Shown piece by piece: positions 1 through 64,000 of a stretch of 64,000 nucleotides of DNA. The number at the start of each line of letters is the position of its first letter. Positions within the stretch are counted from its first letter, which is position 1. The DNA is from a virus. Made by a program: the position numbers and the translations under genes. The notes beneath the pieces are model-generated. The model was not told the origin of the DNA and did not search any database. It saw only the letters and a list, made by a program, of their open reading frames with translations. The stretch covers positions 124,001-188,000 of the IMG/VR virus record IMGVR_UViG_3300049893_001984; one strand, given 5' to 3'.

Positions 1-102
1 CCCCATTATGTACGGCTTAGACACAGGCCGGAATGATACCGGGTCTACGCCTCCGAGCTTATTTGCAGCTTCAGTGGCCTTTGTAACTGCCGCTACATCC
101 AT
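1..102 (-). CDS. Hypothetical protein, N-terminal 34 residues only
   Basis: The start codon is inside the window and the rest of the gene runs off the left edge. The ATG at 102 directly abuts the TAA stop of the preceding gene (TAAATG), with a GGGGGA SD about 7 bases upstream, so the two are translationally coupled. The visible N-terminus (MDVAAVTKATEAANK) is hydrophilic and alanine-rich. Nothing in it identifies a family. Confidence 0.6.
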   Translation of the reverse strand, partial: MDVAAVTKATEAANKLGGVDPVSFRPVSKPYIMG

Positions 103-597
103 TTACTGTTCCCCCGAGGTGGTTATCTCTTGCAGTGAGGGCACCCCCCTCACGTAATTAGCGTAAAGTTTTACGGCTCTTAACTTCGCTTTTTCCCATA
201 TATGATTACTTTTTGTAGGCATGCCAGAAGCCGTAACAAAATAGGGGAACGCTCTTCCTGTTTTTGGACAGGAGGAGTACGTTCCCCAGTAATCAAGCGC
301 GTCTTTAAGACTTCCGTACACAAACACTAGAATAAGAATATTTACACATGTACGCCAAACCGCCGCCTCTAGCCTTACAGCGTTGTATCTGTTCCACAGG
401 GGGTGGCGAGGGCATATGTGTTTAAACTTTAAAACGCTTCCATTTACCTGCTTTATAACTTCGCCTTTACTGTTATTACTGATGTCCCTCACAAACTGTT
501 CTGCTAGGGACTGATGCCGCATAGCTTTCAAAACCATCACATCTATGTCCTTCTCCGACACTTGGGTTTTGAGAGCCTTCTCCATGTCGGCTTTCAA
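103..597 (-). CDS. Hypothetical protein, 164 aa
   Basis: Function not recognised. The protein is basic, with a hydrophobic stretch at about residues 84-94 (NILILVFVYG) and two scattered cysteines. The start is TTG at 597: AGGAGGGG lies 6-7 bases upstream, whereas the first in-frame ATG (585) is too far from any SD. The first 122 bases overlap the end of the upstream HNH gene, consistent with a homing gene having landed next to it. It runs directly into the next start (TAAATG). Confidence 0.55.
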   Translation of the reverse strand: MKADMEKALKTQVSEKDIDVMVLKAMRHQSLAEQFVRDISNNSKGEVIKQVNGSVLKFKHICPRHPLWNRYNAVRLEAAVWRTCVNILILVFVYGSLKDALDYWGTYSSCPKTGRAFPYFVTASGMPTKSNHIWEKAKLRAVKLYANYVRGVPSLQEITTSGEQ

Positions 598-1009
598 TGT
601 GCCCCTCCTCTAATCTCAGAGATTTTTTGCGGGACAAGATTTCTTGATACGTAACACGCCTATGGCAGTTAGCGCACATGGGTACACACTTGGCTAATTC
701 CTGCTTAACCTTTTTGGGAGAAAAGCCACCGCTCATTAGTCTTGAAATTGTGGCTACCTTTTGTCGCGGGTCTATATGATGAAATTCGATAACAACAGGG
801 TCTGATTCACCGCACAATATACACTTGCACCCCCGCTTATACTCCCAGAACATCTCTCTATTTCTTCTTGCCTTTCGACGGCTTCTAGCTTTCTCACACT
901 GAAGGCACATGGTTAAAAAACACGTGCTTCCGTCGGGTCTATTCTTTCGGGTGAATAAATTAGCCGCCTTTTCTTCTTTACACACTCTACAGATTTTTAA
1001 TTGTACCAC
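476..1009 (-). CDS. Free-standing HNH homing endonuclease
   Basis: Predicted DNA endonuclease of the HNH class, probably a selfish homing gene. Visible in order: an N-terminal zinc pair (CRVCKEEK ... CLQC), then a second pair CILC followed by the catalytic IEFHHIDPRQK and the closing CVPMCANCHRR. This is the canonical Cys4-HNH layout, with the HH dyad and a final N...H. The basic linker RSRRKARRNRE probably contacts DNA. I choose GTG at 1009 because GGAGG sits 8 bases upstream. The upstream in-frame TTG (1024) has no SD. The SD and start lie in a striking hairpin (1004-1040). The C-terminal 40 residues overlap the next gene. Family confident; target site unknown. Confidence 0.85.
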   Translation of the reverse strand: MVQLKICRVCKEEKAANLFTRKNRPDGSTCFLTMCLQCEKARSRRKARRNREMFWEYKRGCKCILCGESDPVVIEFHHIDPRQKVATISRLMSGGFSPKKVKQELAKCVPMCANCHRRVTYQEILSRKKSLRLEEGHIESRHGEGSQNPSVGEGHRCDGFESYAASVPSRTVCEGHQ

Positions 1010-1040
1010 GTGGTATTCCTCCAAAGATTACCACATGGTA
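1004..1040 (-). promoter_or_regulatory. Hairpin presenting the HNH gene's SD in its loop
   Basis: Two near-identical 12-base palindromes (TACCACGTGGTA at 1004-1015, TACCACATGGTA at 1029-1040) flank 13 bases. In the minus-strand mRNA they pair as a 12-bp stem with one G-U wobble. The loop AUCUUUGGAGGAA carries the SD, and the GTG start lies in the 3' arm. Sequestration of the start codon is inferred. Each palindrome could instead be a protein-binding operator half. Confidence 0.6.
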
Positions 1041-1068
1041 CACGCTGTGCTGTAAATTCAAGTTACAG

Positions 1069-1500
1069 TTACAGTTTGATATTGTGCCCAGCCTTTAAAA
1101 GGTGCCGCCTTTTTAAGAAAAACCTCGCTATTTTGTCGTCCAACCACTCCGCAAGATCTGCGCTGCTGGAGGTGATGCTCACTTTCATGTCGTCACCCGC
1201 TGGACTCCAGGCGCTGGGCCTTATCCCTGGGTCCATTACACGTAGAATCAAGTGCTCGCTACTAAAAGCGATCTGCATCTTGAATCTATAAGGACATACT
1301 ATTTGTAAGAATGGCCACTTAACAGGCTGCTCTTCTGAGGGTGGTTTGCATTCTACTACACAGTCCTTCTCGAGGTCGTCTCTTATGTTATTGAGCACCA
1401 TCACCAGGAAAAATCCCCTTGCCTCCTGGTACGCCTCGTTCAAGTAAAAGAGGGTGCCCTCTCTACTCGGTCTTGCCTTTCGAAATTTCCTGCTATCCAT
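1069..1500 (-). CDS. Hypothetical protein, 143 aa
   Basis: Not recognised. Soluble and mixed-charge, with no membrane segment or signal. The C-terminus is basic (FFLKRRHLLKAGH), which may mean nucleic-acid contact, but no known motif supports that. It lies 6 bases downstream of the acidic 173-residue protein and is probably cotranscribed with it. Confidence 0.6.
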   Translation of the reverse strand: MDSRKFRKARPSREGTLFYLNEAYQEARGFFLVMVLNNIRDDLEKDCVVECKPPSEEQPVKWPFLQIVCPYRFKMQIAFSSEHLILRVMDPGIRPSAWSPAGDDMKVSITSSSADLAEWLDDKIARFFLKRRHLLKAGHNIKL

Positions 1501-1506
1501 TTTTAA

Positions 1507-2028
1507 CTACTCCTTTTTATTAACAACGAAAATGGATTGAAACATGTCGCGCAGACTTCTTTTCACTGACTCTGCGGCCCTGATCATGTCTTCGTCTTCG
1601 TCATCTTCATCATCGTTCGCAACGTCAGCGGATGTGACAGGTGTTGGAATCTCGTGTTTCACGTCTGGCTTGTTTTTGCTCATGGGTTTAAAGACTGATG
1701 GCGGCGTCTCGTCTTTCAGCGGTTCACTGTCCATTATAAGATCGAAAAGCGGTTCACCTTTGGGGGTGTAGAGCATTTGGAACTTGTCGCTGAGATTATC
1801 TTTTAAAACTTTCTCAGCCTCTTGCTTGGTTTCACCCTCTGCGTACACGGTGAGGTTCACGACTGCATGCTCATTAAGAGCACCAGTCTTCTCCACAACT
1901 GGCAGCTTGTTATCAAACAAGCCGAGCTGAACGCCCACAAGGTTCAACGCTGAAACTTGTGCTGCTTCAATTGAGTTGTTTTTGACCGTGACAAACAACT
2001 TGACGATGGCCTTGTAAACATTACACAT
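1507..2028 (-). CDS. Hypothetical acidic-tail protein, 173 aa
   Basis: Not recognised. The N-terminal ~110 residues look like a compact alpha/beta domain. They are followed by a proline-rich linker (KPDVKHEIPTPV) and an acidic run (NDDEDDEDEDM) before a basic C-terminus. Acidic tails like this are common on phage DNA-binding or DNA-mimic proteins, but that is only an analogy. The ATG at 2028 has AAAGGAA 7 bases upstream and overlaps the preceding gene by 8 bases. The cluster sits just downstream of the ubiquitin-like cassette, separated by a terminator. Confidence 0.6.
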   Translation of the reverse strand: MCNVYKAIVKLFVTVKNNSIEAAQVSALNLVGVQLGLFDNKLPVVEKTGALNEHAVVNLTVYAEGETKQEAEKVLKDNLSDKFQMLYTPKGEPLFDLIMDSEPLKDETPPSVFKPMSKNKPDVKHEIPTPVTSADVANDDEDDEDEDMIRAAESVKRSLRDMFQSIFVVNKKE

Positions 2029-2455
2029 GCTGTGTTCCTTTCAAAGAATCCCAAGTTAGCTCATCCAAACATTCAAGCGCGTTGGACACTGCCTGCTTGT
2101 AGTCCCTAAAAGAGTCCTTTGACGGTAGGATCTCTGAACCGTGTCTAGCACACTCTCTGCGCAGTTGCTCAAGGTACGGGCCGCCACAGGGAACAACCTG
2201 AACATCTAACTCTGTGATATCCTGCGCCAGGTAATTCTTGATTACGGCGTAGGTGTACCCCTCCGGGTTGTACGGTAATGCACCCAGTTTGTCCGAGAGT
2301 CTTGTTTCACTCCTCACACCACAATGTTCAGTGACCCATAGTAGAGTCCTTTTTTCTATGTCGTACCTCAGATCAACAACCGGAAGCATTGCCATGGGCT
2401 CAAGAACCTCTCCGCTCTTAAACACGAGCCCATTTCTGAAGCAGACCAAGAACAT
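2021..2455 (-). CDS. Hypothetical protein, 144 aa
   Basis: Not recognised. The start is ATG 2455 (MFLVCFRNG), with AGGGGGA 5-6 bases upstream. The longer frame to 2500 would begin inside the terminator hairpin and is rejected. The middle is rich in beta-type sequence and contains CGVRSE and CGG. It is the first gene after the terminator at 2484-2514 and overlaps the next start by 8 bases. Confidence 0.6.
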   Translation of the reverse strand: MFLVCFRNGLVFKSGEVLEPMAMLPVVDLRYDIEKRTLLWVTEHCGVRSETRLSDKLGALPYNPEGYTYAVIKNYLAQDITELDVQVVPCGGPYLEQLRRECARHGSEILPSKDSFRDYKQAVSNALECLDELTWDSLKGTQHV

Positions 2456-2483
2456 TGCTATCCCCCTGTTTACAATCCGAAAG

Positions 2484-2514
2484 AAACCCCCGGACCACAA
2501 TGGTCCGGGGGTTT
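2484..2514 (-). terminator. Rho-independent terminator
   Basis: A perfect 14-bp stem (AAACCCCCGGACCA with its complement) around a 3-base loop, followed on the minus strand by TTTCTTTC. It ends transcripts coming from the ubiquitin-like cassette. The plus-strand side also reads into T-rich sequence, so it may work in both directions. Confidence 0.85.
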
Positions 2515-2518
2515 TGCC

Positions 2519-3136
2519 TTATTTGGAAGGTACAACCGGCTTAATGTCTGGCGAGAACTTGCCAAATACGTGTTTTTCTATGTACGCAGAGAATAACTTT
2601 TCGATATTTAATTCATCACTATCATTTATCCAGCTGTTCGCTTTCGCGCGCCTACGAAAATCACGGACAAATGGCGCGCAGTTTGTATTACATATCCATA
2701 GCCCCCGTTCATCCCTGGCCAGCTTGCATAATCTGCAATTCTCATTCCTGGCGTTTTGCATAAGAGTTTTCAGGTTCTCAGGATTATATTTATTCCTATT
2801 TTTCGTAAACTCTGGAAAGCACTCAAGATAAAAACCAATAGCTATCTTTTGCAACCTTGGGCTGAGGCCAACGCGAGAAAACATCTGGTTGGAGACCAGC
2901 GTTATATCTGTGTCAAACCCACGAAAGTCAAAGAATTCTCTGAAGGACATGAGTTCTTTAACCAGACGTATCGTCACTTCTAAGAATTGAACCCGTGCCT
3001 CTTCGAAAGCCGTTGACACGGATTCTTCTGTAACCACATTTATTTCTGGGACATGTGGTATTTGAATATCTTTTGTGGGTCTTGGGGTTACCATAGAAGA
3101 TTCTACGCTAACCATGCACGCTTCAGTGTACCTCAT
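2519..3136 (-). CDS. Hypothetical protein downstream of the E1-like gene
   Basis: Not recognised. 205 aa, with an N-terminal low-complexity stretch, a helical middle, and a possible zinc site CRLCKLARDERGLWICNTNC at about residues 134-153. The ATG overlaps the E1-like stop (ATGA) and the gene ends 5 bases before the terminator, so it is the last member of the ubiquitin-like operon. Translational coupling to the E1 suggests a role in the same pathway, such as a substrate or accessory factor; this rests on context only. Confidence 0.65.
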   Translation of the reverse strand: MRYTEACMVSVESSMVTPRPTKDIQIPHVPEINVVTEESVSTAFEEARVQFLEVTIRLVKELMSFREFFDFRGFDTDITLVSNQMFSRVGLSPRLQKIAIGFYLECFPEFTKNRNKYNPENLKTLMQNARNENCRLCKLARDERGLWICNTNCAPFVRDFRRRAKANSWINDSDELNIEKLFSAYIEKHVFGKFSPDIKPVVPSK

Positions 3137-3993
3137 TGGCTACTTTCCTTCTTCTTTGCCCGTTTCCTTGCTTTTCTTACTACGTGGGCGTGTTGAGGTA
3201 GCTTATCGGCGCTGCTGTCCGTAGCAGAACTTACATCGGGGATAGTAGGGATATGCAACGCAGAGACCGCTGTTTGATCCTCCGCGCCTTTAGGTTTATC
3301 AACGTCATACACAACGGCTTTTCCTACCTCGAGGTTAAAGAAAGCCTCCTGCGGTAGGTTTTCTTTGTCCTCCGTTACCCAAAGCCGGTGAAACAAGGAG
3401 AAGGCCATAGTAGCGGCCATGAGATTTGTTACCAGGAGCTGTGTAACACCCTGGTTTATCTCGTCCTCGCAGCCCTTTCCTGTGCGATCACCCTCAGTGG
3501 CCGTCAGTATCTCGGGATGGCGTTCGAGCACAGTCTGGGTCAAGTTTTTACCGTCAACCCGGATCTGAACACAAACGTCACCATCGATCAGCTCGTTGCC
3601 TGCTGAGATCATGATACCATTTTCAAGCTTGGACAAGGCCTGTGAAATGGTACGACGGGCCGGGTGGTTATCCACACAGGAGATAACCACGCAGTTCTCG
3701 GTGACGGCCCTTCGAACGCTGTCTTCAACCACCCACTCCGGGTAGGCGGTTATACGGAGGGAGGGATACTCCCCCGCCATATCGGTTACCAGGGCTTCGG
3801 CTTTGTTAACGCCAATGCTTGGAAACCGAAAGCGCTGACGGTTACGGTTTCCTTCTGTGTACACGTCCCGGTCCCACAGTGAGATCCGGCCTTGAAAGTC
3901 TTTGGCACACAGAAACTGGCAGAGCGGGGGGATGAGGTGTGACCCTATCCCCCCGCAGCCAACTATGACAACCTCGCTGACTTTAAACAGCAC
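3133..3993 (-). CDS. ThiF/E1-like ubiquitin-activating enzyme (PRTRC ThiF type)
   Basis: Predicted to adenylate the C-terminus of the neighbouring ubiquitin-like protein and pass it to a thiol. The Rossmann ATP site VGCGGIGS is at residues 11-18. It is followed by the acidic strand end WDRD (40-43), the NRNRQRF arginine motif (49-55, matching the ThiF NLxRQ signature), and CVDNHPARR (106-113). The segment KGCEDEINQGVTQLLVTN places a candidate catalytic cysteine at 175 in the same context as PRTRC ThiF proteins. The last 50 residues are a basic extension (KARKRAKKK) beyond the usual domain. The gene lies 32 bases after the JAMM gene and overlaps its downstream neighbour. Family assignment is strong; the substrate is inferred. 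Confidence 0.9.
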   Translation of the reverse strand: MLFKVSEVVIVGCGGIGSHLIPPLCQFLCAKDFQGRISLWDRDVYTEGNRNRQRFRFPSIGVNKAEALVTDMAGEYPSLRITAYPEWVVEDSVRRAVTENCVVISCVDNHPARRTISQALSKLENGIMISAGNELIDGDVCVQIRVDGKNLTQTVLERHPEILTATEGDRTGKGCEDEINQGVTQLLVTNLMAATMAFSLFHRLWVTEDKENLPQEAFFNLEVGKAVVYDVDKPKGAEDQTAVSALHIPTIPDVSSATDSSADKLPQHAHVVRKARKRAKKKESSQ

Positions 3994-4025
3994 AGTACTG
4001 CCCTCGCTGTGGTTTTGTAATGCGG

Positions 4026-5192
4026 CTACTGATACGCCTCAGTAGACCTGTAGTCGTAATTTGTTAAGTCATTCGGGTCCAACTCCTGGTGCATAGACCC
4101 GCCGTTTCCTCCTTGTTCAAAACTGCTCTGGGGATTTGTGGCTTCCAACTGGGTCGATGGTGCAGCCGTGGGTGGTATCGTAGACTCCACCTCAGCTTTT
4201 ACTGCTGGAAGTATAGCGGTGCTGCTTTTTGCTTCTTTGTCCGCCAAGTCTGTTGTGGTGGTGGTGGGGGTAGTGGCGGTGGGGGTTTCTGTCTTTTCTA
4301 CGTGCGGTGCCTTTGGATCTAAGTCTATGCGCGACAAATAGTAGTCGTCGTCATCGCTCACATAGTAGGGATGTGTGTTGGGGGTGGATCTGGTCACCCT
4401 TTTTTCTTTGTAATACGCACTGTCCGCCCATTTACTCGCATGTGCGCTGTATCCAGAGTAGCTCGAGTAGCCCGAGTAGCTCGTGGGTTCAATCGTATGC
4501 TTAGCTACAAGGGCGTCCCATTTTGGGTCATGAAGAGCTCCGTATGCTCCTTCAACAACACCGGGCAATTCTGCGTCAAAGAATTTGCCGCCAAGTTGCC
4601 ACCGACAGCTGTAGCTGTGATTCAACTTGTCCAGGTTGCCCACAGTGATGTGCAGCCCGTCAAATTGCTTCTCGTCGTTGTCGTCCGTTCCTGAGTGGAA
4701 CGCATTCATTGACGCATGACTGTGAATGGTCCCAAACCGGAACCAGCCGTCTGGCGGATCCGCCAAGGTCGATATGTCGTACTTTGCAGAGGCTGCAGAT
4801 ACTGTCTGGACCGGTACCTGCGCATCCCATTGCTTACTCGTGGGATTATAGATCAACACAACAACGGCCTCTGACTTGTGATCGATGTACACCTTCTCGA
4901 AGAAGGACTCGATCTGGCGAAATAACTGTAACGGAAGTTTTACCACCTTGATTTCCACTGATTCAGCCAAGGTGGCCATCCCCGGAAGGGTGTCAACTTT
5001 CACCCTGACAGTGTAGAAGTCGTTGCTTATCTGTTTGAAGATCCCGTTACTCCCAATCAGATAGCAAAACTTGTCCTCCGGGTAAGTAACCGCTTGTACT
5101 TCGTCCTTTTCAGTGGAAACCGGTGGGTTGCCCACCATAGTTACCACCTTTGAGACCTTCTTTTCTATCAGATGTATTGGAAGCCTTGGCAC
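4026..5192 (-). CDS. JAMM/JAB metalloprotease, PRTRC protein A-like
   Basis: Predicted zinc deubiquitinase-type isopeptidase that would mature or remove the phage ubiquitin-like protein. The complete JAMM+ motif is visible: a candidate Glu in KSEAVVV (~108), HSH at 157-159, Ser 167 and Asp 170 (spacing HxHx7SxxD). The surrounding AFHSGTDDNDE matches the PRTRC protein A pattern. After the domain comes a Tyr/Ser repeat (SYSGYSSYSGYS) and an acidic, Thr-rich tail of about 130 residues. GTG 5192 (AAAGGA upstream) is chosen; ATG 5138 with AAGGTGG is an equally plausible start. The longer frame to 5465 overlaps the upstream gene and is rejected. Confidence 0.88.
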   Translation of the reverse strand: MPRLPIHLIEKKVSKVVTMVGNPPVSTEKDEVQAVTYPEDKFCYLIGSNGIFKQISNDFYTVRVKVDTLPGMATLAESVEIKVVKLPLQLFRQIESFFEKVYIDHKSEAVVVLIYNPTSKQWDAQVPVQTVSAASAKYDISTLADPPDGWFRFGTIHSHASMNAFHSGTDDNDEKQFDGLHITVGNLDKLNHSYSCRWQLGGKFFDAELPGVVEGAYGALHDPKWDALVAKHTIEPTSYSGYSSYSGYSAHASKWADSAYYKEKRVTRSTPNTHPYYVSDDDDYYLSRIDLDPKAPHVEKTETPTATTPTTTTTDLADKEAKSSTAILPAVKAEVESTIPPTAAPSTQLEATNPQSSFEQGGNGGSMHQELDPNDLTNYDYRSTEAYQ

Positions 5193-5262
5193 AGGTCTAT
5201 TCCTTTCTTGTGCTAAGTGATTTTCGGTTAAACTCGCATTGTGCGAATTTAAATTGTTTGGA

Positions 5263-5793
5263 CTACTGCGGGTCTGCGCCGCTGACAGTGCCTGCAACTT
5301 CGGCTGTTGCTTCGGCTGTTGTTGCCGCTGTTTCTGTTGATGCTTGAACGGGTTCCGTGACAGACGGGGCAGATGCTGGGGTGATTGCTGGCAGCGTCTC
5401 AAGTTGTGCAAGTTTGAGTGCTTCAGCTTCAGTCTCCTGCCTTTCAAGTATCGCTCTCTGTTCATTCAATTCCCTCAGCAACTGGCTTCTTCTTGCAGAA
5501 GCCTGCCTTGCCTTCGTCTTGTCGTAGTGTTCTGTCCGTGACAAAATTCTTTGTAGCTGGGCATACGTTCCAGATTCGTCAATTTGTGACTCTTTTATGC
5601 AAAACCTCAACCTAATAGAATGTACTGCGTGTGCCACTAGGCTTTGCATTGGGGTGCCAACAAAGTTTTCCAAATCCTCGATTGGGCACACTAAAAAAGG
5701 ATGTAAAATATCCACGATGCTCAGTTTTTTCTGGGAAGGGATCGCGCTTAGTGAATTTTTGAGTTTTATAAATTCTTCTGACTCACGGGTCAT
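5263..5793 (-). CDS. Hypothetical protein inside the PRTRC-like cassette
   Basis: 176 aa, not recognised. ATG 5793 overlaps the stop of the E2-like gene (ATGA) and has GAGGAG 5-6 bases upstream. The N-terminal ~85 residues are mixed alpha/beta. Residues ~90-135 are a charged helix with coiled-coil character (RRSQLLRELNEQRAIL). The last 45 residues are an Ala/Thr/Glu-rich, probably disordered tail. Its place between E2-like and JAMM genes matches where bacterial PRTRC loci carry poorly conserved accessory proteins, but I see no motif that names it. Confidence 0.7.
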   Translation of the reverse strand: MTRESEEFIKLKNSLSAIPSQKKLSIVDILHPFLVCPIEDLENFVGTPMQSLVAHAVHSIRLRFCIKESQIDESGTYAQLQRILSRTEHYDKTKARQASARRSQLLRELNEQRAILERQETEAEALKLAQLETLPAITPASAPSVTEPVQASTETAATTAEATAEVAGTVSGADPQ

Positions 5794-6512
5794 GAATTCT
5801 CCTCTCTGCCTAGTATGGCGCTGCAAAGACCGTCTAAGGTCTTTAGCTTGTGTCTCTTAAGTGATAACTTCTTGTAAAACTCCTTGTCGTTCTGGGTCTT
5901 GGCGTTCCAATCCTCTAGATTTAAGATGGCGCCACCGCTGTCTTCTTCGTACCGGACCTCCAGGTCGTCATTCCACGTTGAATTATAGATGAGCTCCTGC
6001 GCCAACGTGTTAATGCGAACAACGCGGGGAAGTGAGGCGTCGACTCCTACCTCGCCAGTGCAAAAGTGCCCGTGCCCTTGCTCATGTACATTGGGCAAGC
6101 ACAACGTATGGATCTGTGCACCAGTTCCCAGCAGGCACACATCATCCTTTACGCCTACTGCGTACACACTGGAGGGTATTTCTTCGGAGAAGTGAAAGAG
6201 CCAAAGTGTCCATCCGATGGACAGTTTGTAGTTGTATGACTTGTTCCGGTCCAGGCCAGGACCGCCACGTTTGTAATGCATACGTACAGGTAGTATCTGC
6301 GGCGGTTTCTGAATTACGTACAGCGATGATGGTCTACCTCCGCGCAGACCCGTCATGTACCGAACACAGTCCTTTGGCAAAGGTCCAGTGTCCGTACCGC
6401 GACCCTCTTGTGTTTGCTTCAAGTACTCCGTCAGGTTCACGTCGTGCATTATCATACGACGTATCTGGAGTACATGGTCACCGCGTATTTCAATCACATC
6501 CTCTTCTTCCAT
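5790..6512 (-). CDS. E2-like protein, PRTRC protein B-like
   Basis: Predicted ubiquitin-conjugating (E2-like) component. At residues 140-151 the sequence reads PNVHEQGHGHFC, followed by TGEV. This mirrors the E2 active-site pattern (HPN, then G, then the catalytic Cys) and the corresponding block of PRTRC protein B. C151 is the candidate thioester cysteine. Upstream, RPSSLYVIQKPP and IPSSVYAVGV fit the strands that precede the block in that family. Length (240 aa) agrees with PRTRC B. The SD AAGGAGG is strong. It is the first gene after the terminator at 6531-6571, so its mRNA is separated from that of the ubiquitin-like gene. Family link by eye; thiol chemistry inferred. Confidence 0.8.
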   Translation of the reverse strand: MEEEDVIEIRGDHVLQIRRMIMHDVNLTEYLKQTQEGRGTDTGPLPKDCVRYMTGLRGGRPSSLYVIQKPPQILPVRMHYKRGGPGLDRNKSYNYKLSIGWTLWLFHFSEEIPSSVYAVGVKDDVCLLGTGAQIHTLCLPNVHEQGHGHFCTGEVGVDASLPRVVRINTLAQELIYNSTWNDDLEVRYEEDSGGAILNLEDWNAKTQNDKEFYKKLSLKRHKLKTLDGLCSAILGREENS

Positions 6513-6530
6513 TACTGCGCCTCCTTTTTA

Positions 6531-6571
6531 AAAGAAAAAGCCGAGGAGCGCGGCAGGTGCGCTCCTCGGCT
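6531..6571 (-). terminator. Terminator between ubiquitin-like and conjugation genes
   Basis: A 13-bp perfect stem AGCCGAGGAGCGC / GCGCTCCTCGGCT with a 7-base loop, followed on the minus strand by TTTTTCTTTT. It lies directly after the ubiquitin-like gene and should cap most transcripts there, leaving the enzymes downstream at lower level or on their own promoter. Confidence 0.85.
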
Positions 6572-6606
6572 GGTGTTTATGCTACGACAAACTGCTTACG
6601 TAACGG

Positions 6607-6831
6607 CTAGCAGCCCTTCTCGGACGCCATCTTCACGAACTCCAGGCGCTGACCGGCCTGGAGGCGGGTTTCGCCGCTGACGGGCATGCCGTCGATGCGG
6701 GCCTCGACGTTGCTCGGGAGGTTCAGAACATCCGTGTACTCATTCCGGATGTCGTTGACCGTGTGGCCAACGATGCTGTCGAGGGTCATCTGGTGCACAT
6801 TGAACTTCAGCATTGCGGTTTCGCCGTTCAT
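6607..6831 (-). CDS. Ubiquitin-like beta-grasp protein, PRTRC protein C-like
   Basis: 74 aa, the size of ubiquitin. The order is strand (AMLKFNVHQ), helix (HTVNDIRNEYTDVL), two strands (VEARIDGMPV) and a final strand QRLEFVKM, which fits a beta-grasp fold. The GTKG-like ending of PRTRC protein C is replaced by ASEKGC. There is no diglycine; a single Gly 73 is followed by Cys 74. Activation would need either removal of Cys by the JAMM protease or use of the terminal Cys itself. The SD is AAAGGAG. The gene is followed by its own terminator. Assignment rests on size, fold pattern and cassette context, not strong sequence identity. Confidence 0.75.
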   Translation of the reverse strand: MNGETAMLKFNVHQMTLDSIVGHTVNDIRNEYTDVLNLPSNVEARIDGMPVSGETRLQAGQRLEFVKMASEKGC

Positions 6832-6982
6832 CTTTCTTTTCTCCTTTGACGCTTGGCGTCAGGGTTGTGTTTTGGTGTGTGTTCGCAGCAGTGTATTCCA
6901 TAGCCACACCTTGTATGGATACCCTGCCAACTGCTGTGGGCGTGGCTGTGCCTGAAATCGCTCTTTCTAAGCACAGTATATG

Positions 6983-7345
6983 TCAATCAATGTCAAGCTC
7001 GGAGAATACTACCCGGTTAGTTGGCATTGATTTATAAACAAGCGGTTTCACAGCTTCGGCAGTAACTACTGGCGATGCTTGTTTCTCCGCCTTTATTAGG
7101 GGCAACTCGAAGTCAAACCCACGGGGAGGGGATAGGGGCTTCACGGTTCCACTGTCCCAATCCGAGAGGCGTGTTACCACGCACTTGAACCCTTTATTGC
7201 CTGCTTTGTGTTCTGATGTAAGGTACAGGTGGGCGGACCTCCACCCGAGCTCCAAGGTGACGGGGAGTGATATTACCTCCCAGTCACCTTTCTCTTCCTT
7301 ACCCAGAATAGCAAAGCGCTCCTTGCCCTCTGCTGTCTGTGCCAC
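6983..7345 (-). CDS. Hypothetical protein between ParB-like and Ub-like genes
   Basis: 120 aa, not recognised. GTG 7345 has AAGGAGAA upstream, overlapping the end of the ParB-like gene. The first ~70 residues look beta-rich (ITLELGWRS-type strands, FKCVVTRLSDWD), resembling a small ssDNA- or OB-type domain; the remainder is a flexible tail. Bacterial PRTRC loci have an unrelated-looking small protein E at this point, but I see no sequence match to it. Confidence 0.6.
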   Translation of the reverse strand: MAQTAEGKERFAILGKEEKGDWEVISLPVTLELGWRSAHLYLTSEHKAGNKGFKCVVTRLSDWDSGTVKPLSPPRGFDFELPLIKAEKQASPVVTAEAVKPLVYKSMPTNRVVFSELDID

Positions 7346-7350
7346 GTGCC

Positions 7351-8097
7351 TTATTCTCCTTCAAGTACGTTGAGGAGCTTTTCGGCTTTGTCACGGACGG
7401 TCCTGACTGTTGCGCGAAGATCTTTTACAACCAGCTTCAAGGTTTCGCGCTTAGCCTCATCGGGCATTTTGTTGACTTCACGCAAGGCTTCTACCACCTC
7501 GTCCAGCTTACGGGTAAGGCCGTCAGCCATAGAGGTTGTAGACCGGAAGACGACGGCAGGGGATATGCCCCCACGGTTGTCGACCTTGTGCCCACGCTTA
7601 ACAGCTTCAACTTTCGTCTTCTTATTCAACTGCTTTACTGTCTCCTGCATGTCTTGTCTTGAAATCTCACCATTGACAAGATTTGTCAGGAGTTCCTTTC
7701 GCTTGGTGTGATCCTGGATGGAAAGTGTGTAATTGAGATCTCGCCAGGAGACTTTCATCTCAATGTAAGGATCCAGGCTCTTCACATCTGGAAATGCCTT
7801 GTACAGACGGTGGAATGCTCGTACAGATTCCACGTCGTACCCAATGCTCTGCCCGAAGTACTCGGCTGTGCTCTTACCGTACTTGTCCGGACTATCCAAG
7901 AGTTCGGCCACAAACTCACCTTTCTCCCAGTGAGATGTGATAATGTCCTCGCGGATCTTCCTATCCTTCTTCGTGAAGTATTCAACCTTTTGGTTAAAAC
8001 GCTCAACCAGTTTCTTGTCCTTGATTTCAAGTTTCAAGGTGTGGTTGATTGTCTTAACAGGTGCTGCACTCTTGGCCTCAGCCAGTTGTGACGACAT
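7351..8097 (-). CDS. ParB-related helix-turn-helix protein
   Basis: 248 aa. The segment from ~residue 62 (STAEYFGQSIGYDVESVRAF) is followed by DLNYTLSIQDHTKRKELL and the terminal helix ISRQDMQETVKQL. This reproduces the order of the ParB/KorB DNA-binding domain, including the 'LSVRQTE'-like helix. The N-terminal CTPase/nuclease part of true ParB (GERR/GxxR box) is absent. The N-terminal helix HWEKGEFVAELL also resembles DUF3102/DUF1016-type proteins, the main alternative. The C-terminus is a basic coiled coil. ATG 8097 is chosen over 8103 because AGGAG needs the 6-base spacing. A ParB relative beside the E1/JAMM/Ub-like set is what defines PRTRC loci. Confidence 0.65.
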   Translation of the reverse strand: MSSQLAEAKSAAPVKTINHTLKLEIKDKKLVERFNQKVEYFTKKDRKIREDIITSHWEKGEFVAELLDSPDKYGKSTAEYFGQSIGYDVESVRAFHRLYKAFPDVKSLDPYIEMKVSWRDLNYTLSIQDHTKRKELLTNLVNGEISRQDMQETVKQLNKKTKVEAVKRGHKVDNRGGISPAVVFRSTTSMADGLTRKLDEVVEALREVNKMPDEAKRETLKLVVKDLRATVRTVRDKAEKLLNVLEGE

Positions 8098-8542
8098 GGC
8101 CATCTCCTAGTAAATCGTGTAAAAGCGGCGGTTTTATGGATGATTCGGATTCAGCTGCAGCGGTTCTAAACGACTTAGAAAGCGACTTCAGCATGATCCA
8201 TCTGTCGTAAAGGTTTAGGAGCCAGTGAGCCACCTCTAGCTGTTTCTCCGGAACCCCTACTAAATGCAGCTCAACTAGAGCTTTGTATTCTCTTTCGGAG
8301 AGCAGATCTTTTGGTACGTTTCGTATCTCGCGCAAGGCCATCTGACCGAGCACAACCCTCAGGTTTATTGCCAACCTGTGTGTTGGGTTGTATGTAGCGA
8401 GATTGAAGAAAACATTCGTAGTGCTCTTCGAAACTTTTAATTCATTAAGTTTGTTGAAAAGCTCTCCAAGCTGCCTTCTGTCGCCAGGCGCCGAAGCTTT
8501 TACCCTTTTTAGTGATGCTGGTTCTACGGGTTCCATATGCAA
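8078..8542 (-). CDS. Hypothetical protein, 154 aa
   Basis: Not recognised. Mostly helical and basic in its first half (LKRVKASAPGDRRQLGELF), soluble, no cysteines. GGAAGGG lies 5 bases before TTG 8542 and 11 bases before ATG 8536; I keep the TTG but the ATG is nearly as likely. It overlaps the upstream gene's end by 19 bases and the ParB-like start by 20, so it belongs to the same operon. Confidence 0.6.
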   Translation of the reverse strand: MHMEPVEPASLKRVKASAPGDRRQLGELFNKLNELKVSKSTTNVFFNLATYNPTHRLAINLRVVLGQMALREIRNVPKDLLSEREYKALVELHLVGVPEKQLEVAHWLLNLYDRWIMLKSLSKSFRTAAAESESSIKPPLLHDLLGDGHVVTTG

Positions 8543-8991
8543 GCCAACCCTTCCAAAAAGTCACTCCATGTTTGTAAGTAACACAAACCCATGTCATGAC
8601 TGCAAGCAAGCCTTACCTGGTCTTTTAGGTAGGGCATTGGCGTGAAATTGTGCAAAATCACAATGTTGGAAGGTCCAAGGGTGCACACAAGCCCCTTGTA
8701 CTCTTTTCCTCCTTCAAGCATCTCTTCAAAATATGCCCAGGCTTTTGTTGATTTTATGTTTAAAAGCGTCTTACCTGGATCGATCGAAACTCTTGCTGAA
8801 GCCAGGTATATTGGCATCCCACCGATCCTGCTTCTAAGCCAGTCAAAACCACGCTCAGAAGCTTGGCTGTCCTCGGTTGATATTTCGAACTTTTGAACAA
8901 ACGCTTTAACCGCCCGCACAGCTAGAGTGCAGTTGCCTTTTGCGTTCCTTTCTTCTGCGTTTAACTGCATGTTTTCTAGAAACCCGCCCAT
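8524..8991 (-). CDS. Hypothetical protein, 155 aa
   Basis: Not recognised. A mixed alpha/beta soluble protein. The N-terminal half carries a helix (LAVRAVKAFVQKFEI); the central part has strand-like GGMPIYLASARVSI and GLVCTLGPSNIVIL. It starts at ATG 8991 with GGGGAT close upstream, and lies between the XRE regulator and the ParB-like gene with minimal spacing. Confidence 0.6.
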   Translation of the reverse strand: MGGFLENMQLNAEERNAKGNCTLAVRAVKAFVQKFEISTEDSQASERGFDWLRSRIGGMPIYLASARVSIDPGKTLLNIKSTKAWAYFEEMLEGGKEYKGLVCTLGPSNIVILHNFTPMPYLKDQVRLACSHDMGLCYLQTWSDFLEGLACIWNP

Positions 8992-9003
8992 TTCATCCCC
9001 TTA

Positions 9004-9549
9004 TTAGTCAGCTCTTCTGACAAGAGCCATGAACTTGGCTATGTCTTTTAGAGTGGGTTTATCTTCTATGTTCATAAACAGAACAGAGGGGTGGATACTT
9101 AAAACTAGGGCAAGAGCTTTGACCTTTTCTTCGTCAGGAACGACATTATTACTCTCTATGTAAGAGATAACTGATTGAGGAGTCTTATGACCTATTCCTG
9201 ACATCAGTTTTGAAATCTGAAGCTGCGACATGTTTCTTGCCTTACGCCACAGCTTAATGTTATGTCCGAAGGAAAACGACAAGTCGCCTGAGTAGGTCGG
9301 TAATTTTACCTGCTCCGGCTTTTCTTCTCTTTGTACGTAATCTGCTGGGTTTTCACCGCCATTGAATTGGAGGTGACTGGGCTTTACCCAGTAAGGCTTG
9401 TGCTTGTTCCCGAAGAGGGTTGCCACACGCCCAAGGTTCTTCTTGTCGTGTGGTCTTACATCCTTGATAGCAAAGCCAACTTCTCCGCGCTTTGCTATCT
9501 TCATCCCCTTATCAGTCCTGATGCAACATCTAGCTGTTACGCTAGCCAT
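9004..9549 (-). CDS. XRE-family transcriptional regulator (C-terminal HTH)
   Basis: DNA-binding regulator. Residues ~95-160 form a Cro/CI-type helix-turn-helix: WRKARNMSQLQISKLM (helices 1-2), HKTPQSVISYIES (recognition helix) and EEKVKALALVLSIHPSVLF. The N-terminal ~90 residues are a separate basic domain I do not recognise. Its SD is buried in the 3' arm of an 11-bp hairpin (9558-9593), so translation may be regulated. It sits downstream of the RecA-like gene and is a candidate temporal regulator of the replication block. Target operators are not identifiable here. Confidence 0.85.
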   Translation of the reverse strand: MASVTARCCIRTDKGMKIAKRGEVGFAIKDVRPHDKKNLGRVATLFGNKHKPYWVKPSHLQFNGGENPADYVQREEKPEQVKLPTYSGDLSFSFGHNIKLWRKARNMSQLQISKLMSGIGHKTPQSVISYIESNNVVPDEEKVKALALVLSIHPSVLFMNIEDKPTLKDIAKFMALVRRAD

Positions 9550-9557
9550 GAAAGTTC

Positions 9558-9593
9558 CTCCGCCCGTAATCCATGTGTACGATACGGGCGGAG
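9558..9593 (-). promoter_or_regulatory. Hairpin covering the SD of the XRE gene
   Basis: An 11-bp perfect stem (CTCCGCCCGTA / TACGGGCGGAG) with a 14-base loop. The GGAGG SD for ATG 9549 is the end of the 3' arm. There is no U-tract after it, so it reads better as a translational switch or RNA-processing site than as an intrinsic terminator of the RecA-like gene. Confidence 0.55.
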
Positions 9594-9611
9594 TGAACTA
9601 TGTCAAATGCA

Positions 9612-10880
9612 TTACAACTCTGCGTCTTCCGGCAAGGACTCAACCTTGCTGGCGTTCTCCAGTATGTTCAAGTCAACGTTATGTTTAGAACAAGCTGGCA
9701 TTTCTCCGTCGTAGATCTTGTGGCGGATGATTCCAAGCGCCTTCTGTAAATCTACGAACAGGTTACGGTCTTCTCTGATCATACGACCAAGGTCTCGACC
9801 ATGAGTACCACTGACCCCAAGCCGCTTACAGTCGTAGAAGTCAGACCCAACTGACCGGACAGCACAAATGTCCTTTAGCTGGTTACGCATGTTCTCGCCC
9901 AGGTAATCCGAAGAATTCTGGGCAAGGTCCAGGAATCTGGCCGTTGACTCGTCCCAATCCCACAAGGCGCCACTGGTGTCGGTTTCAGGGTCCTTGTAGC
10001 TGATAAAGTCAAAGTTGAACTTACGGTCAGAAACACCCCAGCTAGACTTCTGACAATGGAACTGCACGGAGTGGATCTCGTGGTCAAGTTTTCGGACCTC
10101 TCCGTTTATGTAGAACTGTGCTCGTTCCTTCTTGCCTACGTTAGCCAGGTAGTAATACAAGGAGGCGAAGAACTTCTGTGCGACACCCCCAGGTGTGTGC
10201 TTGACTGCAGGTCTCCCAGGCATGGCACTTGGCTTTTCCTTCAGATGGTTAATTACCACAAGTGTTTGCGGGTAACCAACCAACAGCGGTATGAACACCT
10301 TGAAGTACTTGTCCCAGCCCAAGGCTGCTATGGCAAACGCCTTATCTGCAAACCCATCCTTCATGACCTTCTCAACCTGGGTAGCAGCGTCGACGCCTGT
10401 TAGGGAGTCAATAATCATGCACAAGGGCGTATCGGTAGCCTTTATCTTATGCGTGTATCTTATGCAGTCTGTGAGAATACTCATAACCTGCTGTGCGTCT
10501 GTCGCAGGATCTATGAGCATCTTCTTGTTTTCGTAATGACCCCGAAGCATGGCCTTAACCATACTGTGCGAGATCTTTTCACCTTCTGTGTCAACCAGTC
10601 TGGAGAAGCCTCCGATGTCAGCAAACCATCTTGCTATCTCGAAGCCCATCCCTGACTTGTGTGAAGCAGGAAACCCAGCAAACCCAACCATCTTGGATAG
10701 TGGCAGCACGTTTGAGTCGGATACCCACATTAGGGCCAGACTCGGGAACTCAATCCCTACGACACGGCTTTCGCCTGTTTCTGCGAAGTACGATCCAGAG
10801 GTCTTCGCTCCTATCATCTTTGAAAGAAAGTTGGGTTCCTGTTCCTTGTCTTCTGTTGAAACTTTATTTCTCTTAGCCAT
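9612..10880 (-). CDS. RecA/UvsX-like recombinase, atypical Walker A
   Basis: Predicted strand-exchange recombinase or RecA-fold ATPase. The Walker A position reads GFPASHKS (residues 69-76): K and S are kept but the usual Gly before Lys is His. Walker B is CMIIDSLTG, and LVVINHLKEK with the KHTPGGVAQKFFAS segment fits the RecA core (NQ-type sensor and L2-like region). The C-terminal ~120 residues are a separate helical domain. 422 aa is close to phage UvsX length. The SD is GCGAGG. It lies next to polymerase, primase and helicase genes. The fold is convincing; whether it hydrolyses ATP normally is uncertain. Confidence 0.8.
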   Translation of the reverse strand: MAKRNKVSTEDKEQEPNFLSKMIGAKTSGSYFAETGESRVVGIEFPSLALMWVSDSNVLPLSKMVGFAGFPASHKSGMGFEIARWFADIGGFSRLVDTEGEKISHSMVKAMLRGHYENKKMLIDPATDAQQVMSILTDCIRYTHKIKATDTPLCMIIDSLTGVDAATQVEKVMKDGFADKAFAIAALGWDKYFKVFIPLLVGYPQTLVVINHLKEKPSAMPGRPAVKHTPGGVAQKFFASLYYYLANVGKKERAQFYINGEVRKLDHEIHSVQFHCQKSSWGVSDRKFNFDFISYKDPETDTSGALWDWDESTARFLDLAQNSSDYLGENMRNQLKDICAVRSVGSDFYDCKRLGVSGTHGRDLGRMIREDRNLFVDLQKALGIIRHKIYDGEMPACSKHNVDLNILENASKVESLPEDAEL

Positions 10881-10903
10881 GTACTACCTCGCCTACTACA
10901 AAT

Positions 10904-10935
10904 TACAAAAAGGTCAGTGCCCTTTACACTGACCT
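10904..10935 (-). terminator. Rho-independent terminator
   Basis: A 9-bp stem AGGTCAGTG / CACTGACCT with a 7-base loop, followed on the minus strand by TTTTTGT. It lies after the 453-residue gene and before the RecA-like gene. Confidence 0.8.
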
Positions 10936-10958
10936 GTCAAAGGTATGTTGGCTAAGAT

Positions 10959-12320
10959 TTACTTGCCGTTCACCATAGGCAGCATTGACTGTTGCATCGT
11001 GCGCTTCATTTCAGCAACACGGGCAAGGTGCTGAGCCCTTGTGTCTATGATCGGTGTTGGAACCTTGGGTTCCTCGGCGGGTTCGGCAGCAGGGGTTGAA
11101 GCCCGCTCGCTGCCTCCCTCAAAAGGGATTTCATTCTCCGGGATACCAAGGTACTCCTGTGAGCCCTGCGGGTTCGGCTTTACGTTGGGCTTTGCCTGGC
11201 TAAACGGATTGACAGGCGTTGCGGCATACGTAGGACGAGCCCCAACAAAGGGAGATGGCGCGACAGACACAGGGGTCTGCGCTGCCATCTTTGGCTTACC
11301 AACAGCGGGAGCGTACTGATGCTCGGGCTGTGGAGCGGCAGGCTGGACAGATTGTGGTACTGATATCTGCACAGACTGCTGGTAAGGCGTTCGCGGAGGC
11401 GGATAATTGACAGTTGTCTGTCCCATCCGCTCAAACGAACCATGAATTTCATTCGGAAGCATGCCGTAGAATTTGGTCTCACGAAGACCAATATCAACAG
11501 CTTCAACCGGATAGTGCTCAAGCAAGGTATTAACCTGCTGTTCTGCTGTCATGTAGTACAGCAGTTTTTCCCATGGGACGTATTCCGCAGCGACAAACGA
11601 AAGGTCGAGCGGCATGGGTTCGGGGTCCAAGGTGATTTCGTACCTCTGTACAGTTTTTCCAAGTACAGCCGGTATGTTTGTAACTATCAATGCCCGACCT
11701 TTTGTGGTGGAGCAAACATCGCTAGCAACGAACGACCCATTAGTGTCACGAGCGTTACAAATCGCTTCCATAGACTGACGGCCAGACTCGCTCAAGCAAA
11801 GCACCATGGGGTGCGAAGGCTCGGGCTGCTTCTGGTCATTGAGTACTGGAAGACCGCCGAGGGTTATCAGGGCACCCTGAACCATCATAGCCTGCGCAAC
11901 ACGCGGAAGCTTGAGGAAGGAAGGCCCACCTTTTGGCATCGTTGCGCGGTACTTCGGCCAGGATTCCCAATCCTCAGGGAACCGGCGCGGGGTGTCCTTG
12001 AGTGCCTTTGACAAGTTAAACGTAAACTTATCCAGAGGACCCCATTCACCAACTGGTGCACCTTTCATTGCCGTAAGGCAGGTCAGGCGACCATCACGAC
12101 CACCGTTGCGGATCATACGACGAGCGGTGACCCAACCGGAGAAGTCAAAGTCGCTGGGGCTGTTGCGCCAAGGAACTTCAACTCCGTCCTTTACTTCCGG
12201 ATAGGGCCTAAAAACAGTAACCCCTTTTGCATTTGGAAAGACCACTTTATGCGGATATTCGCCGTTCAGCATCAAAAAGTTGCCACCTGCACTCTTAGTC
12301 ACATCCTCTTTGTACGACAT
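10959..12320 (-). CDS. Replication-region protein, possible ssDNA-binding protein
   Basis: 453 aa, not firmly recognised. The N-terminal ~280 residues form a globular domain with many aromatic and basic positions (WVTARRMIRNGGRDGRL, FPEDWESWPKYRA). The next ~150 residues are proline/glutamine-rich and disordered, and the very end (RVAEMKRTMQQSMLPM) is a short helix. A globular domain with a long flexible tail, encoded between polymerase and RecA and given its own terminator, suggests an abundant ssDNA-binding protein; this is inference from layout. ATG 12320 (MSYKEDV) with GAGAGAGG upstream is chosen over an upstream frame lying inside the polymerase gene. Confidence 0.7.
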   Translation of the reverse strand: MSYKEDVTKSAGGNFLMLNGEYPHKVVFPNAKGVTVFRPYPEVKDGVEVPWRNSPSDFDFSGWVTARRMIRNGGRDGRLTCLTAMKGAPVGEWGPLDKFTFNLSKALKDTPRRFPEDWESWPKYRATMPKGGPSFLKLPRVAQAMMVQGALITLGGLPVLNDQKQPEPSHPMVLCLSESGRQSMEAICNARDTNGSFVASDVCSTTKGRALIVTNIPAVLGKTVQRYEITLDPEPMPLDLSFVAAEYVPWEKLLYYMTAEQQVNTLLEHYPVEAVDIGLRETKFYGMLPNEIHGSFERMGQTTVNYPPPRTPYQQSVQISVPQSVQPAAPQPEHQYAPAVGKPKMAAQTPVSVAPSPFVGARPTYAATPVNPFSQAKPNVKPNPQGSQEYLGIPENEIPFEGGSERASTPAAEPAEEPKVPTPIIDTRAQHLARVAEMKRTMQQSMLPMVNGK

Positions 12321-12333
12321 GTTAACCTCTCTC

Positions 12334-15306
12334 TTAGCTCTTTTTCCTATTCTCAGCACTATATCTCTCAACGAAGCGCTCAGCCACACCAGCTGCGCGT
12401 AATTCCTCGCTGCTCGCGTGCGTTCCCCACCTTGTACTAACATCAACATCGATGTCGAGGGTGAAGCCGCATGGCGAGTACCAGACTCCCGGTATGTCCC
12501 ATTCCGGGCAGACGGTAAGCTTTTTCATGCACAATGGGAGGACCTCGTCCACCATTGTAGCTATATGTTCAGAAGGCACTTCCAGCAAAAGTGCGTCATG
12601 CACTGCCAGAAGTATCTTGAACTTCACCGGCTTTGAAACTTCATAGTCCCGTCTATGCAATCGCATGACGGCCATGTTCAGCATGTCAGCAACAGTTGAC
12701 TGTATCGGGAAATTCACAAACTCCCGTTCCTGTGCTGCCAGTTTTGTCCTGTCTGTGTCTGTCGTGGCCCTCCTTCTTCTGCCCATGGGGTTCTCGATGT
12801 ACCCCGGATTGTGAACCATATTCTTACTCATTTTCACGTATCCGTCAACTTCAGTATACGTGGAGTAGTAGTTGTTAATCAGGGCCTGGGCCTGGTCCTG
12901 GGAACAGTCAATCTTACCCTTCGTTTCCTTCTTGATCTGACGGGCAACAGCTTTGGCTCCACGCTGGTAAGGAATGCCAAAGTTTATGGTTTTCGTAGCA
13001 ACTCGCTCCGCCTTGTACGTTTGCAACCAGTCATCAGGCGGAGGAAGGAAGCTGTCAAAGCCATCCCATTTTGGACACCCAAAGTAATTAACTGCTCCTC
13101 GTGCATGCAGGTCAGCCGCTGCGTCTCGTATGAGGTCAGGGCAGTTAGCAAGGTATCCCAGTGTAAAGATTTCTGCTGATTTAAAATCAGCTTCAATAAT
13201 GACATTCCCAGGTCCAGCAATGAAACACGAGCGTATCGTTTCGAACGATTCGCCCATTATTCTCTGCAACTCCTTGTCCTGCTTTTTAGGCAAATTCTGC
13301 AGGTTGGGGTTGCTTGACTTCCAACGCCCTGTCTCGCTCATCTGTGAAATGCTTGTACGTATACGCCCGTCAGGGTCGATCAGCCCCACTAGGCCATCTA
13401 CGTACTGCTCTTCACCATATTCGTCTACCGTTTCAGCAGACCTCAAAAACGTCTTCGTAATCTGATCAATCAGCTTGAAATCACGAAGCTTACTGACAAT
13501 GGGGTTGGTTGACTGTACAGCCAACTGCTCCAATGTCTCTGAGTCTGTTGAAGGAGACACGCCCAACCTATTCTGCGCTGGCAGCCTTACTATATCCTCC
13601 CACATACGAGCGGGCTTCTCGGTTGTCTTGTAGGGGACGAGGTTCAGGTTTCCCTTCTCAACCGGACCGTAAAGGAACTCTCTGAGCTGTATTACTGAAC
13701 GGGGGTTAAACTGTTCGTCCCCGTGCATTTCACGTATTTCCTTTAGCAGCTCACGCTTCTTGCCTTCATATATATGGACGAGCTCGATCATCTTCTCGCG
13801 GTCAACGAGGATGCCTGTATTTTCGATCTCATGTATTGCTGCTGTTACCGGTAAAACAATGTCTGTGAAACAGCGCAGAGGTCCTTCGTTGCCCTCTGAT
13901 ATGAGCTCTTTAACCATAGACTCTGATATTCTGAATGTTGCGTCAACGTCGCAAGCAGAGTAAGGAAGCAGGAGCTCGTCGGGAACATCTAAGTAGCCCC
14001 TTTCAGACAACTGCTTCTCATTTACTTTGTTATCCTTAAGCCACTTAGCCGTAGGGTAATCGTACCTGCCCATGTCGGTATGACGCAGCGTACACATTTC
14101 CAAACCATGCTCGGCATTCTCGTTTAGGATGTGGTCCGCGAGCATGGTGTCAAACACCATGTGTTTTACGACTGGGACGCCTAGGTCTTCTAGCCACAAG
14201 GCATCAGCACGAAGATTGTGTCCAATAACCCCCATTCCATCGGCAGTTACAAGTCTTCTCAACTCATCGATCATAAGAGAACGAGCTTGCAACGATTGGA
14301 GATCAACGCCACCTGCGCCACGTAGGCACATTACACAAGCACTCATCGGTTTCCAGCTGAACTGGATATAACGAAGAAGGCCTGACTTAGGTCTGCCACC
14401 CCACTCACAGTCAATGGATATGCGCCTGTACCCGGCTTCTAGTATTTCATTAACTGTGCTTGTCATCTCTTCCGGCGTGCTTATGTACCTGTAGTCGCGC
14501 TCTTCTACGGGCGTGTAAGGTCTGCCGGTTAGAACAATATTCTTAAACTGCTTGAGGTCAGAGACTATGCCATGTTTGGCCCCTGCCTCAGAAAGAAGTA
14601 CGCTTGGGTGGTTAGTTGCAAACACCCGTATCACATCTTCATCGCCGTCAAAGACCTCGATCGGAGGTAAGGCAGTGCCAAGGCTCCTGACATTCTTAAG
14701 CCCAAAAACCTTGCCCCTAACCTTTTCCAAGGTTGTCTGTTGCTCAAACACTGCCTTAACTGCTTCTGACCCCAGACACAATATGCACTTAGGCTTCGTG
14801 AGTGCTATCTCCTGGGCCAGAAAGGGGTAACTGTCTTTCTTCCACTGTGACTTTATGGTCTTACCACCGTCAGGTGGTGGAAACCGTAACGTGTTAACAC
14901 AATAGAATGAAGATAGCATTTCATGTTCAAAGCCAGCCTCCTGCAGCAGCGTTGAAAATATGCTACCGACCTTGCCCGACATGGTCCTGCCAAAATCGGT
15001 GTCGTCCTTGTTGGGCGCCTTACCGATTATCATGACAGGATATTCTACTATGGGCCCCCTAGGTGTTCTGCCGTCAAGGCAGCTAGAGGGCACAAAGTTG
15101 GCGTTATGGGAAACGCCCGTGCGCATGTCAGTAACCGCGATGACTGTTGGCTCGTAAAGCAGCCGCCTGGCCATCTCGTTACTTGTTATCCCCCATCTAG
15201 CGGCCTGCTCATCTACGCAGTCCGTGAATGGGAACTGGTCAAGTATCTCCGCCAGTTGCTTATCACTTGGCAACGGCGGGAGATAGGGCTGACCTAACGC
15301 TCTCAT
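12334..15306 (-). CDS. Uracil-DNA-glycosylase / family A DNA polymerase fusion
   Basis: Replicative DNA polymerase, 990 aa. Residues ~88-240 resemble a family 4/5 uracil-DNA glycosylase (IIGKAPNKDD, YCVNTLRFPPP, CILCLGSEAV, ATNHPSVLL). The 3'-5' exonuclease follows: Exo I IDCEW (298-302), Exo II GHNLRADAL (362-370), Exo III YSACDVD (449-455). The Pol I palm has motif A IIEADFKSAEI (Asp 707), motif B RVATKTINFGIPYQ (768-781) and motif C AVHDALLLE (901-909). Motif C is HDA where almost all family A enzymes have HDE. In the glycosylase motif the usual Glu of GEAP is Lys. A glycosylase-like head on a Pol I is known from SPO1-type phage polymerases. It overlaps the primase end by 44 bases. Confidence 0.93.
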   Translation of the reverse strand: MRALGQPYLPPLPSDKQLAEILDQFPFTDCVDEQAARWGITSNEMARRLLYEPTVIAVTDMRTGVSHNANFVPSSCLDGRTPRGPIVEYPVMIIGKAPNKDDTDFGRTMSGKVGSIFSTLLQEAGFEHEMLSSFYCVNTLRFPPPDGGKTIKSQWKKDSYPFLAQEIALTKPKCILCLGSEAVKAVFEQQTTLEKVRGKVFGLKNVRSLGTALPPIEVFDGDEDVIRVFATNHPSVLLSEAGAKHGIVSDLKQFKNIVLTGRPYTPVEERDYRYISTPEEMTSTVNEILEAGYRRISIDCEWGGRPKSGLLRYIQFSWKPMSACVMCLRGAGGVDLQSLQARSLMIDELRRLVTADGMGVIGHNLRADALWLEDLGVPVVKHMVFDTMLADHILNENAEHGLEMCTLRHTDMGRYDYPTAKWLKDNKVNEKQLSERGYLDVPDELLLPYSACDVDATFRISESMVKELISEGNEGPLRCFTDIVLPVTAAIHEIENTGILVDREKMIELVHIYEGKKRELLKEIREMHGDEQFNPRSVIQLREFLYGPVEKGNLNLVPYKTTEKPARMWEDIVRLPAQNRLGVSPSTDSETLEQLAVQSTNPIVSKLRDFKLIDQITKTFLRSAETVDEYGEEQYVDGLVGLIDPDGRIRTSISQMSETGRWKSSNPNLQNLPKKQDKELQRIMGESFETIRSCFIAGPGNVIIEADFKSAEIFTLGYLANCPDLIRDAAADLHARGAVNYFGCPKWDGFDSFLPPPDDWLQTYKAERVATKTINFGIPYQRGAKAVARQIKKETKGKIDCSQDQAQALINNYYSTYTEVDGYVKMSKNMVHNPGYIENPMGRRRRATTDTDRTKLAAQEREFVNFPIQSTVADMLNMAVMRLHRRDYEVSKPVKFKILLAVHDALLLEVPSEHIATMVDEVLPLCMKKLTVCPEWDIPGVWYSPCGFTLDIDVDVSTRWGTHASSEELRAAGVAERFVERYSAENRKKS

Positions 15307-16309
15307 ATATTAACTCCCATAGTCCCTCTCTGGTCATGGTCGCTGGATCTTCGCCTTTTGGCAAAGTAACGCAGTTGACCAGGCCATTGAAAGACGATGC
15401 CCTTATGTTTGAGGCTATTTGTTGCATGTCCTTCTGGGCGTCATCGTCCAGTACGATGATTATTGTCTTTCCATTCCAGGCTTCGAGACAATGCCCTTGC
15501 TGCATGCATGACATTGACTTACCAAGTAGAGCCACTGCACAGGGGCCTACCCGAAAGGCGTCAAACACGCCTTCTACAACAACCCCAACAGGGTAAGTCT
15601 TTGCCCGATCACCGTTGAACAACATCCGGCCTTTTGGCAATCCAGGCATAGTAAAGTATTTAGGCGTTGACCCCTCAGTAATGGCTCTAGCCTGCCAACC
15701 TACCTGCTTGCCTTGCCAGAAGGCTGGTACGACTATTCGATTAGAAGCAAGCCCATGAGGCGGAGGTGCGCTTATACAAAACTGCACCTGCCATACGTTC
15801 CATAGCTCCTCAACTGAGAACTTGCGCGCCTCTATGTACTTAACTGCAGGATGTGATGCATCCAAGTCAACTATAGGAACACATGTGCCCGGAAGAGGTG
15901 CTTCGTTGAATGATTGATAAGTTTCGGGAGATTCAATAATAATGCTCTCACCAAGACGAACGCCTCCTGAGGCGTACATCCTCAACTCATCCTCAAACCT
16001 AGACAGCTCCTGGCAGTTTTCATTGAAACAATGGATAAGCCATTTACCAAATGGCTTACCCTGCTCGTCAACTGTGTTCCACCTATAGCTGATGTACAGC
16101 CTGTACCTTTTGTCCCCACAATACGGGCAGCATACTCTGTACTGCTCTCCGTGTTGTGCTATCTGCTGTTTAGTCTTTCGCTCTCGCCCTACGGCGAAAG
16201 GGTCGTCAACGTTAGCTACGGTTAGTGCCTGCCCTTGGTTGGCGACCTTCACTTTCCCATTAAACCTACGGCTTAATGCTGAAAACAACTGTTGATTAAG
16301 TACGGCCAT
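15263..16309 (-). CDS. DnaG-type DNA primase
   Basis: Synthesises RNA primers for lagging-strand replication. An N-terminal zinc ribbon CCPYCGDKRYRLYIS ... CFNENC (residues ~59-98) is followed by the RNA polymerase core. The TOPRIM domain shows VVVEGVFDAF (catalytic Glu), ALLGKSMS and IIIVLDDDAQKDM (DxD metal ligands). 348 aa is short compared with bacterial DnaG because the helicase-binding domain is absent or reduced, as in many phage primases. The SD is AGGGGG. It lies 8 bases after the helicase gene and its end overlaps the polymerase start. Confidence 0.9.
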   Translation of the reverse strand: MAVLNQQLFSALSRRFNGKVKVANQGQALTVANVDDPFAVGRERKTKQQIAQHGEQYRVCCPYCGDKRYRLYISYRWNTVDEQGKPFGKWLIHCFNENCQELSRFEDELRMYASGGVRLGESIIIESPETYQSFNEAPLPGTCVPIVDLDASHPAVKYIEARKFSVEELWNVWQVQFCISAPPPHGLASNRIVVPAFWQGKQVGWQARAITEGSTPKYFTMPGLPKGRMLFNGDRAKTYPVGVVVEGVFDAFRVGPCAVALLGKSMSCMQQGHCLEAWNGKTIIIVLDDDAQKDMQQIASNIRASSFNGLVNCVTLPKGEDPATMTREGLWELIYESVRSALSPAVAK

Positions 16310-16317
16310 TGAACCCC

Positions 16318-17772
16318 CTACGTTTTAACTGGTTTGGGGAACGATTTAACACTATACCCAACCGGCTCGTCCTTGATGAGCGGAGATATAGATGAGCCTG
16401 GTATGGCATTAGGTCTATTCTTAGGCACAAGGTCACCAGTTCTCTTGTCCAGCGCGAGGTCCTCACTTGTGGCCTTGAATGTAGCTATAGCTCCATCAAG
16501 CTGAAGGACTTGCTTTACACCGCTTTCCATAGACCGGCCTTTGGTCATCATCACCTCGCAAGTCTTCTTCTCAGGATTGACAGTGGAGGCATGGAAAGTG
16601 CAATCAAAGTACCAGGCAAAAGACTTAAACTCTGCTGAGTCTCCTTGTGTCTTTGCCCCCTTCTTTCCAGCGGCTGCGGGCGTCAGCTGATGTGTGACAA
16701 GCCCCCAAGTGTTGGTCCGCATAGCCACGCCTTTAAGCTCGTAGCATAGCGCCTGGTAATACAGCCGATCTTCCTTGATGTTCTTGTACTTAGCCCTGAA
16801 TCTGCAGCGATTGGCCATGGGCAAGAACCAGTCAACAGCAAAGCCGCTGACTTTCTTTCCTTCCTTAGCAAGCTGCACAATAAGGCTTTCTATTTCGTCA
16901 GCTCCGCCGTCACCTACTTTGGTGGTCCCGGAGCAGTCGATGAAAATCAGTCGATCGCCGATGTCCGCAATGGCTTTCTTAAGCTTTGCTGCATCGGCTG
17001 GTTTTAGTGAATCCATGTCGCCAGCCTTCTCAATAGTGTTTCGAGTAAGGCCTGAGGCGCATGCATACACGGGTATCATGTACTCGTTGCTCGTGCTCTG
17101 TTCGTACGAGAAAACAACGAAGTACTTTTCAATCTTTGCTACGTTTATACCTATCTGGCAACACATGGTAGTCTTTCCACCGCCAGACGGTGCCACGTAA
17201 CCGTAGAGCTCACCTGGTCTAGTTCCGCCCCCTAGAAAATGGTCGAAGAACATTGTTCCAGTTGTCTCCCTTGGCTTAACGCCTAACATCAACGCCGATG
17301 AGTTAAAAGGCGTTACAAGTGATGTAGGCGCTTGTTTTATTGGTTCTGCTGCCTTCGCCAGCTCTATCAGGCGCTGAGCAGTCAAGTCTTGTGCCAACTG
17401 TGGCACAATCATTCGCTGGTAAAGGAAATCCTCCAACAACGAAATGCCGTACTCTGGGTTTAGGGACTCCGTAGGGTAATTTGAAAAACAGTTGTGCAAA
17501 AGCCTGTAGGTGTCTTCGATCTGGGCTTTTGTCAACGTAACACTGTTGTTGGTCCTGGCATCCAAATCAGTAATCAACAACGGAAGTTCTGGCATAGCCT
17601 TAAACTGGTCGTAGTAAGATTTTGTGCACAGCCATGCGAGAATAAATGGTATTTCTGCAGGGGAGTAGAAAGCTGTTATTGTCAGCTTATCAACAGCCTG
17701 CTTAAGGACGGCTGGGCACCTCATCAAGTGCACCATGAACGTTTCTAATTGTATTCGCGTGAACTGCTTCAT
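16318..17772 (-). CDS. DnaB-type replicative helicase
   Basis: Hexameric SF4 helicase that unwinds the fork and partners with the primase. The N-terminal ~150 residues are the helical collar. The RecA-like motor has Walker A VAPSGGGKTT (Lys ~200), the helicase motif FVVFSYEQSTSNEYM, Walker B region FAVDWFLPMANRC and LVTHQLTP. The C-terminal 50 residues are a proline-rich tail. ATG 17772 overlaps the upstream stop (TGATG) with AAAGGAG 5 bases away; the GTG one codon earlier is too close to the SD. Asp-Trp replaces the common Asp-Tyr/His of Walker B. Confidence 0.92.
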   Translation of the reverse strand: MKQFTRIQLETFMVHLMRCPAVLKQAVDKLTITAFYSPAEIPFILAWLCTKSYYDQFKAMPELPLLITDLDARTNNSVTLTKAQIEDTYRLLHNCFSNYPTESLNPEYGISLLEDFLYQRMIVPQLAQDLTAQRLIELAKAAEPIKQAPTSLVTPFNSSALMLGVKPRETTGTMFFDHFLGGGTRPGELYGYVAPSGGGKTTMCCQIGINVAKIEKYFVVFSYEQSTSNEYMIPVYACASGLTRNTIEKAGDMDSLKPADAAKLKKAIADIGDRLIFIDCSGTTKVGDGGADEIESLIVQLAKEGKKVSGFAVDWFLPMANRCRFRAKYKNIKEDRLYYQALCYELKGVAMRTNTWGLVTHQLTPAAAGKKGAKTQGDSAEFKSFAWYFDCTFHASTVNPEKKTCEVMMTKGRSMESGVKQVLQLDGAIATFKATSEDLALDKRTGDLVPKNRPNAIPGSSISPLIKDEPVGYSVKSFPKPVKT

Positions 17773-18323
17773 CACGGCTCCTTTGGAAGCATCTTTGCCA
17801 GATGCGTCCTGTACGCAGGCTCGAACATAAGCATTCTTCGAGCCGCGCTTTCAAATGTTTTTGCAACTGCAGTTAGTCCGCCGTCGCTCGCTACTGCAAA
17901 TCTAAATACAGCAGAAAGAGACGCGTCAGGATCCATTAAAATTTCTTCTAGTTTCTCGCCCCTACGCATCCTTCTTAAAACTTCCTGTGACTGCAAGCTG
18001 CAGAGAAGCTCTATCTCTTTTTCTCTTTCTGGTCTAGCTGCTAGGTACCGAGCAACTGTACTTGGGCTTGTCACCATCTGCTCATAAACGTTGTCACAAC
18101 TTTGACAGTAAAACTCAAAAGCGTACCTCATAAAACACCCAGGTTCGATCATGTTCTCAGCCAAAGTTCTGCCCAAGTCCCACCACAGCCTCTCACACTT
18201 CTTACCAGGGCCTTTATACGAAGGCTCGTAGGTCTGCCTTAAGTATGTGTAGGCTGTTTGAGCCGCCGATACGTAAACGGCTATCGTGGAGTCGTCCACG
18301 GTCGTATCTGTTTTATCTCCCAT
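17772..18323 (-). CDS. Hypothetical protein coupled to the helicase gene
   Basis: 183 aa, mostly helical, not recognised. Two CxxC/CxxxC-type positions (CFMRYAFEFYCQSCDN) may bind a metal. The middle carries a charged helix (RPEREKEIELLCSLQSQEVLRRMRRGEKLEE). It lies directly upstream of the helicase with a TGATG overlap, the usual place for a helicase loader in phage genomes, but there is no P-loop and no sequence match, so loader is only a contextual guess. AGGA lies 7 bases before ATG 18323. Confidence 0.65.
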   Translation of the reverse strand: MGDKTDTTVDDSTIAVYVSAAQTAYTYLRQTYEPSYKGPGKKCERLWWDLGRTLAENMIEPGCFMRYAFEFYCQSCDNVYEQMVTSPSTVARYLAARPEREKEIELLCSLQSQEVLRRMRRGEKLEEILMDPDASLSAVFRFAVASDGGLTAVAKTFESAARRMLMFEPAYRTHLAKMLPKEP

Positions 18324-19723
18324 CCCTTTTTCCTGTAGAAGGCCATACGCTGTCTGGCTCTTCGCTCCAAGCCTTGATCGTGCTCGTCCAGGAAATCATA
18401 CATGATTCCAATTGTTTTGCCTGGATAAGCGCGACAGACACGCCCTGGTATCTGTGTGCAAGCTATAGGGTTCGTCTGCCCTCCTGCATTTATGAGTACC
18501 TGAAGTTGTGGAAAATCAACCCCGGTTGACCACAGTGAGGTGGCGATCGCTCGCCTCAGCTCACCACTCTGAAATGAGTCGTGTAGCTGTATCCGCCTTT
18601 TGGTTGTAATCGGATGAACACCGCGCTGTATGTAACCCTTTCGCTCTGCGTTAATTCTGAGCGCTGGTTCCATGTTGCCGTAGACAAGTTCAAAATCCGG
18701 TAAGTGCTTTGCTATCTCTATGACGTGCTCAACTTTTTCCACCAAAATAAGTATCTGCACATCCTTACCAAACTCAGCCTTCGCTTCCGTAACAGCGTCA
18801 ACAATCATCCCATTACGGTCTGTGTTTCTCCATATGCCATTTCTCTTTATGGAGATTGGTGTTACGTTTTGAATCCTCTGCGCATCCCTCATGCTAAGCA
18901 TTCGTACCTCAATAGGTACAATCGCCCCAGTTTCTTGCACCTCTGCGTATGACACCTCAACTAAACGAGGGCCAAACATGGCCATTATTTCTATGTCAGC
19001 CTTGTCTCCCCTTCCGAATGGCGAGGCGCTAAACCCAAACCTTCTTGCTTTCTTTAGATAGGCCATTGCGTCTGCTGGCGTTCTAGACGCACTCCTGTGT
19101 ACTTCGTCGTAGATGAATATGTCGCAGTTCTCAAGATCGCATTTCATCAACGACTTATCAACAGCGCACGTTATGCGCCTGCCTGTTTCGTTTTTCCCTC
19201 CGCCGACCATTCCAACAGCCTGGTTAGGGAAAATCTCTGAAAGCTTATCGTAAAAATCCCTGACAATTTCGGTGCTGTAACATGTGATTATTATCTTGGC
19301 TTCTCGCCACATGTTACATATCTGCTTTATTATGAAAGACTTCCCGGCACCGGTGGGGGCCTCAAATACGCCGCCGAATTCAGCTGCGGCTATGTTTGCC
19401 ACGAGCTCAATCTGATGTTCGTCACGAAGAACGTGCATCTGACTAAGATCAGGGTCAGAAAGTCTGTAGCTCCTGCAGTCAGTTTCAGTTACTACATTTC
19501 CTGCCGCTTGAAGTTCGTCTATGACGAGGTCTCTAAGTCCAGCAGGCACAACAAGATGTCCGTCTTCTTCGCGGAAGAGGCGAAAAGTTACGTACTCCAC
19601 GTCCTGTTGCCTGCCTCCTGTTTGCACTCGCCTTTCGTATGTTAGCGTGTCCTTAAGTACGTCAAGACACGAAGGTTCAATGTGGATCAGGTGATGATCC
19701 ACTCTTGAAACAATCACTTTCAT
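18281..19723 (-). CDS. SF2 DNA helicase, UvsW/DEAD-like
   Basis: ATP-dependent helicase of the DExH type, probably acting on recombination or stalled-fork intermediates as T4 UvsW does. Motif I APTGAGKS (122-129), motif II DEVH (FIYDEVHRS), motif III FSASP, and motif VI QIPGRVCRAYPG are all intact, so two RecA folds are present. The N-terminal ~95 residues are an accessory domain. The SD is AGAGG before ATG 19723. The end overlaps the following gene by 43 bases. Confidence 0.88.
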   Translation of the reverse strand: MKVIVSRVDHHLIHIEPSCLDVLKDTLTYERRVQTGGRQQDVEYVTFRLFREEDGHLVVPAGLRDLVIDELQAAGNVVTETDCRSYRLSDPDLSQMHVLRDEHQIELVANIAAAEFGGVFEAPTGAGKSFIIKQICNMWREAKIIITCYSTEIVRDFYDKLSEIFPNQAVGMVGGGKNETGRRITCAVDKSLMKCDLENCDIFIYDEVHRSASRTPADAMAYLKKARRFGFSASPFGRGDKADIEIMAMFGPRLVEVSYAEVQETGAIVPIEVRMLSMRDAQRIQNVTPISIKRNGIWRNTDRNGMIVDAVTEAKAEFGKDVQILILVEKVEHVIEIAKHLPDFELVYGNMEPALRINAERKGYIQRGVHPITTKRRIQLHDSFQSGELRRAIATSLWSTGVDFPQLQVLINAGGQTNPIACTQIPGRVCRAYPGKTIGIMYDFLDEHDQGLERRARQRMAFYRKKGWEIKQIRPWTTPR

Positions 19724-19740
19724 TTTTCTACCTCTGCTAA

Positions 19741-20052
19741 TTAAACAAGTGCTGCCAAAATTATCCGCATCAAGAACTTAAAAGCTAACTCTTTAGTAAG
19801 CGCTATTGTGTCCAGTTTTCCTATTACAGCATTACGCGCGCCAGATAGCACTTCATTCTCTAGTTTATCTCTTTCTTCCTGGGTCATGTGAACGTACATC
19901 AGCATGTCAATTCGCGGCCAATTCTTATTAAGGAAATGTTTTATGAAGCCCTCGAAAACATGCTGGGCAGCTCTGCCTAGAGCGGGCAAATAAGGCTTAA
20001 CTGCCTCCAGTACGACCTTTTCACTCTCGTTAAGACCTTTTATCTCTTTCAC
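19741..20052 (-). CDS. Hypothetical protein, 103 aa
   Basis: Not recognised. Largely helical, with a hydrophobic C-terminal helix (ELAFKFLMRIILAALV) that could lie in or on a membrane or pack in an oligomer. The start is GTG 20052 with GGAG about 11 bases upstream. It lies between the initiator-type tRNA and the SF2 helicase. Confidence 0.5.
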   Translation of the reverse strand: MKEIKGLNESEKVVLEAVKPYLPALGRAAQHVFEGFIKHFLNKNWPRIDMLMYVHMTQEERDKLENEVLSGARNAVIGKLDTIALTKELAFKFLMRIILAALV

Positions 20053-20069
20053 TATTCAACATCTCCAAT

Positions 20070-20146
20070 TGGTAGCGAGGGTGGGATTTGAACCCACGAC
20101 TTCCAGGGTATGAACCTGGCGATCTACCAGACTGATCTACCTCGCG
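20070..20146 (-). tRNA. tRNA-fMet-like (CAU), 77 nt with encoded CCA
   Basis: A full cloverleaf: acceptor CGCGAGG / CCTCGCT, D arm GATC-AGTCTGGTA-GATC, anticodon arm CCAGG-TTCATAC-CCTGG, variable AAGTC, T arm GTGGG-TTCAAAT-CCCAC, then ACCA. Three initiator features stand out: the 1-72 pair is unpaired (C-U; C-A in E. coli), the 11-24 pair is A-U, and the D loop matches that of tRNA-fMet. The anticodon stem has two rather than three consecutive G-C pairs next to the loop. CCA is encoded. The alternatives, elongator Met or Ile2, are less likely because both have a paired acceptor end. Confidence 0.9.
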
Positions 20147-20153
20147 CCATTGT

Positions 20154-20189
20154 TGGCCTGGCTACGCCGTCTCAGACGTAGCCAGGCCA
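20154..20189 (-). other. Strong hairpin upstream of the tRNA
   Basis: A perfect 13-bp stem TGGCCTGGCTACG / CGTAGCCAGGCCA with a 10-base loop, lying between the lipoprotein gene and the tRNA. No U-tract follows on either strand, so a processing signal or a factor-dependent terminator fits better than an intrinsic terminator. Confidence 0.6.
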
Positions 20190-20193
20190 TGCC

Positions 20194-20550
20194 TTATTCC
20201 ATCGGGGGAGAGCCAGATACTTTGACACAACCTTGAGGCACATTTGGTTGTGTCGTCATATTGTACCCGGACATCTCCAGTTTCACACGGGCTTTTACCC
20301 CAGCGGACGGCTCTTGTCCAAACACATAATCAACAGCCAGTTGTGTGAAACTCGGGGCGGTATTGAAATACCGTTCCGCAATTTCCACTTTTTCCGCATC
20401 GGTTTTGGCTGCCTTGAACTCGTCGGCGGCGGTTGTAGTTTTGACGTTGAAGAAGCTAACGGCTCTCTTCACGCGATCGTCAGTACATCCAGCCAGCCCC
20501 GCAACAACGAACATAACAACCAAAATACCCGTCGTCAACTTCTTCATCAT
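20194..20550 (-). CDS. Small lipoprotein, 118 aa
   Basis: A type II signal peptide is clear: MMKKLTT, a hydrophobic core ILVVMFVVAG, then lipobox LAGC (Cys ~22). The mature protein is about 96 residues, soluble and helical, with one more cysteine near the end. It is therefore predicted to be an envelope lipoprotein in a Gram-negative host. Candidate roles are superinfection exclusion or lysis, but nothing in the sequence decides. SD GAGGGG. It lies just downstream of the SbcC gene. Confidence 0.75.
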   Translation of the reverse strand: MMKKLTTGILVVMFVVAGLAGCTDDRVKRAVSFFNVKTTTAADEFKAAKTDAEKVEIAERYFNTAPSFTQLAVDYVFGQEPSAGVKARVKLEMSGYNMTTQPNVPQGCVKVSGSPPME

Positions 20551-20565
20551 TTGCCCCTCTGTGGT

Positions 20566-22665
20566 TTAAAGCGTTATCACCTGGTCACAAACGGACGCCA
20601 ACCTCGGCTCGTGTGTAACCACAATTAACTGCAGGCCAGCAGAACGGCTGTACCCCCTCACCGATTCCAGTACACCACACACATTTTCAACGTTGTCGTG
20701 ATCTAGAAAAGTGGTTGGCTCATCCAGGACCATCAGACCAAAATGGCCAACAAACATCTGGTACACCGCGAAACGGAAGGCAAGACCAAGCATTACTTTC
20801 TGCCCTCCGCTTAACCTTTCTGCTGCTTCCTCAAAGCCACCCGGCAAAATACACTTTACGGAAAAGTCTTCCTGAAACGCAGCTACAAACGGCGATGAAA
20901 ACTTTTCCAAGTAATGTGCCAGGTGCACATTTAAGGCTTTTATGTATGACTGTGAGACAAGTCTCGGCAACTGGTCTCTATGCAGAAGTGACTTGGCGCC
21001 TTCAAGAAGATTTCGATACCTCTTCTTGCTGTCTAGCGCCTGCTCTTCGTATTTTAATTTATCTATAGCCAGCTGGTACTGCTCAATCTGTTTCGTGAGC
21101 AGTTCGCACTTTCCCTCTAAGGATGAAATTATAGCCGAGAACTGCCCCCAGTCGGAAACAATTGCTTTGGCATTTTCAAACTCGGAGTGTGACATAACCT
21201 CTTTCTGGCTGGCTATTTGAGCTTTAAGATATTCTTGCGAGTCTTTTCTGTGCCCTTCGTGGAACTTGAGCTTATTGGTTGCCACCTCGAATGCGTTGGC
21301 AACCTTATTTCGTGTCTGCTCAAAGGTGTTGAATGCCTCCAGTACGTTTTTGCACTGTTCAATCACCTCATTGCTGACTGGCATTACATCAGCCAGTTGC
21401 TCAAATTCCTCCATTATGTGAACGCAGTCTTTTTCTGCGTTCTTGCAGTCACTCTCCCACTTTGAATAAAGCCTAGTGTGCGAGGAGAGTTCAGATTCCA
21501 TTCTATCCATCTCTGCCTTCATGGTAGTGCCCATCGGCTCCAGAAGCTTCACTTCAGATAAGTGTTTATCAATGTGAAGTGGGCTCAGCTCCTGTTGACA
21601 CGTTGGGCAAGTATGATCTTTTTCAGCGGCAGCCATAACTTTTCTGCTTATGGCTAGGCGGCTGGAAATCTCCATATACTTATCTACCAATGCTGAGAGA
21701 TCTTTCTTTGTCACGGAGCAGGTGGGGGGAGGGGTGCCGAGGACGCTCTCCGCAACCTGCAGACGTGCAAAGAGGTCTTCTTTGCGCTTATACTTTTTGT
21801 TTGTTTCTTCGGCCCGAGAAATTATGTTTCTAGCTTCTCCAGCTTTAAAGCAGAAGTCTTCCATTTCCAACTCGTAATCGGCCAGGGTGTTGCTTAGATC
21901 TTTCATTTCAGCTTTGATCTCAGCAATTGCCAATTCATCTTTTCTTATGGACTCAGTCAAATTCTCGATGCTTGATCTCGTGGATTCGTTTTTAAGGTAC
22001 TCTTGGATTTTCAGGTTAAGGTGTTCAATCTCTGTGTGGCTGCGCTTTGTCCCAAGTTTTGCCAGTGTGCTCTCGGCCTCTCTCAGACTCTCTTGTGCCT
22101 CTTTTTGCTGTTTTACCAGCGTCTCTATTGTTGCCGCCTGACTACCAATAATAATCGTGCTTATTTCTTCAGACAGTGCCTCACGTATACCCTCAGTACG
22201 GTCAAGTCCAAACAAAAGCTGCAATGCCTCTTTTCTGTCGGATGCTCTCTGGAAGATGATCTGCTCAATCGCTCCCTGTTGCACAAATATCTGCCGCTTA
22301 AGTGTATCCGGTGTGACTCCTATGAGTTCTGACATGTGTTGCTCAATTTCCGTCGCAGTGTTCCACTCCTGTTCACCGTAGGTCATCTTACCTTTAGCGG
22401 ATGCAAGCGACCTCCGTATGTACCCATCATGACCGTTACTGTGAAACCAGAGCTCAATGGTGCCTTTGGTCTCACCTCGGGTAAGATCGTCTTCCTTCTT
22501 ACCGATATTACCTGTCTCACCTGTCAAAGCCCTATAGATAGCCTTGGTCAGGTTGCTTTTGCCCTTGCCGTTAGCTCCTAGAATGCCGACGACGCCAGGG
22601 TTGAACTGGATGTCGAGATTCTTGTGCTGACAGAAGTTGTTGAGCTTTAAGGCTTTAATTCTCAC
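20566..22665 (-). CDS. sbcC: SbcC/Rad50-like recombination ATPase (T4 gp46 type)
   Basis: ATPase subunit of an SbcCD/Mre11-Rad50-type nuclease that processes DNA ends for recombination-dependent replication. Walker A LGANGKGKSN (29-38), the Q-loop segment FVQQGAIEQI, a long coiled coil broken by the zinc hook CPTC with QQELS after it, ABC signature RLSGGQK, and Walker B LMVLDEPTTFLD followed by THEP. 699 aa is between T4 gp46 and bacterial SbcC. The GTG start at 22665 overlaps the nuclease stop (GTGA), coupling the two subunits. Confidence 0.93.
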   Translation of the reverse strand: MRIKALKLNNFCQHKNLDIQFNPGVVGILGANGKGKSNLTKAIYRALTGETGNIGKKEDDLTRGETKGTIELWFHSNGHDGYIRRSLASAKGKMTYGEQEWNTATEIEQHMSELIGVTPDTLKRQIFVQQGAIEQIIFQRASDRKEALQLLFGLDRTEGIREALSEEISTIIIGSQAATIETLVKQQKEAQESLREAESTLAKLGTKRSHTEIEHLNLKIQEYLKNESTRSSIENLTESIRKDELAIAEIKAEMKDLSNTLADYELEMEDFCFKAGEARNIISRAEETNKKYKRKEDLFARLQVAESVLGTPPPTCSVTKKDLSALVDKYMEISSRLAISRKVMAAAEKDHTCPTCQQELSPLHIDKHLSEVKLLEPMGTTMKAEMDRMESELSSHTRLYSKWESDCKNAEKDCVHIMEEFEQLADVMPVSNEVIEQCKNVLEAFNTFEQTRNKVANAFEVATNKLKFHEGHRKDSQEYLKAQIASQKEVMSHSEFENAKAIVSDWGQFSAIISSLEGKCELLTKQIEQYQLAIDKLKYEEQALDSKKRYRNLLEGAKSLLHRDQLPRLVSQSYIKALNVHLAHYLEKFSSPFVAAFQEDFSVKCILPGGFEEAAERLSGGQKVMLGLAFRFAVYQMFVGHFGLMVLDEPTTFLDHDNVENVCGVLESVRGYSRSAGLQLIVVTHEPRLASVCDQVITL

Positions 22666-23825
22666 AGCAGGGGCACCTCGATGACGTGTTGTTTCCTCAC
22701 AGATTCGATCACGGATCTGGCGTGACCACCTTTCAACAAACTAAGGACAAAGGAATGAAGCGCTGGGTCTTTTTCCCTGGGTAGAAGTTGCCCCAAGCAC
22801 TGTTCCATGGTCTGGTGGGAAACCTTGGCAATAGCACCCATGTCAGGAAGTTCGCTCTCCAGGACAGTGGGTTTAAACATGAAATGAAGATTCCCCCCTA
22901 TTGCTTTAAATGCATCCTGCACCTTCTGTATCGTTGCTTTGAATTTAACGACGATCAAAGAGTGCGGAGGCATGTTCTTGGCTTCGGCAATTGCCTGCTC
23001 CAACTCTGCATCACTTTGGATATTGAACATCTTGAACGGGCGGGTGTTTAGCTTAACCCTTTCCAAGACTATCTTGCGGTTTTTAGCGTCCCCAGAGATG
23101 TCAATCACGACAAAGCTCTTATCTGGGACTTCGTCTACTGACTGCATGGCGATGGATCCGGTGTATTCAACAATGGTTGTCTCACCGTTATTATGCTTTA
23201 CAGTCTTAGACCAAGGTGCGTGGTAATCACCAAGCATTACCAGCTTTACGTGTGAAGGAACCCAGGCTGGATCAAAGTCCCAGTTGCTGTGTCCTTCAAT
23301 TTCCGGCACAGTGCCGCGAGCCATCTGGTGTAAGAACAAAATGCTCACGTCTTCGGGTATAGCTTTTATTCGTGCTTCGAGTTCGTCTGCCGGTAAGTTG
23401 TCAAAGCAGATAAACTTTAAAGCGTGATCATTGCTGTAATACATCTCCTGAATTTCGTTGTGAACCCATCCAACGCTGGGGGCTATGCTTGTCCAGGGAA
23501 CAACGACAGGCCTAGGCTTACCCTTATCATCAGGAAGAAGTACTGATCGAACACGACCGTGCTGGCCTTGTATGGCCATTGTTCTGACGGATGCATCATC
23601 AAGCCGTTTCATCTCGTCAATATAAAACTTTGCGGCATCAGACGGTGGTTCTGCATCAAAAACATCACCGATTAACACCAAACAATCTACAGCGTTGGCC
23701 TTGTCAACGCAGTAGTCAACAATCTGTTTGGCTGAGCTGTATGCGTCACCGCAAACTTCGGGATATGATTTCCAGGCACATGTGGCTAAGTGCCAGTCTC
23801 CGGATACGGCTATCCGCAAAGACAT
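22662..23825 (-). CDS. sbcD: SbcD/Mre11-like nuclease (T4 gp47 type)
   Basis: Metallophosphoesterase subunit partnering the SbcC-like ATPase. Metal-ligand motifs in order: GDWHL (near the N-terminus), IGDVFD, QGQHG where Mre11 has GNHD, FLHQMARG, and LGDYHAPW. The Asn-to-Gln change in the third motif and loss of its Asp are unusual and could alter nuclease activity. ATG 23825 (MSLRIAVSG) has GGAGG at good spacing and directly follows the upstream stop (TAAGATG); the longer frame is rejected. 387 aa is normal for the family. Confidence 0.9.
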   Translation of the reverse strand: MSLRIAVSGDWHLATCAWKSYPEVCGDAYSSAKQIVDYCVDKANAVDCLVLIGDVFDAEPPSDAAKFYIDEMKRLDDASVRTMAIQGQHGRVRSVLLPDDKGKPRPVVVPWTSIAPSVGWVHNEIQEMYYSNDHALKFICFDNLPADELEARIKAIPEDVSILFLHQMARGTVPEIEGHSNWDFDPAWVPSHVKLVMLGDYHAPWSKTVKHNNGETTIVEYTGSIAMQSVDEVPDKSFVVIDISGDAKNRKIVLERVKLNTRPFKMFNIQSDAELEQAIAEAKNMPPHSLIVVKFKATIQKVQDAFKAIGGNLHFMFKPTVLESELPDMGAIAKVSHQTMEQCLGQLLPREKDPALHSFVLSLLKGGHARSVIESVRKQHVIEVPLL

Positions 23826-23826
23826 C

Positions 23827-24402
23827 TTACCTCCGTTTCGTCGCCCTCTTATTAACGGGCGAATGGTTTTCACGAGCCTCACGCCATCCCTGCAAGAACA
23901 GGTATGGTAACGGATCCATCACGGGTTGAGATGCACACAGGTTTTCAGGTCCGCGCTCCATATAAGCGTCGGGCTCTGATGAGTCCAAATAGATCCATGT
24001 GTTGTTCGCATGGTTCCACCTTGACATTCCCGTTATGTATATTGCTTGCCGACCGTACTGGTCGAGTTTCATGGGTTTCTGTGAGATGTCGATCACATAC
24101 CCATCTTTAACTTCATTTACATTAGCGAGGATTGCCATGTAAATGAAATCTATCTCTGCGAGGTCCGAGTCTCCGAAGAACCGCTTGCCTACGGTTTTGG
24201 CTATAGACTCGCGGGCTGCCGTATCCTGGGTCTCCAGGCGTAGAAGTTTTATCTCAACTAGTTTGTCTTCTGCCTTTTTGTCACGGCCGAACACAAAGAT
24301 AGTCGGTACAAAATCCTCCACCCCATTGTGGATAGCGGCTTCATACTGCTCCGTGAGGTGGAGTAGTATGTTGTCGAAACTGCTTTCCTCTTCTCGTGCC
24401 AT
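23827..24402 (-). CDS. Hypothetical protein upstream of SbcD
   Basis: 191 aa, not recognised. Soluble alpha/beta with no cysteine motif. The tail is strongly basic (REARENHSPVNKRATKRR), suggesting nucleic-acid or partner contact. Near-adjacent spacing to the SbcD-like gene and an upstream terminator make it the first gene of the sbcDC operon. AAGGG lies 8 bases before ATG 24402. Confidence 0.6.
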   Translation of the reverse strand: MAREEESSFDNILLHLTEQYEAAIHNGVEDFVPTIFVFGRDKKAEDKLVEIKLLRLETQDTAARESIAKTVGKRFFGDSDLAEIDFIYMAILANVNEVKDGYVIDISQKPMKLDQYGRQAIYITGMSRWNHANNTWIYLDSSEPDAYMERGPENLCASQPVMDPLPYLFLQGWREARENHSPVNKRATKRR

Positions 24403-24480
24403 GGCGTTACCCTTGTCTTCCTTCTCGGAGCATAGACTTTACGTAACCTTCACGCTCCGTTAATTATATACACAAGAGCA

Positions 24481-24512
24481 AGAAGGCTGAGGTTATTCTG
24501 CCTCAGCCTTCT
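24481..24512 (-). terminator. Rho-independent terminator
   Basis: A 12-bp perfect stem AGAAGGCTGAGG / CCTCAGCCTTCT with an 8-base loop, followed on the minus strand by TTGCTCTTG. It ends the nucleotide-metabolism transcript before the sbcDC operon. A TATATAAT box just downstream (minus strand, near 24465) may be part of the next promoter, but no good -35 is present. Confidence 0.7.
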
Positions 24513-24542
24513 AAAATCGCCATTAAGTTAATAAAAATTTTA

Positions 24543-24779
24543 CTAATTGTCTTTCGCAGCCAGCTTCTCTTTCTTCTTGACGACAGCTTCCTGCTCCTCC
24601 TGCGTACGGTTTAAACGTGTGTTTAACTCCGTAACGAGATTGGCCGCGATCTCAGCGCATTTGGCCGTAAGCTTGTCAACTGAATCAAGTGACACGTCTT
24701 TCAGGTCAACCTTCTGAACAAGTTCGATCTTTGTCATCGGGTTTACCTGGTGTGTCATCTTCAGTGTGATTGGTGCCAT
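24543..24779 (-). CDS. Hypothetical small protein, 78 aa
   Basis: Not recognised. An amphipathic helical protein whose second half (LNTRLNRTQEEQEAVVKKKEK) has coiled-coil character. ATG 24779 overlaps the HAD gene's stop (TGATG), so it is coupled to nucleotide metabolism genes and followed by a terminator. Confidence 0.6.
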   Translation of the reverse strand: MAPITLKMTHQVNPMTKIELVQKVDLKDVSLDSVDKLTAKCAEIAANLVTELNTRLNRTQEEQEAVVKKKEKLAAKDN

Positions 24780-25354
24780 CACGCTAGTTCCCCCTTCATT
24801 CTTCTAAGTGCTTCTTCTACCTCACGTTGAACCCACTGAAGGCCAACATGTGCTGATGTATGAAGCACGTTCGAATGCGTGGGCACCTGAACAGCTACAC
24901 CACCAGCTTTACGCCAAGCAGCTATCTGCTTATCGGAGTCGTCAATGAGAAGCCTGTTTGGCGCGGCTAGCTCATGTTTTTCCCTAATAAAGACAAATTT
25001 ATTCTCCATGCCGTAAGGCAGGAAGTTCTCCAGCCATAACATCTTTCCGGCGACCCCAGCTATACCTTTGGGGGGCGAAGTGCAGATGTATGTGTCTCCC
25101 TGCGTTGTCAAGAAGTTGTAAAACTCCCTGGCAAACGGTTTAAGCTCAAGTGTAGCCCAAAACTCTACGCTCAAGTTGTTCAGTACTTCAAAGAACCTTT
25201 CCTGCGGAAACCCGAGTGTGTAGGTGTTTCCATAGCTTGTTGGCGGTGGCTTGCTGAGAAACTCAGGCATAGATGTGCCCAGTAGGTTCAGCGCTGGTGA
25301 TGTAAAATCAACCAATGTGTCATCTAGGTCTACGAATATCTTTACCTTACTCAT
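24779..25354 (-). CDS. HAD-superfamily 5'-nucleotidase-like phosphatase
   Basis: Predicted phosphohydrolase. Motif I FVDLDDTLVDF (nucleophile Asp then +2 Asp) opens the protein, YICTSPP gives motif II (Thr/Ser), KHELAAPNRLLIDDSDKQ supplies motif III Lys and motif IV DDS. This fits the 5'(3')-deoxyribonucleotidase-like HAD branch often found with phage thymidylate genes. ATG 25354 (MSKVKIF) has GAGGT upstream; the longer frame enters the terminator stem. It lies directly after thyX, so a role in dNMP pool control is plausible. Confidence 0.85.
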   Translation of the reverse strand: MSKVKIFVDLDDTLVDFTSPALNLLGTSMPEFLSKPPPTSYGNTYTLGFPQERFFEVLNNLSVEFWATLELKPFAREFYNFLTTQGDTYICTSPPKGIAGVAGKMLWLENFLPYGMENKFVFIREKHELAAPNRLLIDDSDKQIAAWRKAGGVAVQVPTHSNVLHTSAHVGLQWVQREVEEALRRMKGELA

Positions 25355-25370
25355 GTCAACCTCAAGGTTT

Positions 25371-25404
25371 AAACCTGGGACGGTGCTAGAACACCGCCCC
25401 AGGT
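25371..25404 (-). terminator. Terminator-like hairpin after thyX
   Basis: A 12-13-bp stem with one A-C mismatch (ACCTGGGACGGTG / CACCGCCCCAGGT) followed on the minus strand by TTTAAACCTTG. A moderate intrinsic terminator between thyX and the HAD gene. Confidence 0.6.
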
Positions 25405-25420
25405 CCCGTCTAAACACAGG

Positions 25421-26299
25421 CTATACCGTTTCGAGCCACTCTCGGAACGGGCAATCCTTCAACAAAGATTCCCTATTTATCCAAGCTTTGTGCTCTCTGC
25501 TAAACGTTTTCCTGTAGGGGAGCCACCCTACGTAACAGCCTGTGTCCAGCAGTTCCGGCTTTCTACTGTCAACCGCCTTAGCACAATGCTCAAACGGTGA
25601 CCAATGCCCATCGTTTGCCAGATTGTCGTGCAGCTCAATATCCTTTTTGAAGTCTATCAAGCCCTCGTGGTTTAGATAAGATGTACGCGCACATCGTGCT
25701 GTACATATCTTTAACTTATCCTCCACGGAAATTCCTTCTTCCTTGATGGTGTCACTAAATGGCATGTGCCATTGCCCAAAATTAAGTATGGATGGGGTGC
25801 TCTCCACCATACGTTTAAGCATCAACCAGGCAATCCTTTGCATCTCAGGTTGAGCTTCCTTTGAACACCTGAGGGAAAAGAAGTTGTCCCAGGCTGTGGC
25901 TGTTATAACAACGGTGATCGTGTTAAAGGGTTCGATCACTCTGTTTAGCCACTGCTTGTGCACTCCTATCTCGAGGAGGCGCTCTCCCGCTGACACCGAC
26001 TCTTGGGCAATTCTACTCCACTCCTGCTCAGCTGCGGTCGCTGCTGCTGCTTCCAGCGGGGAGTTTGACTCCATGCCCTTGTTATTCGCTCCCCACTCGA
26101 TCGGTACAACTGGATTTTTCCTTACCCTGCTTATCGTCTTTGCAGCAGGCATGGCCCTCGACGATTCGCTGTTTCTAGCAAACACCCGGTGTGTCATCAT
26201 TTCCGAGTGTATAAACCGAGGGTAAGTGACCAACATTGTAGTTATTCTGTCCACTGAGGGGCTCAGGCTATCTGCTATTACTCGGGCTGAGTAGTGCAC
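25421..26299 (-). CDS. thyX: Flavin-dependent thymidylate synthase ThyX
   Basis: Makes dTMP from dUMP with FAD and methylene-tetrahydrofolate. The ThyX signature RHRxxSxNExSxR appears as THRVFARNSESSR (residues ~36-48), preceded by the PRFIHSEMM helix; QWLNRVIEPF and the FFSLRCSKEAQPEMQRIAWLML helix are typical substrate and FAD-binding segments. The first and middle motif residues are changed, as in other divergent phage ThyX-like proteins. GTG 26299 with TGGAGG 6-8 bases upstream is chosen, overlapping the previous gene by 32 bases; the frame to 26431 has no SD. The polymerase's uracil-glycosylase-like head fits a phage that controls dUMP/dTMP. Confidence 0.88.
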   Translation of the reverse strand: MHYSARVIADSLSPSVDRITTMLVTYPRFIHSEMMTHRVFARNSESSRAMPAAKTISRVRKNPVVPIEWGANNKGMESNSPLEAAAATAAEQEWSRIAQESVSAGERLLEIGVHKQWLNRVIEPFNTITVVITATAWDNFFSLRCSKEAQPEMQRIAWLMLKRMVESTPSILNFGQWHMPFSDTIKEEGISVEDKLKICTARCARTSYLNHEGLIDFKKDIELHDNLANDGHWSPFEHCAKAVDSRKPELLDTGCYVGWLPYRKTFSREHKAWINRESLLKDCPFREWLETV

Positions 26300-26615
26300 T
26301 TTTTGCCTCCAGGGTCTTGCGCTCTTTGACTGCAGTCGAGCTTGTTGATGTGGTTGCCGGTTTTGGCTCGGCATGTTGCTGGAGCCACTCCCAAAACATT
26401 GTGGCCTGTGCGCTGTGTAGCGTGTATTCAAGCTTGGGGTTGGAAAGGAAAGCGTACACCAAGTTCGGAAGCTTACTCAGTTCTTCTTGACTGTTAAGAT
26501 CTTCGACAAGGTAGTTCAACTTGACAAAGGCAAGCTGGTCGGCCCTGATCAGGATTTCTTCTTCTTCATCACAAAAAGCCGGTATTCTGCACAATGTTGA
26601 GCTGTAAAGCGCCAT
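26268..26615 (-). CDS. Hypothetical protein, 115 aa
   Basis: Not recognised. The N-terminal two thirds are a compact acidic domain (CDEEEEILIRADQLAFVKLNYL); the C-terminus is a Ser/Thr-rich tail that overlaps the thyX start. SD GAGGAG. Predicted cytosolic. Confidence 0.6.
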   Translation of the reverse strand: MALYSSTLCRIPAFCDEEEEILIRADQLAFVKLNYLVEDLNSQEELSKLPNLVYAFLSNPKLEYTLHSAQATMFWEWLQQHAEPKPATTSTSSTAVKERKTLEAKSALLSPSNSR

Positions 26616-26629
26616 CTTTCGTTCTCCTC

Positions 26630-27193
26630 TTAAAATCTCAAATCCAAAAGAACCCCAAAAACGTGGTCAGTTTTGCTCAGTTGAAGCGGATCCCTCTTTC
26701 TGTTTTCCCGGTAGTCGTACACTCTGGCATCCACTGTTGCGTCCGCAAGACTCCTTCCTTCAACAAAATTTAACAAGTTTCTAAGTTTGCTGGCATTCCA
26801 CAAGGCATCTTTAAATGTTGTCTCGTGGCACATTTCCTGCCCTGCCTCAGCAAGCCCAGCCACACCACGACCTAGCCTGTACATAACCATGAACGTGTCG
26901 TCTATGTCTGGCACAGAATCAGCCTCTCCTAAAGATAGGACAGCCTGTCTTATGTGCTGCCAGTACTGCAAAGCAGTATCTTTTTCATTCTTGAAAGCTG
27001 TACGTATTGTCTCCCGGAAAATATCTGTTCCACTCTGTAGACAGAAGTGTTTGTTTTCAAGCTCCGGTAGACATCCTTCTACGTATACATTCTGCCCGTG
27101 CAGTAAGGTATACGCCTGCAAGAATGAAAGAGCCTGACCTTTTGCAGCCTCAGCGTCCTCCGCATCAACTAGAACAACTGGGTGTGTCCGCAT
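26630..27193 (-). CDS. Hypothetical protein, 187 aa
   Basis: Not recognised. Opens with a strand and acidic turn (HPVVLVDAEDAEAAKGQA) and is otherwise helical, with no conserved metal or nucleotide motif visible. Its start overlaps the kinase end by 29 bases, so it is translated from the same message. A role in nucleotide metabolism is suggested only by neighbours. Confidence 0.6.
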   Translation of the reverse strand: MRTHPVVLVDAEDAEAAKGQALSFLQAYTLLHGQNVYVEGCLPELENKHFCLQSGTDIFRETIRTAFKNEKDTALQYWQHIRQAVLSLGEADSVPDIDDTFMVMYRLGRGVAGLAEAGQEMCHETTFKDALWNASKLRNLLNFVEGRSLADATVDARVYDYRENRKRDPLQLSKTDHVFGVLLDLRF

Positions 27194-27785
27194 AGCGTAT
27201 CTCCTTTGGATAAAACAACTTATCCGTAAGAGCGTACACCTTGCTCACCAGTTGTTCAATTGTTCCTTCGTTTGTAACTACTTCGTCCCATCCGTCCCAA
27301 TCCTTAAGCTCAGAGTCGGCGTCGTCATCAAACATTTGCTCACTACTACGTGTAACCTTTACAAAAGTAGTGGCTCCCGTTTTCGACAACTTCTCCACTT
27401 CGTTCAAGAACCTAAGGTCAGTGACAATTAAAATGTCTGGGTTTGTCAACGTGATGCGGTGCATGAATGAGTTTATCCATACCTCATTGCACAGGGATTT
27501 CCGCATCAACTTCGTCGCAAATTCTATCATCAGCTCCCGAACCGTCATGCCCAGTGGTTCGAGGTAATCACTCTTACGCTCCGGATACACTTCATAAAAA
27601 GCAGGACTCTTTACACCAGCCCAGGCAAACAACCTAAACAGTGTGTCCTTTACATCAAAAGCAATTGAATCAGATACAATGTTACAAAGTTTTAGATCTT
27701 CTTTTGACTTCAAGTAGTTGCGCATAATAGAAGCACACAGATTCTTACCTGTACGCCTTCTATGTCCAAATGCAATTATTCTCAT
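27165..27785 (-). CDS. Deoxynucleoside monophosphate kinase
   Basis: P-loop kinase that phosphorylates dNMPs for DNA synthesis. The N-terminus IIAFGHRRRTGKNLCASIM is a P-loop of the dNMP/adenylate-kinase-like kind (GxxxxxGKN, with Asn after Lys). ILIVTDLRFLNEVEKL is the Walker B/LID-proximal region with the DxRxxxE pattern of this family, and VKVTRSSEQ follows. 206 aa is normal for T4 gp1-like kinases. SD GGAGG. First gene after the hairpin at 27805-27864. Confidence 0.82.
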   Translation of the reverse strand: MRIIAFGHRRRTGKNLCASIMRNYLKSKEDLKLCNIVSDSIAFDVKDTLFRLFAWAGVKSPAFYEVYPERKSDYLEPLGMTVRELMIEFATKLMRKSLCNEVWINSFMHRITLTNPDILIVTDLRFLNEVEKLSKTGATTFVKVTRSSEQMFDDDADSELKDWDGWDEVVTNEGTIEQLVSKVYALTDKLFYPKEIRYADTPSCSS

Positions 27786-27804
27786 CGCCCCCTCCTAAAA
27801 CTTC

Positions 27805-27864
27805 GGGCGGGAGTGTAACTTCTTTATTAAAAACGTAAAGTAAAGATTTATTACACTCCCGCCC
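27805..27864 (-). terminator. Long-loop hairpin, probable terminator
   Basis: A perfect 14-bp stem GGGCGGGAGTGTAA / TTACACTCCCGCCC around a 32-base AT-rich loop, between the multi-zinc gene and the kinase. Only a short TTTT follows on the minus strand, so termination may need a factor. Confidence 0.55.
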
Positions 27865-27870
27865 TTAAAC

Positions 27871-29742
27871 CTACCGCACCCACGGATCAGGCATGGCCAG
27901 TTCACGTCGCAGCCGCTCGACATTTTCTGCTTGCTCTTTACGAGCCCTCTCGTCGGCCTCTTTCCTAATTTTGACAGAAAACTCTGCCATTTCGGTCAGA
28001 CGTTTACGGCATGGAAAACACGAAAATCGTACAGCCCCGTTTCGACTGTTTAACTCGAAGTGGTTAAGGCTGTATATGATTTCGTCAGGCGTCAATTTCT
28101 TTTTATGTGAACGTGCTTCAAACTCTCTCCCCCTAGAGCACAGGGTAGATTCACAGCTGTAGGTACTTGTTAACTCTATAGCTGCTCTAGGCTTCTTTGC
28201 TGAGCAGTTAAAGCACAGCAAAGGGCGCACTTCTGTCTTGTAATAGTCACGCAACCAATTGGTATACGCTACGTTGAGCGTAGTGACTGGACCAGCACAG
28301 CTAGTGCATTTTTCGCCAGGCACTTCAAGGAATAATGCGTTACGGAAGTTGAGACTGTCAACAAAACACATGTAACACTGCTTATACCCAGCAGAAGCGC
28401 CTCTTATTCTTAGGGCGCCATCGTGCAAGCCGAGCTCGTCTTGTATGTAATAGTTCCCAAACAGGTAATAATCCATAAGGTCAACGTGAGCGCATAATTT
28501 ATAAATTTTTGTGTTTTGAATAAACTGGTTAATGCGGTTTGAAACATCCATATGCGTACGACTAACACACACGTGTGGAGATAGGGGTATTGGTTTTATA
28601 ACTGTTGTGTGCCAACAATCCAAACACATGCGTTTATCCCCACAAAGTTCTCTTAACTCTCTAGTGTATATCGGCGGCCGCATATTTAGATATTCTAACT
28701 CGGACAAAGGTCTAGCACATTGAAGGCAATTATAGGCCGTTAAAGGTCCGGGTATGCATGGCCCGTCCGGTCTAGTATGAAGGCCGTCGATACATATAGG
28801 CCAATTTATTTCTAAGGCCAGTGGTGCGTTCGGGGAGGGGAAACTGTCAAACAGATCACCTGGTTTTTCTATTAGTTTCTTTTGGTAAAGACCGACAGGG
28901 TCTGGCGATCTTTGGATTTTAGGCTCTAAAGAAAGCGTAAATACAAATTTAGGGCCTGTTTCTTTTGAAGGCGAAACTGGTTTAGGGCTGTCTTCGCCTC
29001 TCAAATCAGCGGGAAGCTGGTCAAAACAACCGCCACAATACTTATCTCCGTTTATGTCTCTATACAATACGCTTATGGGGTAGAAGTCCCCGCATTCCTC
29101 GCATTGTTCTTCTTCTTCTGGTTCTTCTTCTCTTGTTTCTTCGTCTTCTGTTTCTTCTTCTTCGTCTTCGTTTACGTTATTTACAGGTGGCGTCAACACC
29201 CGACCGATAGCTATGGGATTAGAAGACGGATCCGAACCGGCGAGGCGAATTTTTATCTGCTCGCTGGTTGTGACGTTCTTCACGCGCGCGAAGAGCGTTG
29301 AGCGTGGGTCTGGCTTGGTACTGTAGTGGTTAGGCAACAGAACCCTTCGTACGTAGCGCAGTGACGCGTCGTTGAATATCTGGTCCTCTCGGTGCGACAC
29401 GTGTTGAAGCAAATGCATTACGACCGAGCCTGCCAGCTCTCCGTGGAGTAATCGGTCGGCGCACTCAATCGCTGTATGTGGTTTGCGGAATGTGACATTG
29501 AATATTATGTCTGATTCAATCTTTGCCGGATCGTGTTTATATATTTTTAGGTTGTAGTGGCATTGTCTATCCACTTGCACAATAAATGTTGACGTACGTT
29601 CATCGTCAGTAACGATATAAATTATCGTACCGGGTAAAGGCCTGTTTATTTTTGCACAAAGTTCATCGGACTTCTTATTCATATCAACGATTGTGTTGTA
29701 CATCTCAATCTGTTCATCTTTTGTTAGTAGCTTTGTATCCAC
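27871..29742 (-). CDS. Multi-zinc-finger protein, 623 aa, unknown function
   Basis: Not recognised as a whole. The N-terminal ~190 residues are a globular alpha/beta domain, followed by an acidic run (EDEEEETEDEETREEEPEEEE). At least five Cys-pair modules then follow: CEECGDFYP...CGGC, CLQCARPL...CGDKRMCLDC, CYMCFVDS...CTSCAGP, CFNCSAKK and CFPC. The spacing resembles treble-clef or ribbon domains, with no HNH or RING catalytic pattern evident. The last ~35 residues are a basic coiled coil. It starts with GTG 29742 (AAAGGA) beside a long inverted repeat and diverges from the initiator-like gene. A scaffold, transcription factor or ubiquitin-type ligase are all possible; none is supported by a motif. 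Confidence 0.75.
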   Translation of the reverse strand: MDTKLLTKDEQIEMYNTIVDMNKKSDELCAKINRPLPGTIIYIVTDDERTSTFIVQVDRQCHYNLKIYKHDPAKIESDIIFNVTFRKPHTAIECADRLLHGELAGSVVMHLLQHVSHREDQIFNDASLRYVRRVLLPNHYSTKPDPRSTLFARVKNVTTSEQIKIRLAGSDPSSNPIAIGRVLTPPVNNVNEDEEEETEDEETREEEPEEEEQCEECGDFYPISVLYRDINGDKYCGGCFDQLPADLRGEDSPKPVSPSKETGPKFVFTLSLEPKIQRSPDPVGLYQKKLIEKPGDLFDSFPSPNAPLALEINWPICIDGLHTRPDGPCIPGPLTAYNCLQCARPLSELEYLNMRPPIYTRELRELCGDKRMCLDCWHTTVIKPIPLSPHVCVSRTHMDVSNRINQFIQNTKIYKLCAHVDLMDYYLFGNYYIQDELGLHDGALRIRGASAGYKQCYMCFVDSLNFRNALFLEVPGEKCTSCAGPVTTLNVAYTNWLRDYYKTEVRPLLCFNCSAKKPRAAIELTSTYSCESTLCSRGREFEARSHKKKLTPDEIIYSLNHFELNSRNGAVRFSCFPCRKRLTEMAEFSVKIRKEADERARKEQAENVERLRRELAMPDPWVR

Positions 29743-29761
29743 ACAGTTTCCTTTCTTTTGT

Positions 29762-29840
29762 GAAAGAGGGACTTCTAAAATCGGTCCAGTTTTTCGAAAC
29801 TTAAGTGGAGAAAAATGGACGACTTTTAGGAGTCCCTTTC
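29762..29840. repeat. Long imperfect inverted repeat between divergent genes
   Basis: A 34-base left arm (29762-29795) and 31-base right arm (29810-29840) are almost fully complementary, with single mismatches and bulges, around a 14-base loop (GAAACTTAAGTGGA). It lies between the divergent multi-zinc and initiator-like genes. It is A/T-rich in its inner half and could be an operator, a processing site in either transcript, or part of a replication origin. No iterons are seen. Confidence 0.7.
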
Positions 29841-29986
29841 TTCTTTAGAAGAAGCGGATGGTTTTCCGACAGTTTTCAGCAGAAGGTACCCCCCTTGAAT
29901 CTGAAAACCGGATTTGCATTAGACAGATCAAGAATCTCGATTATTCTAGCCTCTGTCAGTTTCACCCAACCAGCTTGGAGAACCGA

Positions 29987-30967
29987 ATGCCTCGCTCGTC
30001 CACTCTCACAATCCAGTCCTTGGCAGACGTATTCACAGCCCATCACAAAGCTCCCGCCGTATGGGTAGCTTTAACCCTGTTAGCTGCTGATCGTGGTACG
30101 GTCTGCCTTTCCCTTAACCGTAAGGCCATCGCACGTTACCTTAACGTTAAGACACAAAACGCTTTACGATGGATTGGCACGTGTATACGAGTGTTGGAGA
30201 AAGCAGGCTGGGTACGTACGGCAAAACACACTGTGCACACGGCGAAAGGTCCACGCACTGTGCGTCGGGTTTGGCTCTTATTCCATTGGCAGAACTCATC
30301 ACCAAATCTTATGCACCCGTTAGTTGATGCAACCATGCCGAAAGGCCGAAAGGCAACAGCAGGTAAATCTAAGAAGGGCAATAAGGCCGTTGCAGACGCA
30401 GCTGTCGAGCTTAAACCCGTTAAAGCGGTGGAAACGCCTGTATCGCCCGAGGAGGCTCGTCAGAGCCTCGTAAACGAGCTCTGGAAGCGTGTCTCTTCTT
30501 CCTACACGCAACCGACCTACGCAGACTTCTGGTCAGCAATACAGGACCACATTGTGCGTCTTGACTGGAATCCAGATACTGCAACGGTGCATATTGTTCT
30601 CAATTCACCTTTGGCGCAGTTACATACCAGGGTGGCTGAGCGGCGTGGTGTACTGATTAACCCACAAGTCTTTTATGCAGCCGCTAATACACTTCAATGG
30701 GATTACGAACCTTGTGATATCAATGACGTGGTTATGACAGGGGGCCCGCTAACAGACGGGCCCCCCAGGGTCGATACGGACGAATCTGAAACCAGCGGTC
30801 AGCCTGCGGTTTCAGTTGATGGCCTGTTAAAGACTTGCGCGCTTAAGTCTCTAACTCACCACGGTAACGCACTAGCCGAGGAAGAAGTAGCGCCCCTCCT
30901 CTTCAGCGTTCCTCCGCCATCTCTTGGATCCCATGGAGATGGCCTCGTTGATCCGCTTGTTGATTGA
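29987..30967 (+). CDS. Winged-helix protein resembling a replication initiator
   Basis: 326 aa. The N-terminal ~110 residues (ALTLLAADRGTVCLSLNRKAIARYLNVKTQNALRWIGTCIRVLEKAGWVRT) have the layout of a winged helix: HTH plus a wing, as in plasmid and phage replication initiators and DnaD/O-type proteins. A basic linker (MPKGRKATAGKSKKGNKA) and a second domain (~170-260) follow, then a disordered tail. ATG 29987 with GGAG 6 bases upstream is preferred over 29858. The end overlaps the convergent gene by 96 bases. Initiator function is inferred from fold and the adjacent inverted repeat. Confidence 0.65.
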   Translation: MPRSSTLTIQSLADVFTAHHKAPAVWVALTLLAADRGTVCLSLNRKAIARYLNVKTQNALRWIGTCIRVLEKAGWVRTAKHTVHTAKGPRTVRRVWLLFHWQNSSPNLMHPLVDATMPKGRKATAGKSKKGNKAVADAAVELKPVKAVETPVSPEEARQSLVNELWKRVSSSYTQPTYADFWSAIQDHIVRLDWNPDTATVHIVLNSPLAQLHTRVAERRGVLINPQVFYAAANTLQWDYEPCDINDVVMTGGPLTDGPPRVDTDESETSGQPAVSVDGLLKTCALKSLTHHGNALAEEEVAPLLFSVPPPSLGSHGDGLVDPLVD

Positions 30968-31468
30968 TTTACACATACGCTCAACTGAGCGGGCCTTCTT
31001 ACGATTGGAGGAGTAGCCCCACCGGTACAAGCACTTTCCAATGCTTGTGTAGTGGAGCTCCGTTGCGCCAAGGTGCCTGTAAATAGCAGCCGCCGCCTCA
31101 AGCATGTCCAGCCCTGCAAGAGACGGAAGTTTCGACCGGAGTTCGTAGCTCTCAACGACGGTCGTGTCATCGGTTATTGCGGTTGAGTTTGCAGGGCTTA
31201 CAACAGGCGCAGCCTTAACCTGGGCTCTACGCCGCATTGTACGTGCAACTGATTCCCGAGAGTCCTCTGTTACCATCGAAGTCAAAAACTGTATCTGTGT
31301 CTGAACCTTGTCCAAGTTGACTTCGACATCATGCTTCAGCTTTTCCACCTCAGACCGGGTAGTAAGCAGATCTGCTTCCTTCGACATCAAATCAACCAGT
31401 GTTGGCTTCAAGTCAACCTGGATGACTTCCGAGTTATTGCTCTTCTCTGCAATTGTTGCAATTTCCAT
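30872..31468 (-). CDS. Coiled-coil protein with basic C-terminal domain
   Basis: 198 aa, not recognised. Residues ~15-70 form a coiled coil (LLTTRSEVEKLKHDVEVNLDKV). A helical domain rich in Arg and Lys (SSNRKKARSVERMCKSINKR) near the end looks DNA-binding. SD AGGAG before ATG 31468. It overlaps the 3' end of the convergent initiator-like gene and follows the 465-residue coiled-coil gene by 9 bases. Confidence 0.65.
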   Translation of the reverse strand: MEIATIAEKSNNSEVIQVDLKPTLVDLMSKEADLLTTRSEVEKLKHDVEVNLDKVQTQIQFLTSMVTEDSRESVARTMRRRAQVKAAPVVSPANSTAITDDTTVVESYELRSKLPSLAGLDMLEAAAAIYRHLGATELHYTSIGKCLYRWGYSSNRKKARSVERMCKSINKRINEAISMGSKRWRRNAEEEGRYFFLG

Positions 31469-31477
31469 CGTCTACTC

Positions 31478-32875
31478 CTACTTTACAGTAGCCTTGGTGG
31501 CCTTGACTGCCTTAGCGGGTGTGCTTGCTTCAACCAGAGGCTTGAGCTCCATACCATAGGCCCTTGCCATTGCCAGAAGGAAGCTTTTCAACCCGGTAGA
31601 CAGAATGGTCACGATCTTCACGCCATTAGATTCGGCAACAGACCGGATCCGGCTCCAGTCATTCCCGCAATGGCGTTTTAAAGCAATAATTCCGGTGGTT
31701 CCGCCTGTCCGAATGCTTTCCACCAACTTGGAACTCTCGCCACCAGCACGCGAGGCAGAGTACCACTTGTGCACTTTTGCGCCGATCACCTTCTCCAGCG
31801 CAGTTGTCATGTTACCTGCATCCCTGGACAATGCCTCACTACCGTAGAAAGACCAGGTACGACTTGTGATGGCCTTAATCACAGCGGGGTTTCTGGTAAT
31901 CTGCTGCAGTAGGTAGTGCACTTCCGGGTCCTTGCCTTTCACCGCCTCCATCTTTCTGGAAGCTTCTTTCACGTCCGACTCCACGAGAACCTTACAAATT
32001 TCCACGTCAGTAAGTTCCGGAGCCGTTATTGCCTCTTCCTGGGCGAGGATTTTATCCTCCACGTCCTGAAGAGCCTTGATCCAGCCCACTGGCGGTTGTG
32101 CAAACGACGAAGACCAGTAACACGGATCTTCAAGCTTGTGGGCCGCCGCTACACTCTTGTAAATCTCAGTGCAGTTGTTGAACAGCACAGTTTCGTACAC
32201 GCAAAGACTTTCAGTGGGGCACTCAACTTCTAACAGCGCCTGCCTCATACGTATTTCCTGCCGAGCGAGATAGTAATCAGCAAGGGGTCTAATCCCATTA
32301 ACAGCCCTGATCTCTGAATCCAGGGTCAACGCCGCTGCATACACATCTCGAACGCACTCACGACTTCCGGCGATCGCAACCTCCGCCGAAATCTTGTTCA
32401 TCGGTATCGCATACTTCTGTATTACATGCAGGGGATTCCTTTCAAACTCTTCCCTCTGGCCTATCAGGAAATTCATCTTATCCCACGTCTGATTCATCTC
32501 AACCATAAGACGCTCAGACTCACTAATGTATTTGTCCCGCTTCACAATGGCTTCGGCAAGTCTTGCCCTTGAGCCGTTTATTCCCTGCTCAACCATTGTG
32601 ATCTGATCTTTCGTTGACGCATACGGCTTTATAGCTCGGAAGTCGTCGAGCATTGTCGTAAAGGTTGCCACCTCTTTTCGGTGGACAGCCACACTGTTCT
32701 CCGCTGAATTGCGCTGCTCAGTCATTTTCACTGCGCTTGCTCGCAACTCTTCAATTTCTCTAGACAAAGACGTCAGCTTGGGGATGTCTTTGACTTTGTT
32801 GAGAAGCAGTGATAATGCTTCGAAGTTCAACTCCGAGCCAGGTAATGGCTCTTGGTTAAGGACAACGTTATCCAC
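31478..32875 (-). CDS. Coiled-coil protein, 465 aa
   Basis: Not recognised. Residues ~25-140 are a long coiled coil (LSREIEELRASAVKMTEQRNSAENS onward). A mixed domain with scattered cysteines follows (VECPTESLCVYETVLFNNC), then residues ~340-460 resemble a small alpha/beta domain (GGTTGIIALKRHCGNDWSRIRSVAE, VKIVTILSTGLKSFL). The tail is Ala/Lys/Thr-rich. GTG 32875 has GGGAGG upstream. The pairing with the 198-residue coiled-coil gene suggests they act together. Confidence 0.65.
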   Translation of the reverse strand: MDNVVLNQEPLPGSELNFEALSLLLNKVKDIPKLTSLSREIEELRASAVKMTEQRNSAENSVAVHRKEVATFTTMLDDFRAIKPYASTKDQITMVEQGINGSRARLAEAIVKRDKYISESERLMVEMNQTWDKMNFLIGQREEFERNPLHVIQKYAIPMNKISAEVAIAGSRECVRDVYAAALTLDSEIRAVNGIRPLADYYLARQEIRMRQALLEVECPTESLCVYETVLFNNCTEIYKSVAAAHKLEDPCYWSSSFAQPPVGWIKALQDVEDKILAQEEAITAPELTDVEICKVLVESDVKEASRKMEAVKGKDPEVHYLLQQITRNPAVIKAITSRTWSFYGSEALSRDAGNMTTALEKVIGAKVHKWYSASRAGGESSKLVESIRTGGTTGIIALKRHCGNDWSRIRSVAESNGVKIVTILSTGLKSFLLAMARAYGMELKPLVEASTPAKAVKATKATVK

Positions 32876-32877
32876 GT

Positions 32878-33264
32878 CTAATTCCCTCCCTTTTTTAACT
32901 CATTTAACCAAAACCCGCTTGCACTTGTCTTCACATTTACTGGCGTAACCAGTATCAGGCGAAGTAGATCTCGTTTATAGTTTGAGAAATTTCCACTGAA
33001 GCTGAAGACTAACCTTTCCGTTGGTTTCATCCACTTTGAAACCCTCGTGTAGAAAAACTCCTCAAGGTCAGGAGGAGGGCTGTCCCAGAACTGTAGGACG
33101 ATATTTCCAGCGGACAGCAAGTCGCCGTTTTCCAGCTTTATTACCTCGATGTCCTTACTGCTTGCGGCCAACTCGCTAAACTCCTCGACGATTGGTCGCC
33201 AGTTTTCCACAAAGGTGCTCTCCACTAATTGGAGAACGCCTGTTAAACATCCATCGACCGCCAT
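32878..33264 (-). CDS. Hypothetical protein, 128 aa
   Basis: Not recognised. A soluble alpha/beta protein; the pattern IEVIKLENGDLLSAGNIVLQFWDSPPPDLEEFFY suggests a beta-rich core. Starts at ATG 33264 (GGGGGG upstream) and ends 2 bases before the coiled-coil gene, so it is cotranscribed with it. Confidence 0.6.
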   Translation of the reverse strand: MAVDGCLTGVLQLVESTFVENWRPIVEEFSELAASSKDIEVIKLENGDLLSAGNIVLQFWDSPPPDLEEFFYTRVSKWMKPTERLVFSFSGNFSNYKRDLLRLILVTPVNVKTSASGFWLNELKKGGN

Positions 33265-33287
33265 CCTTGCATCCCCCCTTTTTTGCT

Positions 33288-33749
33288 TTACGGCACAAAC
33301 TCCTCGTTAACCTGCGCTATTCTTTTTGTTGTCGAAAAGGTTTGGTCATACGGAGAGAAGAGAATCCTCCCGCCATGCCGCAGCACTGCGCACTCTTCTG
33401 GCAGTTGCTTACCTTCATACTCCGAACCCTTAACGTAAAGACGTGGCTTATATAGCTCTATTGCTGTTTCCGGTGTGTCATCTGTGTCGCCAAGGATAAA
33501 GACCTCGTCAACACACCAAAGACTGTACAACATCTCTCGTCTTACGGAGGCAGGCCATCTTGGTCTGTCTACCCCTTTCAATCTCCTTACGCTTGCATCT
33601 GAGTTTATTACTGCAATTAAAGAAATATTGTTTTGAGCTCCAAACACATCTATTCCTTTTGATTTCGCCCATTTTAGTGTTCTGACATGCCCTGGATGTA
33701 GTAGATCAAAACACCCAGCGCACATCACACTTATGTCCTGACTAAGCAT
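33288..33749 (-). CDS. Cytidylyltransferase-like nucleotidyltransferase
   Basis: Predicted nucleotidyl transfer enzyme of the HxGH family (RfaE/GCT type). The CTP/ATP-binding motif GCFDLLHPGHVRTLKWAK is at residues ~12-29. The INSDASVRRLKG segment, WCVDEVFILGDTDDTPE and the closing YVKGSEYEGKQLPEE...GG match the heptose-1-P and glycerol-3-P cytidylyltransferase fold. The small size (153 aa) is the single-domain form. It ends in EEFVP, the C-terminal peptide shared by ten other proteins here. ATG 33749 overlaps the upstream stop by 8 bases. Its substrate is unknown. Confidence 0.82.
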   Translation of the reverse strand: MLSQDISVMCAGCFDLLHPGHVRTLKWAKSKGIDVFGAQNNISLIAVINSDASVRRLKGVDRPRWPASVRREMLYSLWCVDEVFILGDTDDTPETAIELYKPRLYVKGSEYEGKQLPEECAVLRHGGRILFSPYDQTFSTTKRIAQVNEEFVP

Positions 33750-34089
33750 CAGTGCCGCTCTCCTTCTCTTCTGGTTTAAAGTCAAACGCTATATCCTTTT
33801 GAATCCTGTTTTTAGAGTGGAACAGGTCGTGCAGCAGCTGTGACACTCTGATAGCCGAGAGCACATAGGCGGGAGTATTTATGTCATATAAGTGTAGGAC
33901 GACCAACAGCAGACCAGTCCAGTGGCTAAGACAAAACGCGCACAGGAGCAGGTCTGAAATAAAACCGCCCCGCGCTTCTAACCATGCGCGGGGCTTTTCA
34001 AATATTGAACCGTGTTTGAATGTCTCAACAGCTTGCCAGTTTGCCAGAGCTATTATCAGCAAACTGGGCAGGTAGCTACCGCTGGACAA
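33742..34089 (-). CDS. Membrane protein with CAFCLSHWTG motif
   Basis: 115 aa. Two or three hydrophobic segments (YLPSLLIIALAN, ISDLLLCAFCLSHWTGLLLVVLHLY and a third weaker one) and a charged C-terminus. The CxxC followed by SxW inside a membrane segment resembles the DUF1360-type small membrane proteins found in phages and bacteria. TTG 34089 has AAGGGAG at 7 bases. It overlaps genes on both sides. Role unknown. Confidence 0.65.
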   Translation of the reverse strand: MSSGSYLPSLLIIALANWQAVETFKHGSIFEKPRAWLEARGGFISDLLLCAFCLSHWTGLLLVVLHLYDINTPAYVLSAIRVSQLLHDLFHSKNRIQKDIAFDFKPEEKESGTDA

Positions 34090-34295
34090 GGTATGTCTCC
34101 CTTGTGTGGCACACGATCTTTCTCCTCAATCGTGTACACTCTGTTACCGGGCTTATCCGGTGGTATCAACGCAGGCAGAGGCACAACTGGACGAAGCTGT
34201 ACATGACTGTTGTTGACGGCGTAACGGGGCACGTGACGCTCGGATAAGAATATGCGCTGGCGCTGGAGGAAGGCCATTGACCCTTGTGAAAGCAT
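34056..34295 (-). CDS. Hypothetical protein, 79 aa
   Basis: Not recognised. Small and basic, with a proline-rich middle (LRPVVPLPALIPPDKPG) and a Cys-containing end (CPAVATCPVC). ATG 34295 with AGGAG 7 bases upstream is chosen; the longer frame runs through the terminase promoter and start region. First gene of a minus operon that diverges from the terminase gene, only 50 bases away. Confidence 0.55.
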   Translation of the reverse strand: MLSQGSMAFLQRQRIFLSERHVPRYAVNNSHVQLRPVVPLPALIPPDKPGNRVYTIEEKDRVPHKGDIPCPAVATCPVC

Positions 34296-34345
34296 GGTTT
34301 TTCTCCTATGGTATGCTGCCGTAATGATAAGGAGAATAAAACCGT

Positions 34346-36157
34346 ATGTCCACACAAACCATGGCAAGCACCAGAGATCTAATTCTTTCTGGTAGCTCAA
34401 AGCCATCTGATATTTTGAAGGCTATGAGTGAACTGCTGCACAAGCAGCCCCACACGCTGGTACCTCTTCTAGGTCTTCTGTCTATTCGTGGTAAACCGTA
34501 CACGCTAAACAGACATTTCAGCATGGAGCCCTTGTATAAGCTAGCACTCCCCAAACAGTCGTTATGGAAGTGCGGCCGTCAGGTTGGTAAATCAGCGTCA
34601 TTGGCCAGCTCGGGTATTCTTAGGGCAGCTGGCACGTCAGATATCAACATGCTCTACTGCACCCCCCGGTATGAACAGATACGACGTCTGTCTACCAACT
34701 ATGTGCGCCCATTTATTAACAACTCCCTTGTCAAACACCTTCTAGTGGACGAGAGCTGTACTCAGCACGTCTTACAGCGGTCTTTCCTCAACCGCTCGAC
34801 GTTGTACTTCTCTTTTGCCTTCCTGGACGCCGATCGTATCCGTGGACTTTTCACAGATATTAACAACATCGACGAAACCCAGGATATGGACTTTGAATTC
34901 TTGCCGATCATCCAGGAGTGTATGTCGGCAAGTGATTACGCTATAACTATTTACTCGGGCACGCCAAAAACGCTCGACAACACCATTGAAGCACTTTGGC
35001 AGGACTCCACAAAGGCCGAATGGGTTGTCCCTTGCCAGGCCTGTGGTTACTGGTCCATGGCAAGTATCCACGCCGATCTTATGAAGATGATAGGCAAGGA
35101 TGGGGTTGTATGCGGACGCTGTTCAAAGCTGATTAACCCAGCTATTGGCCATTGGCACCATACGGACAAGTCCAAGACTGACTTCCATGGATTCCATGTG
35201 CCACAGATTATCCTACCTGTGCACTACTCTAACCCAGAGAAGTGGTACGAGCTGCTTTCCAAGCGTGATGGGAAAAAGAACTACTCATCCAGCAAGTTTT
35301 TGAACGAGGTGCTGGGAGAATCCGCCGACTCCGGTGTGAAACTCATTACAGTAACGGACATTAAGGAGGCTTCTGACCTTGGCGTCAACGAGTTTAACGG
35401 AGCCATGCTTGATAGGTTCAGGGAGCGTTGTCCGTATCGTGTTATGGGCGTAGACTGGGGCGGTGGCGGCAAAGACCAGGTGTCGTTCACAACAATTGCA
35501 CTTGTAGGCATGACAGCCACAGGCAAGATCGAGTGTCACTATTGTTTCAGGTTTCACTCGGGCTATGCCCATGACGACGAGGCCAGGTCAATCCTGAAAA
35601 TGTTCAGGGAATCTGGTTGCCAGTTCCTTGCTCATGACTTTGGTGGGTCTGGATCTGTACGTGAAACCCTGCTCATACAGTCTGGGCTGCCCATGGATCG
35701 TATTATGAACTTTATGTACGTCCGGGCATCTGCCAGAAACATGGTGCATTGGCATCCGCCCCCGGAAGGCGAAATCCGTGGATACTATGCGCTGGACAAG
35801 GCGAGAAGCCTCGTGCTACAGGCCACGGCCATGAAGTCCAAAATTATCAGGCTACCTGAATATGAGTCGAGCCGGAATGTAACATCTGACCTCTTGGCCT
35901 TGATGGAAGATAAGCACGAGATGCCAGGCGGCGCCGACGTTTACCTTGTGCGCAAACAACCAAAGCTTTCTGACGACTTTGCGCATGCCCTTAACTATGC
36001 CTGTATATGTCTGTGGCACACGAACGATGCTTACCCAGACTTGTCACAGATCGTTGGTATGAAGCTTTCGCAAGAACAGCTTCAGTTTTCAAATCCGCCT
36101 AACGCATTTAGGTCAGATGATTATGAACCAACCACGAGAGACAGGTACGCGGACTAG
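34346..36157 (+). CDS. terL: Terminase large subunit
   Basis: ATP-driven DNA packaging motor and headful nuclease, 603 aa. Walker A is CGRQVGKSAS (Lys 82), preceded by a short N-terminal adaptor. Walker B/catalytic acid is NNIDETQD, followed by the coupling segment YSGTP. A zinc pair CQACG ... CGRC is inserted (~232-260), as in some myovirus terminases. The RNase H-like nuclease starts at MGVDWGGGGKD, with FLAHDFGGSGS and a distal Asp (DDFAHALNYA). AAGGAG lies 11 bases before ATG 34346. No small subunit is recognisable next to it. It is the only recognised packaging gene in the window. Confidence 0.93.
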   Translation: MSTQTMASTRDLILSGSSKPSDILKAMSELLHKQPHTLVPLLGLLSIRGKPYTLNRHFSMEPLYKLALPKQSLWKCGRQVGKSASLASSGILRAAGTSDINMLYCTPRYEQIRRLSTNYVRPFINNSLVKHLLVDESCTQHVLQRSFLNRSTLYFSFAFLDADRIRGLFTDINNIDETQDMDFEFLPIIQECMSASDYAITIYSGTPKTLDNTIEALWQDSTKAEWVVPCQACGYWSMASIHADLMKMIGKDGVVCGRCSKLINPAIGHWHHTDKSKTDFHGFHVPQIILPVHYSNPEKWYELLSKRDGKKNYSSSKFLNEVLGESADSGVKLITVTDIKEASDLGVNEFNGAMLDRFRERCPYRVMGVDWGGGGKDQVSFTTIALVGMTATGKIECHYCFRFHSGYAHDDEARSILKMFRESGCQFLAHDFGGSGSVRETLLIQSGLPMDRIMNFMYVRASARNMVHWHPPPEGEIRGYYALDKARSLVLQATAMKSKIIRLPEYESSRNVTSDLLALMEDKHEMPGGADVYLVRKQPKLSDDFAHALNYACICLWHTNDAYPDLSQIVGMKLSQEQLQFSNPPNAFRSDDYEPTTRDRYAD

Positions 36158-36164
36158 CTGATAG

Positions 36165-36202
36165 TAAAAGAAAAAGCACACGCCTTTTAGGGCGTGCGCT
36201 TT
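36165..36202. terminator. Bidirectional terminator between terL and next gene
   Basis: A 10-bp stem with one mismatch (AGCACACGCC / GGCGTGCGCT) and a 6-base loop. On the minus strand it is followed by TTTTTCTTTT, a strong U-tract; on the plus strand by TTTAA only. It should stop the minus operon from 36.8 kb and, more weakly, terL transcripts. Confidence 0.75.
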
Positions 36203-36228
36203 AACCTGCAGGGGAAACTTCCCCCTGC

Positions 36229-36588
36229 TCAACTCTTTGCCCGCGTGAAATGGTCGGCGGGCGCCGACATGGGAGGAATTACTGCGTCGTCTTTCGGAGT
36301 CCGAAGGCCCTGCGCCTTCTTCATCCGTTCGACGTGCTCCGCGTGTTCCTCCGAACGACGCTGAGCTTCGTGCTGCATGCGTTGCGAGTGCTCGTCACTG
36401 AGCTCCTGCGAACGCTTCAACACTGCTGAGGCGAGCAACGGCACAACCGCCGTTGCCATATCTTTAACTCCAGAAAGTACTGCCAGCTGCAGTTCTTTCT
36501 GTCCCTTGACTTGCTCGGCAAGGGCACCGATTGCGTTGCTCATTGTCTTTTGCGAGACAACGAGCCCTTCTTTTCTTTTCTTTCCCAC
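36229..36588 (-). CDS. Hypothetical helical protein, 119 aa
   Basis: Not recognised. The N-terminus is basic (MGKKRKEGLVV), the middle carries a mildly hydrophobic helix (MATAVVPLLASAVL), and residues ~58-95 are a highly charged coiled coil (SDEHSQRMQHEAQRRSEEHAEHVERM). The GTG start at 36588 has GGAGG 4 bases upstream. It follows a two-helix membrane protein; the pair could be an envelope or lysis-regulating unit, but this is only positional. Confidence 0.6.
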   Translation of the reverse strand: MGKKRKEGLVVSQKTMSNAIGALAEQVKGQKELQLAVLSGVKDMATAVVPLLASAVLKRSQELSDEHSQRMQHEAQRRSEEHAEHVERMKKAQGLRTPKDDAVIPPMSAPADHFTRAKS

Positions 36589-36597
36589 ATTCCCTCC

Positions 36598-36810
36598 TCA
36601 GTATGGGCGCGTGCCCCGGATTAACTCTGAGGCGGCGTTTGCAAACGCCCGCCTTTGTTTCTGTGTTTTGAGAAGGAGCATAATTAAAGACTCCACTCCT
36701 AGCTCAAAACACCCGGCGATGACAATCCCAAGGACGATGCCATGGGTTGCCATCATGTAACCTGTCACGGCCGCTTCCACGACCGCAACGACAAACGTAA
36801 ATACGGCCAT
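36598..36810 (-). CDS. Small two-helix membrane protein (holin-like size)
   Basis: 70 aa with two hydrophobic helices (VFTFVVAVVEAAVTGYMMA and IVLGIVIAGCFELGVESLIMLLL) separated by a short turn, and a basic C-terminus (KTQKQRRAFANAASELIRGTRPY). This topology and size fit a class II holin, but no lysin lies beside it, so holin is a guess. SD AAGGAGG is strong. Confidence 0.6.
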   Translation of the reverse strand: MAVFTFVVAVVEAAVTGYMMATHGIVLGIVIAGCFELGVESLIMLLLKTQKQRRAFANAASELIRGTRPY

Positions 36811-36839
36811 TTTAGCGACCTCCTTGGGCCAAAAGTTTA

Positions 36840-36929
36840 ACCCCCCGGTGTGGGTTTATTGGTCTCTCTCGAGGGCCCTTTCGAGGAGTTTTTGGTGGTG
36901 TGTGGTTTACAGGCCGCACACCGGGGGGT
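36840..36929 (-). other. GC-rich long-range hairpin downstream of the split tRNA
   Basis: A perfect 13-bp stem ACCCCCCGGTGTG / CACACCGGGGGGT encloses 64 bases that hold a smaller palindrome around CTCGAGGGCCC. On the minus strand it follows the tRNA 3' end by 15 bases and is followed by TTAAACTTTT. Likely a transcript 3' end or processing structure. Confidence 0.55.
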
Positions 36930-36981
36930 ATCTCTTACTACACATAGGCGTGGCAGGATTCGAACCTGCGACCTGGGGATT

Positions 36982-37690
36982 CCCGTTTGTGTGTGTTTCC
37001 ACACTCCGTGGACTATATCATCGCCATACACTTTTCAGTGTTTAGGCGTCGGGAGCTTATGCGGTTATTAAGAGGACTTAACCTCTCCGCTAGTCTCTGC
37101 ACCTTCCGCCGGTGTACCGGCGGCTCGGCTCAGTGTTGCCGTGTTTAAACCATACTTACGTGCCCATTTGCGAACAGCGTTGTCTGATACGCCAAAAAGC
37201 TTTCCAACAGAAACGACCGAGTTTTCACTCAGCAGCCTCTGCAAGCGTTCTTTTGATGGCCATTCAACCTTTCGCTGTTTGTTTCTGTAACACCCTTCAG
37301 AACAAAACTGCTTCTGCTTGTTCTGTAAGGTGTGACCGCAAATACCGCACAGTTTTGGTTGTTTAAACGACGGGTTCACTGAATTCACCCGATTCATCCT
37401 ATAGCTTTCGCATATAGGCGCACCAGAATTCATCCAAGCGTGGATCTTTGAGTGCTGGTCTGCGCTAACCACAAGGAGATTCTCTATCCTGTTGTTAGCT
37501 CTATCCCCATCTAAATGGTGCACAATCTCATCATCACGGATAGACCGGCCTAGGTCTTTTTCCATGATAAAGATGTGTTCATAAACATAACCAAGCCAGT
37601 TGGCAGACTTCATTGCCTTTGGGTGGTCTGGTTTATAAACAAGTCTGTACCCATTTAGAAACCTCACGCTTTTACTGAATTCTTTCATTG
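36982..37690 (-). mobile_element. Group I intron in the tRNA anticodon loop
   Basis: 709 nt between anticodon position 36 and 37. The 5' exon ends in U and the intron in G, as group I splicing needs. Intron bases 24-28 (GUGAG, at 37663-37667) can pair with exon CUCAU to give P1 with the U-G pair at the splice site. The core signature is present: R element GTGCAGAGACTA (37091-37102) and S element GATATAGTCC (37010-37022 region), whose GACTA/TAGTC form P7. A GTGTG-GAAA-CACAC hairpin (36991-37004) is a plausible P9. The endonuclease ORF begins in the P1 loop and ends inside the P7-P8 region, so coding and ribozyme sequences overlap. Confidence 0.85.
37068..37688 (-). CDS. Intron-encoded HNH homing endonuclease
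   Basis: Cuts intronless alleles to spread the intron. The HNH core lies at residues ~50-90: EHIFIMEKDLGR, IVHHLDGDRANN and NLLVVSADQHSKIH. A zinc module CGICGHTL...FCSEGC follows (~113-132), then a C-terminal HTH (VVSVGKLFGVSDNAVRKWARKYG) for DNA recognition. ATG 37688 lies 3 bases into the intron; its SD (GAGGGA) is the tRNA's own anticodon stem in the 5' exon, so translation would compete with tRNA folding and splicing. The last ~25 residues are encoded by the ribozyme core. 206 aa. Confidence 0.85.
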   Translation of the reverse strand: MKEFSKSVRFLNGYRLVYKPDHPKAMKSANWLGYVYEHIFIMEKDLGRSIRDDEIVHHLDGDRANNRIENLLVVSADQHSKIHAWMNSGAPICESYRMNRVNSVNPSFKQPKLCGICGHTLQNKQKQFCSEGCYRNKQRKVEWPSKERLQRLLSENSVVSVGKLFGVSDNAVRKWARKYGLNTATLSRAAGTPAEGAETSGEVKSS

Positions 37691-37734
37691 ATGAGTCCCT
37701 CGCTCTCACCGCTGAGCTACACGCCCCCTAAACA

Positions 37735-37798
37735 AGCTCGGCATGGGATTCAAACCCATCTGCACACGTTGTTACACGTGGCGTTTCTGAAGCCGAGC
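37735..37798 (-). ncRNA. tRNA-like element without a D arm (64 nt)
   Basis: A 7-bp perfect acceptor GCTCGGC / GCCGAGC, a good T arm ATGGG-TTTGAAT-CCCAT, and a single central hairpin CACGT-GTAACA-ACGTG with an unusual 6-base loop. Nine to ten unpaired bases replace the D arm, and CCA is not encoded. It lies 8 bases before the split tRNA and is probably in the same transcript. It could be a decayed tRNA, a structural RNA, or a tRNA mimic. Confidence 0.65.
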
Positions 37799-37807
37799 GA
37801 CCTCCGT

Positions 37808-37978
37808 CTACTTCTTCGCCTCCATAATGGCACGGCGAAGCAGTAACACCTTACCCGACCAGCTTTCGATCGAGTAGGTGATTTGCTCCCGTTGGAATCC
37901 AACCGCAGATCCGGCCGCCTTCTTCAGCTTGCCGAGTTTTGTCTCGGCGTCATACAACTCCCGCTCAACATTCGTCAT
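37808..37978 (-). CDS. Hypothetical small protein, 56 aa
   Basis: Not recognised. Short, helical and charged (NVERELYDAETKLGKLKKAAG; VLLLRRAIMEAKK). ATG 37978 has GGAGGAG at 5-6 bases; the longer frame to 38092 runs into structured non-coding sequence and is rejected. It is immediately upstream of the tRNA cluster. Confidence 0.6.
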   Translation of the reverse strand: MTNVERELYDAETKLGKLKKAAGSAVGFQREQITYSIESWSGKVLLLRRAIMEAKK

Positions 37979-38399
37979 GTCTCCTCCAGGCCTTTTATCG
38001 TCCTGCCTAGGACACAAATTTCCTAAACAGCTTTTGGGGTGGCATGCTTCAGCGCCGTTAGGCTCCACATGCCACCCCTGGCAGCCAACCACCAGGTACG
38101 CCTGGGCGCCTAGTTTTCCGGGAGCTACCCCGGTTCAATCGTCGGTTAGGATCCGACTAGGGGGGCAGCCGACCCCCCGTGTTTCATGGCTCGTGGATGT
38201 TTTTGATCCCGTTAGCTTGTTTGCTCGGCGCTGCGGGATAGAAAATCAGGCTCAGCTTTGGATTTAATCGTTATCCTAGGCTCCTTTTGCCTTATTTTCC
38301 AGCGCCTCGGTCTTGTCTAGCGTTTTCATCCTTCTCTCCTTTTGCCTTTTCATCGTTTTGCCCCTTAAACTCGCCTTTTCGGAGTTTAAGGGGCCCAGC
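37979..38399. other. 421-bp structured region without a convincing gene
   Basis: No frame with an SD and plausible protein is visible on either strand. The sequence is packed with possible stems: GGGGTGGCAT / ATGCCACCCC (38036-38078), CCGGG-AGCTAC-CCCGG (~38118-38133), GTCGG-TTAGGAT-CCGAC (~38141-38157) and GGGGG-CAGCCGA-CCCCC (~38161-38177). The region ends in the 13-bp hairpin at 38360-38394. It may hold an undescribed non-coding RNA, a packaging or replication site, or the remains of a tRNA array. Confidence 0.5.
38360..38394 (-). other. Hairpin after the 171-residue gene
   Basis: A perfect 13-bp stem GCCCCTTAAACTC / GAGTTTAAGGGGC with a 9-base loop directly after the stop at 38400. No U-tract follows on the minus strand (GGGGCAAAACG), so it is a terminator only in the broad sense. 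Confidence 0.55.
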
Positions 38400-38915
38400 C
38401 TACAATCTGTCCACGTCGATGTGAGCGACGTAACTGTCATTGTCGCTCACTTTGAACCTCGGCTCCTGAGCGCCGAAACCATCCGGCTGCTCGTCGGGGG
38501 AGCAACTCATTTCTTGCAGTGCCCCCTCCCTGGGATAGAGCCCACCGTACGGCTCCGCCACCTTTTCAATATGCCTGAGAAAGGCGACGGCGGCTCTTCG
38601 GGATTGGAAATTCATATTCCAGTCATACTTCGAGTCTATGTTTGTGGTTGCCGAGACCACAAACCGACCCTTTTTGTCTTCGATGTCCAGGGCCTGTTCG
38701 TGGGCCTCTGACTCTTCCTTGTCTGCGTTATTACACGCAGAGCAAAGGTGTATCGTTTCGAATCCAAAGGAATCAGTTTCCCCCTGGACAACCAGCTCCG
38801 CTGGTTTATCGCAGAACTCGCACTGCTGCGGCTCCACTGTCTCTTTGATTCCACCCCCCCAATGGATTACTTTTCCATTGTCTTGAGGTATTCGGGCCAG
38901 TACTTTTCCTCTCAT
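38400..38915 (-). CDS. Hypothetical zinc-pair protein, 171 aa
   Basis: Not recognised. A zinc ribbon-like pair CEFCDKPAELVVQGETD ... CSAC lies at residues ~32-61. The rest is soluble and acidic (NNADKEESEAHEQALDIEDKKG), with a second domain (NFQSRRAAVAFLRHIEKVAE) and an acidic end. GGAGG lies 9 bases before ATG 38915. It diverges from the spanin-like gene across a short regulatory-looking region. Confidence 0.6.
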   Translation of the reverse strand: MRGKVLARIPQDNGKVIHWGGGIKETVEPQQCEFCDKPAELVVQGETDSFGFETIHLCSACNNADKEESEAHEQALDIEDKKGRFVVSATTNIDSKYDWNMNFQSRRAAVAFLRHIEKVAEPYGGLYPREGALQEMSCSPDEQPDGFGAQEPRFKVSDNDSYVAHIDVDRL

Positions 38916-39020
38916 TTTACATTTCCTCCACCCAAAAAACGCCTTGCGAACAGTTAACCAAAGGTTAACCTCAACAAGTAATAATAACGCATTTTTGCGT
39001 TTATTTTAGGTGGGCCAAAC
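38916..39020. promoter_or_regulatory. Divergent intergenic region with palindromes
   Basis: Between divergent genes. GTTAACC-AAA-GGTTAAC (38953-38969) is a perfect inverted repeat suited to a dimeric regulator. AACGCA-TTTT-TGCGTT followed by TATTTT (38986-39007) is a small terminator- or attenuator-like hairpin just before the SD of the plus gene. No clear -35/-10 pair is seen. Confidence 0.45.
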
Positions 39021-39791
39021 ATGTCAAAATTGACCAAAATAGCCATTTTTTGCCTATTTTTGACTACTTTTTCGGGTTGCCAGCTGGCTGGGAGCCAATC
39101 CAGGAGTAATCAGAACAATACAGTCAACCAAAGCCTGCCAGGCGTGGTTCCGGGCACTAGAAATGAGCCTGTACCCCCTGATGTTGTGACTCCTTTGAAG
39201 AGTGAGATCCTTCAATCCGCTAACAACACACAGAACCAACTTTCGGGCCTTTTGAACGCATCTGTGTCAAAATTGTCTGAAAAGTTGACTGGTGTGGAAG
39301 CAAATCTTTCCGAGCTGGTTAAGGTGACTGCAAATACCAATATTTCGTCGAATTTAGAGCTGAAAAACCAGATTTCAGCGGCTGTAACCGCTGTGGCTGA
39401 CCTGAAGGTCGAAATTAAGGCAACCGCCACCTTTACGAACGAAATGACCGCCCACATAGCCCGTTTGGAGGCTATTATGACAAATAATGTCAACGGGCAG
39501 GCTGGCGTCTACAATAAGTTGGATTCCATGCAACAGGAGTTCAAATCAGCTGCTGGAAGGGACATCCAGAACAATTACCTGCCGAAAGAAGCTGTCAAGA
39601 TCATAGAGTCCAGCAATTGGATGCTTCTTGGCATAATTTCTACATTTTGCGGCCTTGGGCTCAGTGTTTTGACAATCGCTTACCGAAACGCACGCCACCG
39701 TGAGAATTTGAACTCAAAACTGCTGATGGCGTGCCTTGCCTCTATGGAGCCTGAAAAAGCCGAGGCCATTCAGAAATCAATAAGTCTCTAG
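39021..39791 (+). CDS. Lipoprotein with C-terminal membrane helix, u-spanin-like
   Basis: 256 aa. Signal peptide MSKLTKIAIFCLFLTTFSGC gives a lipobox with Cys 20. Residues ~60-185 are helical and coiled-coil-like (LNASVSKLSEKLTGVEANLSEL; IARLEAIM). A single membrane helix (WMLLGIISTFCGLGLSVLTIAY, ~200-221) precedes a short basic tail. One lipid anchor in the outer membrane and one helix in the inner membrane is the topology of unimolecular spanins such as T1 gp11, which fuse the membranes in the last step of lysis. It is longer than typical u-spanins, so a general envelope protein remains possible. SD AGGTGGG. Confidence 0.7.
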   Translation: MSKLTKIAIFCLFLTTFSGCQLAGSQSRSNQNNTVNQSLPGVVPGTRNEPVPPDVVTPLKSEILQSANNTQNQLSGLLNASVSKLSEKLTGVEANLSELVKVTANTNISSNLELKNQISAAVTAVADLKVEIKATATFTNEMTAHIARLEAIMTNNVNGQAGVYNKLDSMQQEFKSAAGRDIQNNYLPKEAVKIIESSNWMLLGIISTFCGLGLSVLTIAYRNARHRENLNSKLLMACLASMEPEKAEAIQKSISL

Positions 39792-42464
39792 GGTGTTGTA
39801 ATCCGGGGGAACGTCTCCGCGTATTACCATGTCCCAGCATTCCTTCTTGATTACCCACCCATTGAAGTCTGGAGTGTCTATGCTCCAGCCTTTCGAGATG
39901 AACGTCTCTGTAGCGTTGTTGAAGTCCGGTACTGGGTACTTATTGGACGACAACGCAGTCTGAATGACGCCACGGTCGATCGCAACCAGGTTATTCTTAA
40001 TATCAATACAGAATGCGAACTTGTTGTTAGTACCATTCAGAATTGACGCTAAGAAGTACTTAACCTCGTTGTTAGTCACCATGACCTTACCAAGGCGCCG
40101 CAGGTTCTGACACATCTCCAGCAGAGAGAACCCATAGCAGACCGGCACACGAAGCATCTTCTTGGCCGGTTCGTACAGCTCCATCATGTCTTTCTTTATG
40201 TAGCTGCTATACCAGGTGATGAAGTCCTTAAGGATCAGCTGGACGGGGTGAGAACCTGGGTCCTGCTTTGGCCATCCTTTTTTCTGGTGGTGTGCCAGGT
40301 AGAACGCAATGTCGTCAAAACCAGGCAGCGGTTGAGTGCAAACCCTTGGCTGTGGAGCACTTACAATAAGCCAAGGTGAACCAACGGCCAAAGGCATGGC
40401 TTCCCACGTTTCACACCCAAGGAACACGTAGGGGGCGTTTGAGGCGTCGAACTGTCCCAGGAGGAACCCGCTCTGCGTGCTAAGGTAGATGGGGTACGTG
40501 TGCTTATTCAGCTTAGCATGTACCGCGCTCATCTCTGCCACGTGCCCACTTTTAAGAATTACACAATCCATCCCAGATGTTTTGGCTAGATGGTTAACCG
40601 CAACACGTGCACAGGAGCCATAACTGCCCGCAGCAGCTACTGGTATGTTAGGCATATCACGCAGGGGGGCCAATAGGTTGTAGATATAGCAAGCCGCCAA
40701 GGCAGCCCAGGCAGACCTTACAGGGCTGACTATATCTGATGGTCTTACTCCGCGCTTCTCGGGGATAGGGACCGTGGATGTCGGTACTCCTATATTGCAC
40801 ACATACTGGTTAGGCACTATCTCACCTTCCTGAATTGTGAATTTCTGGAAGTGAATGACCCCGTCAGGCGTGGCGCCTATCGAGGATGTCGTGGTCATAA
40901 CCTGGGGCGTGGAGAAGCTCTTGGCCAAGTAAGCAAACGATCCGCGCCACTTTGACATCGTTATAGGCATGCCAAGGCCAGCCTCAGATATCTTACGCCG
41001 TAGAAACGCCTCCGGGTCAGCTTCAATCTCTGTAACAGGTGCGGTAAAAGGAATCTTGTTACGCTTGAAGTGAATTTCGCCTTCCCAGTGGGTTACCAGC
41101 TGGGCTGTGTCGTTTATTTCCTTGTGGATCTTTATCACTGCATCGGACAACAGCTCCTCGGCGTTTGACTCCTTGGACATGAAATACCAGGCATTATCAC
41201 GTTCAAGTACGACACCCCGCCCGTACGACATGGACTTAACGGCACGTGAGTCGCAGAGGAAATGTTCTACTCTCTCCCGTAGAGAACGAGGGCAGGCTGC
41301 ACGTATATCTTCCTTTTCCTGGGGGGTAAATGCCAGGTTGGCAACCGCCTCCTTTATCTCCGACTCAGACAGCCTCCCGTCCGTGAGCCATTCACACAGG
41401 ACAATCCGCCAATCCTGGGCATGCTTCTGCATGATGTCAGTGAGATAGTTCAGCGAAACGGACGCCATGTATCTCTGAGGATTTTCGGCATCTGCATACT
41501 GATTCGGCTTTGTTGTTATCTTCGACCGGGGTACACGTCTTGCTTGGTCAAACGTCTTCCAGCTAAGTCCCCTGTTCCAAAATATAACATTGTCGGCATT
41601 AACTGATTGCCAGGCCAAAGCCGTATCATCAGTGTAAAGCACCAAAGGAAGGGGCTCATCCTCCTCGTAGAACCTCTTGCGGTGCATCAACATTGCCAAG
41701 GTAGGGTCGCTCGTGGCGTATACGTATTCTTGATGAGGACGTATACAGTCCAGCATAGCAAGACCACCTTCGCCTCCCTTACCGGCTCCAACTTCGCCAA
41801 GCTTGTGCATAATCATGGGCTCGTCACCGTTGTTGAACAGTCCAAATCCAACACTACGGCCTGGCACATCTTGAAAGTTCAAAACAAGGGCTGCACCCCA
41901 GGATTGCGGCAGTAAAGCCTTGTCTTTAAACCGCTTACATATAGGATTACGTAAATCGCCGCCGACAATCTTGGTGAGCAGGTTTTGCCGACCTATGCGC
42001 CAGCCTGACCACAAGTGGTTGTCCTGTATGAGTTTAAGTAAGGCGGCTGAGGGTTTTTCTAGGATTGCATTTTGTAGAGCTTTCCAGTGCCCCTTAGCAA
42101 AGTTACGAGGATCTACAAAGTTTTTGATGTACCGCTGAATATTATCAGAACTTAGCTCTTCTGCCGGGAAAGACACCAACGACAAGGCAGAAGCACGTTC
42201 TATTGCTTCAGGTATGGAAACATTACACATCTTGGCATATAGTTCACATGTATCGCCTGACCAGTCGCAGGCGAAACAGGTGAGCCAGCGGTTAAACCTG
42301 TTGGTGGTTGTGATAACGGGATCCATATAGATTGAGAAGCTTTCCTTGCCACAAAAAGGGCACGTGGTAAGTTCAGGCGTCCAACCTTTGATCTCAATAT
42401 TAGCCGTCGCTAGGATACGAGCTACGTTAAAGTGCCTGGACAAATCTCTTGGAGAATGACTCAT
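39777..42464 (-). CDS. 895-aa CHC2-type zinc protein, primase-like N-terminus
   Basis: Residues ~34-100 carry a primase-type zinc module: CPFCGKESFSIYM ... WLTCFACDWSGDTCELYAKM with the helix VSIPEAIERA, as in DnaG/CHC2 proteins. Residues ~240-290 (EYVYATSDPTLAMLMHRKR, LVLYTDDTALAW) look like a decayed TOPRIM with an Asp pair. The remaining ~600 residues have no P-loop I can find, although the layout resembles primase-helicase fusions. A true DnaG exists at 15.3 kb, so this is a second, divergent primase-like protein. The ATG at 42464 abuts the divergent ATG at 42465 (CATATG). Confidence 0.75.
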   Translation of the reverse strand: MSHSPRDLSRHFNVARILATANIEIKGWTPELTTCPFCGKESFSIYMDPVITTTNRFNRWLTCFACDWSGDTCELYAKMCNVSIPEAIERASALSLVSFPAEELSSDNIQRYIKNFVDPRNFAKGHWKALQNAILEKPSAALLKLIQDNHLWSGWRIGRQNLLTKIVGGDLRNPICKRFKDKALLPQSWGAALVLNFQDVPGRSVGFGLFNNGDEPMIMHKLGEVGAGKGGEGGLAMLDCIRPHQEYVYATSDPTLAMLMHRKRFYEEDEPLPLVLYTDDTALAWQSVNADNVIFWNRGLSWKTFDQARRVPRSKITTKPNQYADAENPQRYMASVSLNYLTDIMQKHAQDWRIVLCEWLTDGRLSESEIKEAVANLAFTPQEKEDIRAACPRSLRERVEHFLCDSRAVKSMSYGRGVVLERDNAWYFMSKESNAEELLSDAVIKIHKEINDTAQLVTHWEGEIHFKRNKIPFTAPVTEIEADPEAFLRRKISEAGLGMPITMSKWRGSFAYLAKSFSTPQVMTTTSSIGATPDGVIHFQKFTIQEGEIVPNQYVCNIGVPTSTVPIPEKRGVRPSDIVSPVRSAWAALAACYIYNLLAPLRDMPNIPVAAAGSYGSCARVAVNHLAKTSGMDCVILKSGHVAEMSAVHAKLNKHTYPIYLSTQSGFLLGQFDASNAPYVFLGCETWEAMPLAVGSPWLIVSAPQPRVCTQPLPGFDDIAFYLAHHQKKGWPKQDPGSHPVQLILKDFITWYSSYIKKDMMELYEPAKKMLRVPVCYGFSLLEMCQNLRRLGKVMVTNNEVKYFLASILNGTNNKFAFCIDIKNNLVAIDRGVIQTALSSNKYPVPDFNNATETFISKGWSIDTPDFNGWVIKKECWDMVIRGDVPPDYNTLETY

Positions 42465-43760
42465 ATGTCCGAACCTATTGACTTCCTATCGGACTCCAAC
42501 CAACAGCAGATGTACATGCTGGACAGGCTCTACGGTCTGCCGGAGTTCGTCAAGAATGCCGCTTTCGAAAGTACCGACGCGCTGACCGGTTTACCGGATT
42601 CTTCGTTTGCTGACCCACGGCGCCGTAAATTCCCGTGTCACACAAAAGCAGCCACGTGGCTGGCCAACGCGTACTTCCAGCAATCACGCGGTGCGTATCC
42701 TAAGGATGAAGCAACTTTCGTGCAAGGTCGGATCACTAAGTACGCATCCCACTGGAAGATCCAGAGCCTTGTCAACGCTTTCAACACAGTACATGCAAAA
42801 CTAGCCTCGGCAAACTCACCGGACCTTCAGGATAAGGACTATGCCTTGGTGGCAGTTACTGAAGATGGGCAAAAGGTTAGACGTATGCCCATTAACAACC
42901 CGGTGAACATTAAACACGCTGGAGAGTTCTTGTACGCCAATAGGGAGAAATACCCGTACAGCTGGCGTAAAACGGCTGCCCGTAACATTCTCAAAGCCGC
43001 CAGTGAGTGGGGTCATAAGGCCGCTGAAAACGACATCAGTGCGCAGTCTGAACTCATGTTCACTCGGTTTAATGATGATACGGCTGATTATCTGGAAAGG
43101 GCGTCTGGGTTTGGCATTACACATCCCCGTCGTGCAGCCGAGAAAATTGCATCAAGAGTTATGATGCTCGGCTCTAACCACAAAGATATCCAAACCAAGC
43201 TTGCGCACATTGCGACCACGCTTAAGGACATGGATATCGTAAAACCGGAACAGTTACAGAAACTGGCCGAGATTGTGGACCGCGTGGACATCCAGACCGG
43301 ACTTAACCACCACTATACCGATGGGGTGGACATGCCCGAAGACATTTTCTTCAGTGTCCTCGAGAAGGAAGCTGCAATGGCAGACCTTCAGCATGTTGTG
43401 CTTACTACGGGAACGGTCATTGACTTGATGGATCTGGCTGGTCTTCCTCTTAACAAGGTCGCCGAGATTATGGGCGATGAGTTTAAGGAAGCCGTTCAGT
43501 CTGAATCCGGCATGTACGTCGACCTTGAAAAGTTTGCAGAAGTTATCCCGACACTCCCGCGCTGTGACGCTGTTCTTCTTGAGAAGGCTCTTAAGGATGT
43601 GTCCGAAGAGCGTGAGGCTAACCATGGGATCAAACAGGCATTTAACCTTGACCTGTTGACTAAGGAAGCCATCACCGATTATCTTAAGAAGAAAGGTCAT
43701 AATGTCTTTGAGACCGACTATCAGCTCAACGTCCGCATGGAGACCAACCAACGTGCTTAA
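42465..43760 (+). CDS. Hypothetical protein, 431 aa
   Basis: Not recognised. A soluble, mostly helical protein with even charge. ATG 42465 (MSEPIDFLS) has GGAG 10 bases upstream, lying inside the divergent primase-like gene. It is the first of three overlapping plus-strand genes closed by a plus-strand terminator at 45170. Size and separate strand are compatible with a virion-associated or head-maturation protein, without motif evidence. Confidence 0.65.
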   Translation: MSEPIDFLSDSNQQQMYMLDRLYGLPEFVKNAAFESTDALTGLPDSSFADPRRRKFPCHTKAATWLANAYFQQSRGAYPKDEATFVQGRITKYASHWKIQSLVNAFNTVHAKLASANSPDLQDKDYALVAVTEDGQKVRRMPINNPVNIKHAGEFLYANREKYPYSWRKTAARNILKAASEWGHKAAENDISAQSELMFTRFNDDTADYLERASGFGITHPRRAAEKIASRVMMLGSNHKDIQTKLAHIATTLKDMDIVKPEQLQKLAEIVDRVDIQTGLNHHYTDGVDMPEDIFFSVLEKEAAMADLQHVVLTTGTVIDLMDLAGLPLNKVAEIMGDEFKEAVQSESGMYVDLEKFAEVIPTLPRCDAVLLEKALKDVSEEREANHGIKQAFNLDLLTKEAITDYLKKKGHNVFETDYQLNVRMETNQRA

Positions 43761-44367
43761 ATCCGCTAGCCTGATAGGGTTCGAGATGGCGGTTATGCAG
43801 TCTGAGCTTCCTGACGAGGATAAAGAGAATATCCTCGTCAAACGAGCTAACATACTGTATGACGCAGCTGAATCGCTAGGAAAGAAGGTTCAAACCGGTC
43901 TTGGCGATACTTTTTTGGCAAACTTAACAGGAATGCGTTCAAAGCTGGACGCAGTTGACCCAAACTGGGCTACGAACAAAGCACCGTCCGCAGCTCTTAA
44001 AACCCTTTTAGACTCGCACCATAGACGACTAGGCGGAGGGGCTGCCGGTCTAGCCGCAGCGGCTACAGCCGGGATTGCTGCACTAGTACTTTCAGGGCAT
44101 GGCAATGTTGGTGACCAGGAAGATTTTTACCCGAGCGGTGGTCCCGAAGGAAAGGGTAAGGCTGATACCGCGCAACAACCCTCTGCGCCCGCTATGCAGC
44201 AGATGAACCCGATGATGATGAATCCCATGATGAACCCCATGATGAACCCCATGATGGGGCAGGGGATGAACCCCATGATGGGTGGAATGCCTAGACCCCT
44301 TCCTCTGGGGATGGGTACACCATATATTGGGTCTGACGGACGAGTTCACCACCACAGGTACTTCTAA
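43753..44367 (+). CDS. Hypothetical protein with MNPMM repeat tail
   Basis: 204 aa. GTG 43753 overlaps the upstream stop by 8 bases with GGAG upstream; an ATG at 43702 with AAAGG is an alternative, but it would overlap by 59 bases. A helical N-terminal half is followed by a hydrophobic, alanine-rich segment (GAAGLAAAATAGIAALVLSG) that may be a membrane or fusion-like helix. Then comes a disordered region with about five MNPMM units and a final HHH. Met/Pro-rich tails like this are unusual. The next gene starts within its stop (TAATG). Confidence 0.65.
   Translation: MLKSASLIGFEMAVMQSELPDEDKENILVKRANILYDAAESLGKKVQTGLGDTFLANLTGMRSKLDAVDPNWATNKAPSAALKTLLDSHHRRLGGGAAGLAAAATAGIAALVLSGHGNVGDQEDFYPSGGPEGKGKADTAQQPSAPAMQQMNPMMMNPMMNPMMNPMMGQGMNPMMGGMPRPLPLGMGTPYIGSDGRVHHHRYF
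44205..44285 (+). repeat. Tandem MNPMM-coding repeat
   Basis: About five near-identical 12-15-base units (ATGAACCCCATGATG-like) encode the Met/Asn/Pro tail of the 204-residue protein. Unit-length variation by slippage is expected. The repeats stay in frame. Confidence 0.8.
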
Positions 44368-45119
44368 TGCGTCAAGAGAACATTGCCGTAGGTAAGGTGC
44401 TAAGCGACCCATCCACATTTGGGTCTGCTATTGTTGTTGCCATGTGTGACGCCTGGGGCACTGAATGGTTTGACTGGGAAGGTCAAACCATTCGTATGGA
44501 GGCGCATGCCACGTGGGGGTCCGAAATACCTGAAGTTAACATGAACAAGGTACACGCGCTCCTTGCTGTGCTAACTACAAATCAGTTTCAGCGCAACCTT
44601 CACTGTTTCGTCCATGTTTGTAACGCCCTTAACGGGCATGGAAACAACTTCGATACGGTTGACCGTGTGAACACATCGGAGATATGCTGGGCTATAGCGG
44701 AAGTAGCACTCATCGACCCTGATGCGGTTGCCAAGAACAAGTTCGATCATGACATAGTTACTTACATAAAGCAGACGATGACTGAAGATGGGTTTCACAA
44801 GTCTCCCCGTATCCTCTCTCCATATATTAATATAGAGGAGGATACCGAGGGACTTGAGCAGAGCCTTAGTGCAGACGGTATAGACTTCTCCGCCTTCTGG
44901 CGTGATCAAGAAGAAAAGCGGATGGAGGTTGACAGTTACGTTAGAGACAACCTTAACCTTCTGTTTCAGCAGGTTGCTTCTCTTCCTCTGCACAACGCTG
45001 TCGAAGGGTTCGAGCAAGATTTGCCTTCGAAACTTCAAAGAGCTTTGGCAGATTCACGGCGAGCGACAGAAGCGGATTCGGAGGGAGCTCCGAAGAAACC
45101 ATTTCAAGGATATCGATAA
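44367..45119 (+). CDS. Hypothetical protein, 250 aa
   Basis: Not recognised. Soluble alpha-rich protein with an N-terminal globular part (FGSAIVVAMCDAWGTEWFDWEG) and a charged, helical C-terminus. The start overlaps the previous stop (TAATG). The last 167 bases overlap a convergent minus-strand gene, and a strong plus-strand terminator follows at 45170. Confidence 0.65.
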   Translation: MRQENIAVGKVLSDPSTFGSAIVVAMCDAWGTEWFDWEGQTIRMEAHATWGSEIPEVNMNKVHALLAVLTTNQFQRNLHCFVHVCNALNGHGNNFDTVDRVNTSEICWAIAEVALIDPDAVAKNKFDHDIVTYIKQTMTEDGFHKSPRILSPYINIEEDTEGLEQSLSADGIDFSAFWRDQEEKRMEVDSYVRDNLNLLFQQVASLPLHNAVEGFEQDLPSKLQRALADSRRATEADSEGAPKKPFQGYR

Positions 45120-45435
45120 CACATTCATGCTCAGGCATGATTGTTACATACCTATTATCCAGGATTTGGAGAGAAGCCCCCCTTACGGGGCTTCTCTTTT
45201 TGTAAGCCTCCTCGTACTCACTTGAGAGCTTTTTGATAGGTTTCCACTGCATAAACAAAGCGAATGTAACCTTTGATTCACTGAATCCGACATCACGAAG
45301 TATTTTCATGATGCAGGCCAGCAAAAGATCACAGTCGTTGAACTCAGTTGGTACGACACCGCTGCAAAACCTGAGTAAGGTCCGTATGTCCTTGGGTTCG
45401 ACACCCGAAGCCTTACTCAGGGTGGTTATGTCCAT
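44953..45435 (-). CDS. Hypothetical protein, 160 aa, overlapping convergently
   Basis: Not recognised. ATG 45435 (MDITTLSKASGVE) has AAAGGA upstream. Helical protein with a possible N-terminal HTH-like segment (LSKASGVEPKDIRTLLRFC). Its last 167 bases overlap the convergent 250-residue gene and its middle contains that operon's terminator, so both strands are under coding and RNA constraint. The sequence reads like a real protein throughout. Confidence 0.6.
   Translation of the reverse strand: MDITTLSKASGVEPKDIRTLLRFCSGVVPTEFNDCDLLLACIMKILRDVGFSESKVTFALFMQWKPIKKLSSEYEEAYKKRSPVRGASLQILDNRYVTIMPEHECVIDILEMVSSELPPNPLLSLAVNLPKLFEVSKANLARTLRQRCAEEEKQPAETEG
45170..45201 (+). terminator. Rho-independent terminator (plus strand)
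   Basis: An 11-bp perfect stem AGAGAAGCCCC / GGGGCTTCTCT with a 6-base loop, followed by TTTT. It ends the three-gene plus operon and lies inside the coding region of the convergent minus gene. Confidence 0.85.
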
Positions 45436-45436
45436 A

Positions 45437-45724
45437 CTAAATTCCTTTCGTAAGCCGGAAGGTGTTCCGGTATGCAGTGACCGACTCTTTCTTACTATTC
45501 CCATCTTTAATCAACTTTTCCTCGCTGACCTGTTCCCCGTCTTTACCAACTGGGTAAGGTCCGCCGTATGTCTCAACACCAGCCGAGTGCATGTTGTGCT
45601 CCACACGAGCAGCATATGCCAACTTTCTTGCTGCGTATGACATGACCTCAGGCAATGTGTCCCCTTCCACGGTAATCAACATCTCCCTATCAAGGGGTTC
45701 TGCTTTTACAACTCTTAGTGCCAT
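45437..45724 (-). CDS. Hypothetical protein, 95 aa
   Basis: Not recognised. Small alpha/beta protein opening with strands (LRVVKAEPLDREMLITVEGD) and a helix (LPEVMSYAARKLAYAA). SD AGGAG before ATG 45724. It ends 1 base before the next gene's start. Confidence 0.6.
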   Translation of the reverse strand: MALRVVKAEPLDREMLITVEGDTLPEVMSYAARKLAYAARVEHNMHSAGVETYGGPYPVGKDGEQVSEEKLIKDGNSKKESVTAYRNTFRLTKGI

Positions 45725-45784
45725 TCTTCTTCTCCTATAGAGCCTGGCGGTAGTTTATACGTAGAAGTTTGTAGTGCAACAGCA

Positions 45785-45898
45785 CTAAAACAAGCTGAAC
45801 CCACCATAGAAGAGGATACGGTAGGCGCATGCTGCGAAAAACAAACCAAGGCCTATCCAAACACAACCTAAAAACTCGTTATCACCAGTTTGCTTCAC
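45785..45898 (-). CDS. Small membrane protein, 37 aa
   Basis: A short frame: GTG 45898 with AAGGAG 5 bases upstream, the SD overlapping the end of the preceding HAD gene (AAAAAGGAGTGA). It encodes a single hydrophobic helix (LGCVWIGLGLFFAACAYRILF) between a polar start and a short tail. Tight coupling and clean membrane character support a real small gene; function unknown. Confidence 0.55.
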   Translation of the reverse strand: MKQTGDNEFLGCVWIGLGLFFAACAYRILFYGGFSLF

Positions 45899-45900
45899 AT

Positions 45901-46236
45901 TCACTCCTTTTTAATCGGTGGGGTTAATCTCCTACCTGTGTTACGCTCGACGGTTACAGCTCTGTCGTCCCAAAGCTCCACCATGTCATAATCCTTGCAG
46001 GAGGTCACCTCCAGCTCCTTACCGATATGTTTCGTGCACCACTGCCGTATGTTATACTGCTCCGTGTGCCATTGCTTACTGGAGAGGCGCGCAGTAAAAA
46101 TACGCACCTCTATGCCCCTGGACAACCACATCTTAACGCGGTCGACCATTTCTTTCACAGGTGGCCCTATCCCGAACTCCTCTTCCTTTGTGTCGTCTGC
46201 CAACGTCCCATCCAAGTCAACTCCAACCCATCCCAT
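45901..46236 (-). CDS. HAD-like phosphatase domain protein, 111 aa
   Basis: Motif I VGVDLDGTLADD (Asp, +2 Asp) near the N-terminus and IFTARLSS for motif II. The C-terminal SCKDYDMVELWDDRAV supplies the Lys and the acidic pair. No cap domain, so it is a minimal HAD phosphohydrolase of the kind common in phages. ATG 46236 has GGAGG at 5 bases; the GTG five codons earlier is less well placed. Substrate not predictable. Confidence 0.78.
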   Translation of the reverse strand: MGWVGVDLDGTLADDTKEEEFGIGPPVKEMVDRVKMWLSRGIEVRIFTARLSSKQWHTEQYNIRQWCTKHIGKELEVTSCKDYDMVELWDDRAVTVERNTGRRLTPPIKKE

Positions 46237-46247
46237 GATCACCTCCG

Positions 46248-46592
46248 TCACGGTACTAACTCTTGAATGACACCAGGCATTACATCCAACCTCAGCGTTA
46301 CACTGGACCTGTAATACAGGTACGCATCATTACGAGACAACTCTTGAGCCAAAAAAGATCCGTCCAGCAATTGGTACATCCCCCAGAATTTGTAGCTTTT
46401 TGGCAAATCATTTGTAGCGGGTACAGATGAAAACCAAATTGGGTATTGTATAAACAACTCTGGGCTGACTTCACACTCTTCAGGCTTCCGGATTCGTCCG
46501 AGTGTGTAAACTTTCTCACCGGCGCTAGGTAGTAATCGACGCGAGTTCCACCTAACGATTGGTGCTGTAAACGATCTTTTCGCTCGTGCCAT
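46248..46592 (-). CDS. Hypothetical protein ending in QELVP
   Basis: 114 aa, not recognised. N-terminal basic stretch (ARAKRSFTAPIVRWNSRRLLP), then a mixed domain with aromatic-rich WFSSVPATN and FWGMYQLL. It ends in ELVP, the recurring terminal peptide of this region. It lies 11 bases before the HAD-like start. Confidence 0.6.
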   Translation of the reverse strand: MARAKRSFTAPIVRWNSRRLLPSAGEKVYTLGRIRKPEECEVSPELFIQYPIWFSSVPATNDLPKSYKFWGMYQLLDGSFLAQELSRNDAYLYYRSSVTLRLDVMPGVIQELVP

Positions 46593-46650
46593 TTATTTTT
46601 CCCTGTGTTGGTTTTACGAACTACGATTGTTAACACCCTAGGCTAATGAC

Positions 46651-47145
46651 CTAGCCATGAATACGCGCATACATATCGTCATCAGCTCCTCGTCCCAGCT
46701 TATTTAAAAGATCACCGATCCTGTAATGCAGTAAACGTATGCAGGTTTCCTTGTACATATGTGACTTCCCTTTAATCTTTTCGTTCATGCTAATAATTGC
46801 GGGGTACCCACAAAAAGTACAACAAACAATAAACTCATAGTCTGCTATGTTAGCCTGAGTAGAGGGGCGCTCTGTAAAAACTAAGCACCTCTCGTACTCG
46901 CGGTTTGACTCTTTACGGATACGAAGCTCATTTCGGAGTTCTTCTGCATACGACGAATTTCCATCACTTTCAAAACTCTTGCTGGTGATGGCCGCATGTA
47001 CAGCAACCTTTTTCAAGTCGATATATATTGAGTCGGAACAGGCCTCTGGAATATCTTCATTTGGTTTTTCACATTTTTCACAAAGAACTGGATCTTTGGT
47101 ACATTCAGAGTCTCCTTCGCACCATGACACGCCATTTTTGCACAT
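46651..47145 (-). CDS. Hypothetical cysteine-rich protein, 164 aa
   Basis: Not recognised. The N-terminal 36 residues hold six cysteines (CKNGVSWCEGDSEC, CEKCEKP), with another pair CCTFC near residue 107. Likely zinc-bound. The middle is a charged helix (SSYAEELRNELRIRKESNREYE). SD AAGGAG. No catalytic motif seen. Confidence 0.6.
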   Translation of the reverse strand: MCKNGVSWCEGDSECTKDPVLCEKCEKPNEDIPEACSDSIYIDLKKVAVHAAITSKSFESDGNSSYAEELRNELRIRKESNREYERCLVFTERPSTQANIADYEFIVCCTFCGYPAIISMNEKIKGKSHMYKETCIRLLHYRIGDLLNKLGRGADDDMYARIHG

Positions 47146-47155
47146 TAGACACTCC

Positions 47156-47296
47156 TTAAAAAACGTGCTGCACTATCCAAATAACAACACGTATGAAGAG
47201 CCAAAACAGTGCGCATGCACCCACACACGCAAGAAGGAACATTATAATTAAATCTCTGAGACACCCCTGAGCGTCTTTTTCTGTAAAAGGGACCAT
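47156..47296 (-). CDS. Small membrane protein, 46 aa
   Basis: ATG 47296 with GGGAG 5 bases upstream, 1 base after the previous stop. A short polar start then two hydrophobic stretches (LIIMFLLACVGACALFWLFI, VVIWIVQHVF). Function unknown. The frame to 47377 would begin inside the upstream gene. Confidence 0.55.
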   Translation of the reverse strand: MVPFTEKDAQGCLRDLIIMFLLACVGACALFWLFIRVVIWIVQHVF

Positions 47297-47297
47297 A

Positions 47298-47558
47298 TTA
47301 ACTCCCAAGCCAGCTGAGAACGCAGCAGACAAAAATGCCGACAGCAAACCCGCACCAAAAGTAGAATGCTGGTTCAAGCTTTTGCATGTTTAAAGCAGCT
47401 TTCAAGTGCTTGTCGTGAATGCGGTTAAGATCTTCAAGAGACCGAATCCACCTGTTGTTGCAATCCTCATACTCCTTAAGGAGAAGCTCAAACGATTTCT
47501 TTAACTGTTTTTTCTCCTCATCGTCGTCGTCGTTATTTGCTTTTTGTATCTCAAACAC
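47298..47558 (-). CDS. Coiled-coil protein with C-terminal membrane helix, 86 aa
   Basis: GTG 47558 with GGGAGG at 7 bases is chosen; the longer frame is unsupported. Acidic start (NNDDDDEEKK), coiled coil (LKKSFELLLKEYEDCNNRW), then a single membrane helix near the end (FWCGFAVGIFVCCVLSWLG). A tail-anchored inner-membrane protein, paired with the 46-residue membrane protein. Candidate for membrane remodelling, exclusion or lysis control; undetermined. Confidence 0.6.
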   Translation of the reverse strand: MFEIQKANNDDDDEEKKQLKKSFELLLKEYEDCNNRWIRSLEDLNRIHDKHLKAALNMQKLEPAFYFWCGFAVGIFVCCVLSWLGS

Positions 47559-47571
47559 GCCATTTCCTCCC

Positions 47572-48180
47572 TTAAGCCAAAGACAATTTCCAAACCCAAG
47601 GATCCTCATCCCACTGCATCCACTCAATCTTTGTTTTGAGGTCCCACATGGCAGCGAACTGACAGATACGTTGACCAGGCCCACTACAACCCTCTGCGAA
47701 CGCATCCTCCTCCGTAATACTCTGGAGGCGTTCGACAGCTATTGCTACAACGGTTGTATGTGGCATGTAAGGGATAAAGTCATTTGGAATGGTCTTTCCG
47801 TTCCTTATTCTCCCCGCCCAGTCAGGAGGTAAGCTTGACTGACCGGCATGCCATATTTTCGAACCAATCTCAGCGATGCGCAGGCCTGAATCTGATATCT
47901 TGTCAAAAGATTTGTCAACCGCCCAAGCCGTTCGGATCAGTAGTTTTCTGTTCAACCTGTACGGGCACACTGCTGTGTGCCAGTTTTTACTGGCATCAGG
48001 AGACCCTATCCGATCTAGGTCCCCGACTGTTGACCAATGTAAAACCCCGCCGATCGGGTCAAATGTGTAAGACCCCTTCGGATCTACTTTGGGTATTATT
48101 ACGCGCCGAAGCTGTGTCTTTTCGCCGTTTGAAATCGCCAGCGCCTCTGACCTGCTTGCAAAAATTGAATTTAAAGCCAT
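47572..48180 (-). CDS. ASCH-like phage protein, 202 aa
   Basis: Resembles the widespread phage protein with an ASCH/PUA-like fold. The sequence runs from SEALAISNGEKTQLRR through LLIRTAWAVDKS and FIPYMPHTTVVAIAVERLQSITEEDAFAEG, which match the family's 'RPGD..WVRE', 'MPRWA.R' and 'E.L..I.EEDA..EG' positions. ASCH domains bind RNA or nucleotides. ATG 48180 with GGAGG is chosen over 48213. The role in the phage cycle is unknown. Confidence 0.68.
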   Translation of the reverse strand: MALNSIFASRSEALAISNGEKTQLRRVIIPKVDPKGSYTFDPIGGVLHWSTVGDLDRIGSPDASKNWHTAVCPYRLNRKLLIRTAWAVDKSFDKISDSGLRIAEIGSKIWHAGQSSLPPDWAGRIRNGKTIPNDFIPYMPHTTVVAIAVERLQSITEEDAFAEGCSGPGQRICQFAAMWDLKTKIEWMQWDEDPWVWKLSLA

Positions 48181-48193
48181 CCTATTTCCTCCA

Positions 48194-48571
48194 TCAAGGA
48201 ACAAAGTTTTCACTGACTAGAACTTCAAAAAGTTCTCTGAGCTTTTCCGGCGGCAGAAGTGCATCCGAGGGACTTAAAAAAACAAGCTTCCCATTTCCAA
48301 ACAAGAAATATACTCTTTTAGAGTAGTTAAAACTGGCCATAAACAACTGCACTTTGTCCTGCGGGTGTATAAGTACGCTTAAAGATCCACCTGGGCTCAA
48401 TGAGCTCTTTGGTTCACAATCACCCACCTTAGTTAATATTGGGTCGCAGTACGCGTTGAACTTATTGACCATCCCCACGCTTATTTGTACTGCAGCGTTG
48501 CTACTATTACTGAAGGCAACGATACAGTTAAGCTTTGCCGTCAGGTACACCGACAATTCGCTGCTAGCCAT
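48194..48571 (-). CDS. Hypothetical protein ending in ENFVP
   Basis: 125 aa, not recognised. Beta-rich soluble protein (LTAKLNCIVAFSNSSNAAVQISVGM; VYFLFGNGKLVFL) with a C-terminal helix. Ends ENFVP, a variant of the recurring terminal peptide in which Asn lies between Glu and Phe. SD AAGGAGG. Confidence 0.6.
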   Translation of the reverse strand: MASSELSVYLTAKLNCIVAFSNSSNAAVQISVGMVNKFNAYCDPILTKVGDCEPKSSLSPGGSLSVLIHPQDKVQLFMASFNYSKRVYFLFGNGKLVFLSPSDALLPPEKLRELFEVLVSENFVP

Positions 48572-48580
48572 ATCCCTCCT

Positions 48581-48826
48581 TCAACATCCTCGCATGGGCC
48601 GAGCCGTTACGTAGGCTGTGCCAGTCCTCGGTCTTTCTTTGGGTGCTTTTGCGTTGTACTGTACCTCTCCAACCTTTATTCCAGACCTGGCAGTGATATC
48701 CTTGTACGGGCACCAGCGATACCAGCCCGTGTGGTATAAAACCCATTCATTGGGTTTACCTAGTAGGGTCACAAGCAATGACGAGCAAAGTTTTATGTTG
48801 TTCGTTCCGACTTCTAAGGCTATCAA
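48581..48826 (-). CDS. Hypothetical protein, 81 aa
   Basis: Not recognised. TTG 48826 with AAGGAGG 4 bases upstream is the best start; the frame to 48853 enters the terminator stem. A small basic protein with WVLYHTGWYRWCPYKD in the middle and an Arg-rich end. First gene after the terminator at 48841-48871. Confidence 0.5.
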   Translation of the reverse strand: MIALEVGTNNIKLCSSLLVTLLGKPNEWVLYHTGWYRWCPYKDITARSGIKVGEVQYNAKAPKERPRTGTAYVTARPMRGC

Positions 48827-48840
48827 ATTTCCTCCTTTGC

Positions 48841-48871
48841 AAAAAAGGCGCACTCGAAGTGCGCCTTTTTG
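48841..48871. terminator. Bidirectional terminator
   Basis: AAAAAGGCGCACT-CGA-AGTGCGCCTTTTT: a 13-bp perfect stem whose A/T ends give a U-tract in both directions. It separates the 81-residue gene from the frameshifted gene upstream. Confidence 0.85.
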
Positions 48872-48885
48872 CTAACCTACCTTTC

Positions 48886-49064
48886 CTATTTAGCCCTGGA
48901 CGCCCAGTGCTTTGTGGCCTCGTCTATCCTTCTCGGAGGCCAGTTTGTGACCACCTTCAGCCTATCCTTCAGCTTCTTTACAGCGTCTTCGAGTGTGTCA
49001 CCAACGCCCTCAACAATTTCTTGCTTTCGGGGGTTTTTGAAACGTAAACCCAGACTCTAACCAC
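48886..49064 (-). pseudogene. Small gene split by a -1 frameshift at A5C5
   Basis: GTG 49064 with AGGAG at 8 bases opens VRVWVYVSKTP and then runs to an early stop. A -1 shift at the A5C5 run (49029-49038) enters a frame encoding RKQEIVEGVGDTLEDAVKKL and on to a stop at 48886, which has no start or SD of its own. VGDTLEDAVKKL resembles VGNTRDEAVKSA in the 72-residue protein at 53844, so the second frame is real coding sequence. Sequencing error in the homopolymers, a decayed gene, or programmed frameshifting could all explain it. Confidence 0.6.
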
Positions 49065-49145
49065 GCTATTTACTCCTATGACACGAAAACACAGCGGCAG
49101 GAGCTCTGCGCTTGATTGAGCATCGTGCTGCGATATTTTCTTATG

Positions 49146-49520
49146 CTATTCTGATTTGATTTTTGAAAGACTGTTGACGTCTTTGGGACTTACGACCATG
49201 CACGTGGCTTTACTCATGTCTACGCTTGATTGGAGCATAGAGTCAGCAAACTGTTCAAACTTGCTAAGCAAGTCAGAATTTGGATCATCAATCCTGTCCA
49301 GGTAGTTTAAAGCCAACTGCAATGCCAGCTTAACCGACTTCAAATCAACATCCTTAACCTCACTACCTTCAGCGGATGTTAATATAGTCAAGGCATATGT
49401 GATCTGATTCCTGGCTGCATCTGTGGCTAATTCCGGGTTGCCGACAAGAGATACACGCATTTCATTTCTGATTGTTCTGCATAAAATTTCAGCCAACTTC
49501 TCCATCTTCTTTTTCTTCAC
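49146..49520 (-). CDS. Hypothetical helical protein, 124 aa
   Basis: Not recognised. GTG 49520 (KKKKMEKLAE) with GGGAGG 4 bases away and immediately after the preceding stop (TAGCGTG). All-helical prediction with a regular alternation of polar and hydrophobic residues; no motif. Predicted cytosolic. Confidence 0.6.
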   Translation of the reverse strand: MKKKKMEKLAEILCRTIRNEMRVSLVGNPELATDAARNQITYALTILTSAEGSEVKDVDLKSVKLALQLALNYLDRIDDPNSDLLSKFEQFADSMLQSSVDMSKATCMVVSPKDVNSLSKIKSE

Positions 49521-49521
49521 G

Positions 49522-49686
49522 CTACCTCCCGTTTCTGCTGTCAAAAAAGTCATCTCGTTTGCCACAATCACTACAAAAGCCGCCAGGACCATGCTCTCTC
49601 CAGTCGTGGCAACCTATACGGCAATACCATTTTTTGGGCATAAAGATAAAAGAAAACAGAACCAAGAGAATTATAGCTGGCACCAT
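49522..49686 (-). CDS. Small membrane-anchored zinc-finger protein, 54 aa
   Basis: A short frame from ATG 49686 (GGAG 9 bases upstream) to TAG, with the next gene starting 1 base later. The N-terminus is a membrane helix (VPAIILLVLFSFIFM), followed by WYCRIGCHDWREHG and FCSDCGKRDD, a C-x3-C / C-x2-C zinc site. The coupling and compact motif make it a credible gene. Function unknown. Confidence 0.6.
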   Translation of the reverse strand: MVPAIILLVLFSFIFMPKKWYCRIGCHDWREHGPGGFCSDCGKRDDFFDSRNGR

Positions 49687-49707
49687 TTATTGCTCTCCAA
49701 CATGTGC

Positions 49708-50082
49708 TTATGCTTTGGCTTTTAGATACTTCATCGCCTCAAGGGCCGCTCTGCATACAGCATGCGGCAAGGACTTGGGGTCCAAAGCTGTGCACTCCTT
49801 TTCCCTGTTTTTAAGGATGAATGTTGCTCTCACCCCTGTCTTACTGTTCGTCATCCTGACCAGCCAGCCCATCTCCTTCATGGTGTCAATAACCTGCAAG
49901 AACTTCGACCCATCGGGGTTGGCAAAATCAGGTATGCACTCTTTGTAACCAGCTCCAGGCGCAGACAGTATGGGCCACTTATAGCTATCCCATATGTCCT
50001 TCTGGATAAAACCTGGTCTTTCCAATCGCCGCCATCCCATGACGGAAATAGCGACGGCTTCATTTAGCGCTTCGTCTGTCAT
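49708..50082 (-). CDS. Phage ABA-sandwich-domain protein
   Basis: 124 aa. Begins MTDEALNEAVAISVMGWRR, the hallmark of a common phage family of small alpha-beta-alpha sandwich proteins, followed by IPDFANPDGSKFLQVIDTMKEMGW and the helix AVCRAALEAMKYL. A paralogue lies at 59095-59523 with the same two blocks. Biochemical function not known. SD GGGAGG. Confidence 0.72.
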   Translation of the reverse strand: MTDEALNEAVAISVMGWRRLERPGFIQKDIWDSYKWPILSAPGAGYKECIPDFANPDGSKFLQVIDTMKEMGWLVRMTNSKTGVRATFILKNREKECTALDPKSLPHAVCRAALEAMKYLKAKA

Positions 50083-50131
50083 GGTGTCCTCCCAGTAATG
50101 GTTTTTAAAAATGCTAACAAATCACTAACTG

Positions 50132-50380
50132 TTACTCAATAGGCTCCTCTTCTATCCAGTAATTTCGCCCATTGGTCATTCCTGAGAGCTCCAGCTTTGA
50201 AAGTTCCTCCTCGGCGGCAGCTTTTGTTTTTCGAGCAACCTCAAACCGGACAACATCGCTGTCCGGATAGCACGAGAAGATAAGGAAAACAGTCGCCTTC
50301 TTCTCTGCTTTCGGCGCTCGGCGGATGACAATGCTGTCTGACTCATCCTGGCTGTGGATCACGGTCTTCGTCTTCGGCAT
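50132..50380 (-). CDS. Hypothetical protein, 82 aa
   Basis: Not recognised. Small domain with the pattern TVFLIFSCYPDSDVVRFEVARKTKAAAEEELSKLEL: strands and one helix resembling small nucleotide-binding or SPOR-like folds, but without a diagnostic motif. SD AGGAGG. Confidence 0.55.
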   Translation of the reverse strand: MPKTKTVIHSQDESDSIVIRRAPKAEKKATVFLIFSCYPDSDVVRFEVARKTKAAAEEELSKLELSGMTNGRNYWIEEEPIE

Positions 50381-50404
50381 TCTGCCCTCCTGTTGTGTCC
50401 CCGA

Positions 50405-50926
50405 TCAGTTGTCGTACCCGACCTTACGCAGATCCTCTTCATGCCACTCCTCTGCCACCACATCGCCAGCTATCTCACGTAAGACGATCCAGGTTTTTTC
50501 ACGCGGACCCTTCTCACTTACCTTTCCTGTTGCGTACTCGTTTTTCTCCTCGTCCAGGAGGAAAACGATATCGTTCACACTGATTGGGCACTCTGGCAAC
50601 CTGAACACAAAGCTTATACCGTTATTCTTCGGTATGATGTCGTCAGGAGCTCCGGACGCCCTCAGCTCTTCAAAGAACTTATTCCTGGCCTTTACAAACT
50701 GGATCGGATCCCACCGCAGAGATTTCATGAAGACATATCCGCATACCTCAAGATAAGTCAGAAGATCCAGTATGTTTGAGAAAGGCAGAATACTGCGCAC
50801 CCTTATAAACTCTTTTGGGAGGATTATTTGCCCTGACCCCTCTGTGTTAATGCAGATATTAAAATTGCTGTCAGAAACAGAACGCTGCGTAGAAATAAGC
50901 AGCTCAATTCCACCGTTGCACTTCAT
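50405..50926 (-). CDS. Hypothetical protein, 173 aa
   Basis: Not recognised. N-terminal strand-rich part (GSGQIILPKEFIRVRSILPF), a helical middle, and a C-terminal half (VNDIVFLLDEEKNEYATGKV, KTWIVLREIAGD) reminiscent of a small SH3-like barrel. SD AAAGGAG. Cytosolic. Confidence 0.6.
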   Translation of the reverse strand: MKCNGGIELLISTQRSVSDSNFNICINTEGSGQIILPKEFIRVRSILPFSNILDLLTYLEVCGYVFMKSLRWDPIQFVKARNKFFEELRASGAPDDIIPKNNGISFVFRLPECPISVNDIVFLLDEEKNEYATGKVSEKGPREKTWIVLREIAGDVVAEEWHEEDLRKVGYDN

Positions 50927-50948
50927 CTCTTTCTCCTTTAGTAAAACC

Positions 50949-51548
50949 TCACCACTCCACCCCGGCTAACCTGTATACATCCAGCTCGCCCAAACATACA
51001 AACTGGCATACGCCAATATGATATGTCTGCAGGTTATGATGGTGACCGAAGAACCAGTACTCTGGTTTGTGCACTTCAAACATAGCCTGAAGTGCTTCAC
51101 TGGTTCTTGTCTTAATCATTCGTGGCTTGCCCATCATTACACTGACAATATGGCTTGGACCCTCGTGGCTTATCATGATACGAGGCTTTACCTTACTGTA
51201 CTTATCCAAAGCCTTGCCCAGGGTTTCGTAGGTCAGCTCCTCGTCGTCCCAAATGGATATTCCCGGTATACGTGACTTCCAGTCGATGGACCAAGCACCA
51301 CTAACAAAGAATATGCTTGGCTTCTCTGCAAATCCGTAATCCCCGAGATAACCAGCTGTTCCTCTGCAGATGGCTGGTGAATCATGGTTACCGCGAACAA
51401 ACCTGCGGTTACCGCCCAGTTTTGGAACAATTTTATTGTGGTCAAAGAACCCAAATCCAAAGTCTCCGAGCTGCGCAGTATGCTCTTCATTCTGCACAAT
51501 CTCGTTGTATTCGCGCACCCTACCGTGCACATCGCCGATGAACAACAT
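50949..51548 (-). CDS. Calcineurin-like metallophosphoesterase
   Basis: 199 aa, one complete phosphoesterase domain. Metal ligands in order: GDVHG (residues 5-9), LGDFGFG, VRGNHDSP, ISHEGP and FGHHHN. All five blocks are intact, unlike the SbcD-like protein in this genome. Such phage enzymes resemble ApaH/lambda-phosphatase-type hydrolases; targets include phosphoproteins, cyclic nucleotides and RNA ends. SD AAGGAG before ATG 51548. Substrate unknown. Confidence 0.88.
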   Translation of the reverse strand: MLFIGDVHGRVREYNEIVQNEEHTAQLGDFGFGFFDHNKIVPKLGGNRRFVRGNHDSPAICRGTAGYLGDYGFAEKPSIFFVSGAWSIDWKSRIPGISIWDDEELTYETLGKALDKYSKVKPRIMISHEGPSHIVSVMMGKPRMIKTRTSEALQAMFEVHKPEYWFFGHHHNLQTYHIGVCQFVCLGELDVYRLAGVEW

Positions 51549-51569
51549 TCATACACTCCTTGTAGAATG

Positions 51570-51596
51570 GAAGGGGGCCTTTAATGGGCCCCCTTT
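51570..51596 (-). terminator. Terminator before the phosphoesterase gene
   Basis: A 9-bp stem AAGGGGGCC / GGCCCCCTT with a short A/T loop and CCATTC after it on the minus strand. The weak U-tract makes it moderate. Confidence 0.55.
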
Positions 51597-51603
51597 ACCG
51601 TGG

Positions 51604-52110
51604 TTAGCCTTGGGTGTTTTCGGCGGCGATGAGTATTTTCTTGAGGCGGTCAATCTCCCCTAACCGGCTTTTTGCCATGTTAAGTTCGTGTTTTGTTGAA
51701 TCGAACTTGAGGCTCAACTCCTTCTCCCGCTCCTCGGCATTTTTGCGGCGTAGGCGTTCCTGCGCCAACTCTCGGGCGACTGACTCTGACTTCTTATCTG
51801 CCGCATCCATCTTTTCATGCGCCGCTTTCGTTGCCTCTTCAGCTTTTTTCGTTGCGACCCTTACAGCTTCACGGATTTCAATCTCGTGCTCCGAAACCTT
51901 TTGTTCACGCTGCTGTAGCTCCTCCTCCTTCTTTTTCAGCTCATTTCCACGTTCGACGATTGCGTTGTACTCAGCGTTCAACCAGTTTGACACCCGAATC
52001 AAGGCTGGCAACTGCTTGCCAGTGATATCGGCAATAACCGGTGCTATTCCCCTTACCAGAAGGAGATCCTCGTTTGACGGCACGCAGACCTCATTACCCT
52101 GGTTGCTCAT
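51604..52110 (-). CDS. Coiled-coil protein, 168 aa
   Basis: Not recognised. A short globular N-terminus (LLLVRGIAPVIADITGKQL) followed by ~110 residues of nearly unbroken coiled coil (ELKKKEEELQQREQKVSEHEIEI onward). Probably a dimeric scaffold or tether. Last gene before the terminator at 51570. Confidence 0.65.
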   Translation of the reverse strand: MSNQGNEVCVPSNEDLLLVRGIAPVIADITGKQLPALIRVSNWLNAEYNAIVERGNELKKKEEELQQREQKVSEHEIEIREAVRVATKKAEEATKAAHEKMDAADKKSESVARELAQERLRRKNAEEREKELSLKFDSTKHELNMAKSRLGEIDRLKKILIAAENTQG

Positions 52111-52159
52111 ATTAAAAACTCCCTGCTATGCCCAGTTGGGCGGCTCACAACGCATGCAA

Positions 52160-52471
52160 TCAGGACACAGTTGCCTGAATTTGCACCCTATCCAGATCCT
52201 GACAGACCCTCTTCCAATCATTTCTCGCCGCAGCCGACTCTGCTCTCTGTTCAGCTGTGCTTTTCGAATTTCTTACCCTGGTTATGTTCTCCATGTTCCA
52301 CCAATTGTAGCAACGCAGTGCAACTGACAACTGCTGCTGCCACGTCAAGATGTCCCACGGTAAGAAAGCTTGAACGTTTTCCGGGAAGGAAAACCTCGGT
52401 GTTCTAGCGCCTTTTTTGAACCAATCCCCCTCGGTAGGCAAAAAGCAATTTTTGTACAAGTGAACTCTCAC
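52160..52471 (-). CDS. Hypothetical protein, 103 aa
   Basis: Not recognised. GTG 52471 with AAGGAG 5 bases upstream is chosen; the GTG at 52489 lacks an SD. Aromatic-rich middle (FLPWDILTWQQQLSVALRCYNWW) and a basic helix (RAESAAARNDWKRV). Soluble. Confidence 0.55.
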   Translation of the reverse strand: MRVHLYKNCFLPTEGDWFKKGARTPRFSFPENVQAFLPWDILTWQQQLSVALRCYNWWNMENITRVRNSKSTAEQRAESAAARNDWKRVCQDLDRVQIQATVS

Positions 52472-52556
52472 TGTAGCTCCTTGGATCACAATGTTTAGGT
52501 TGGGGTCGGCAGTTAACAGAATTTATTTCAGCGCGCAAAGCTTCTGTGTCTTTAAT

Positions 52557-52602
52557 AGAAAATCACCCTGGTCGGTGCTCCTTATGCCTTCCAGGGTGTT
52601 TT
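52557..52602 (-). terminator. Rho-independent terminator
   Basis: An 8-bp stem CACCCTGG / CCAGGGTG with a 19-base loop, followed on the minus strand by ATTTTCTATT. It ends the transcript of the 65-residue membrane protein. Confidence 0.65.
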
Positions 52603-52619
52603 ATTCACAACTTACACTG

Positions 52620-52817
52620 TCATTCAGCGGGTTTGAAGTCTGTTTTCTTGCGCCATGTACCAGCAGGGAGGTACTCATAACCCTGCTTATACATCTCGAT
52701 GTCCTTCTCGCGGCTTTTATTTGATACGTAAGAAGCCACAAGAATGATGGACACAACAAAAAGCCCAACGCTCCCGATAAATACCAACATTTTGGCAACT
52801 TCAGACCAACTATCCAT
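52620..52817 (-). CDS. Small single-pass membrane protein, 65 aa
   Basis: A membrane helix (MLVFIGSVGLFVVSIILVASYV) near the N-terminus and a charged C-terminus (REKDIEMYKQGYEYLPAGTWRKK). SD AGGAG before ATG 52817. Function unknown. It is the first protein gene after tRNA-Arg. Confidence 0.6.
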   Translation of the reverse strand: MDSWSEVAKMLVFIGSVGLFVVSIILVASYVSNKSREKDIEMYKQGYEYLPAGTWRKKTDFKPAE

Positions 52818-52836
52818 TATTGTCTCCTAGCCAAAC

Positions 52837-52908
52837 TAGACCCAGGGGGAATCGAACCCCCATCTGCCGATTAGAAGTCGGCGGCTTTATCCGTTAAGCT
52901 ATGGGTCA
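52837..52908 (-). tRNA. tRNA-Arg (UCU)
   Basis: 72 nt: acceptor TGACCCA / TGGGTCT (1-72 is U-U), D arm GCTT-AACGGATA-AAGC, anticodon arm G/CCGA with loop CTTCTAA giving anticodon TCT, variable AGATG, T arm GGGGG-TTCGATT-CCCCC. CCA not encoded. It reads AGA codons, which are rare in many Gram-negative hosts. Confidence 0.9.
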
Positions 52909-52915
52909 GTGTGGC

Positions 52916-53230
52916 CTATTCCTTACTCACTTCCTCACTTTTTTGGTGAAGGGAACAAATCCCTTCACGCACTACTTGGTGGTTTTTCTGCCACAAGAGC
53001 AGCTGCTCGTTAGCAGCCACCATCTCGTGCCATTCCTTGGAGTACGGACTTAAAAGTCCAAGCGGTGTACCGTCCCCTGAGATGTCTGGCGCTAGAACCG
53101 CATACCATGGTTGTTCCTTGCGCGGATCAAAGACTTCACAGTACATGTCAGGTCCCGCGTCATGACTCCAGTGGTGGTAGAAGCAATGCGCGCAGTTGTG
53201 GCACCCGTCCTGTACTTTGTAGTCCTTCAT
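52916..53230 (-). CDS. Zinc-motif protein of the 'YKVQDGCxNC' family, 104 aa
   Basis: Opens MKDYKVQDGCHNCAHC, shared with proteins at 53618 and 61613; a third cysteine block (GICSLH) lies near the end. This suggests a small zinc-binding fold typical of a phage-specific orphan family. No enzymatic motif. The start follows tRNA-Arg; the stop region overlaps no neighbour, while its ATG overlaps the previous stop (ATGA). Confidence 0.62.
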   Translation of the reverse strand: MKDYKVQDGCHNCAHCFYHHWSHDAGPDMYCEVFDPRKEQPWYAVLAPDISGDGTPLGLLSPYSKEWHEMVAANEQLLLWQKNHQVVREGICSLHQKSEEVSKE

Positions 53231-53658
53231 TTCTTTTTACCCTTTACCACTCCGGTGCTTTTCTTTGTCGTTGTCGCCGGAGCATTCGCGTTTCTGCCGG
53301 GACGCCAGTTATAGGACATGGTTGCGTACTTTCTGGCATGGGCCAGCTCCGACAAGTACTTTCCAATAATCTTTGACGTTTTCTTCGCCTTTGGCAATTT
53401 CACGAAGGCGTCCTTGGCACGCGAAGCTTCGTCAACCCAAGCCCGGAAGGCGCACGACTGAACCACCCAGACCTCCTGCGCGGACAGCTTTTCTGTGAGC
53501 GATGCCTGCGCAACTTTTCCGAAGTCGAAGTGCGCGGTCTTGACGATCGGTAAACCGTTTACAATCTTTACCCCGGTGTCTGCCAAGATGATCGGGGCCT
53601 TCTTGCTGACAGCCTTCTTAGCGGGGGCCAATGTCGCGGGTTTGATGCTGTTGCTCAC
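53227..53658 (-). CDS. Hypothetical basic protein, 143 aa
   Basis: Not recognised. GTG 53658 with AAGGAG 6 bases upstream is chosen. Lys/Ala-rich ends (APAKKAVSKKAP; TTTKKSTGVVKGKKK) flank a helical core (SAQEVWVVQSCAFRAWVDEASRAKDAFVKLPKAKK). The composition is histone-like, so nonspecific nucleic-acid binding is plausible. Confidence 0.58.
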   Translation of the reverse strand: MSNSIKPATLAPAKKAVSKKAPIILADTGVKIVNGLPIVKTAHFDFGKVAQASLTEKLSAQEVWVVQSCAFRAWVDEASRAKDAFVKLPKAKKTSKIIGKYLSELAHARKYATMSYNWRPGRNANAPATTTKKSTGVVKGKKK

Positions 53659-53836
53659 GGTACTCTCCTTTTTCGTGATTGTCACAAATCCCCTGCAGCA
53701 CAATGCGCGGGGCGATTTCTGTCGATGGCCTGGGGTGAATACAAATGTCCCAGTCCATCCATTCTTCAAGGCCGTAAATTGTCTTGCGGTACTTGCAGTT
53801 CCAACACCCGTCTTGAACCCTGTAGTTATTACACAT
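53618..53836 (-). CDS. 'YRVQDGCxNC' family protein, 72 aa
   Basis: MCNNYRVQDGCWNCKY matches the openings of the 52916 and 61613 proteins, followed by WDICIHP and GICDNH as second and third cysteine blocks. Short paralogue. SD is weak (TAGGC). It overlaps the next gene by ~40 bases. Confidence 0.58.
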   Translation of the reverse strand: MCNNYRVQDGCWNCKYRKTIYGLEEWMDWDICIHPRPSTEIAPRIVLQGICDNHEKGEYREQQHQTRDIGPR

Positions 53837-53843
53837 GGGAGGC

Positions 53844-54062
53844 CTAGCCTATCGGGTAATCGTTCTCCGTCAAAGCACGTTCAAACGCGCTCTTTACGGC
53901 CTCATCTCGGGTGTTTCCCACGCCCGTGGTAAATTTTCCAACCACACTACCGTCTGACTTAACATCGTTCCAACCCAACGAACAACACCAGGCGCCTAGA
54001 CTTGGGTCATAAATCACGCTCTTAGGACCCTTGTGCTTTCCGTACAACGATTCCAAAGCCAT
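53844..54062 (-). CDS. Hypothetical protein, 72 aa
   Basis: Not recognised. Strand-rich (AWCCSLGWNDVKSDGSVVGKF) with a final helix VGNTRDEAVKSAFERAL. That helix resembles the second frame of the broken gene at 48886, so the two probably belong to one family. SD AAGGAGG. Confidence 0.58.
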   Translation of the reverse strand: MALESLYGKHKGPKSVIYDPSLGAWCCSLGWNDVKSDGSVVGKFTTGVGNTRDEAVKSAFERALTENDYPIG

Positions 54063-54106
54063 ACATTTCCCTCCTTATGGGCCAAAGATTTTTACACAGC
54101 CTACAC

Positions 54107-54415
54107 TCAAAGCCTTTTCACGACCTTTGGGTCAATTTCCTCCTGTATCTGTTGCACTAGTTTTTCCCAGCAGGCGATCGATCGTTTAAATTCGCCATTG
54201 GGTTCTGAAAGGTTGGTAAGTGCGCGCCAGCACCAAATAGCCAGTTCCAGTTTGTCTGGCAGCAAAAGGTCGTCCCAGTGCACTTTTTCAAGATGTTTGT
54301 AACGGTCACGACCCCGGCTTGAAAGCACACAGCAGACGCGATCGGCAGGGCACCAGTTTGGCAAGGTACAGCCAGGGGGCAGCTCTTTTTTCCAGTTCGG
54401 CCATGTTCCGTACAT
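54107..54415 (-). CDS. 'LPPGCTLPxWC' family protein, 102 aa
   Basis: The block NWKKELPPGCTLPNWCPADRV matches KWEKELPPTCVLPFWCLPY in the protein at 55538, and more distantly GCVLPxGxxWC in those at 60613 and 61040. A later helix (LPDKLELAIWCWRALTNL) matches the ARCxLWW helix of those relatives. A four-member paralogous family of unknown role. ATG overlaps the preceding stop (TGATG). Confidence 0.62.
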   Translation of the reverse strand: MYGTWPNWKKELPPGCTLPNWCPADRVCCVLSSRGRDRYKHLEKVHWDDLLLPDKLELAIWCWRALTNLSEPNGEFKRSIACWEKLVQQIQEEIDPKVVKRL

Positions 54416-54696
54416 CAGCCCTCCTGTTTATTCTTCTCAATGAGGCGCCGTATCTGGCTAGCCAGGCACCTGCTGGAATGAGGCCCTTCCAGCAGGTTCA
54501 AGGCAGCAGATATCTCTTGCTCACACCGTTCCAGTTTTTTCTCCAGCTCTTCAACTTTTGCAAACAGATGTGGCTCGCAGGAACCAACACAGTGCTGCCA
54601 ATCACCCGGTGTTGATGACCCATCCGGGTTAAACTTCAGTCGCTGCCACCCGTCTAATTTTGTTACCTCTCCTCCGCACATATGGCACTTATTCAC
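54415..54696 (-). CDS. Hypothetical zinc/coiled-coil protein, 93 aa
   Basis: GTG 54696 overlaps the upstream stop (GTGA) with GGAG 8 bases away; the frame to 54750 is rejected. NKCHMCGGEV and CVGSC give a likely zinc site, followed by a coiled coil (KVEELEKKLERCEQEISAALNLL) and a basic helix. Not recognised. Confidence 0.58.
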   Translation of the reverse strand: MNKCHMCGGEVTKLDGWQRLKFNPDGSSTPGDWQHCVGSCEPHLFAKVEELEKKLERCEQEISAALNLLEGPHSSRCLASQIRRLIEKNKQEG

Positions 54697-55121
54697 GGTA
54701 CAAACTCCGTAGTTACGTTCGTAAGCGTTGTAGGACTCCAATCTTTCCACAGTCTCACATATTCAGCTGCCCTGGCGTGAACATGCGAAAACGCGTTTCT
54801 CCGGTACTGCAGGTAGAGGGAGCTAAGTCCTCCGACCCTTGCCATTTCTGCCTCTACTTTCTCTATGTTTTTTAACGCCAACATTTCGTCCTCTTCCCAG
54901 CATTCGATGCAGGCGTTTTTCAACTCCAGCATCTGCTCGGGGCTTGCTGTATTCACGCAGATAGGTTTTTCACCTTCTTTTTTAAATTCAACAAGCCCAT
55001 TGATTACATCAAAGCTAAACTGTGCATCCCCCAGCGGTACAGGGAGGTCATTAATAAATACGCACGCACGCCCAATAACAGCGATGGGATTAGACGGATC
55101 GAAAGCCATGTTCTCGCTCAT
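54693..55121 (-). CDS. Hypothetical protein ending in TEFVP
   Basis: 142 aa, not recognised. A beta-rich N-terminal half (AVIGRACVFINDLPVPLGD) and a helical second half (EQMLELKNACIECWEEDEMLAL). Ends TTEFVP. AGGAGG lies 10 bases before ATG 55121, overlapping the previous stop (ATGA). Confidence 0.6.
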   Translation of the reverse strand: MSENMAFDPSNPIAVIGRACVFINDLPVPLGDAQFSFDVINGLVEFKKEGEKPICVNTASPEQMLELKNACIECWEEDEMLALKNIEKVEAEMARVGGLSSLYLQYRRNAFSHVHARAAEYVRLWKDWSPTTLTNVTTEFVP

Positions 55122-55525
55122 GGTACAAATTCCTCCTGAGGCGAAACCTGGGCGGGTGCCTGTCTATAAGCTGGATCTGGTGGCTGCCATTGGAGGCAAA
55201 CCTGGGCATACTGTGCAGCCCTTGAAATGTTTAACGCCAATGTACCCTGCGCCCTGTCATTGCGTGGATCGGCCAACTCTCCTGCGATCATCTGCTGCGT
55301 CAGCTCACGATGCAGGTCCATCCATACTCTGTAACCAACGCTAGAACCTATATATGGAATGTTTCTAATAAACCCTTGCCCCACTAAGTAGACACGAAGA
55401 GAACCATCGCCCATTCTAAGCACCTCAAACATACGATCCAGCACATCGCCGGGGTAATGGTTGTTTACCGGAATTGGAAAACCCTCAACAATTTGGGGTG
55501 CTATTACTTGTTCCGCGTAATTCAT
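55118..55525 (-). CDS. Hypothetical protein ending in EEFVP
   Basis: 135 aa, not recognised. Middle strand/helix mix (VLDRMFEVLRMGDGSLRVYLVGQGF) and a helical part (WMDLHRELTQQMIAGELADP), then a proline-rich stretch and EEFVP. SD AAGGAG. Confidence 0.6.
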   Translation of the reverse strand: MNYAEQVIAPQIVEGFPIPVNNHYPGDVLDRMFEVLRMGDGSLRVYLVGQGFIRNIPYIGSSVGYRVWMDLHRELTQQMIAGELADPRNDRAQGTLALNISRAAQYAQVCLQWQPPDPAYRQAPAQVSPQEEFVP

Positions 55526-55537
55526 GCGTACTCCTTG

Positions 55538-55861
55538 TTAGGGGACAAGCTCAGCTTCAACGAAAGAATTTGACCTCTCCTTTTCTAAAATCAAATCCAG
55601 CATTCTTTTCCACGACGCGTTATTGTGAAACTCCTTAATCAGGCGGGTGGCTATAATCCTCTTCTCCGCAAGACTAAGGTCTTTCCATAAAACGATAAGG
55701 TTTTTACCCAGCTGTCCTACCTTTGGATAAAACCTACGCTGTTCCAGTGGGCCAAGCAGCCAATGCATTTTGTAGGGTAGACACCAAAAGGGTAAGACAC
55801 AGGTTGGCGGCAATTCCTTCTCCCATTTCTCCCATTCCTTCTCGTCCGCAGTATTGCTCAT
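55538..55861 (-). CDS. 'LPPTCVLPxWC' family protein ending in AELVP
   Basis: 107 aa. KWEKELPPTCVLPFWCLPY is the family block shared with 54107 (see also 60613 and 61040). The helix SLAEKRIIATRLIKEF follows. Ends EAELVP. SD AAGGAG. Confidence 0.62.
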   Translation of the reverse strand: MSNTADEKEWEKWEKELPPTCVLPFWCLPYKMHWLLGPLEQRRFYPKVGQLGKNLIVLWKDLSLAEKRIIATRLIKEFHNNASWKRMLDLILEKERSNSFVEAELVP

Positions 55862-55902
55862 GTGTCACTCCTTGAGTTTGTAACTCCTTTGTGCCAAAAG
55901 TG

Positions 55903-57069
55903 TTAGAAGGCTACCTTACGTATTGCATCGATCTTTGCCTGCAGTGCGCGAACATCTTTCTCCAGTGTATTGATATATCCTGTTTTTTGGTAACAGGGCT
56001 GACAGTACTTTTGACTCCCATCGCACTTTTCGTATTGGGCTGGCACCAGTTTGAGAGTCTCAATATGCTCTCGGCACTCCCTTAACTGACGTTGGGCGCC
56101 AATAAGATCCTCACGCATTCGCTTCAACTCCTTTGCCAGGTCCTCGCTGACCTTCCGCTCCTCTTTCAGGTCATGCTCCAGCACGTGACTGTTCGCCTTC
56201 TCCCTCTCCAAGTCTTCACTGCACCTGTGCAGAGTTTTCAACTGCTCTTTCAGGTTCTGCTCCAGCGTGTGGCTCTTAGCCTTCTCCTTCTCCAAGTCTT
56301 CACCGCGCCTGTTCAGGGCTGTCAACTGTTCTTTGCATTCGAAAGTAGAAATTTCCAATTTTGCCCGCAGCCTCTCATTCTCATCAGCCAGGACGTGGCT
56401 ATTGCGCATCAACTCATCAATGGATTTGTTCCTGCTGTCCATGAGTTCCCGCGTCTTCTTTAGCTCATCCTTGAGCGCTAAGATCTGCTGTTCGGCTGTG
56501 TTTTGCTTGTACTCCTCCCAGGCCAGCCCAGGTTCAACTTCCTTTTTCTGGCTCACCTCGGGGTCGTTCTGCGTCTTGCCCTTGTAATACTCCACGGTCG
56601 ACTCCAGCTTTTTCACACGGTCATCCAGTTTTTCGTTCTCCAGGATCAAGTTGCGCAACCCCGCTAGACTGGACTTCAACCTTTCCAGGGTTTTGGGCGA
56701 CGTGTCCGTGCTGATCCTTTTCCGGAGCTCGTCCAGCATGATCTGCAGCCCTTCGTTGGGGGCGACGAGCAGTACACCCTGGGCATCAGCGGCTTCGAAG
56801 AACTTCCACAGCGCGGTGGCCCAGGCTGAGACCTCGGTGTTCTCCGACCTGGCTTCGCCTTTTACCCCCGTATAGGAGTCCGAGATCGTCACTTTCCATG
56901 ACTGGTGGGGTATTGCCTGGTACTCGGCGTAAATACTCAGGTTCAGGTTGACCAGCCTTTCCCTGACCCGAGTGACCCAGTCGGGTGGGGTGGTGTTGGC
57001 TGCGAAAGGGCGTTTCACGGGTTCGGGCCAGAGCCTGCACAAAACTTTTTCAACTTTGATGGTTTCCAT
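55903..57069 (-). CDS. Long coiled-coil protein with internal repeats, 388 aa
   Basis: A ~110-residue globular N-terminus (WVTRVRERLVNLNLSIYAEY...) is followed by ~230 residues of coiled coil. Within it a ~30-residue unit repeats (ALNRRGEDLEKEKAKSHTLE; TLHRCSEDLEREKANSHVLE; a third weaker copy). The C-terminal CDGSQKYCQPCYQ may bind zinc. A filamentous or scaffolding protein; no direct homologue recognised. SD AAAGGAG. Confidence 0.68.
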   Translation of the reverse strand: METIKVEKVLCRLWPEPVKRPFAANTTPPDWVTRVRERLVNLNLSIYAEYQAIPHQSWKVTISDSYTGVKGEARSENTEVSAWATALWKFFEAADAQGVLLVAPNEGLQIMLDELRKRISTDTSPKTLERLKSSLAGLRNLILENEKLDDRVKKLESTVEYYKGKTQNDPEVSQKKEVEPGLAWEEYKQNTAEQQILALKDELKKTRELMDSRNKSIDELMRNSHVLADENERLRAKLEISTFECKEQLTALNRRGEDLEKEKAKSHTLEQNLKEQLKTLHRCSEDLEREKANSHVLEHDLKEERKVSEDLAKELKRMREDLIGAQRQLRECREHIETLKLVPAQYEKCDGSQKYCQPCYQKTGYINTLEKDVRALQAKIDAIRKVAF

Positions 57070-57095
57070 CGTGTAACTCCTTTATTGGATTAGGG

Positions 57096-57380
57096 TTAGG
57101 GAACAAGTTCCACGGTTGTGGAAACCTGGGGTTTCGGTTCGTGATGGTTGTAAATCAGGGAATCTTCGCAAGCATTAATTGCCTCGGAGAAGGTGGGGTA
57201 GCAAGGGCTGACTTCCTTTGATTCCGTCAACCCCCACTTTATCCAGACCCACCCGTGTTGCCTTAAAACAATATCCGCGATGGGTTCGCCTTTCTTTAGG
57301 AGAATTGCACCACCTCCGGAAATTCTCCAAGCGTAATGCTCAACCCTGTCAAGAGTTGATTGTCTAACCAGCACTTCCAT
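57096..57380 (-). CDS. Hypothetical protein ending in VELVP, paralogue of 57413
   Basis: 94 aa. The block DRVEHYAWRISGGGAILLKKGEPIA aligns with NEIEHYIWKMSPSGAKLQRNGNNIA in the next gene, as do YPTFSEAINACEDSLIY / YPTIVKAMDACEDAMIY and the shared ending ST-[TP]-VELVP. A recent tandem duplication. Function unknown. Confidence 0.65.
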   Translation of the reverse strand: MEVLVRQSTLDRVEHYAWRISGGGAILLKKGEPIADIVLRQHGWVWIKWGLTESKEVSPCYPTFSEAINACEDSLIYNHHEPKPQVSTTVELVP

Positions 57381-57412
57381 CGTGTAAGTCCTTTGTGGGG
57401 TTGGTGTTAGTG

Positions 57413-57730
57413 TTAAGGTACAAGTTCCACGGGGGTGGAAACCGGGGGTTTAAAGTCTCGAGACTTGTTGGGTCCCATGGCGCAGACATTGCCGTAGATC
57501 ATGGCGTCTTCACAGGCGTCCATGGCTTTGACTATGGTTGGGTAAGAGTCAATGCATACAGCTCCGTAGTGAGGTTCCACCCAACTTATCCAAGTCCACA
57601 ATCTGTTTATTATCAAAACTTCCGCTATGTTGTTTCCATTCCTTTGCAGCTTGGCACCACTTGGGGACATCTTCCATATATAATGCTCGATCTCATTCAG
57701 GTTCATGGAGGGTTTAACTACCTCGCTCAT
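57413..57730 (-). CDS. Hypothetical protein ending in VELVP, paralogue of 57096
   Basis: 105 aa. ATG 57730 (MSEVVKPSMN) with AAAGGAGG is chosen over the longer frame. The domain shares HYxW, YPTxxxAxxACED and the VSTPVELVP end with its neighbour. Strand-rich; probably a small single-domain protein. Confidence 0.65.
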   Translation of the reverse strand: MSEVVKPSMNLNEIEHYIWKMSPSGAKLQRNGNNIAEVLIINRLWTWISWVEPHYGAVCIDSYPTIVKAMDACEDAMIYGNVCAMGPNKSRDFKPPVSTPVELVP

Positions 57731-57741
57731 CTTGCCTCCTT

Positions 57742-57987
57742 TTATGGGATTAACTCGAGAGCCGCTGCAGGGTAGAATTTGTCTTTTACAACCGCCATGC
57801 AGTTTGCTTTGACATCCTCTACGTCCTTTGACATAAATGGCTGGTATACACCTTTGAATGGGTAGTAGTACCATTTCCAATAAAGATCAGATCCTCTGAC
57901 TACAACAGCTATATAGTTGTCACCTTCGTATAAGAAAAACGTTTGGTTCGACAAACCTAGATAAGCGGATCTCCATGTTAACTCCAC
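57742..57987 (-). CDS. Hypothetical protein ending in ALELIP
   Basis: 81 aa, not recognised. Aromatic strands (YIAVVVRGSDLYWKWYYYPFKGVY) and a helix (DVEDVKANCMAVVKDKF). It looks like a distant third copy of the 57096/57413 family. GTG 57987 with AAGGAG at 6 bases. Ends ALELIP. Confidence 0.6.
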   Translation of the reverse strand: MELTWRSAYLGLSNQTFFLYEGDNYIAVVVRGSDLYWKWYYYPFKGVYQPFMSKDVEDVKANCMAVVKDKFYPAAALELIP

Positions 57988-57990
57988 TTT

Positions 57991-58053
57991 TTACTCCTTT
58001 CTTGTAACTTGTTTAATGTGAAAAACAGACGCCTCCTTCAAAGTGAAATCCAA
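57991..58053 (-). CDS. Possible leader peptide, 20 aa
   Basis: GAGGAGGTGATCC (an almost perfect anti-SD match) precedes TTG 58053 by 6 bases, opening a 20-codon frame that ends in the SD of the next gene. A very strong SD with no other start nearby argues for a translated leader. It may simply be a remnant. Confidence 0.3.
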   Translation of the reverse strand: MDFTLKEASVFHIKQVTRKE

Positions 58054-58133
58054 GGATCACCTCCTCTCTAGTAATCTGTTTATTGTGCTTATGCGTGAGG
58101 GTATACTCCACGCAACTTTGGAGATGACAGATT

Positions 58134-59108
58134 ATGTACCTAAAGTACCTTATTACACAGGCTGTACAGGGGTCCAACCTCACCAAGGTTGCTGCAAACG
58201 TTTCAACACTGGCCCAGGTTGCCAAAGCCAATAACGTCCCTCTCGTTGGTGATTGGCGTTATGCAGCACGCCTTATGGCCAAGAAAACAAGAGCTACACC
58301 AGAAGGACAGGCTCACTACGACAAAGTGCTGGGGTTCTCTACGCCTGAACAGCGGGCGACTATTGACCAACTGAGGAAGCAATCGCTCACACCAAAAGGA
58401 CGGCTTGAAAACTGGAAAGCAACGATAGGTGACGCCTCTGAGGCAAATTTAGCCCTGGAAGCAGCCACCCCGAGAATTCACCGTAATAAACAGCGTGAAT
58501 TTGGTATTGTAAAGAACACCGGAGCGCCTGAGCTTGGGGTTATAGGGGTTAGAGGACGTGTGGCTATGCCTATCCACGGCGAAACCGGTAATCTTGGCAG
58601 CAATGAACTCGGACCTCTATTACACGTAGAGAGGACACTCCACACTCATCCAGATATTTTAACGGACCGGCGTATCCGACAGGCTATGGAAAGTGCCTCA
58701 CCCTTCCGCAAGGGCGAACTGGGGGTAGGTTTTCCGTCTGGACCGCTTGATTTCCCAGGTGTAGCGAAGTCACCGGAATACTTAAGACGTGAAAAATTCC
58801 TTCAACAAAAAATGGACGCCGGTGAACACGATCATGCTATTGAATTTTTCAATTTGAAATCCAACCCCCAATACGATTTACCAGTAGCTAAAACACCAGA
58901 CCAAGCTATTGACACATATAAAAAGATGCGGATAGGACCTAACACACAAGGTGGCGGCGATATGGCCATGCTAAACTCGCCATTCATGGCTACGCACACA
59001 GTTGTAACGCCTCACACAAACCAAGAGACTGTGTTCAAGGGAAGCCAAGGCCAACTTCGCCGGATGTACTTCCAAAAACAAAACCCAGGTCAGCCTATCG
59101 GCACTTAG
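58134..59108 (+). CDS. Isolated plus-strand protein with JAMM-like HTHP motif
   Basis: 324 aa, the only plus-strand gene in the last 18 kb. Not firmly recognised. The segment ERTLHTHPDILTD ... FPSGPLDFPG has the HxHP and S...D spacing typical of JAB/JAMM metalloproteases, though S and D are separated by three residues rather than two. A Glu candidate lies upstream (PIHGETGNL). The N-terminal ~100 residues are helical. GGAG lies 10 bases before ATG 58134. A TATACT box ~60 bases upstream may be its -10. If JAMM, it would be the second such protease in this genome. A virion or effector protein is the alternative. Confidence 0.55.
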   Translation: MYLKYLITQAVQGSNLTKVAANVSTLAQVAKANNVPLVGDWRYAARLMAKKTRATPEGQAHYDKVLGFSTPEQRATIDQLRKQSLTPKGRLENWKATIGDASEANLALEAATPRIHRNKQREFGIVKNTGAPELGVIGVRGRVAMPIHGETGNLGSNELGPLLHVERTLHTHPDILTDRRIRQAMESASPFRKGELGVGFPSGPLDFPGVAKSPEYLRREKFLQQKMDAGEHDHAIEFFNLKSNPQYDLPVAKTPDQAIDTYKKMRIGPNTQGGGDMAMLNSPFMATHTVVTPHTNQETVFKGSQGQLRRMYFQKQNPGQPIGT

Positions 59109-59523
59109 CGCATGTGTACTGCACATCATGTATGCCTGCGCACATACAAATATTGTCGCGCTGCTCCTCAAGGGCAGCTAGCGCTGCTCGGCATACGGTA
59201 CGCGGCATTGTTTCGTCGTGCTCGTATCGTGTTCCACTTAACTTTTCGTGCATAAAACCAGCAGCCCATTTATATTTAGGATCAGTCATGCCGGTCATGC
59301 GTAGGGCAGGCTTAAATCCTAAGGCCTCCATACGTTCAACAACCGGACGAACGCAATCCCAATTTTTATCATTAATGAAGTCGCCATGCTCTTCATCAAG
59401 AAACCCCATCTTGTCGTACCAACCAGCTGGAAGGTCATCGGGCTCTTGGTAAGACCAGCCCATGACCTTCTCTGCTACCTCTTTGTTGAGCTCTTCGTCA
59501 GTCATGTCTTTTAAGTATTTCAT
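59095..59523 (-). CDS. Phage ABA-sandwich-domain protein with zinc tail
   Basis: 142 aa. MTDEELNKEVAEKVMGWSY and RTVCRAALAALEEQ align with the protein at 49708, placing it in the same phage ABA-sandwich family. Unlike its paralogue it ends in a Cys-rich tail (CMCAGIHDVQYTCAKC) that may bind zinc. ATG 59523 overlaps the small membrane gene's stop (ATGA). Confidence 0.7.
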   Translation of the reverse strand: MKYLKDMTDEELNKEVAEKVMGWSYQEPDDLPAGWYDKMGFLDEEHGDFINDKNWDCVRPVVERMEALGFKPALRMTGMTDPKYKWAAGFMHEKLSGTRYEHDETMPRTVCRAALAALEEQRDNICMCAGIHDVQYTCAKCR

Positions 59524-59648
59524 TTTACCCACCCCGCAACCCAGGATATGATCAAGGTGGCACCGCACCCGAAGACATACCCAGCCATCCCAGGTAGCCC
59601 GAGCAAGCCCCAGGCTACCCCCGTAGTTACAAACAACGTCATGACCAT
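59520..59648 (-). CDS. Small membrane protein, 42 aa
   Basis: A short frame from ATG 59648 to TGA, overlapping the next ATG (ATGA). Nearly all hydrophobic (LFVTTGVAWGLLGLPG, VFGCGATLIISWVAGW), so two short membrane helices. Its SD is poor, which lowers confidence, but the coupling to both neighbours is exact. Confidence 0.5.
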   Translation of the reverse strand: MVMTLFVTTGVAWGLLGLPGMAGYVFGCGATLIISWVAGWVK

Positions 59649-59653
59649 CTTGC

Positions 59654-59878
59654 TTAAATCGCTAGTTCGCTCCAAGAACTGTCACCTTTCTGCCGCTGCT
59701 CTGGTGTAACTTGATTTGCACTGCACTTGGCACCGTTTCGTTGCTCGAAGTGCCCCTTGCCTCCACAACAAGGGCAGATCGTCTCGGTGGTAACCACAAA
59801 GTGCTTACACTTATGGTTACTACATTCGACGGTGCTGAATCCTACGTATGCCTCGTCGCCACAGTCTGGACATTTCAA
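59654..59878 (-). CDS. Zinc-ribbon protein, 74 aa
   Basis: MKCPDCGDEAYVGFSTVECSNHKC and ICPCCGGKGHF give two zinc sites: a Com/ribbon-like finger and a CxxCGGxG DnaJ-type half. Small nucleic-acid- or protein-binding adaptor. Function unknown. Confidence 0.62.
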   Translation of the reverse strand: MKCPDCGDEAYVGFSTVECSNHKCKHFVVTTETICPCCGGKGHFEQRNGAKCSANQVTPEQRQKGDSSWSELAI

Positions 59879-59899
59879 CAGTCACCTCCCTTTAAATGC

Positions 59900-60355
59900 C
59901 TATCTACGAAGCACTGCCAGGCCACGTGCTGTGTTGACAGTGCTTACACGCCAACCCCTGTCGCCCATTAACTTTATGGATTCTTTCTCACCTCCCCTGT
60001 GTGCATCATGCATCACAATCAGCTTTGTTAGGTTCTCCACAAATAACAAAGACTCAATACGACTTAGCCTTTCCTGACCTCGAGGGCCGTCAACAAATGT
60101 CATGCCATAACTTGGCAGAAGCCCTGTAGGTGGTTTGTCTTTCAGGAGATCACAGAGGTAGGTGTTAACCCCAGGTAGAGCCTTGAGTTCTTTGTAATAC
60201 TCAGGGTCTGCCTCTATTGTGTCAATTTGACTAACTAGTTTGACCAAGTGCGTGGTCGATCTGCCAGGACCAAATTCGATGATCGTTTTTACATTGTGCA
60301 CCAAGACCAAATGGGAAAGCACGTCCAGATCATCGTCGTCTACAGCGTAGCTCAT
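59900..60355 (-). CDS. Class I SAM-dependent methyltransferase-like protein
   Basis: 151 aa with a Rossmann core: motif I TIIEFGPGRSTTHL (SAM glycine loop), motif II IDTIEADPEY (acidic ribose contact), then MTFVDGPRGQERL and the acceptor-side strand LIVMHDAHRGGE. It resembles FkbM-free, O-methyltransferase-like small enzymes. Target could be protein, nucleic acid or small molecule. No target-recognition domain is present. Confidence 0.7.
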   Translation of the reverse strand: MSYAVDDDDLDVLSHLVLVHNVKTIIEFGPGRSTTHLVKLVSQIDTIEADPEYYKELKALPGVNTYLCDLLKDKPPTGLLPSYGMTFVDGPRGQERLSRIESLLFVENLTKLIVMHDAHRGGEKESIKLMGDRGWRVSTVNTARGLAVLRR

Positions 60356-60600
60356 TACTCCTCAACCTTCTTTGGCTCAACAGGCTTTTCCGGTTTGGCT
60401 TCCTCTTTCTTGATGTCTGTTACCCAGGTAAATACAGGATCGCCTTCTGGATTTGTAACATACTTTGCCAAACCACGCTTACAGGCCTCCCTTTGTACTG
60501 ATTCCTTACCCCTGTCCCTGCCGGTGCAGCCACCTATGGGGAAGAAAAGGATAAGCCCTAAAAATGTACCAAGCACAAAAGCTGGTGTGTCACTGTCCAT
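60355..60600 (-). CDS. Small membrane protein of the 'RREAC' family, 81 aa
   Basis: One N-terminal membrane helix (AFVLGTFLGLILFFPIGGC), then ESVQREACKRGLAKYV and DPVFTWV. The same elements (RRSIRREACEHKAGRYV, STFVW) occur in the protein at 61390, so the two are paralogues. The outside/inside orientation and role are unknown. The Cys after the helix (GGC) could be a weak lipobox. Confidence 0.6.
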   Translation of the reverse strand: MDSDTPAFVLGTFLGLILFFPIGGCTGRDRGKESVQREACKRGLAKYVTNPEGDPVFTWVTDIKKEEAKPEKPVEPKKVEE

Positions 60601-60612
60601 TGTTGTAACTCC

Positions 60613-61029
60613 TTAGGGGACAATTTCTTCTGAACTTTCAACCCGTACTGGCTGTTCCTGGCTGTCACTTTCTGGTGCCTGCTGGTGGTAGGCATTTAAA
60701 ACAAACCTTTCGTGATCGTGCCAGAACGTTTTCCAATTACGGTACTGTTCGCCTATCCGGTAGTTTTGCCCAGCGTGCGTAAGTGTTTCTAATGGTAGTT
60801 CCAACCACCAAAGCGCACAGCGAGCAATACAACCGGACCTTTCAAACGGTGATAGATTGGCCCAAGGTATCTTCAACGTAGTTATCCCACACATAAACCA
60901 AACTTGGCCACCTTCATTACCACACCAGAAGACCCCCGGAGGAAGAACACACCCGTCGGGGATCTGCACATTTGTGTAGTTTACCATCCCTACGAACCTA
61001 GACGCCTCAGACCTCTGCTCTTCATCCAT
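60613..61029 (-). CDS. 'GCVLPxGxxWC' family protein ending in EEIVP
   Basis: 138 aa. PDGCVLPPGVFWCGNEGGQVWFMCG and the helix FERSGCIARCALWW are shared with the protein at 61040 and, in part, with 54107 and 55538. Possibly zinc-bound through the paired cysteines. Ends SSEEIVP. ATG 61029. Confidence 0.63.
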   Translation of the reverse strand: MDEEQRSEASRFVGMVNYTNVQIPDGCVLPPGVFWCGNEGGQVWFMCGITTLKIPWANLSPFERSGCIARCALWWLELPLETLTHAGQNYRIGEQYRNWKTFWHDHERFVLNAYHQQAPESDSQEQPVRVESSEEIVP

Positions 61030-61039
61030 TGTTGTGCCC

Positions 61040-61393
61040 TCAAGGTACTATCTCGCCGACGACCTTCCCAGGTGCTGTGTAACATTTTGCCAGTTCCCTA
61101 TCAACTTGTATGGAAAGCCAACTATGCAGAGCTGCCCAGTTCTTATGAATTTCATTAACTTCAGTGTAGTTATGCTTTGTCATATCCTTCTCAGCAAACA
61201 TACCATACTCATAGACCTGCCTATTCCACCATAGAGTACAGCGCGCAACGCACCCAATCTGCTGGTGTTTTGACATTGTAGAATAAGCTACTTTAAAGTT
61301 GTTTTCCCCACAAACAAACCAGGCATCCTCTTCGTCTTGACTACACCACAACTCCCCTATAGGCAGCACACACCCAACTGGAAGCTTGTTCAT
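61040..61393 (-). CDS. 'GCVLPxGxxWC' family protein ending in GEIVP
   Basis: 117 aa. PVGCVLPIGELWCSQDEEDAWFVCG and QIGCVARCTLWWNR align with 60613. Ends VGEIVP. The two genes are tandem copies and both keep the terminal IVP. Function unknown. Confidence 0.63.
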   Translation of the reverse strand: MNKLPVGCVLPIGELWCSQDEEDAWFVCGENNFKVAYSTMSKHQQIGCVARCTLWWNRQVYEYGMFAEKDMTKHNYTEVNEIHKNWAALHSWLSIQVDRELAKCYTAPGKVVGEIVP

Positions 61394-61626
61394 TCTTTTC
61401 GCCTCTCTTTCACAGACTCTTTTTCGGGATTATCCGAGTTCCAGACAAATGTGCTGTTGCCGTACTCGTCTGCAACATACCGGCCAGCTTTGTGCTCGCA
61501 GGCCTCCCTTCTGATCGATCGTCTTCCGTCGCTATTACCTGCCACATAGGAAAGAATTATGAACAGGCCTGATACCACAGCAACAAGTATAAAGAGTGTC
61601 ATGTCGTCCTTGTCACTTTCCCGCAT
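61390..61626 (-). CDS. Small membrane protein, 'RREAC' family, 78 aa
   Basis: ATG 61626 (MRESDKDDM) with GGAGG; the longer frame is rejected. Membrane helix TLFILVAVVSGLFIILSYVAG, then DGRRSIRREACEHKAGRYV, paralogous to 60355. The stop overlaps the next start (ATGA). Confidence 0.6.
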   Translation of the reverse strand: MRESDKDDMTLFILVAVVSGLFIILSYVAGNSDGRRSIRREACEHKAGRYVADEYGNSTFVWNSDNPEKESVKERRKE

Positions 61627-61897
61627 TGCTATCCTCCGACAAGTAATTGTTGCAGGTGCCTTGCGCTGAGACCATGCGCGGCTTAGCCCAGTCATCCCAG
61701 GCTTTCTCAATTGCATTTACCTCTTCGTCAGGGGTGTCCATCCGGATGAAGAAACCTTCACCCATCAACACCGATCCTGACTTCGGTCTTGGCGGTGCGT
61801 TGAAACCGCAGAACAGCACGGTCTCACAATCGTACTCAGCTATACGTACGCAATGCTTACAGTTATGGCACCCGTCCTGCATCTTGTATCCGTCCAT
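61613..61897 (-). CDS. 'YKMQDGCxNC' family protein, 94 aa
   Basis: MDGYKMQDGCHNCKHC plus FCGFNAPPRP and GTCNNY: third member of the zinc-motif family with 52916 and 53618. SD AAGGAG. Function unknown. Confidence 0.62.
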   Translation of the reverse strand: MDGYKMQDGCHNCKHCVRIAEYDCETVLFCGFNAPPRPKSGSVLMGEGFFIRMDTPDEEVNAIEKAWDDWAKPRMVSAQGTCNNYLSEDSNAGK

Positions 61898-61903
61898 CGC
61901 AGT

Positions 61904-62266
61904 TTACTCCTTCTCAGGGAAGTCAAACTTCAAGCCGTTGTCCTCTGCATATTTCCACAAACAATCTCTCCACTCCGAGACCATCCCTCTGTCGTGTATA
62001 TTCTGTAAGCCAGCCAGAAAATCCCAGTCTTCTTCCGTGACTACGTCCAAGGCTTTTGAAAGGGGAGAATTAGTGATCAGCAGGTCAGTTATACCCCAGC
62101 CTTCCATTTCCTCCTTGTATAGCTCATCAGGGATCAAACATCCGATCGCGCAGCGCCTACCTGTGTCAGGATCCCGGTAGGCACACCTATTATCAACTCC
62201 AATGCACCTTACATTCTGGGTGAGTAGGTGCTCTGCGACTTTGTTAAAGACAGCCTGCTTGTCCAT
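61904..62266 (-). CDS. 'DKQAVF' family protein, 120 aa, paralogue of 62832
   Basis: MDKQAVFNKVAEHLLTQ ... CAYRDPDTGRRCAIGCLIPDELY matches the 62832 protein (DKQAVFTTVANHLLKQ, CVYRGDDGLKCAIGVLIPDELY). Both carry later helical blocks that diverge. A known style of phage hypothetical protein; no function can be read from the sequence. Confidence 0.62.
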   Translation of the reverse strand: MDKQAVFNKVAEHLLTQNVRCIGVDNRCAYRDPDTGRRCAIGCLIPDELYKEEMEGWGITDLLITNSPLSKALDVVTEEDWDFLAGLQNIHDRGMVSEWRDCLWKYAEDNGLKFDFPEKE

Positions 62267-62270
62267 TCTT

Positions 62271-62300
62271 GTAAGTCCTTATGCCTACAAGGCGTTATGT
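62271..62300 (-). promoter_or_regulatory. RBS-hairpin element, copy 1
   Basis: Minus-strand ATAACGCCTTGTAGGCATAAGGACTTAC: a GCC-TTGTA-GGC mini-hairpin immediately before the SD of the 120-residue gene. Related copies lie at 63451 and 63845. Confidence 0.5.
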
Positions 62301-62303
62301 GAT

Positions 62304-62498
62304 TCAACCATCATAAACGCCCAATTGACGCCAGCCACGTCGGCCGCGCACCATGTGGCATTTCTCCGTAATGTGATCCGGATGACGCTCACCACATTCC
62401 GGACAAACGTCTATGTCTTTCCATTTTTCACCAGGAACCGTGTTACCTATGCACTTGGGCGATGACCGTAGTACAAAATCCTCAAACGGCTGGTGCAT
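62304..62498 (-). CDS. Zinc-motif protein, 64 aa
   Basis: Not recognised. CPECGERHPDHITEKCH is a likely single zinc site; basic end (RGRRGWRQLG). It overlaps the next gene by 17 bases. SD is a weak GGGAAAA. Confidence 0.52.
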   Translation of the reverse strand: MHQPFEDFVLRSSPKCIGNTVPGEKWKDIDVCPECGERHPDHITEKCHMVRGRRGWRQLGVYDG

Positions 62499-62832
62499 AG
62501 TGTTTTCCCTTGCCCTTTAAACCTTTGCCGGTTTTCAGCCTACGCCAGATGCGTAGCTCTTCTCTTACAAAAGCCAGAGTCTTACGCCGTAATAAGGAAC
62601 GTGAGTGCAGTCGACCTGAGTCGTCGTACATAAACAAAATACAGTCGCTTGTACCGCATCCATCCTTCAGCGGACCTGTTTGTACAAGGAAACAAGACAG
62701 CTGATGCGCCAGTGTCTCCTTTGCTAAAATACGGGCAGTTTCATTTTCTATGTCCTCTGCCCACTCGTAGCCGTACTCAATTAGAGTCAGGACTTTTTCC
62801 AACTCCCGTTTGAACCTATCACCGATAGGCAT
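62482..62832 (-). CDS. Hypothetical protein, 116 aa
   Basis: Not recognised. ATG 62832 (MPIGDRFKREL) overlaps the upstream stop (TAATG) with GAGGAGG. Helical N-terminus and basic C-terminus (REELRIWRRLKTGKGLKGKGK). Cytosolic. Confidence 0.58.
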   Translation of the reverse strand: MPIGDRFKRELEKVLTLIEYGYEWAEDIENETARILAKETLAHQLSCFLVQTGPLKDGCGTSDCILFMYDDSGRLHSRSLLRRKTLAFVREELRIWRRLKTGKGLKGKGKHYAPAV

Positions 62833-63212
62833 TATTGAACCTCCTCTGCCCACTGTGCCGGGAAAACCAGCTTGTGCCTGTCGGCCAACAACTTCAACTC
62901 GTACACCCAGGTTACAGGGTCTTTCTCGTCATGAAGCTGTTGAAGCTCCATCAGGAAATTCGTGTCATCGAAAAAATTCTTTATCTCCAGATGGGCATAC
63001 AGCTTCGGGTTAGTCTGTATTAAAACAGTGGCCTGCTTGCCTTCCATGCTCGGGGTGTACAACTCGTCTGGGATCAAAACTCCAATTGCACACTTCAACC
63101 CATCATCGCCCCTGTAAACACAGCTGGCGATGAACGCCTCTTCAGTGACACTTCGCTTGCCTTGCTTCAACAGGTGATTTGCCACTGTTGTAAACACAGC
63201 TTGTTTATCCAC
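62832..63212 (-). CDS. 'DKQAVF' family protein, 126 aa, paralogue of 61904
   Basis: GTG 63212 with AAGGGG 7 bases upstream is chosen; the longer frame is untranslated leader. DKQAVFTTVANHLLKQG and CAIGVLIPDELYTPSMEG are the shared blocks. Function unknown. Confidence 0.62.
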   Translation of the reverse strand: MDKQAVFTTVANHLLKQGKRSVTEEAFIASCVYRGDDGLKCAIGVLIPDELYTPSMEGKQATVLIQTNPKLYAHLEIKNFFDDTNFLMELQQLHDEKDPVTWVYELKLLADRHKLVFPAQWAEEVQ

Positions 63213-63250
63213 GTAGTTACCCCTTGCATTTAGTAACGTGAACGTTAAAC

Positions 63251-63275
63251 TTGGCGAAGTTCCCACCTTCGCCAA
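63251..63275 (-). terminator. Rho-independent terminator
   Basis: A perfect 9-bp stem TTGGCGAAG / CTTCGCCAA with a 7-base loop, followed on the minus strand by GTTTAACG. It ends the 55-residue gene's transcript. Confidence 0.65.
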
Positions 63276-63278
63276 GCA

Positions 63279-63446
63279 TCAATCTTCCAGCGTGTACGTC
63301 ACCTTGTACTTCCTGCCGCCAAAGCCAAGGCTGTTTGCCCCTCCACGTGTACTCCTGCGCAGCTCAGCCAGGCGGCGCTGTAGCCTCTTTCGATCGCCTT
63401 CAGCAATCAACTCCTTCTTGCCGTTGGCCATCCTGTATAGCTTCAT
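63279..63446 (-). CDS. Small basic protein, 55 aa
   Basis: A short frame from ATG 63446 (AAGGAG 8 bases upstream) to a stop just before the terminator. Strongly basic and arginine-rich (DRKRLQRRLAELRRST), ending in strands (YKVTYTLED). Good SD, own terminator and typical composition support a real gene; nucleic-acid binding is possible. Confidence 0.6.
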   Translation of the reverse strand: MKLYRMANGKKELIAEGDRKRLQRRLAELRRSTRGGANSLGFGGRKYKVTYTLED

Positions 63447-63450
63447 TCTC

Positions 63451-63480
63451 GTAACTCCTTACGCCGCAAAGGCGTTATAG
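63451..63480 (-). promoter_or_regulatory. RBS-hairpin element, copy 2
   Basis: Minus-strand ATAACGCC-TTTGC-GGCGT-AAGGAGTTAC: a 5-bp hairpin ACGCC/GGCGT directly before the SD of the 55-residue gene. Nearly identical to copy 3. Confidence 0.5.
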
Positions 63481-63840
63481 GAAATGTTCGATTATGTCGG
63501 CGATCTGACTGAAGGTAAAACCATTGTCATTCAGAAATGCCAACGAAATCTGTTGATTGTACTTGTCTTTCAACCCCGGAATTGCCCCCATGGGATTAAG
63601 ACCGGTCTTTATGCATAAGTCGAGGGGCAGGACATCGTACTCGTCTATGTAATACGTGTTTCCATCTTTCTCGCCAAGATGCCACTTGATCGGGTCGTTC
63701 AGGTCGCAAAGAACACCCAAACAGCAATACTCACTTTCGTAGTTCTTCAGCAACCCTTTGCCCTGAGGGTACTGTCCAGATCGCAGCGCTTCGACCCATC
63801 TCTGTTTGAGTTCCGGACTTAACTTCACCTCGTTAACCAT
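63475..63840 (-). CDS. Common phage hypothetical protein (WVEALRSG...CCLGVLCDL)
   Basis: 121 aa. RWVEALRSGQYPQGKGLLKN ... YCCLGVLCDLNDP is the recognisable block of a family widespread in phages of Gram-negative bacteria. Residues after it carry YYIDEYDVLPLDLCIKTGL and a C-terminal helix (FSQIADIIEHFL). Function unknown. SD AAGGAG. Confidence 0.68.
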   Translation of the reverse strand: MVNEVKLSPELKQRWVEALRSGQYPQGKGLLKNYESEYCCLGVLCDLNDPIKWHLGEKDGNTYYIDEYDVLPLDLCIKTGLNPMGAIPGLKDKYNQQISLAFLNDNGFTFSQIADIIEHFL

Positions 63841-63844
63841 TCAC

Positions 63845-63873
63845 GTAACTCCTTACGCCACAAAGGCGTTATG
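63845..63873 (-). promoter_or_regulatory. RBS-hairpin element, copy 3
   Basis: Minus-strand ATAACGCC-TTTGT-GGCGT-AAGGAGTTAC: the same hairpin next to the SD of the 121-residue gene, one base different from copy 2 in the loop. Confidence 0.5.
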
Positions 63874-64000
63874 TTACTCCCTGTCAGGCTTCCTGCAGTA
63901 TCGCTCCCGCTTGAGCGCCTCCAACTCATCGAGCGTATGCAACAACCATTCCTCATTACGCCAGCACCTGTCTTTGGACCAGGCTTGTGCGGCTAACACA
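63874..64000 (-). CDS. Hypothetical protein, C-terminal part only
   Basis: The frame enters from the right edge and ends at TAA 63874. Visible 42 residues are charged and helical (WLLHTLDELEALKRERYC). The start lies outside the window. Not recognised. Confidence 0.5.
   Translation of the reverse strand, partial: VLAAQAWSKDRCWRNEEWLLHTLDELEALKRERYCRKPDRE

Follow-up and report, generated by a model that had tools for sequence, protein, structure and literature searches.

Does the gene cluster at positions 2519 to 8103 of this virus encode a ubiquitin-like protein (Ubl) together with the enzymes that would attach and remove it, and if so, on which proteins might it act? The window, meaning the whole 64,000-base stretch of DNA analysed, comprises bases 124001-188000 of a 192,334-base IMG/VR virus record, which may be a fragment. 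Judged by sequence, the record derives from a tailed phage. The terminase has its closest relatives in Salmonella phage Arash (29%) and Vibrio phage D69. Elsewhere in the record there is a match (37%) to the major capsid protein of Arash, and an RNA polymerase is among the phage's own genes. A search of the 192-kb record for a tyrosine integrase (PF00589) was negative, and a lytic lifestyle is plausible.

Layout of the locus

The cassette is encoded on the minus strand and comprises the following features.

2483 to 2515, strand not assigned (listed on the plus strand; near-symmetrical): hairpin of 15 pairs closing the block that runs from the E2 gene to the gene for the 205-residue protein
2519 to 3136, minus strand: protein of 205 residues with a CxxC...CxxxC zinc-finger-like pattern; no detected relative
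3133 to 3993, minus strand: E1-like activating enzyme of the ThiF family, 286 residues, candidate catalytic cysteine Cys175 (profiles and residues)
4026 to 5138, minus strand: JAMM/MPN+ metalloprotease, PRTRC_A-like, 370 residues, E...HSHx7SxxD, long Ser/Thr/Pro-rich tail (profiles and residues)
5263 to 5793, minus strand: protein of 176 residues, its ATG overlapping the E2 stop codon (coupled); no detected relative
5790 to 6512, minus strand: E2-like conjugating enzyme, 240 residues, PN-x9-C-x-G, candidate catalytic Asn141 and Cys151 (family profiles)
6539 to 6571, minus strand: intrinsic terminator directly downstream of the Ubl gene, 13-bp stem, strong hairpin, TTTTCTTTTA tail (T-run)
6607 to 6831, minus strand: Ubl (modifier; C74), 74 residues, C-terminus ...SEKGC (fold model, family profile, GC3)
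6983 to 7345, minus strand: protein of 120 residues upstream of the Ubl gene; no detected relative
7351 to 8103, minus strand: protein of 250 residues, originally called ParB; no ParB similarity

In order of transcription, the genes for the 250-residue protein (starting at 8103), the 120-residue protein (7345) and the Ubl (6831) are followed by the terminator (6571-6539) and then by those for the E2-like protein (6512), the 176-residue protein (5793), the JAMM protease (5138), the E1 (3993) and the 205-residue protein (3136). ATGA overlaps join the E2 gene to that of the 176-residue protein and the E1 gene to that of the 205-residue protein. All four core genes lie where the original prediction had placed them, and the phage-borne Ubl-E2-JAMM-E1 cassette that it proposed was borne out by leave-one-out profiles, catalytic residues and the Ubl fold model. 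Its reading of the neighboring genes did not hold. The 250-residue protein, described as a ParB-type helix-turn-helix protein, had a weak match to DUF1016_N (0.0011) as its sole match. The genes at 2519, 5263 and 6983 had been called fixed in the cluster; none has a detectable relative at any locus examined, so they are not fixed parts of the cassette.

Core proteins of the cassette

Direct library matches were good for the E1 and the JAMM protease only, and relatives were therefore gathered from plasmid PRTRC loci, phage records and 73 IMG/VR contigs reached via a JAMM alignment. Scans of IMG/VR with a single window E1 or E2 sequence found nothing. The E1 matched Pfam ThiF (2.1e-20), and its best NCBIfam match was PRTRC_ThiF (TIGR03736, 6.4e-21; 74.8 bits, under the curated cut-off of 144.75); a leave-one-out profile, built without the window protein, recovered it at 1.8e-54. 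It carries GxGxxG, D41, N49, R52, Q53, K64, D108 and C175. The ATP-site positions are kept in 68-70 of 70 relatives, and the predicted catalytic cysteine is present in all 68 aligned. The sole NCBIfam family match of the JAMM protease was PRTRC_A (TIGR03735, 7e-14; 51.8 bits, under the cut-off of 101.8), and the corresponding leave-one-out profile gave 6.6e-61. Its most likely start, judging from the AGGTGG ribosome site beside it, is the ATG at 5138. The full HxHx7SxxD motif originally noted in it is present, with catalytic residues E115, H164, H166, S174 and D177 (numbered in a 395-residue frame). E, HxH, S and D are identical in 67 of 67 relatives, where the HSH motif belonged to the search pattern and E, S and D did not.

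On its own, the window's E2-like protein matched no E2 profile in NCBIfam and Pfam searches, and a leave-one-out profile recovered it at 1e-17. In the E2 alignment of 51 sequences, Prok-E2_D was matched by 44 and PRTRC_B by 31; it is thus by family membership, not by its own sequence, that the window protein is assigned to the PRTRC_B / Prok-E2_D class. The expected PN...G...C type of pattern takes the form PN-x9-C-x-G, and Asn141 and Cys151 are invariant (67/67 aligned). The relatives' motif, PF[PS]N-x7-C-x-G, is two residues shorter. HPN-x7-C is the motif of eukaryotic E2s, and the P-x-x-N-x7-C spacing of the relatives is the same, which counts for conjugation. The predicted structure (pLDDT 81) gave no significant match in a fold search of the PDB, with E2s (2c2v, 5tte) only at E about 0.6; this result and the lack of a profile match for the protein on its own count against conjugation. 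Downstream of the cysteine the window reads W-N-D-D, phages mostly F-N-x-D and some plasmid forms F-T-H; the absolutely conserved histidine after the E2 cysteine that defines type 6d (PMC1779556) is absent from the window protein.

The AlphaFold model of the Ubl (pLDDT 85.7) has a beta-grasp fold, as had been proposed, and Foldseek matched it to ubiquitin, SUMO and SAMP at probability 1.00 (TM about 0.6-0.7, E about 1e-3); a ubiquitin/SUMO-type fold is predicted. A profile of PRTRC_C-type Ubls does not recover it (0.22), that of its own family does (3.3e-9), and no window protein matched TIGR03738 (PRTRC_C). The family to which it belongs is a second Ubl family, found at the C-terminus of 160-340-residue proteins in loci L013-L033, and its members match ThiS and TGS models.

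Lys-Gly is invariant in 19 Ubl sequences and ends nearly every Ubl domain in both families; it is followed by nothing (in many), by 1-12 extra residues, or by the next Ubl of an array. Arrays hold 1-6 copies across relatives, with three in D69 and four in KLEB27-3, and the poly-Ubls of KLEB27-3 and L062 exceed the PRTRC_C cut-off. The candidate Ubl of ME3 is an exception and ends NKAA. The KGC end is common to the window, L021, L023 and L031, and L038 has GTKGC. In the window, the mature tail is presumed to be Lys-Gly, with a single extra cysteine beyond it. The arrays resemble human polyubiquitin genes, and human UBB likewise ends with an extra residue, a cysteine beyond its last glycine. Lys-Gly ends, extensions and tandem arrays together imply a protease and C-terminal chemistry. 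The single terminal glycine after lysine, not Gly-Gly, counts against conjugation.

Alternatively, the Ubl could be a sulfur carrier like ThiS, MoaD or CysO that receives its sulfur from the E1 and serves in the thiolation of cysteine, a cofactor or tRNA, the JAMM protease releasing the product as Mec+ does with CysO-Cys. The ThiS and TGS matches of its relatives and the occurrence of single-glycine ends fit this reading, as does the presence of ThiF and MoeB among the nearest solved relatives of the E1, where SUMO E1 is found too. We nevertheless regard a carrier as improbable: an E2-like protein with invariant asparagine and cysteine is nearly always in the cluster, no rhodanese or PALP/cysteine-synthase (CysM-type) partner was found in the 192-kb record, possibly a fragment, and tandem poly-Ubl arrays hardly fit a carrier.

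At 24 of 58 loci the Ubl gene has a terminator within about 180 bases downstream, as against 3 of 67 for the E2 gene (Fisher p 4e-7; the loci are related and so not independent). GC3 of the window Ubl gene is 0.88, the mean being 0.51 and the capsid gene reaching 0.70; no same-length stretch of other ORFs attained the Ubl value (0/1911). From this extreme codon bias we infer high expression. Across relatives the GC3 shift of Ubl genes is small (mean +0.035), and the terminator is thus the sole expression feature that generalises. In the window, terminator and codon bias taken together suggest that the Ubl is made in excess over its enzymes.

Relation to PRTRC and to other phages

PRTRC is the nearest named family, and the window cassette is, by its sequence, a divergent branch of it. 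Type 6d of Iyer, Burroughs and Aravind 2006 (PMC1779556) was equated with PRTRC by gene content and species list. Like PRTRC/type 6d on pMOL28 of Cupriavidus metallidurans, the window encodes a Ubl, an E2-like protein (Prok-E2_D), a JAMM protease and a ThiF/E1, in an order that partly follows pMOL28 (C ... B, A, ThiF); the Lys-Gly Ubl end and the best NCBIfam matches for JAMM and E1 are also common to both. It differs in being phage-borne, in its sub-cut-off scores, in missing the ParB, E and F components of PRTRC as well as the histidine beyond the E2 cysteine, and in a Ubl of a separate sequence family with a KGC end, its own terminator and codon bias. No window protein matched the PRTRC_B, PRTRC_C or PRTRC ParB models, no PRTRC E or F gene was matched, and the Ubl and E2 genes are adjacent, with no alpha-helical F protein between them. 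The link to PRTRC runs through the relatives, by way of the E2 alignment and the KLEB27-3 poly-Ubl matches. Of the PRTRC identity first proposed, the kind of cassette and part of the gene order stand, and the ParB component does not. The A and ThiF models give the best matches at scores under the cut-offs, the B component is assigned through its family, and the Ubl has the fold and Lys-Gly end of C with no match to its model. Strictly judged, full PRTRC membership does not apply to the window cassette, yet from its sequence it would work like a PRTRC system. Divergence from the PRTRC models and the missing ParB, E and F parts might point to a remnant or inert cassette acquired from a plasmid. 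This is very improbable, given that the catalytic positions are all kept, the genes are ATGA-coupled and the Ubl codon bias is extreme.

The leave-one-out profiles for E1, JAMM and E2 and the match of the Ubl to its family exclude chance and identify a genuine cassette. Across IMG/VR, 73 contigs carry it, and most of these are from large phages. Certain contigs derived from isolate genomes may be plasmids. Cultured phages that carry it are Salmonella Arash, Vibrio D69, D181 and D148, Bacillus KLEB27-3 and Acinetobacter ME3; as in the window, E2, JAMM and E1 share one locus in these phages. By tblastn the window JAMM matched in only 6 of 50,697 phage records, and ME3 was added by fold and profile. 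Two candidates were rejected: virus Rctr197k, which has a ThiF with no adjoining JAMM or E2, and the MoeB match of Acinetobacter phage 'MD-2021a', whose sequence is a contig of a bacterial chromosome submitted under a phage name. GenBank labels on the phage relatives name single genes only (PRTRC_A in ME3 and KLEB27-3).

The order E2, JAMM, E1 recurs at most loci. A Ubl gene usually precedes E2, but at L013-L033 it comes after E1. Trees group the window with L013-L033 (support 0.999 for E1, 1.0 for JAMM and 0.88 for E2), and the nearest Ubl relatives come from the same loci. All four components thus agree, and the cassette travels as a unit. The window terminase is Arash-like, yet its cassette groups with this different set of phages. 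The surroundings also differ among lineages, with RNA polymerase beta' in L013-L033 and replication genes on plasmids, so that context indicates no single target. Sliding-clamp/clamp-loader genes may be linked with the cassette in some plasmids. An association with phage RNA polymerase was also considered; the beta subunit is present in 25 of 48 records and tracks phage lineage, and nothing was drawn from this count, which has no matched control.

In the Arash lineage the cassette sits between terminase and structural genes, and the Arash E1, JAMM and E2 were detected by mass spectrometry in purified particles, gp246, gp247 and gp248 being represented by 5, 3 and 2 unique peptides (PMC10585845). 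These peptides show that the three proteins are made during infection and may be associated with the virion. The Ubl might accordingly be joined to phage structural proteins during assembly, as was once proposed for TAPI/TAPK of lambda. In the tail proteins of lambda and T1, TAPI is a Ubl and TAPK a JAB fused to NlpC/P60 (PMC1779556), so that a phage Ubl and a JAMM occur together as in the window, but without E1 and E2. We consider such a role in virion maturation unlikely, since the window cassette adjoins genes for recombination and replication and is separated from the terminase by about 26 kb, relatives reside on plasmids, which make no virions, and the same Arash preparation holds many non-virion enzymes (PMC10585845).

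Proposed pathway and possible targets

We consider it likely that the cassette is a complete, reversible Ubl-conjugation system of a large tailed phage. The observations behind this reading are gene content, catalytic residues, the modelled Ubl fold, the Lys-Gly end with its extensions, gene order and co-inheritance; from them we infer that each enzyme acts as described below, that the Ubl is highly expressed and that targets exist. By sequence, all parts of a general cascade are present: E1, E2, a Ubl whose extra cysteine must go first, and a deconjugase. The 74-residue Ubl would be made in excess from a short transcript of its own. The JAMM protease would trim the extra cysteine to expose ...Lys-Gly, and in relatives would cleave poly-Ubl chains and other tails. 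The E1 would then adenylate the terminal glycine using ATP and may load the Ubl on Cys175, from where it would pass to Cys151 of the E2-like protein, which would join it to the amino groups of proteins targeted during infection. The JAMM protease could also remove conjugated Ubl. Neither an E3 gene nor a fixed target gene was found at the loci, which counts against conjugation. For the main targets, phage-made proteins (virion or replication/transcription machinery) come close to an even chance, and host proteins rank below them as a possible but less favored choice. Host RNA polymerase, defence proteins and virions, the examples first suggested, are candidates.

In Bil (BilABCD) and type II CBASS (Cap2/Cap3), an E1 activates a Ubl (or the cGAS C-terminus), an E2 moves it and a JAMM cuts it. 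These are host defence systems, often with fused E1-E2 and with other Ubls, and bacterial Bil reportedly tags phage tails (Hor et al. 2024). The cassette might therefore serve in counter-defence, its Ubl, E2 or JAMM jamming or reversing such host immunity, or tagging defence proteins to inactivate them; JAMM could undo tail tags, and both phages and plasmids, the carriers of the cassette, are targeted by immunity. This reading also seems unlikely to us, because reversal of tags needs no full Ubl and E1 of its own, the similarity of the E1 to PADLOC E1-E2 models is only general, and co-inheritance over large distances is unlike fast-changing anti-defence genes.

Conjugation by the phage's own cascade is thus the reading we prefer. 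More broadly, it is rather probable that large tailed phages infecting several unrelated hosts have in common a self-sufficient tagging system of polyubiquitin type (Lys-Gly Ubl arrays, E2, JAMM and E1), conserved since ancient times, that modifies proteins of the infected cell, a complete virus-encoded prokaryotic cascade. The phage branch, the poly-Ubl arrays and the insulated, codon-biased Ubl gene appear undescribed in the literature searched, which excludes subscription journals and preprints and in which no paper mentioning PRTRC is about phages by its title; a 2021 jumbo-phage survey from the group that defined type 6d does not mention ThiF, JAB or PRTRC. As far as we found, the biochemistry of type 6d/PRTRC has apparently not been settled since 2006, and the cultured phages that carry the cassette (Arash, D69, KLEB27-3) make tagging and its targets directly testable. 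If the proposed pathway is correct, phages would possess a ubiquitin-like signalling system of their own, complete with genes resembling those for polyubiquitin and with one extra terminal residue as in human UBB. Given a compact Ubl system in this virus and relatives in dozens of large viruses, bacteriophages may label proteins during infection.

Ubl and JAMM genes of phages Arash and ME3

The Ubl-coding frame of Salmonella phage Arash (L003, 50-304), which ends in GTKG, is not the frame annotated as gp251, and the latter looks mis-called. The candidate Ubl of Acinetobacter phage ME3 (L090, 12813-13004) ends in NKAA instead of KG. At 7992-11102 of the same locus, the JAMM gene appears to be in two pieces, broken at the first His of the HSH motif. 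Between them lie a tRNA and small genes that encode CxxC motifs and are possibly homing endonuclease-like; an intron may interrupt the active site here. The record CAKLQH020000004.1, named Acinetobacter phage MD-2021a, contains ordinary bacterial chromosome genes (kdpABC, hemK, prfA).

Other proteins encoded at the cassette loci

The 205-aa protein encoded at 2519-3136 of the window, whose gene is coupled to the E1 gene, has a CxxC...CxxxC pattern and could be a zinc-finger partner. In the nearest cassette relatives (L013-L033), the E2 protein is about 860 aa long with a large uncharacterised C-terminal part, and a second ThiF gene lies downstream.

Replication and RNA polymerase genes

Genes for the sliding clamp or clamp loader of DNA polymerase III (dnaN, dnaX, holA) adjoin several plasmid and gut-phage cassettes (L007-L010, L004), and an RNA polymerase β' gene adjoins those of L013-L033. 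In the window's own record, outside the window (61389-63251 in whole-record coordinates), β and β' signatures occur within a single 1986-aa open frame, which suggests a fused β-β' phage RNA polymerase.
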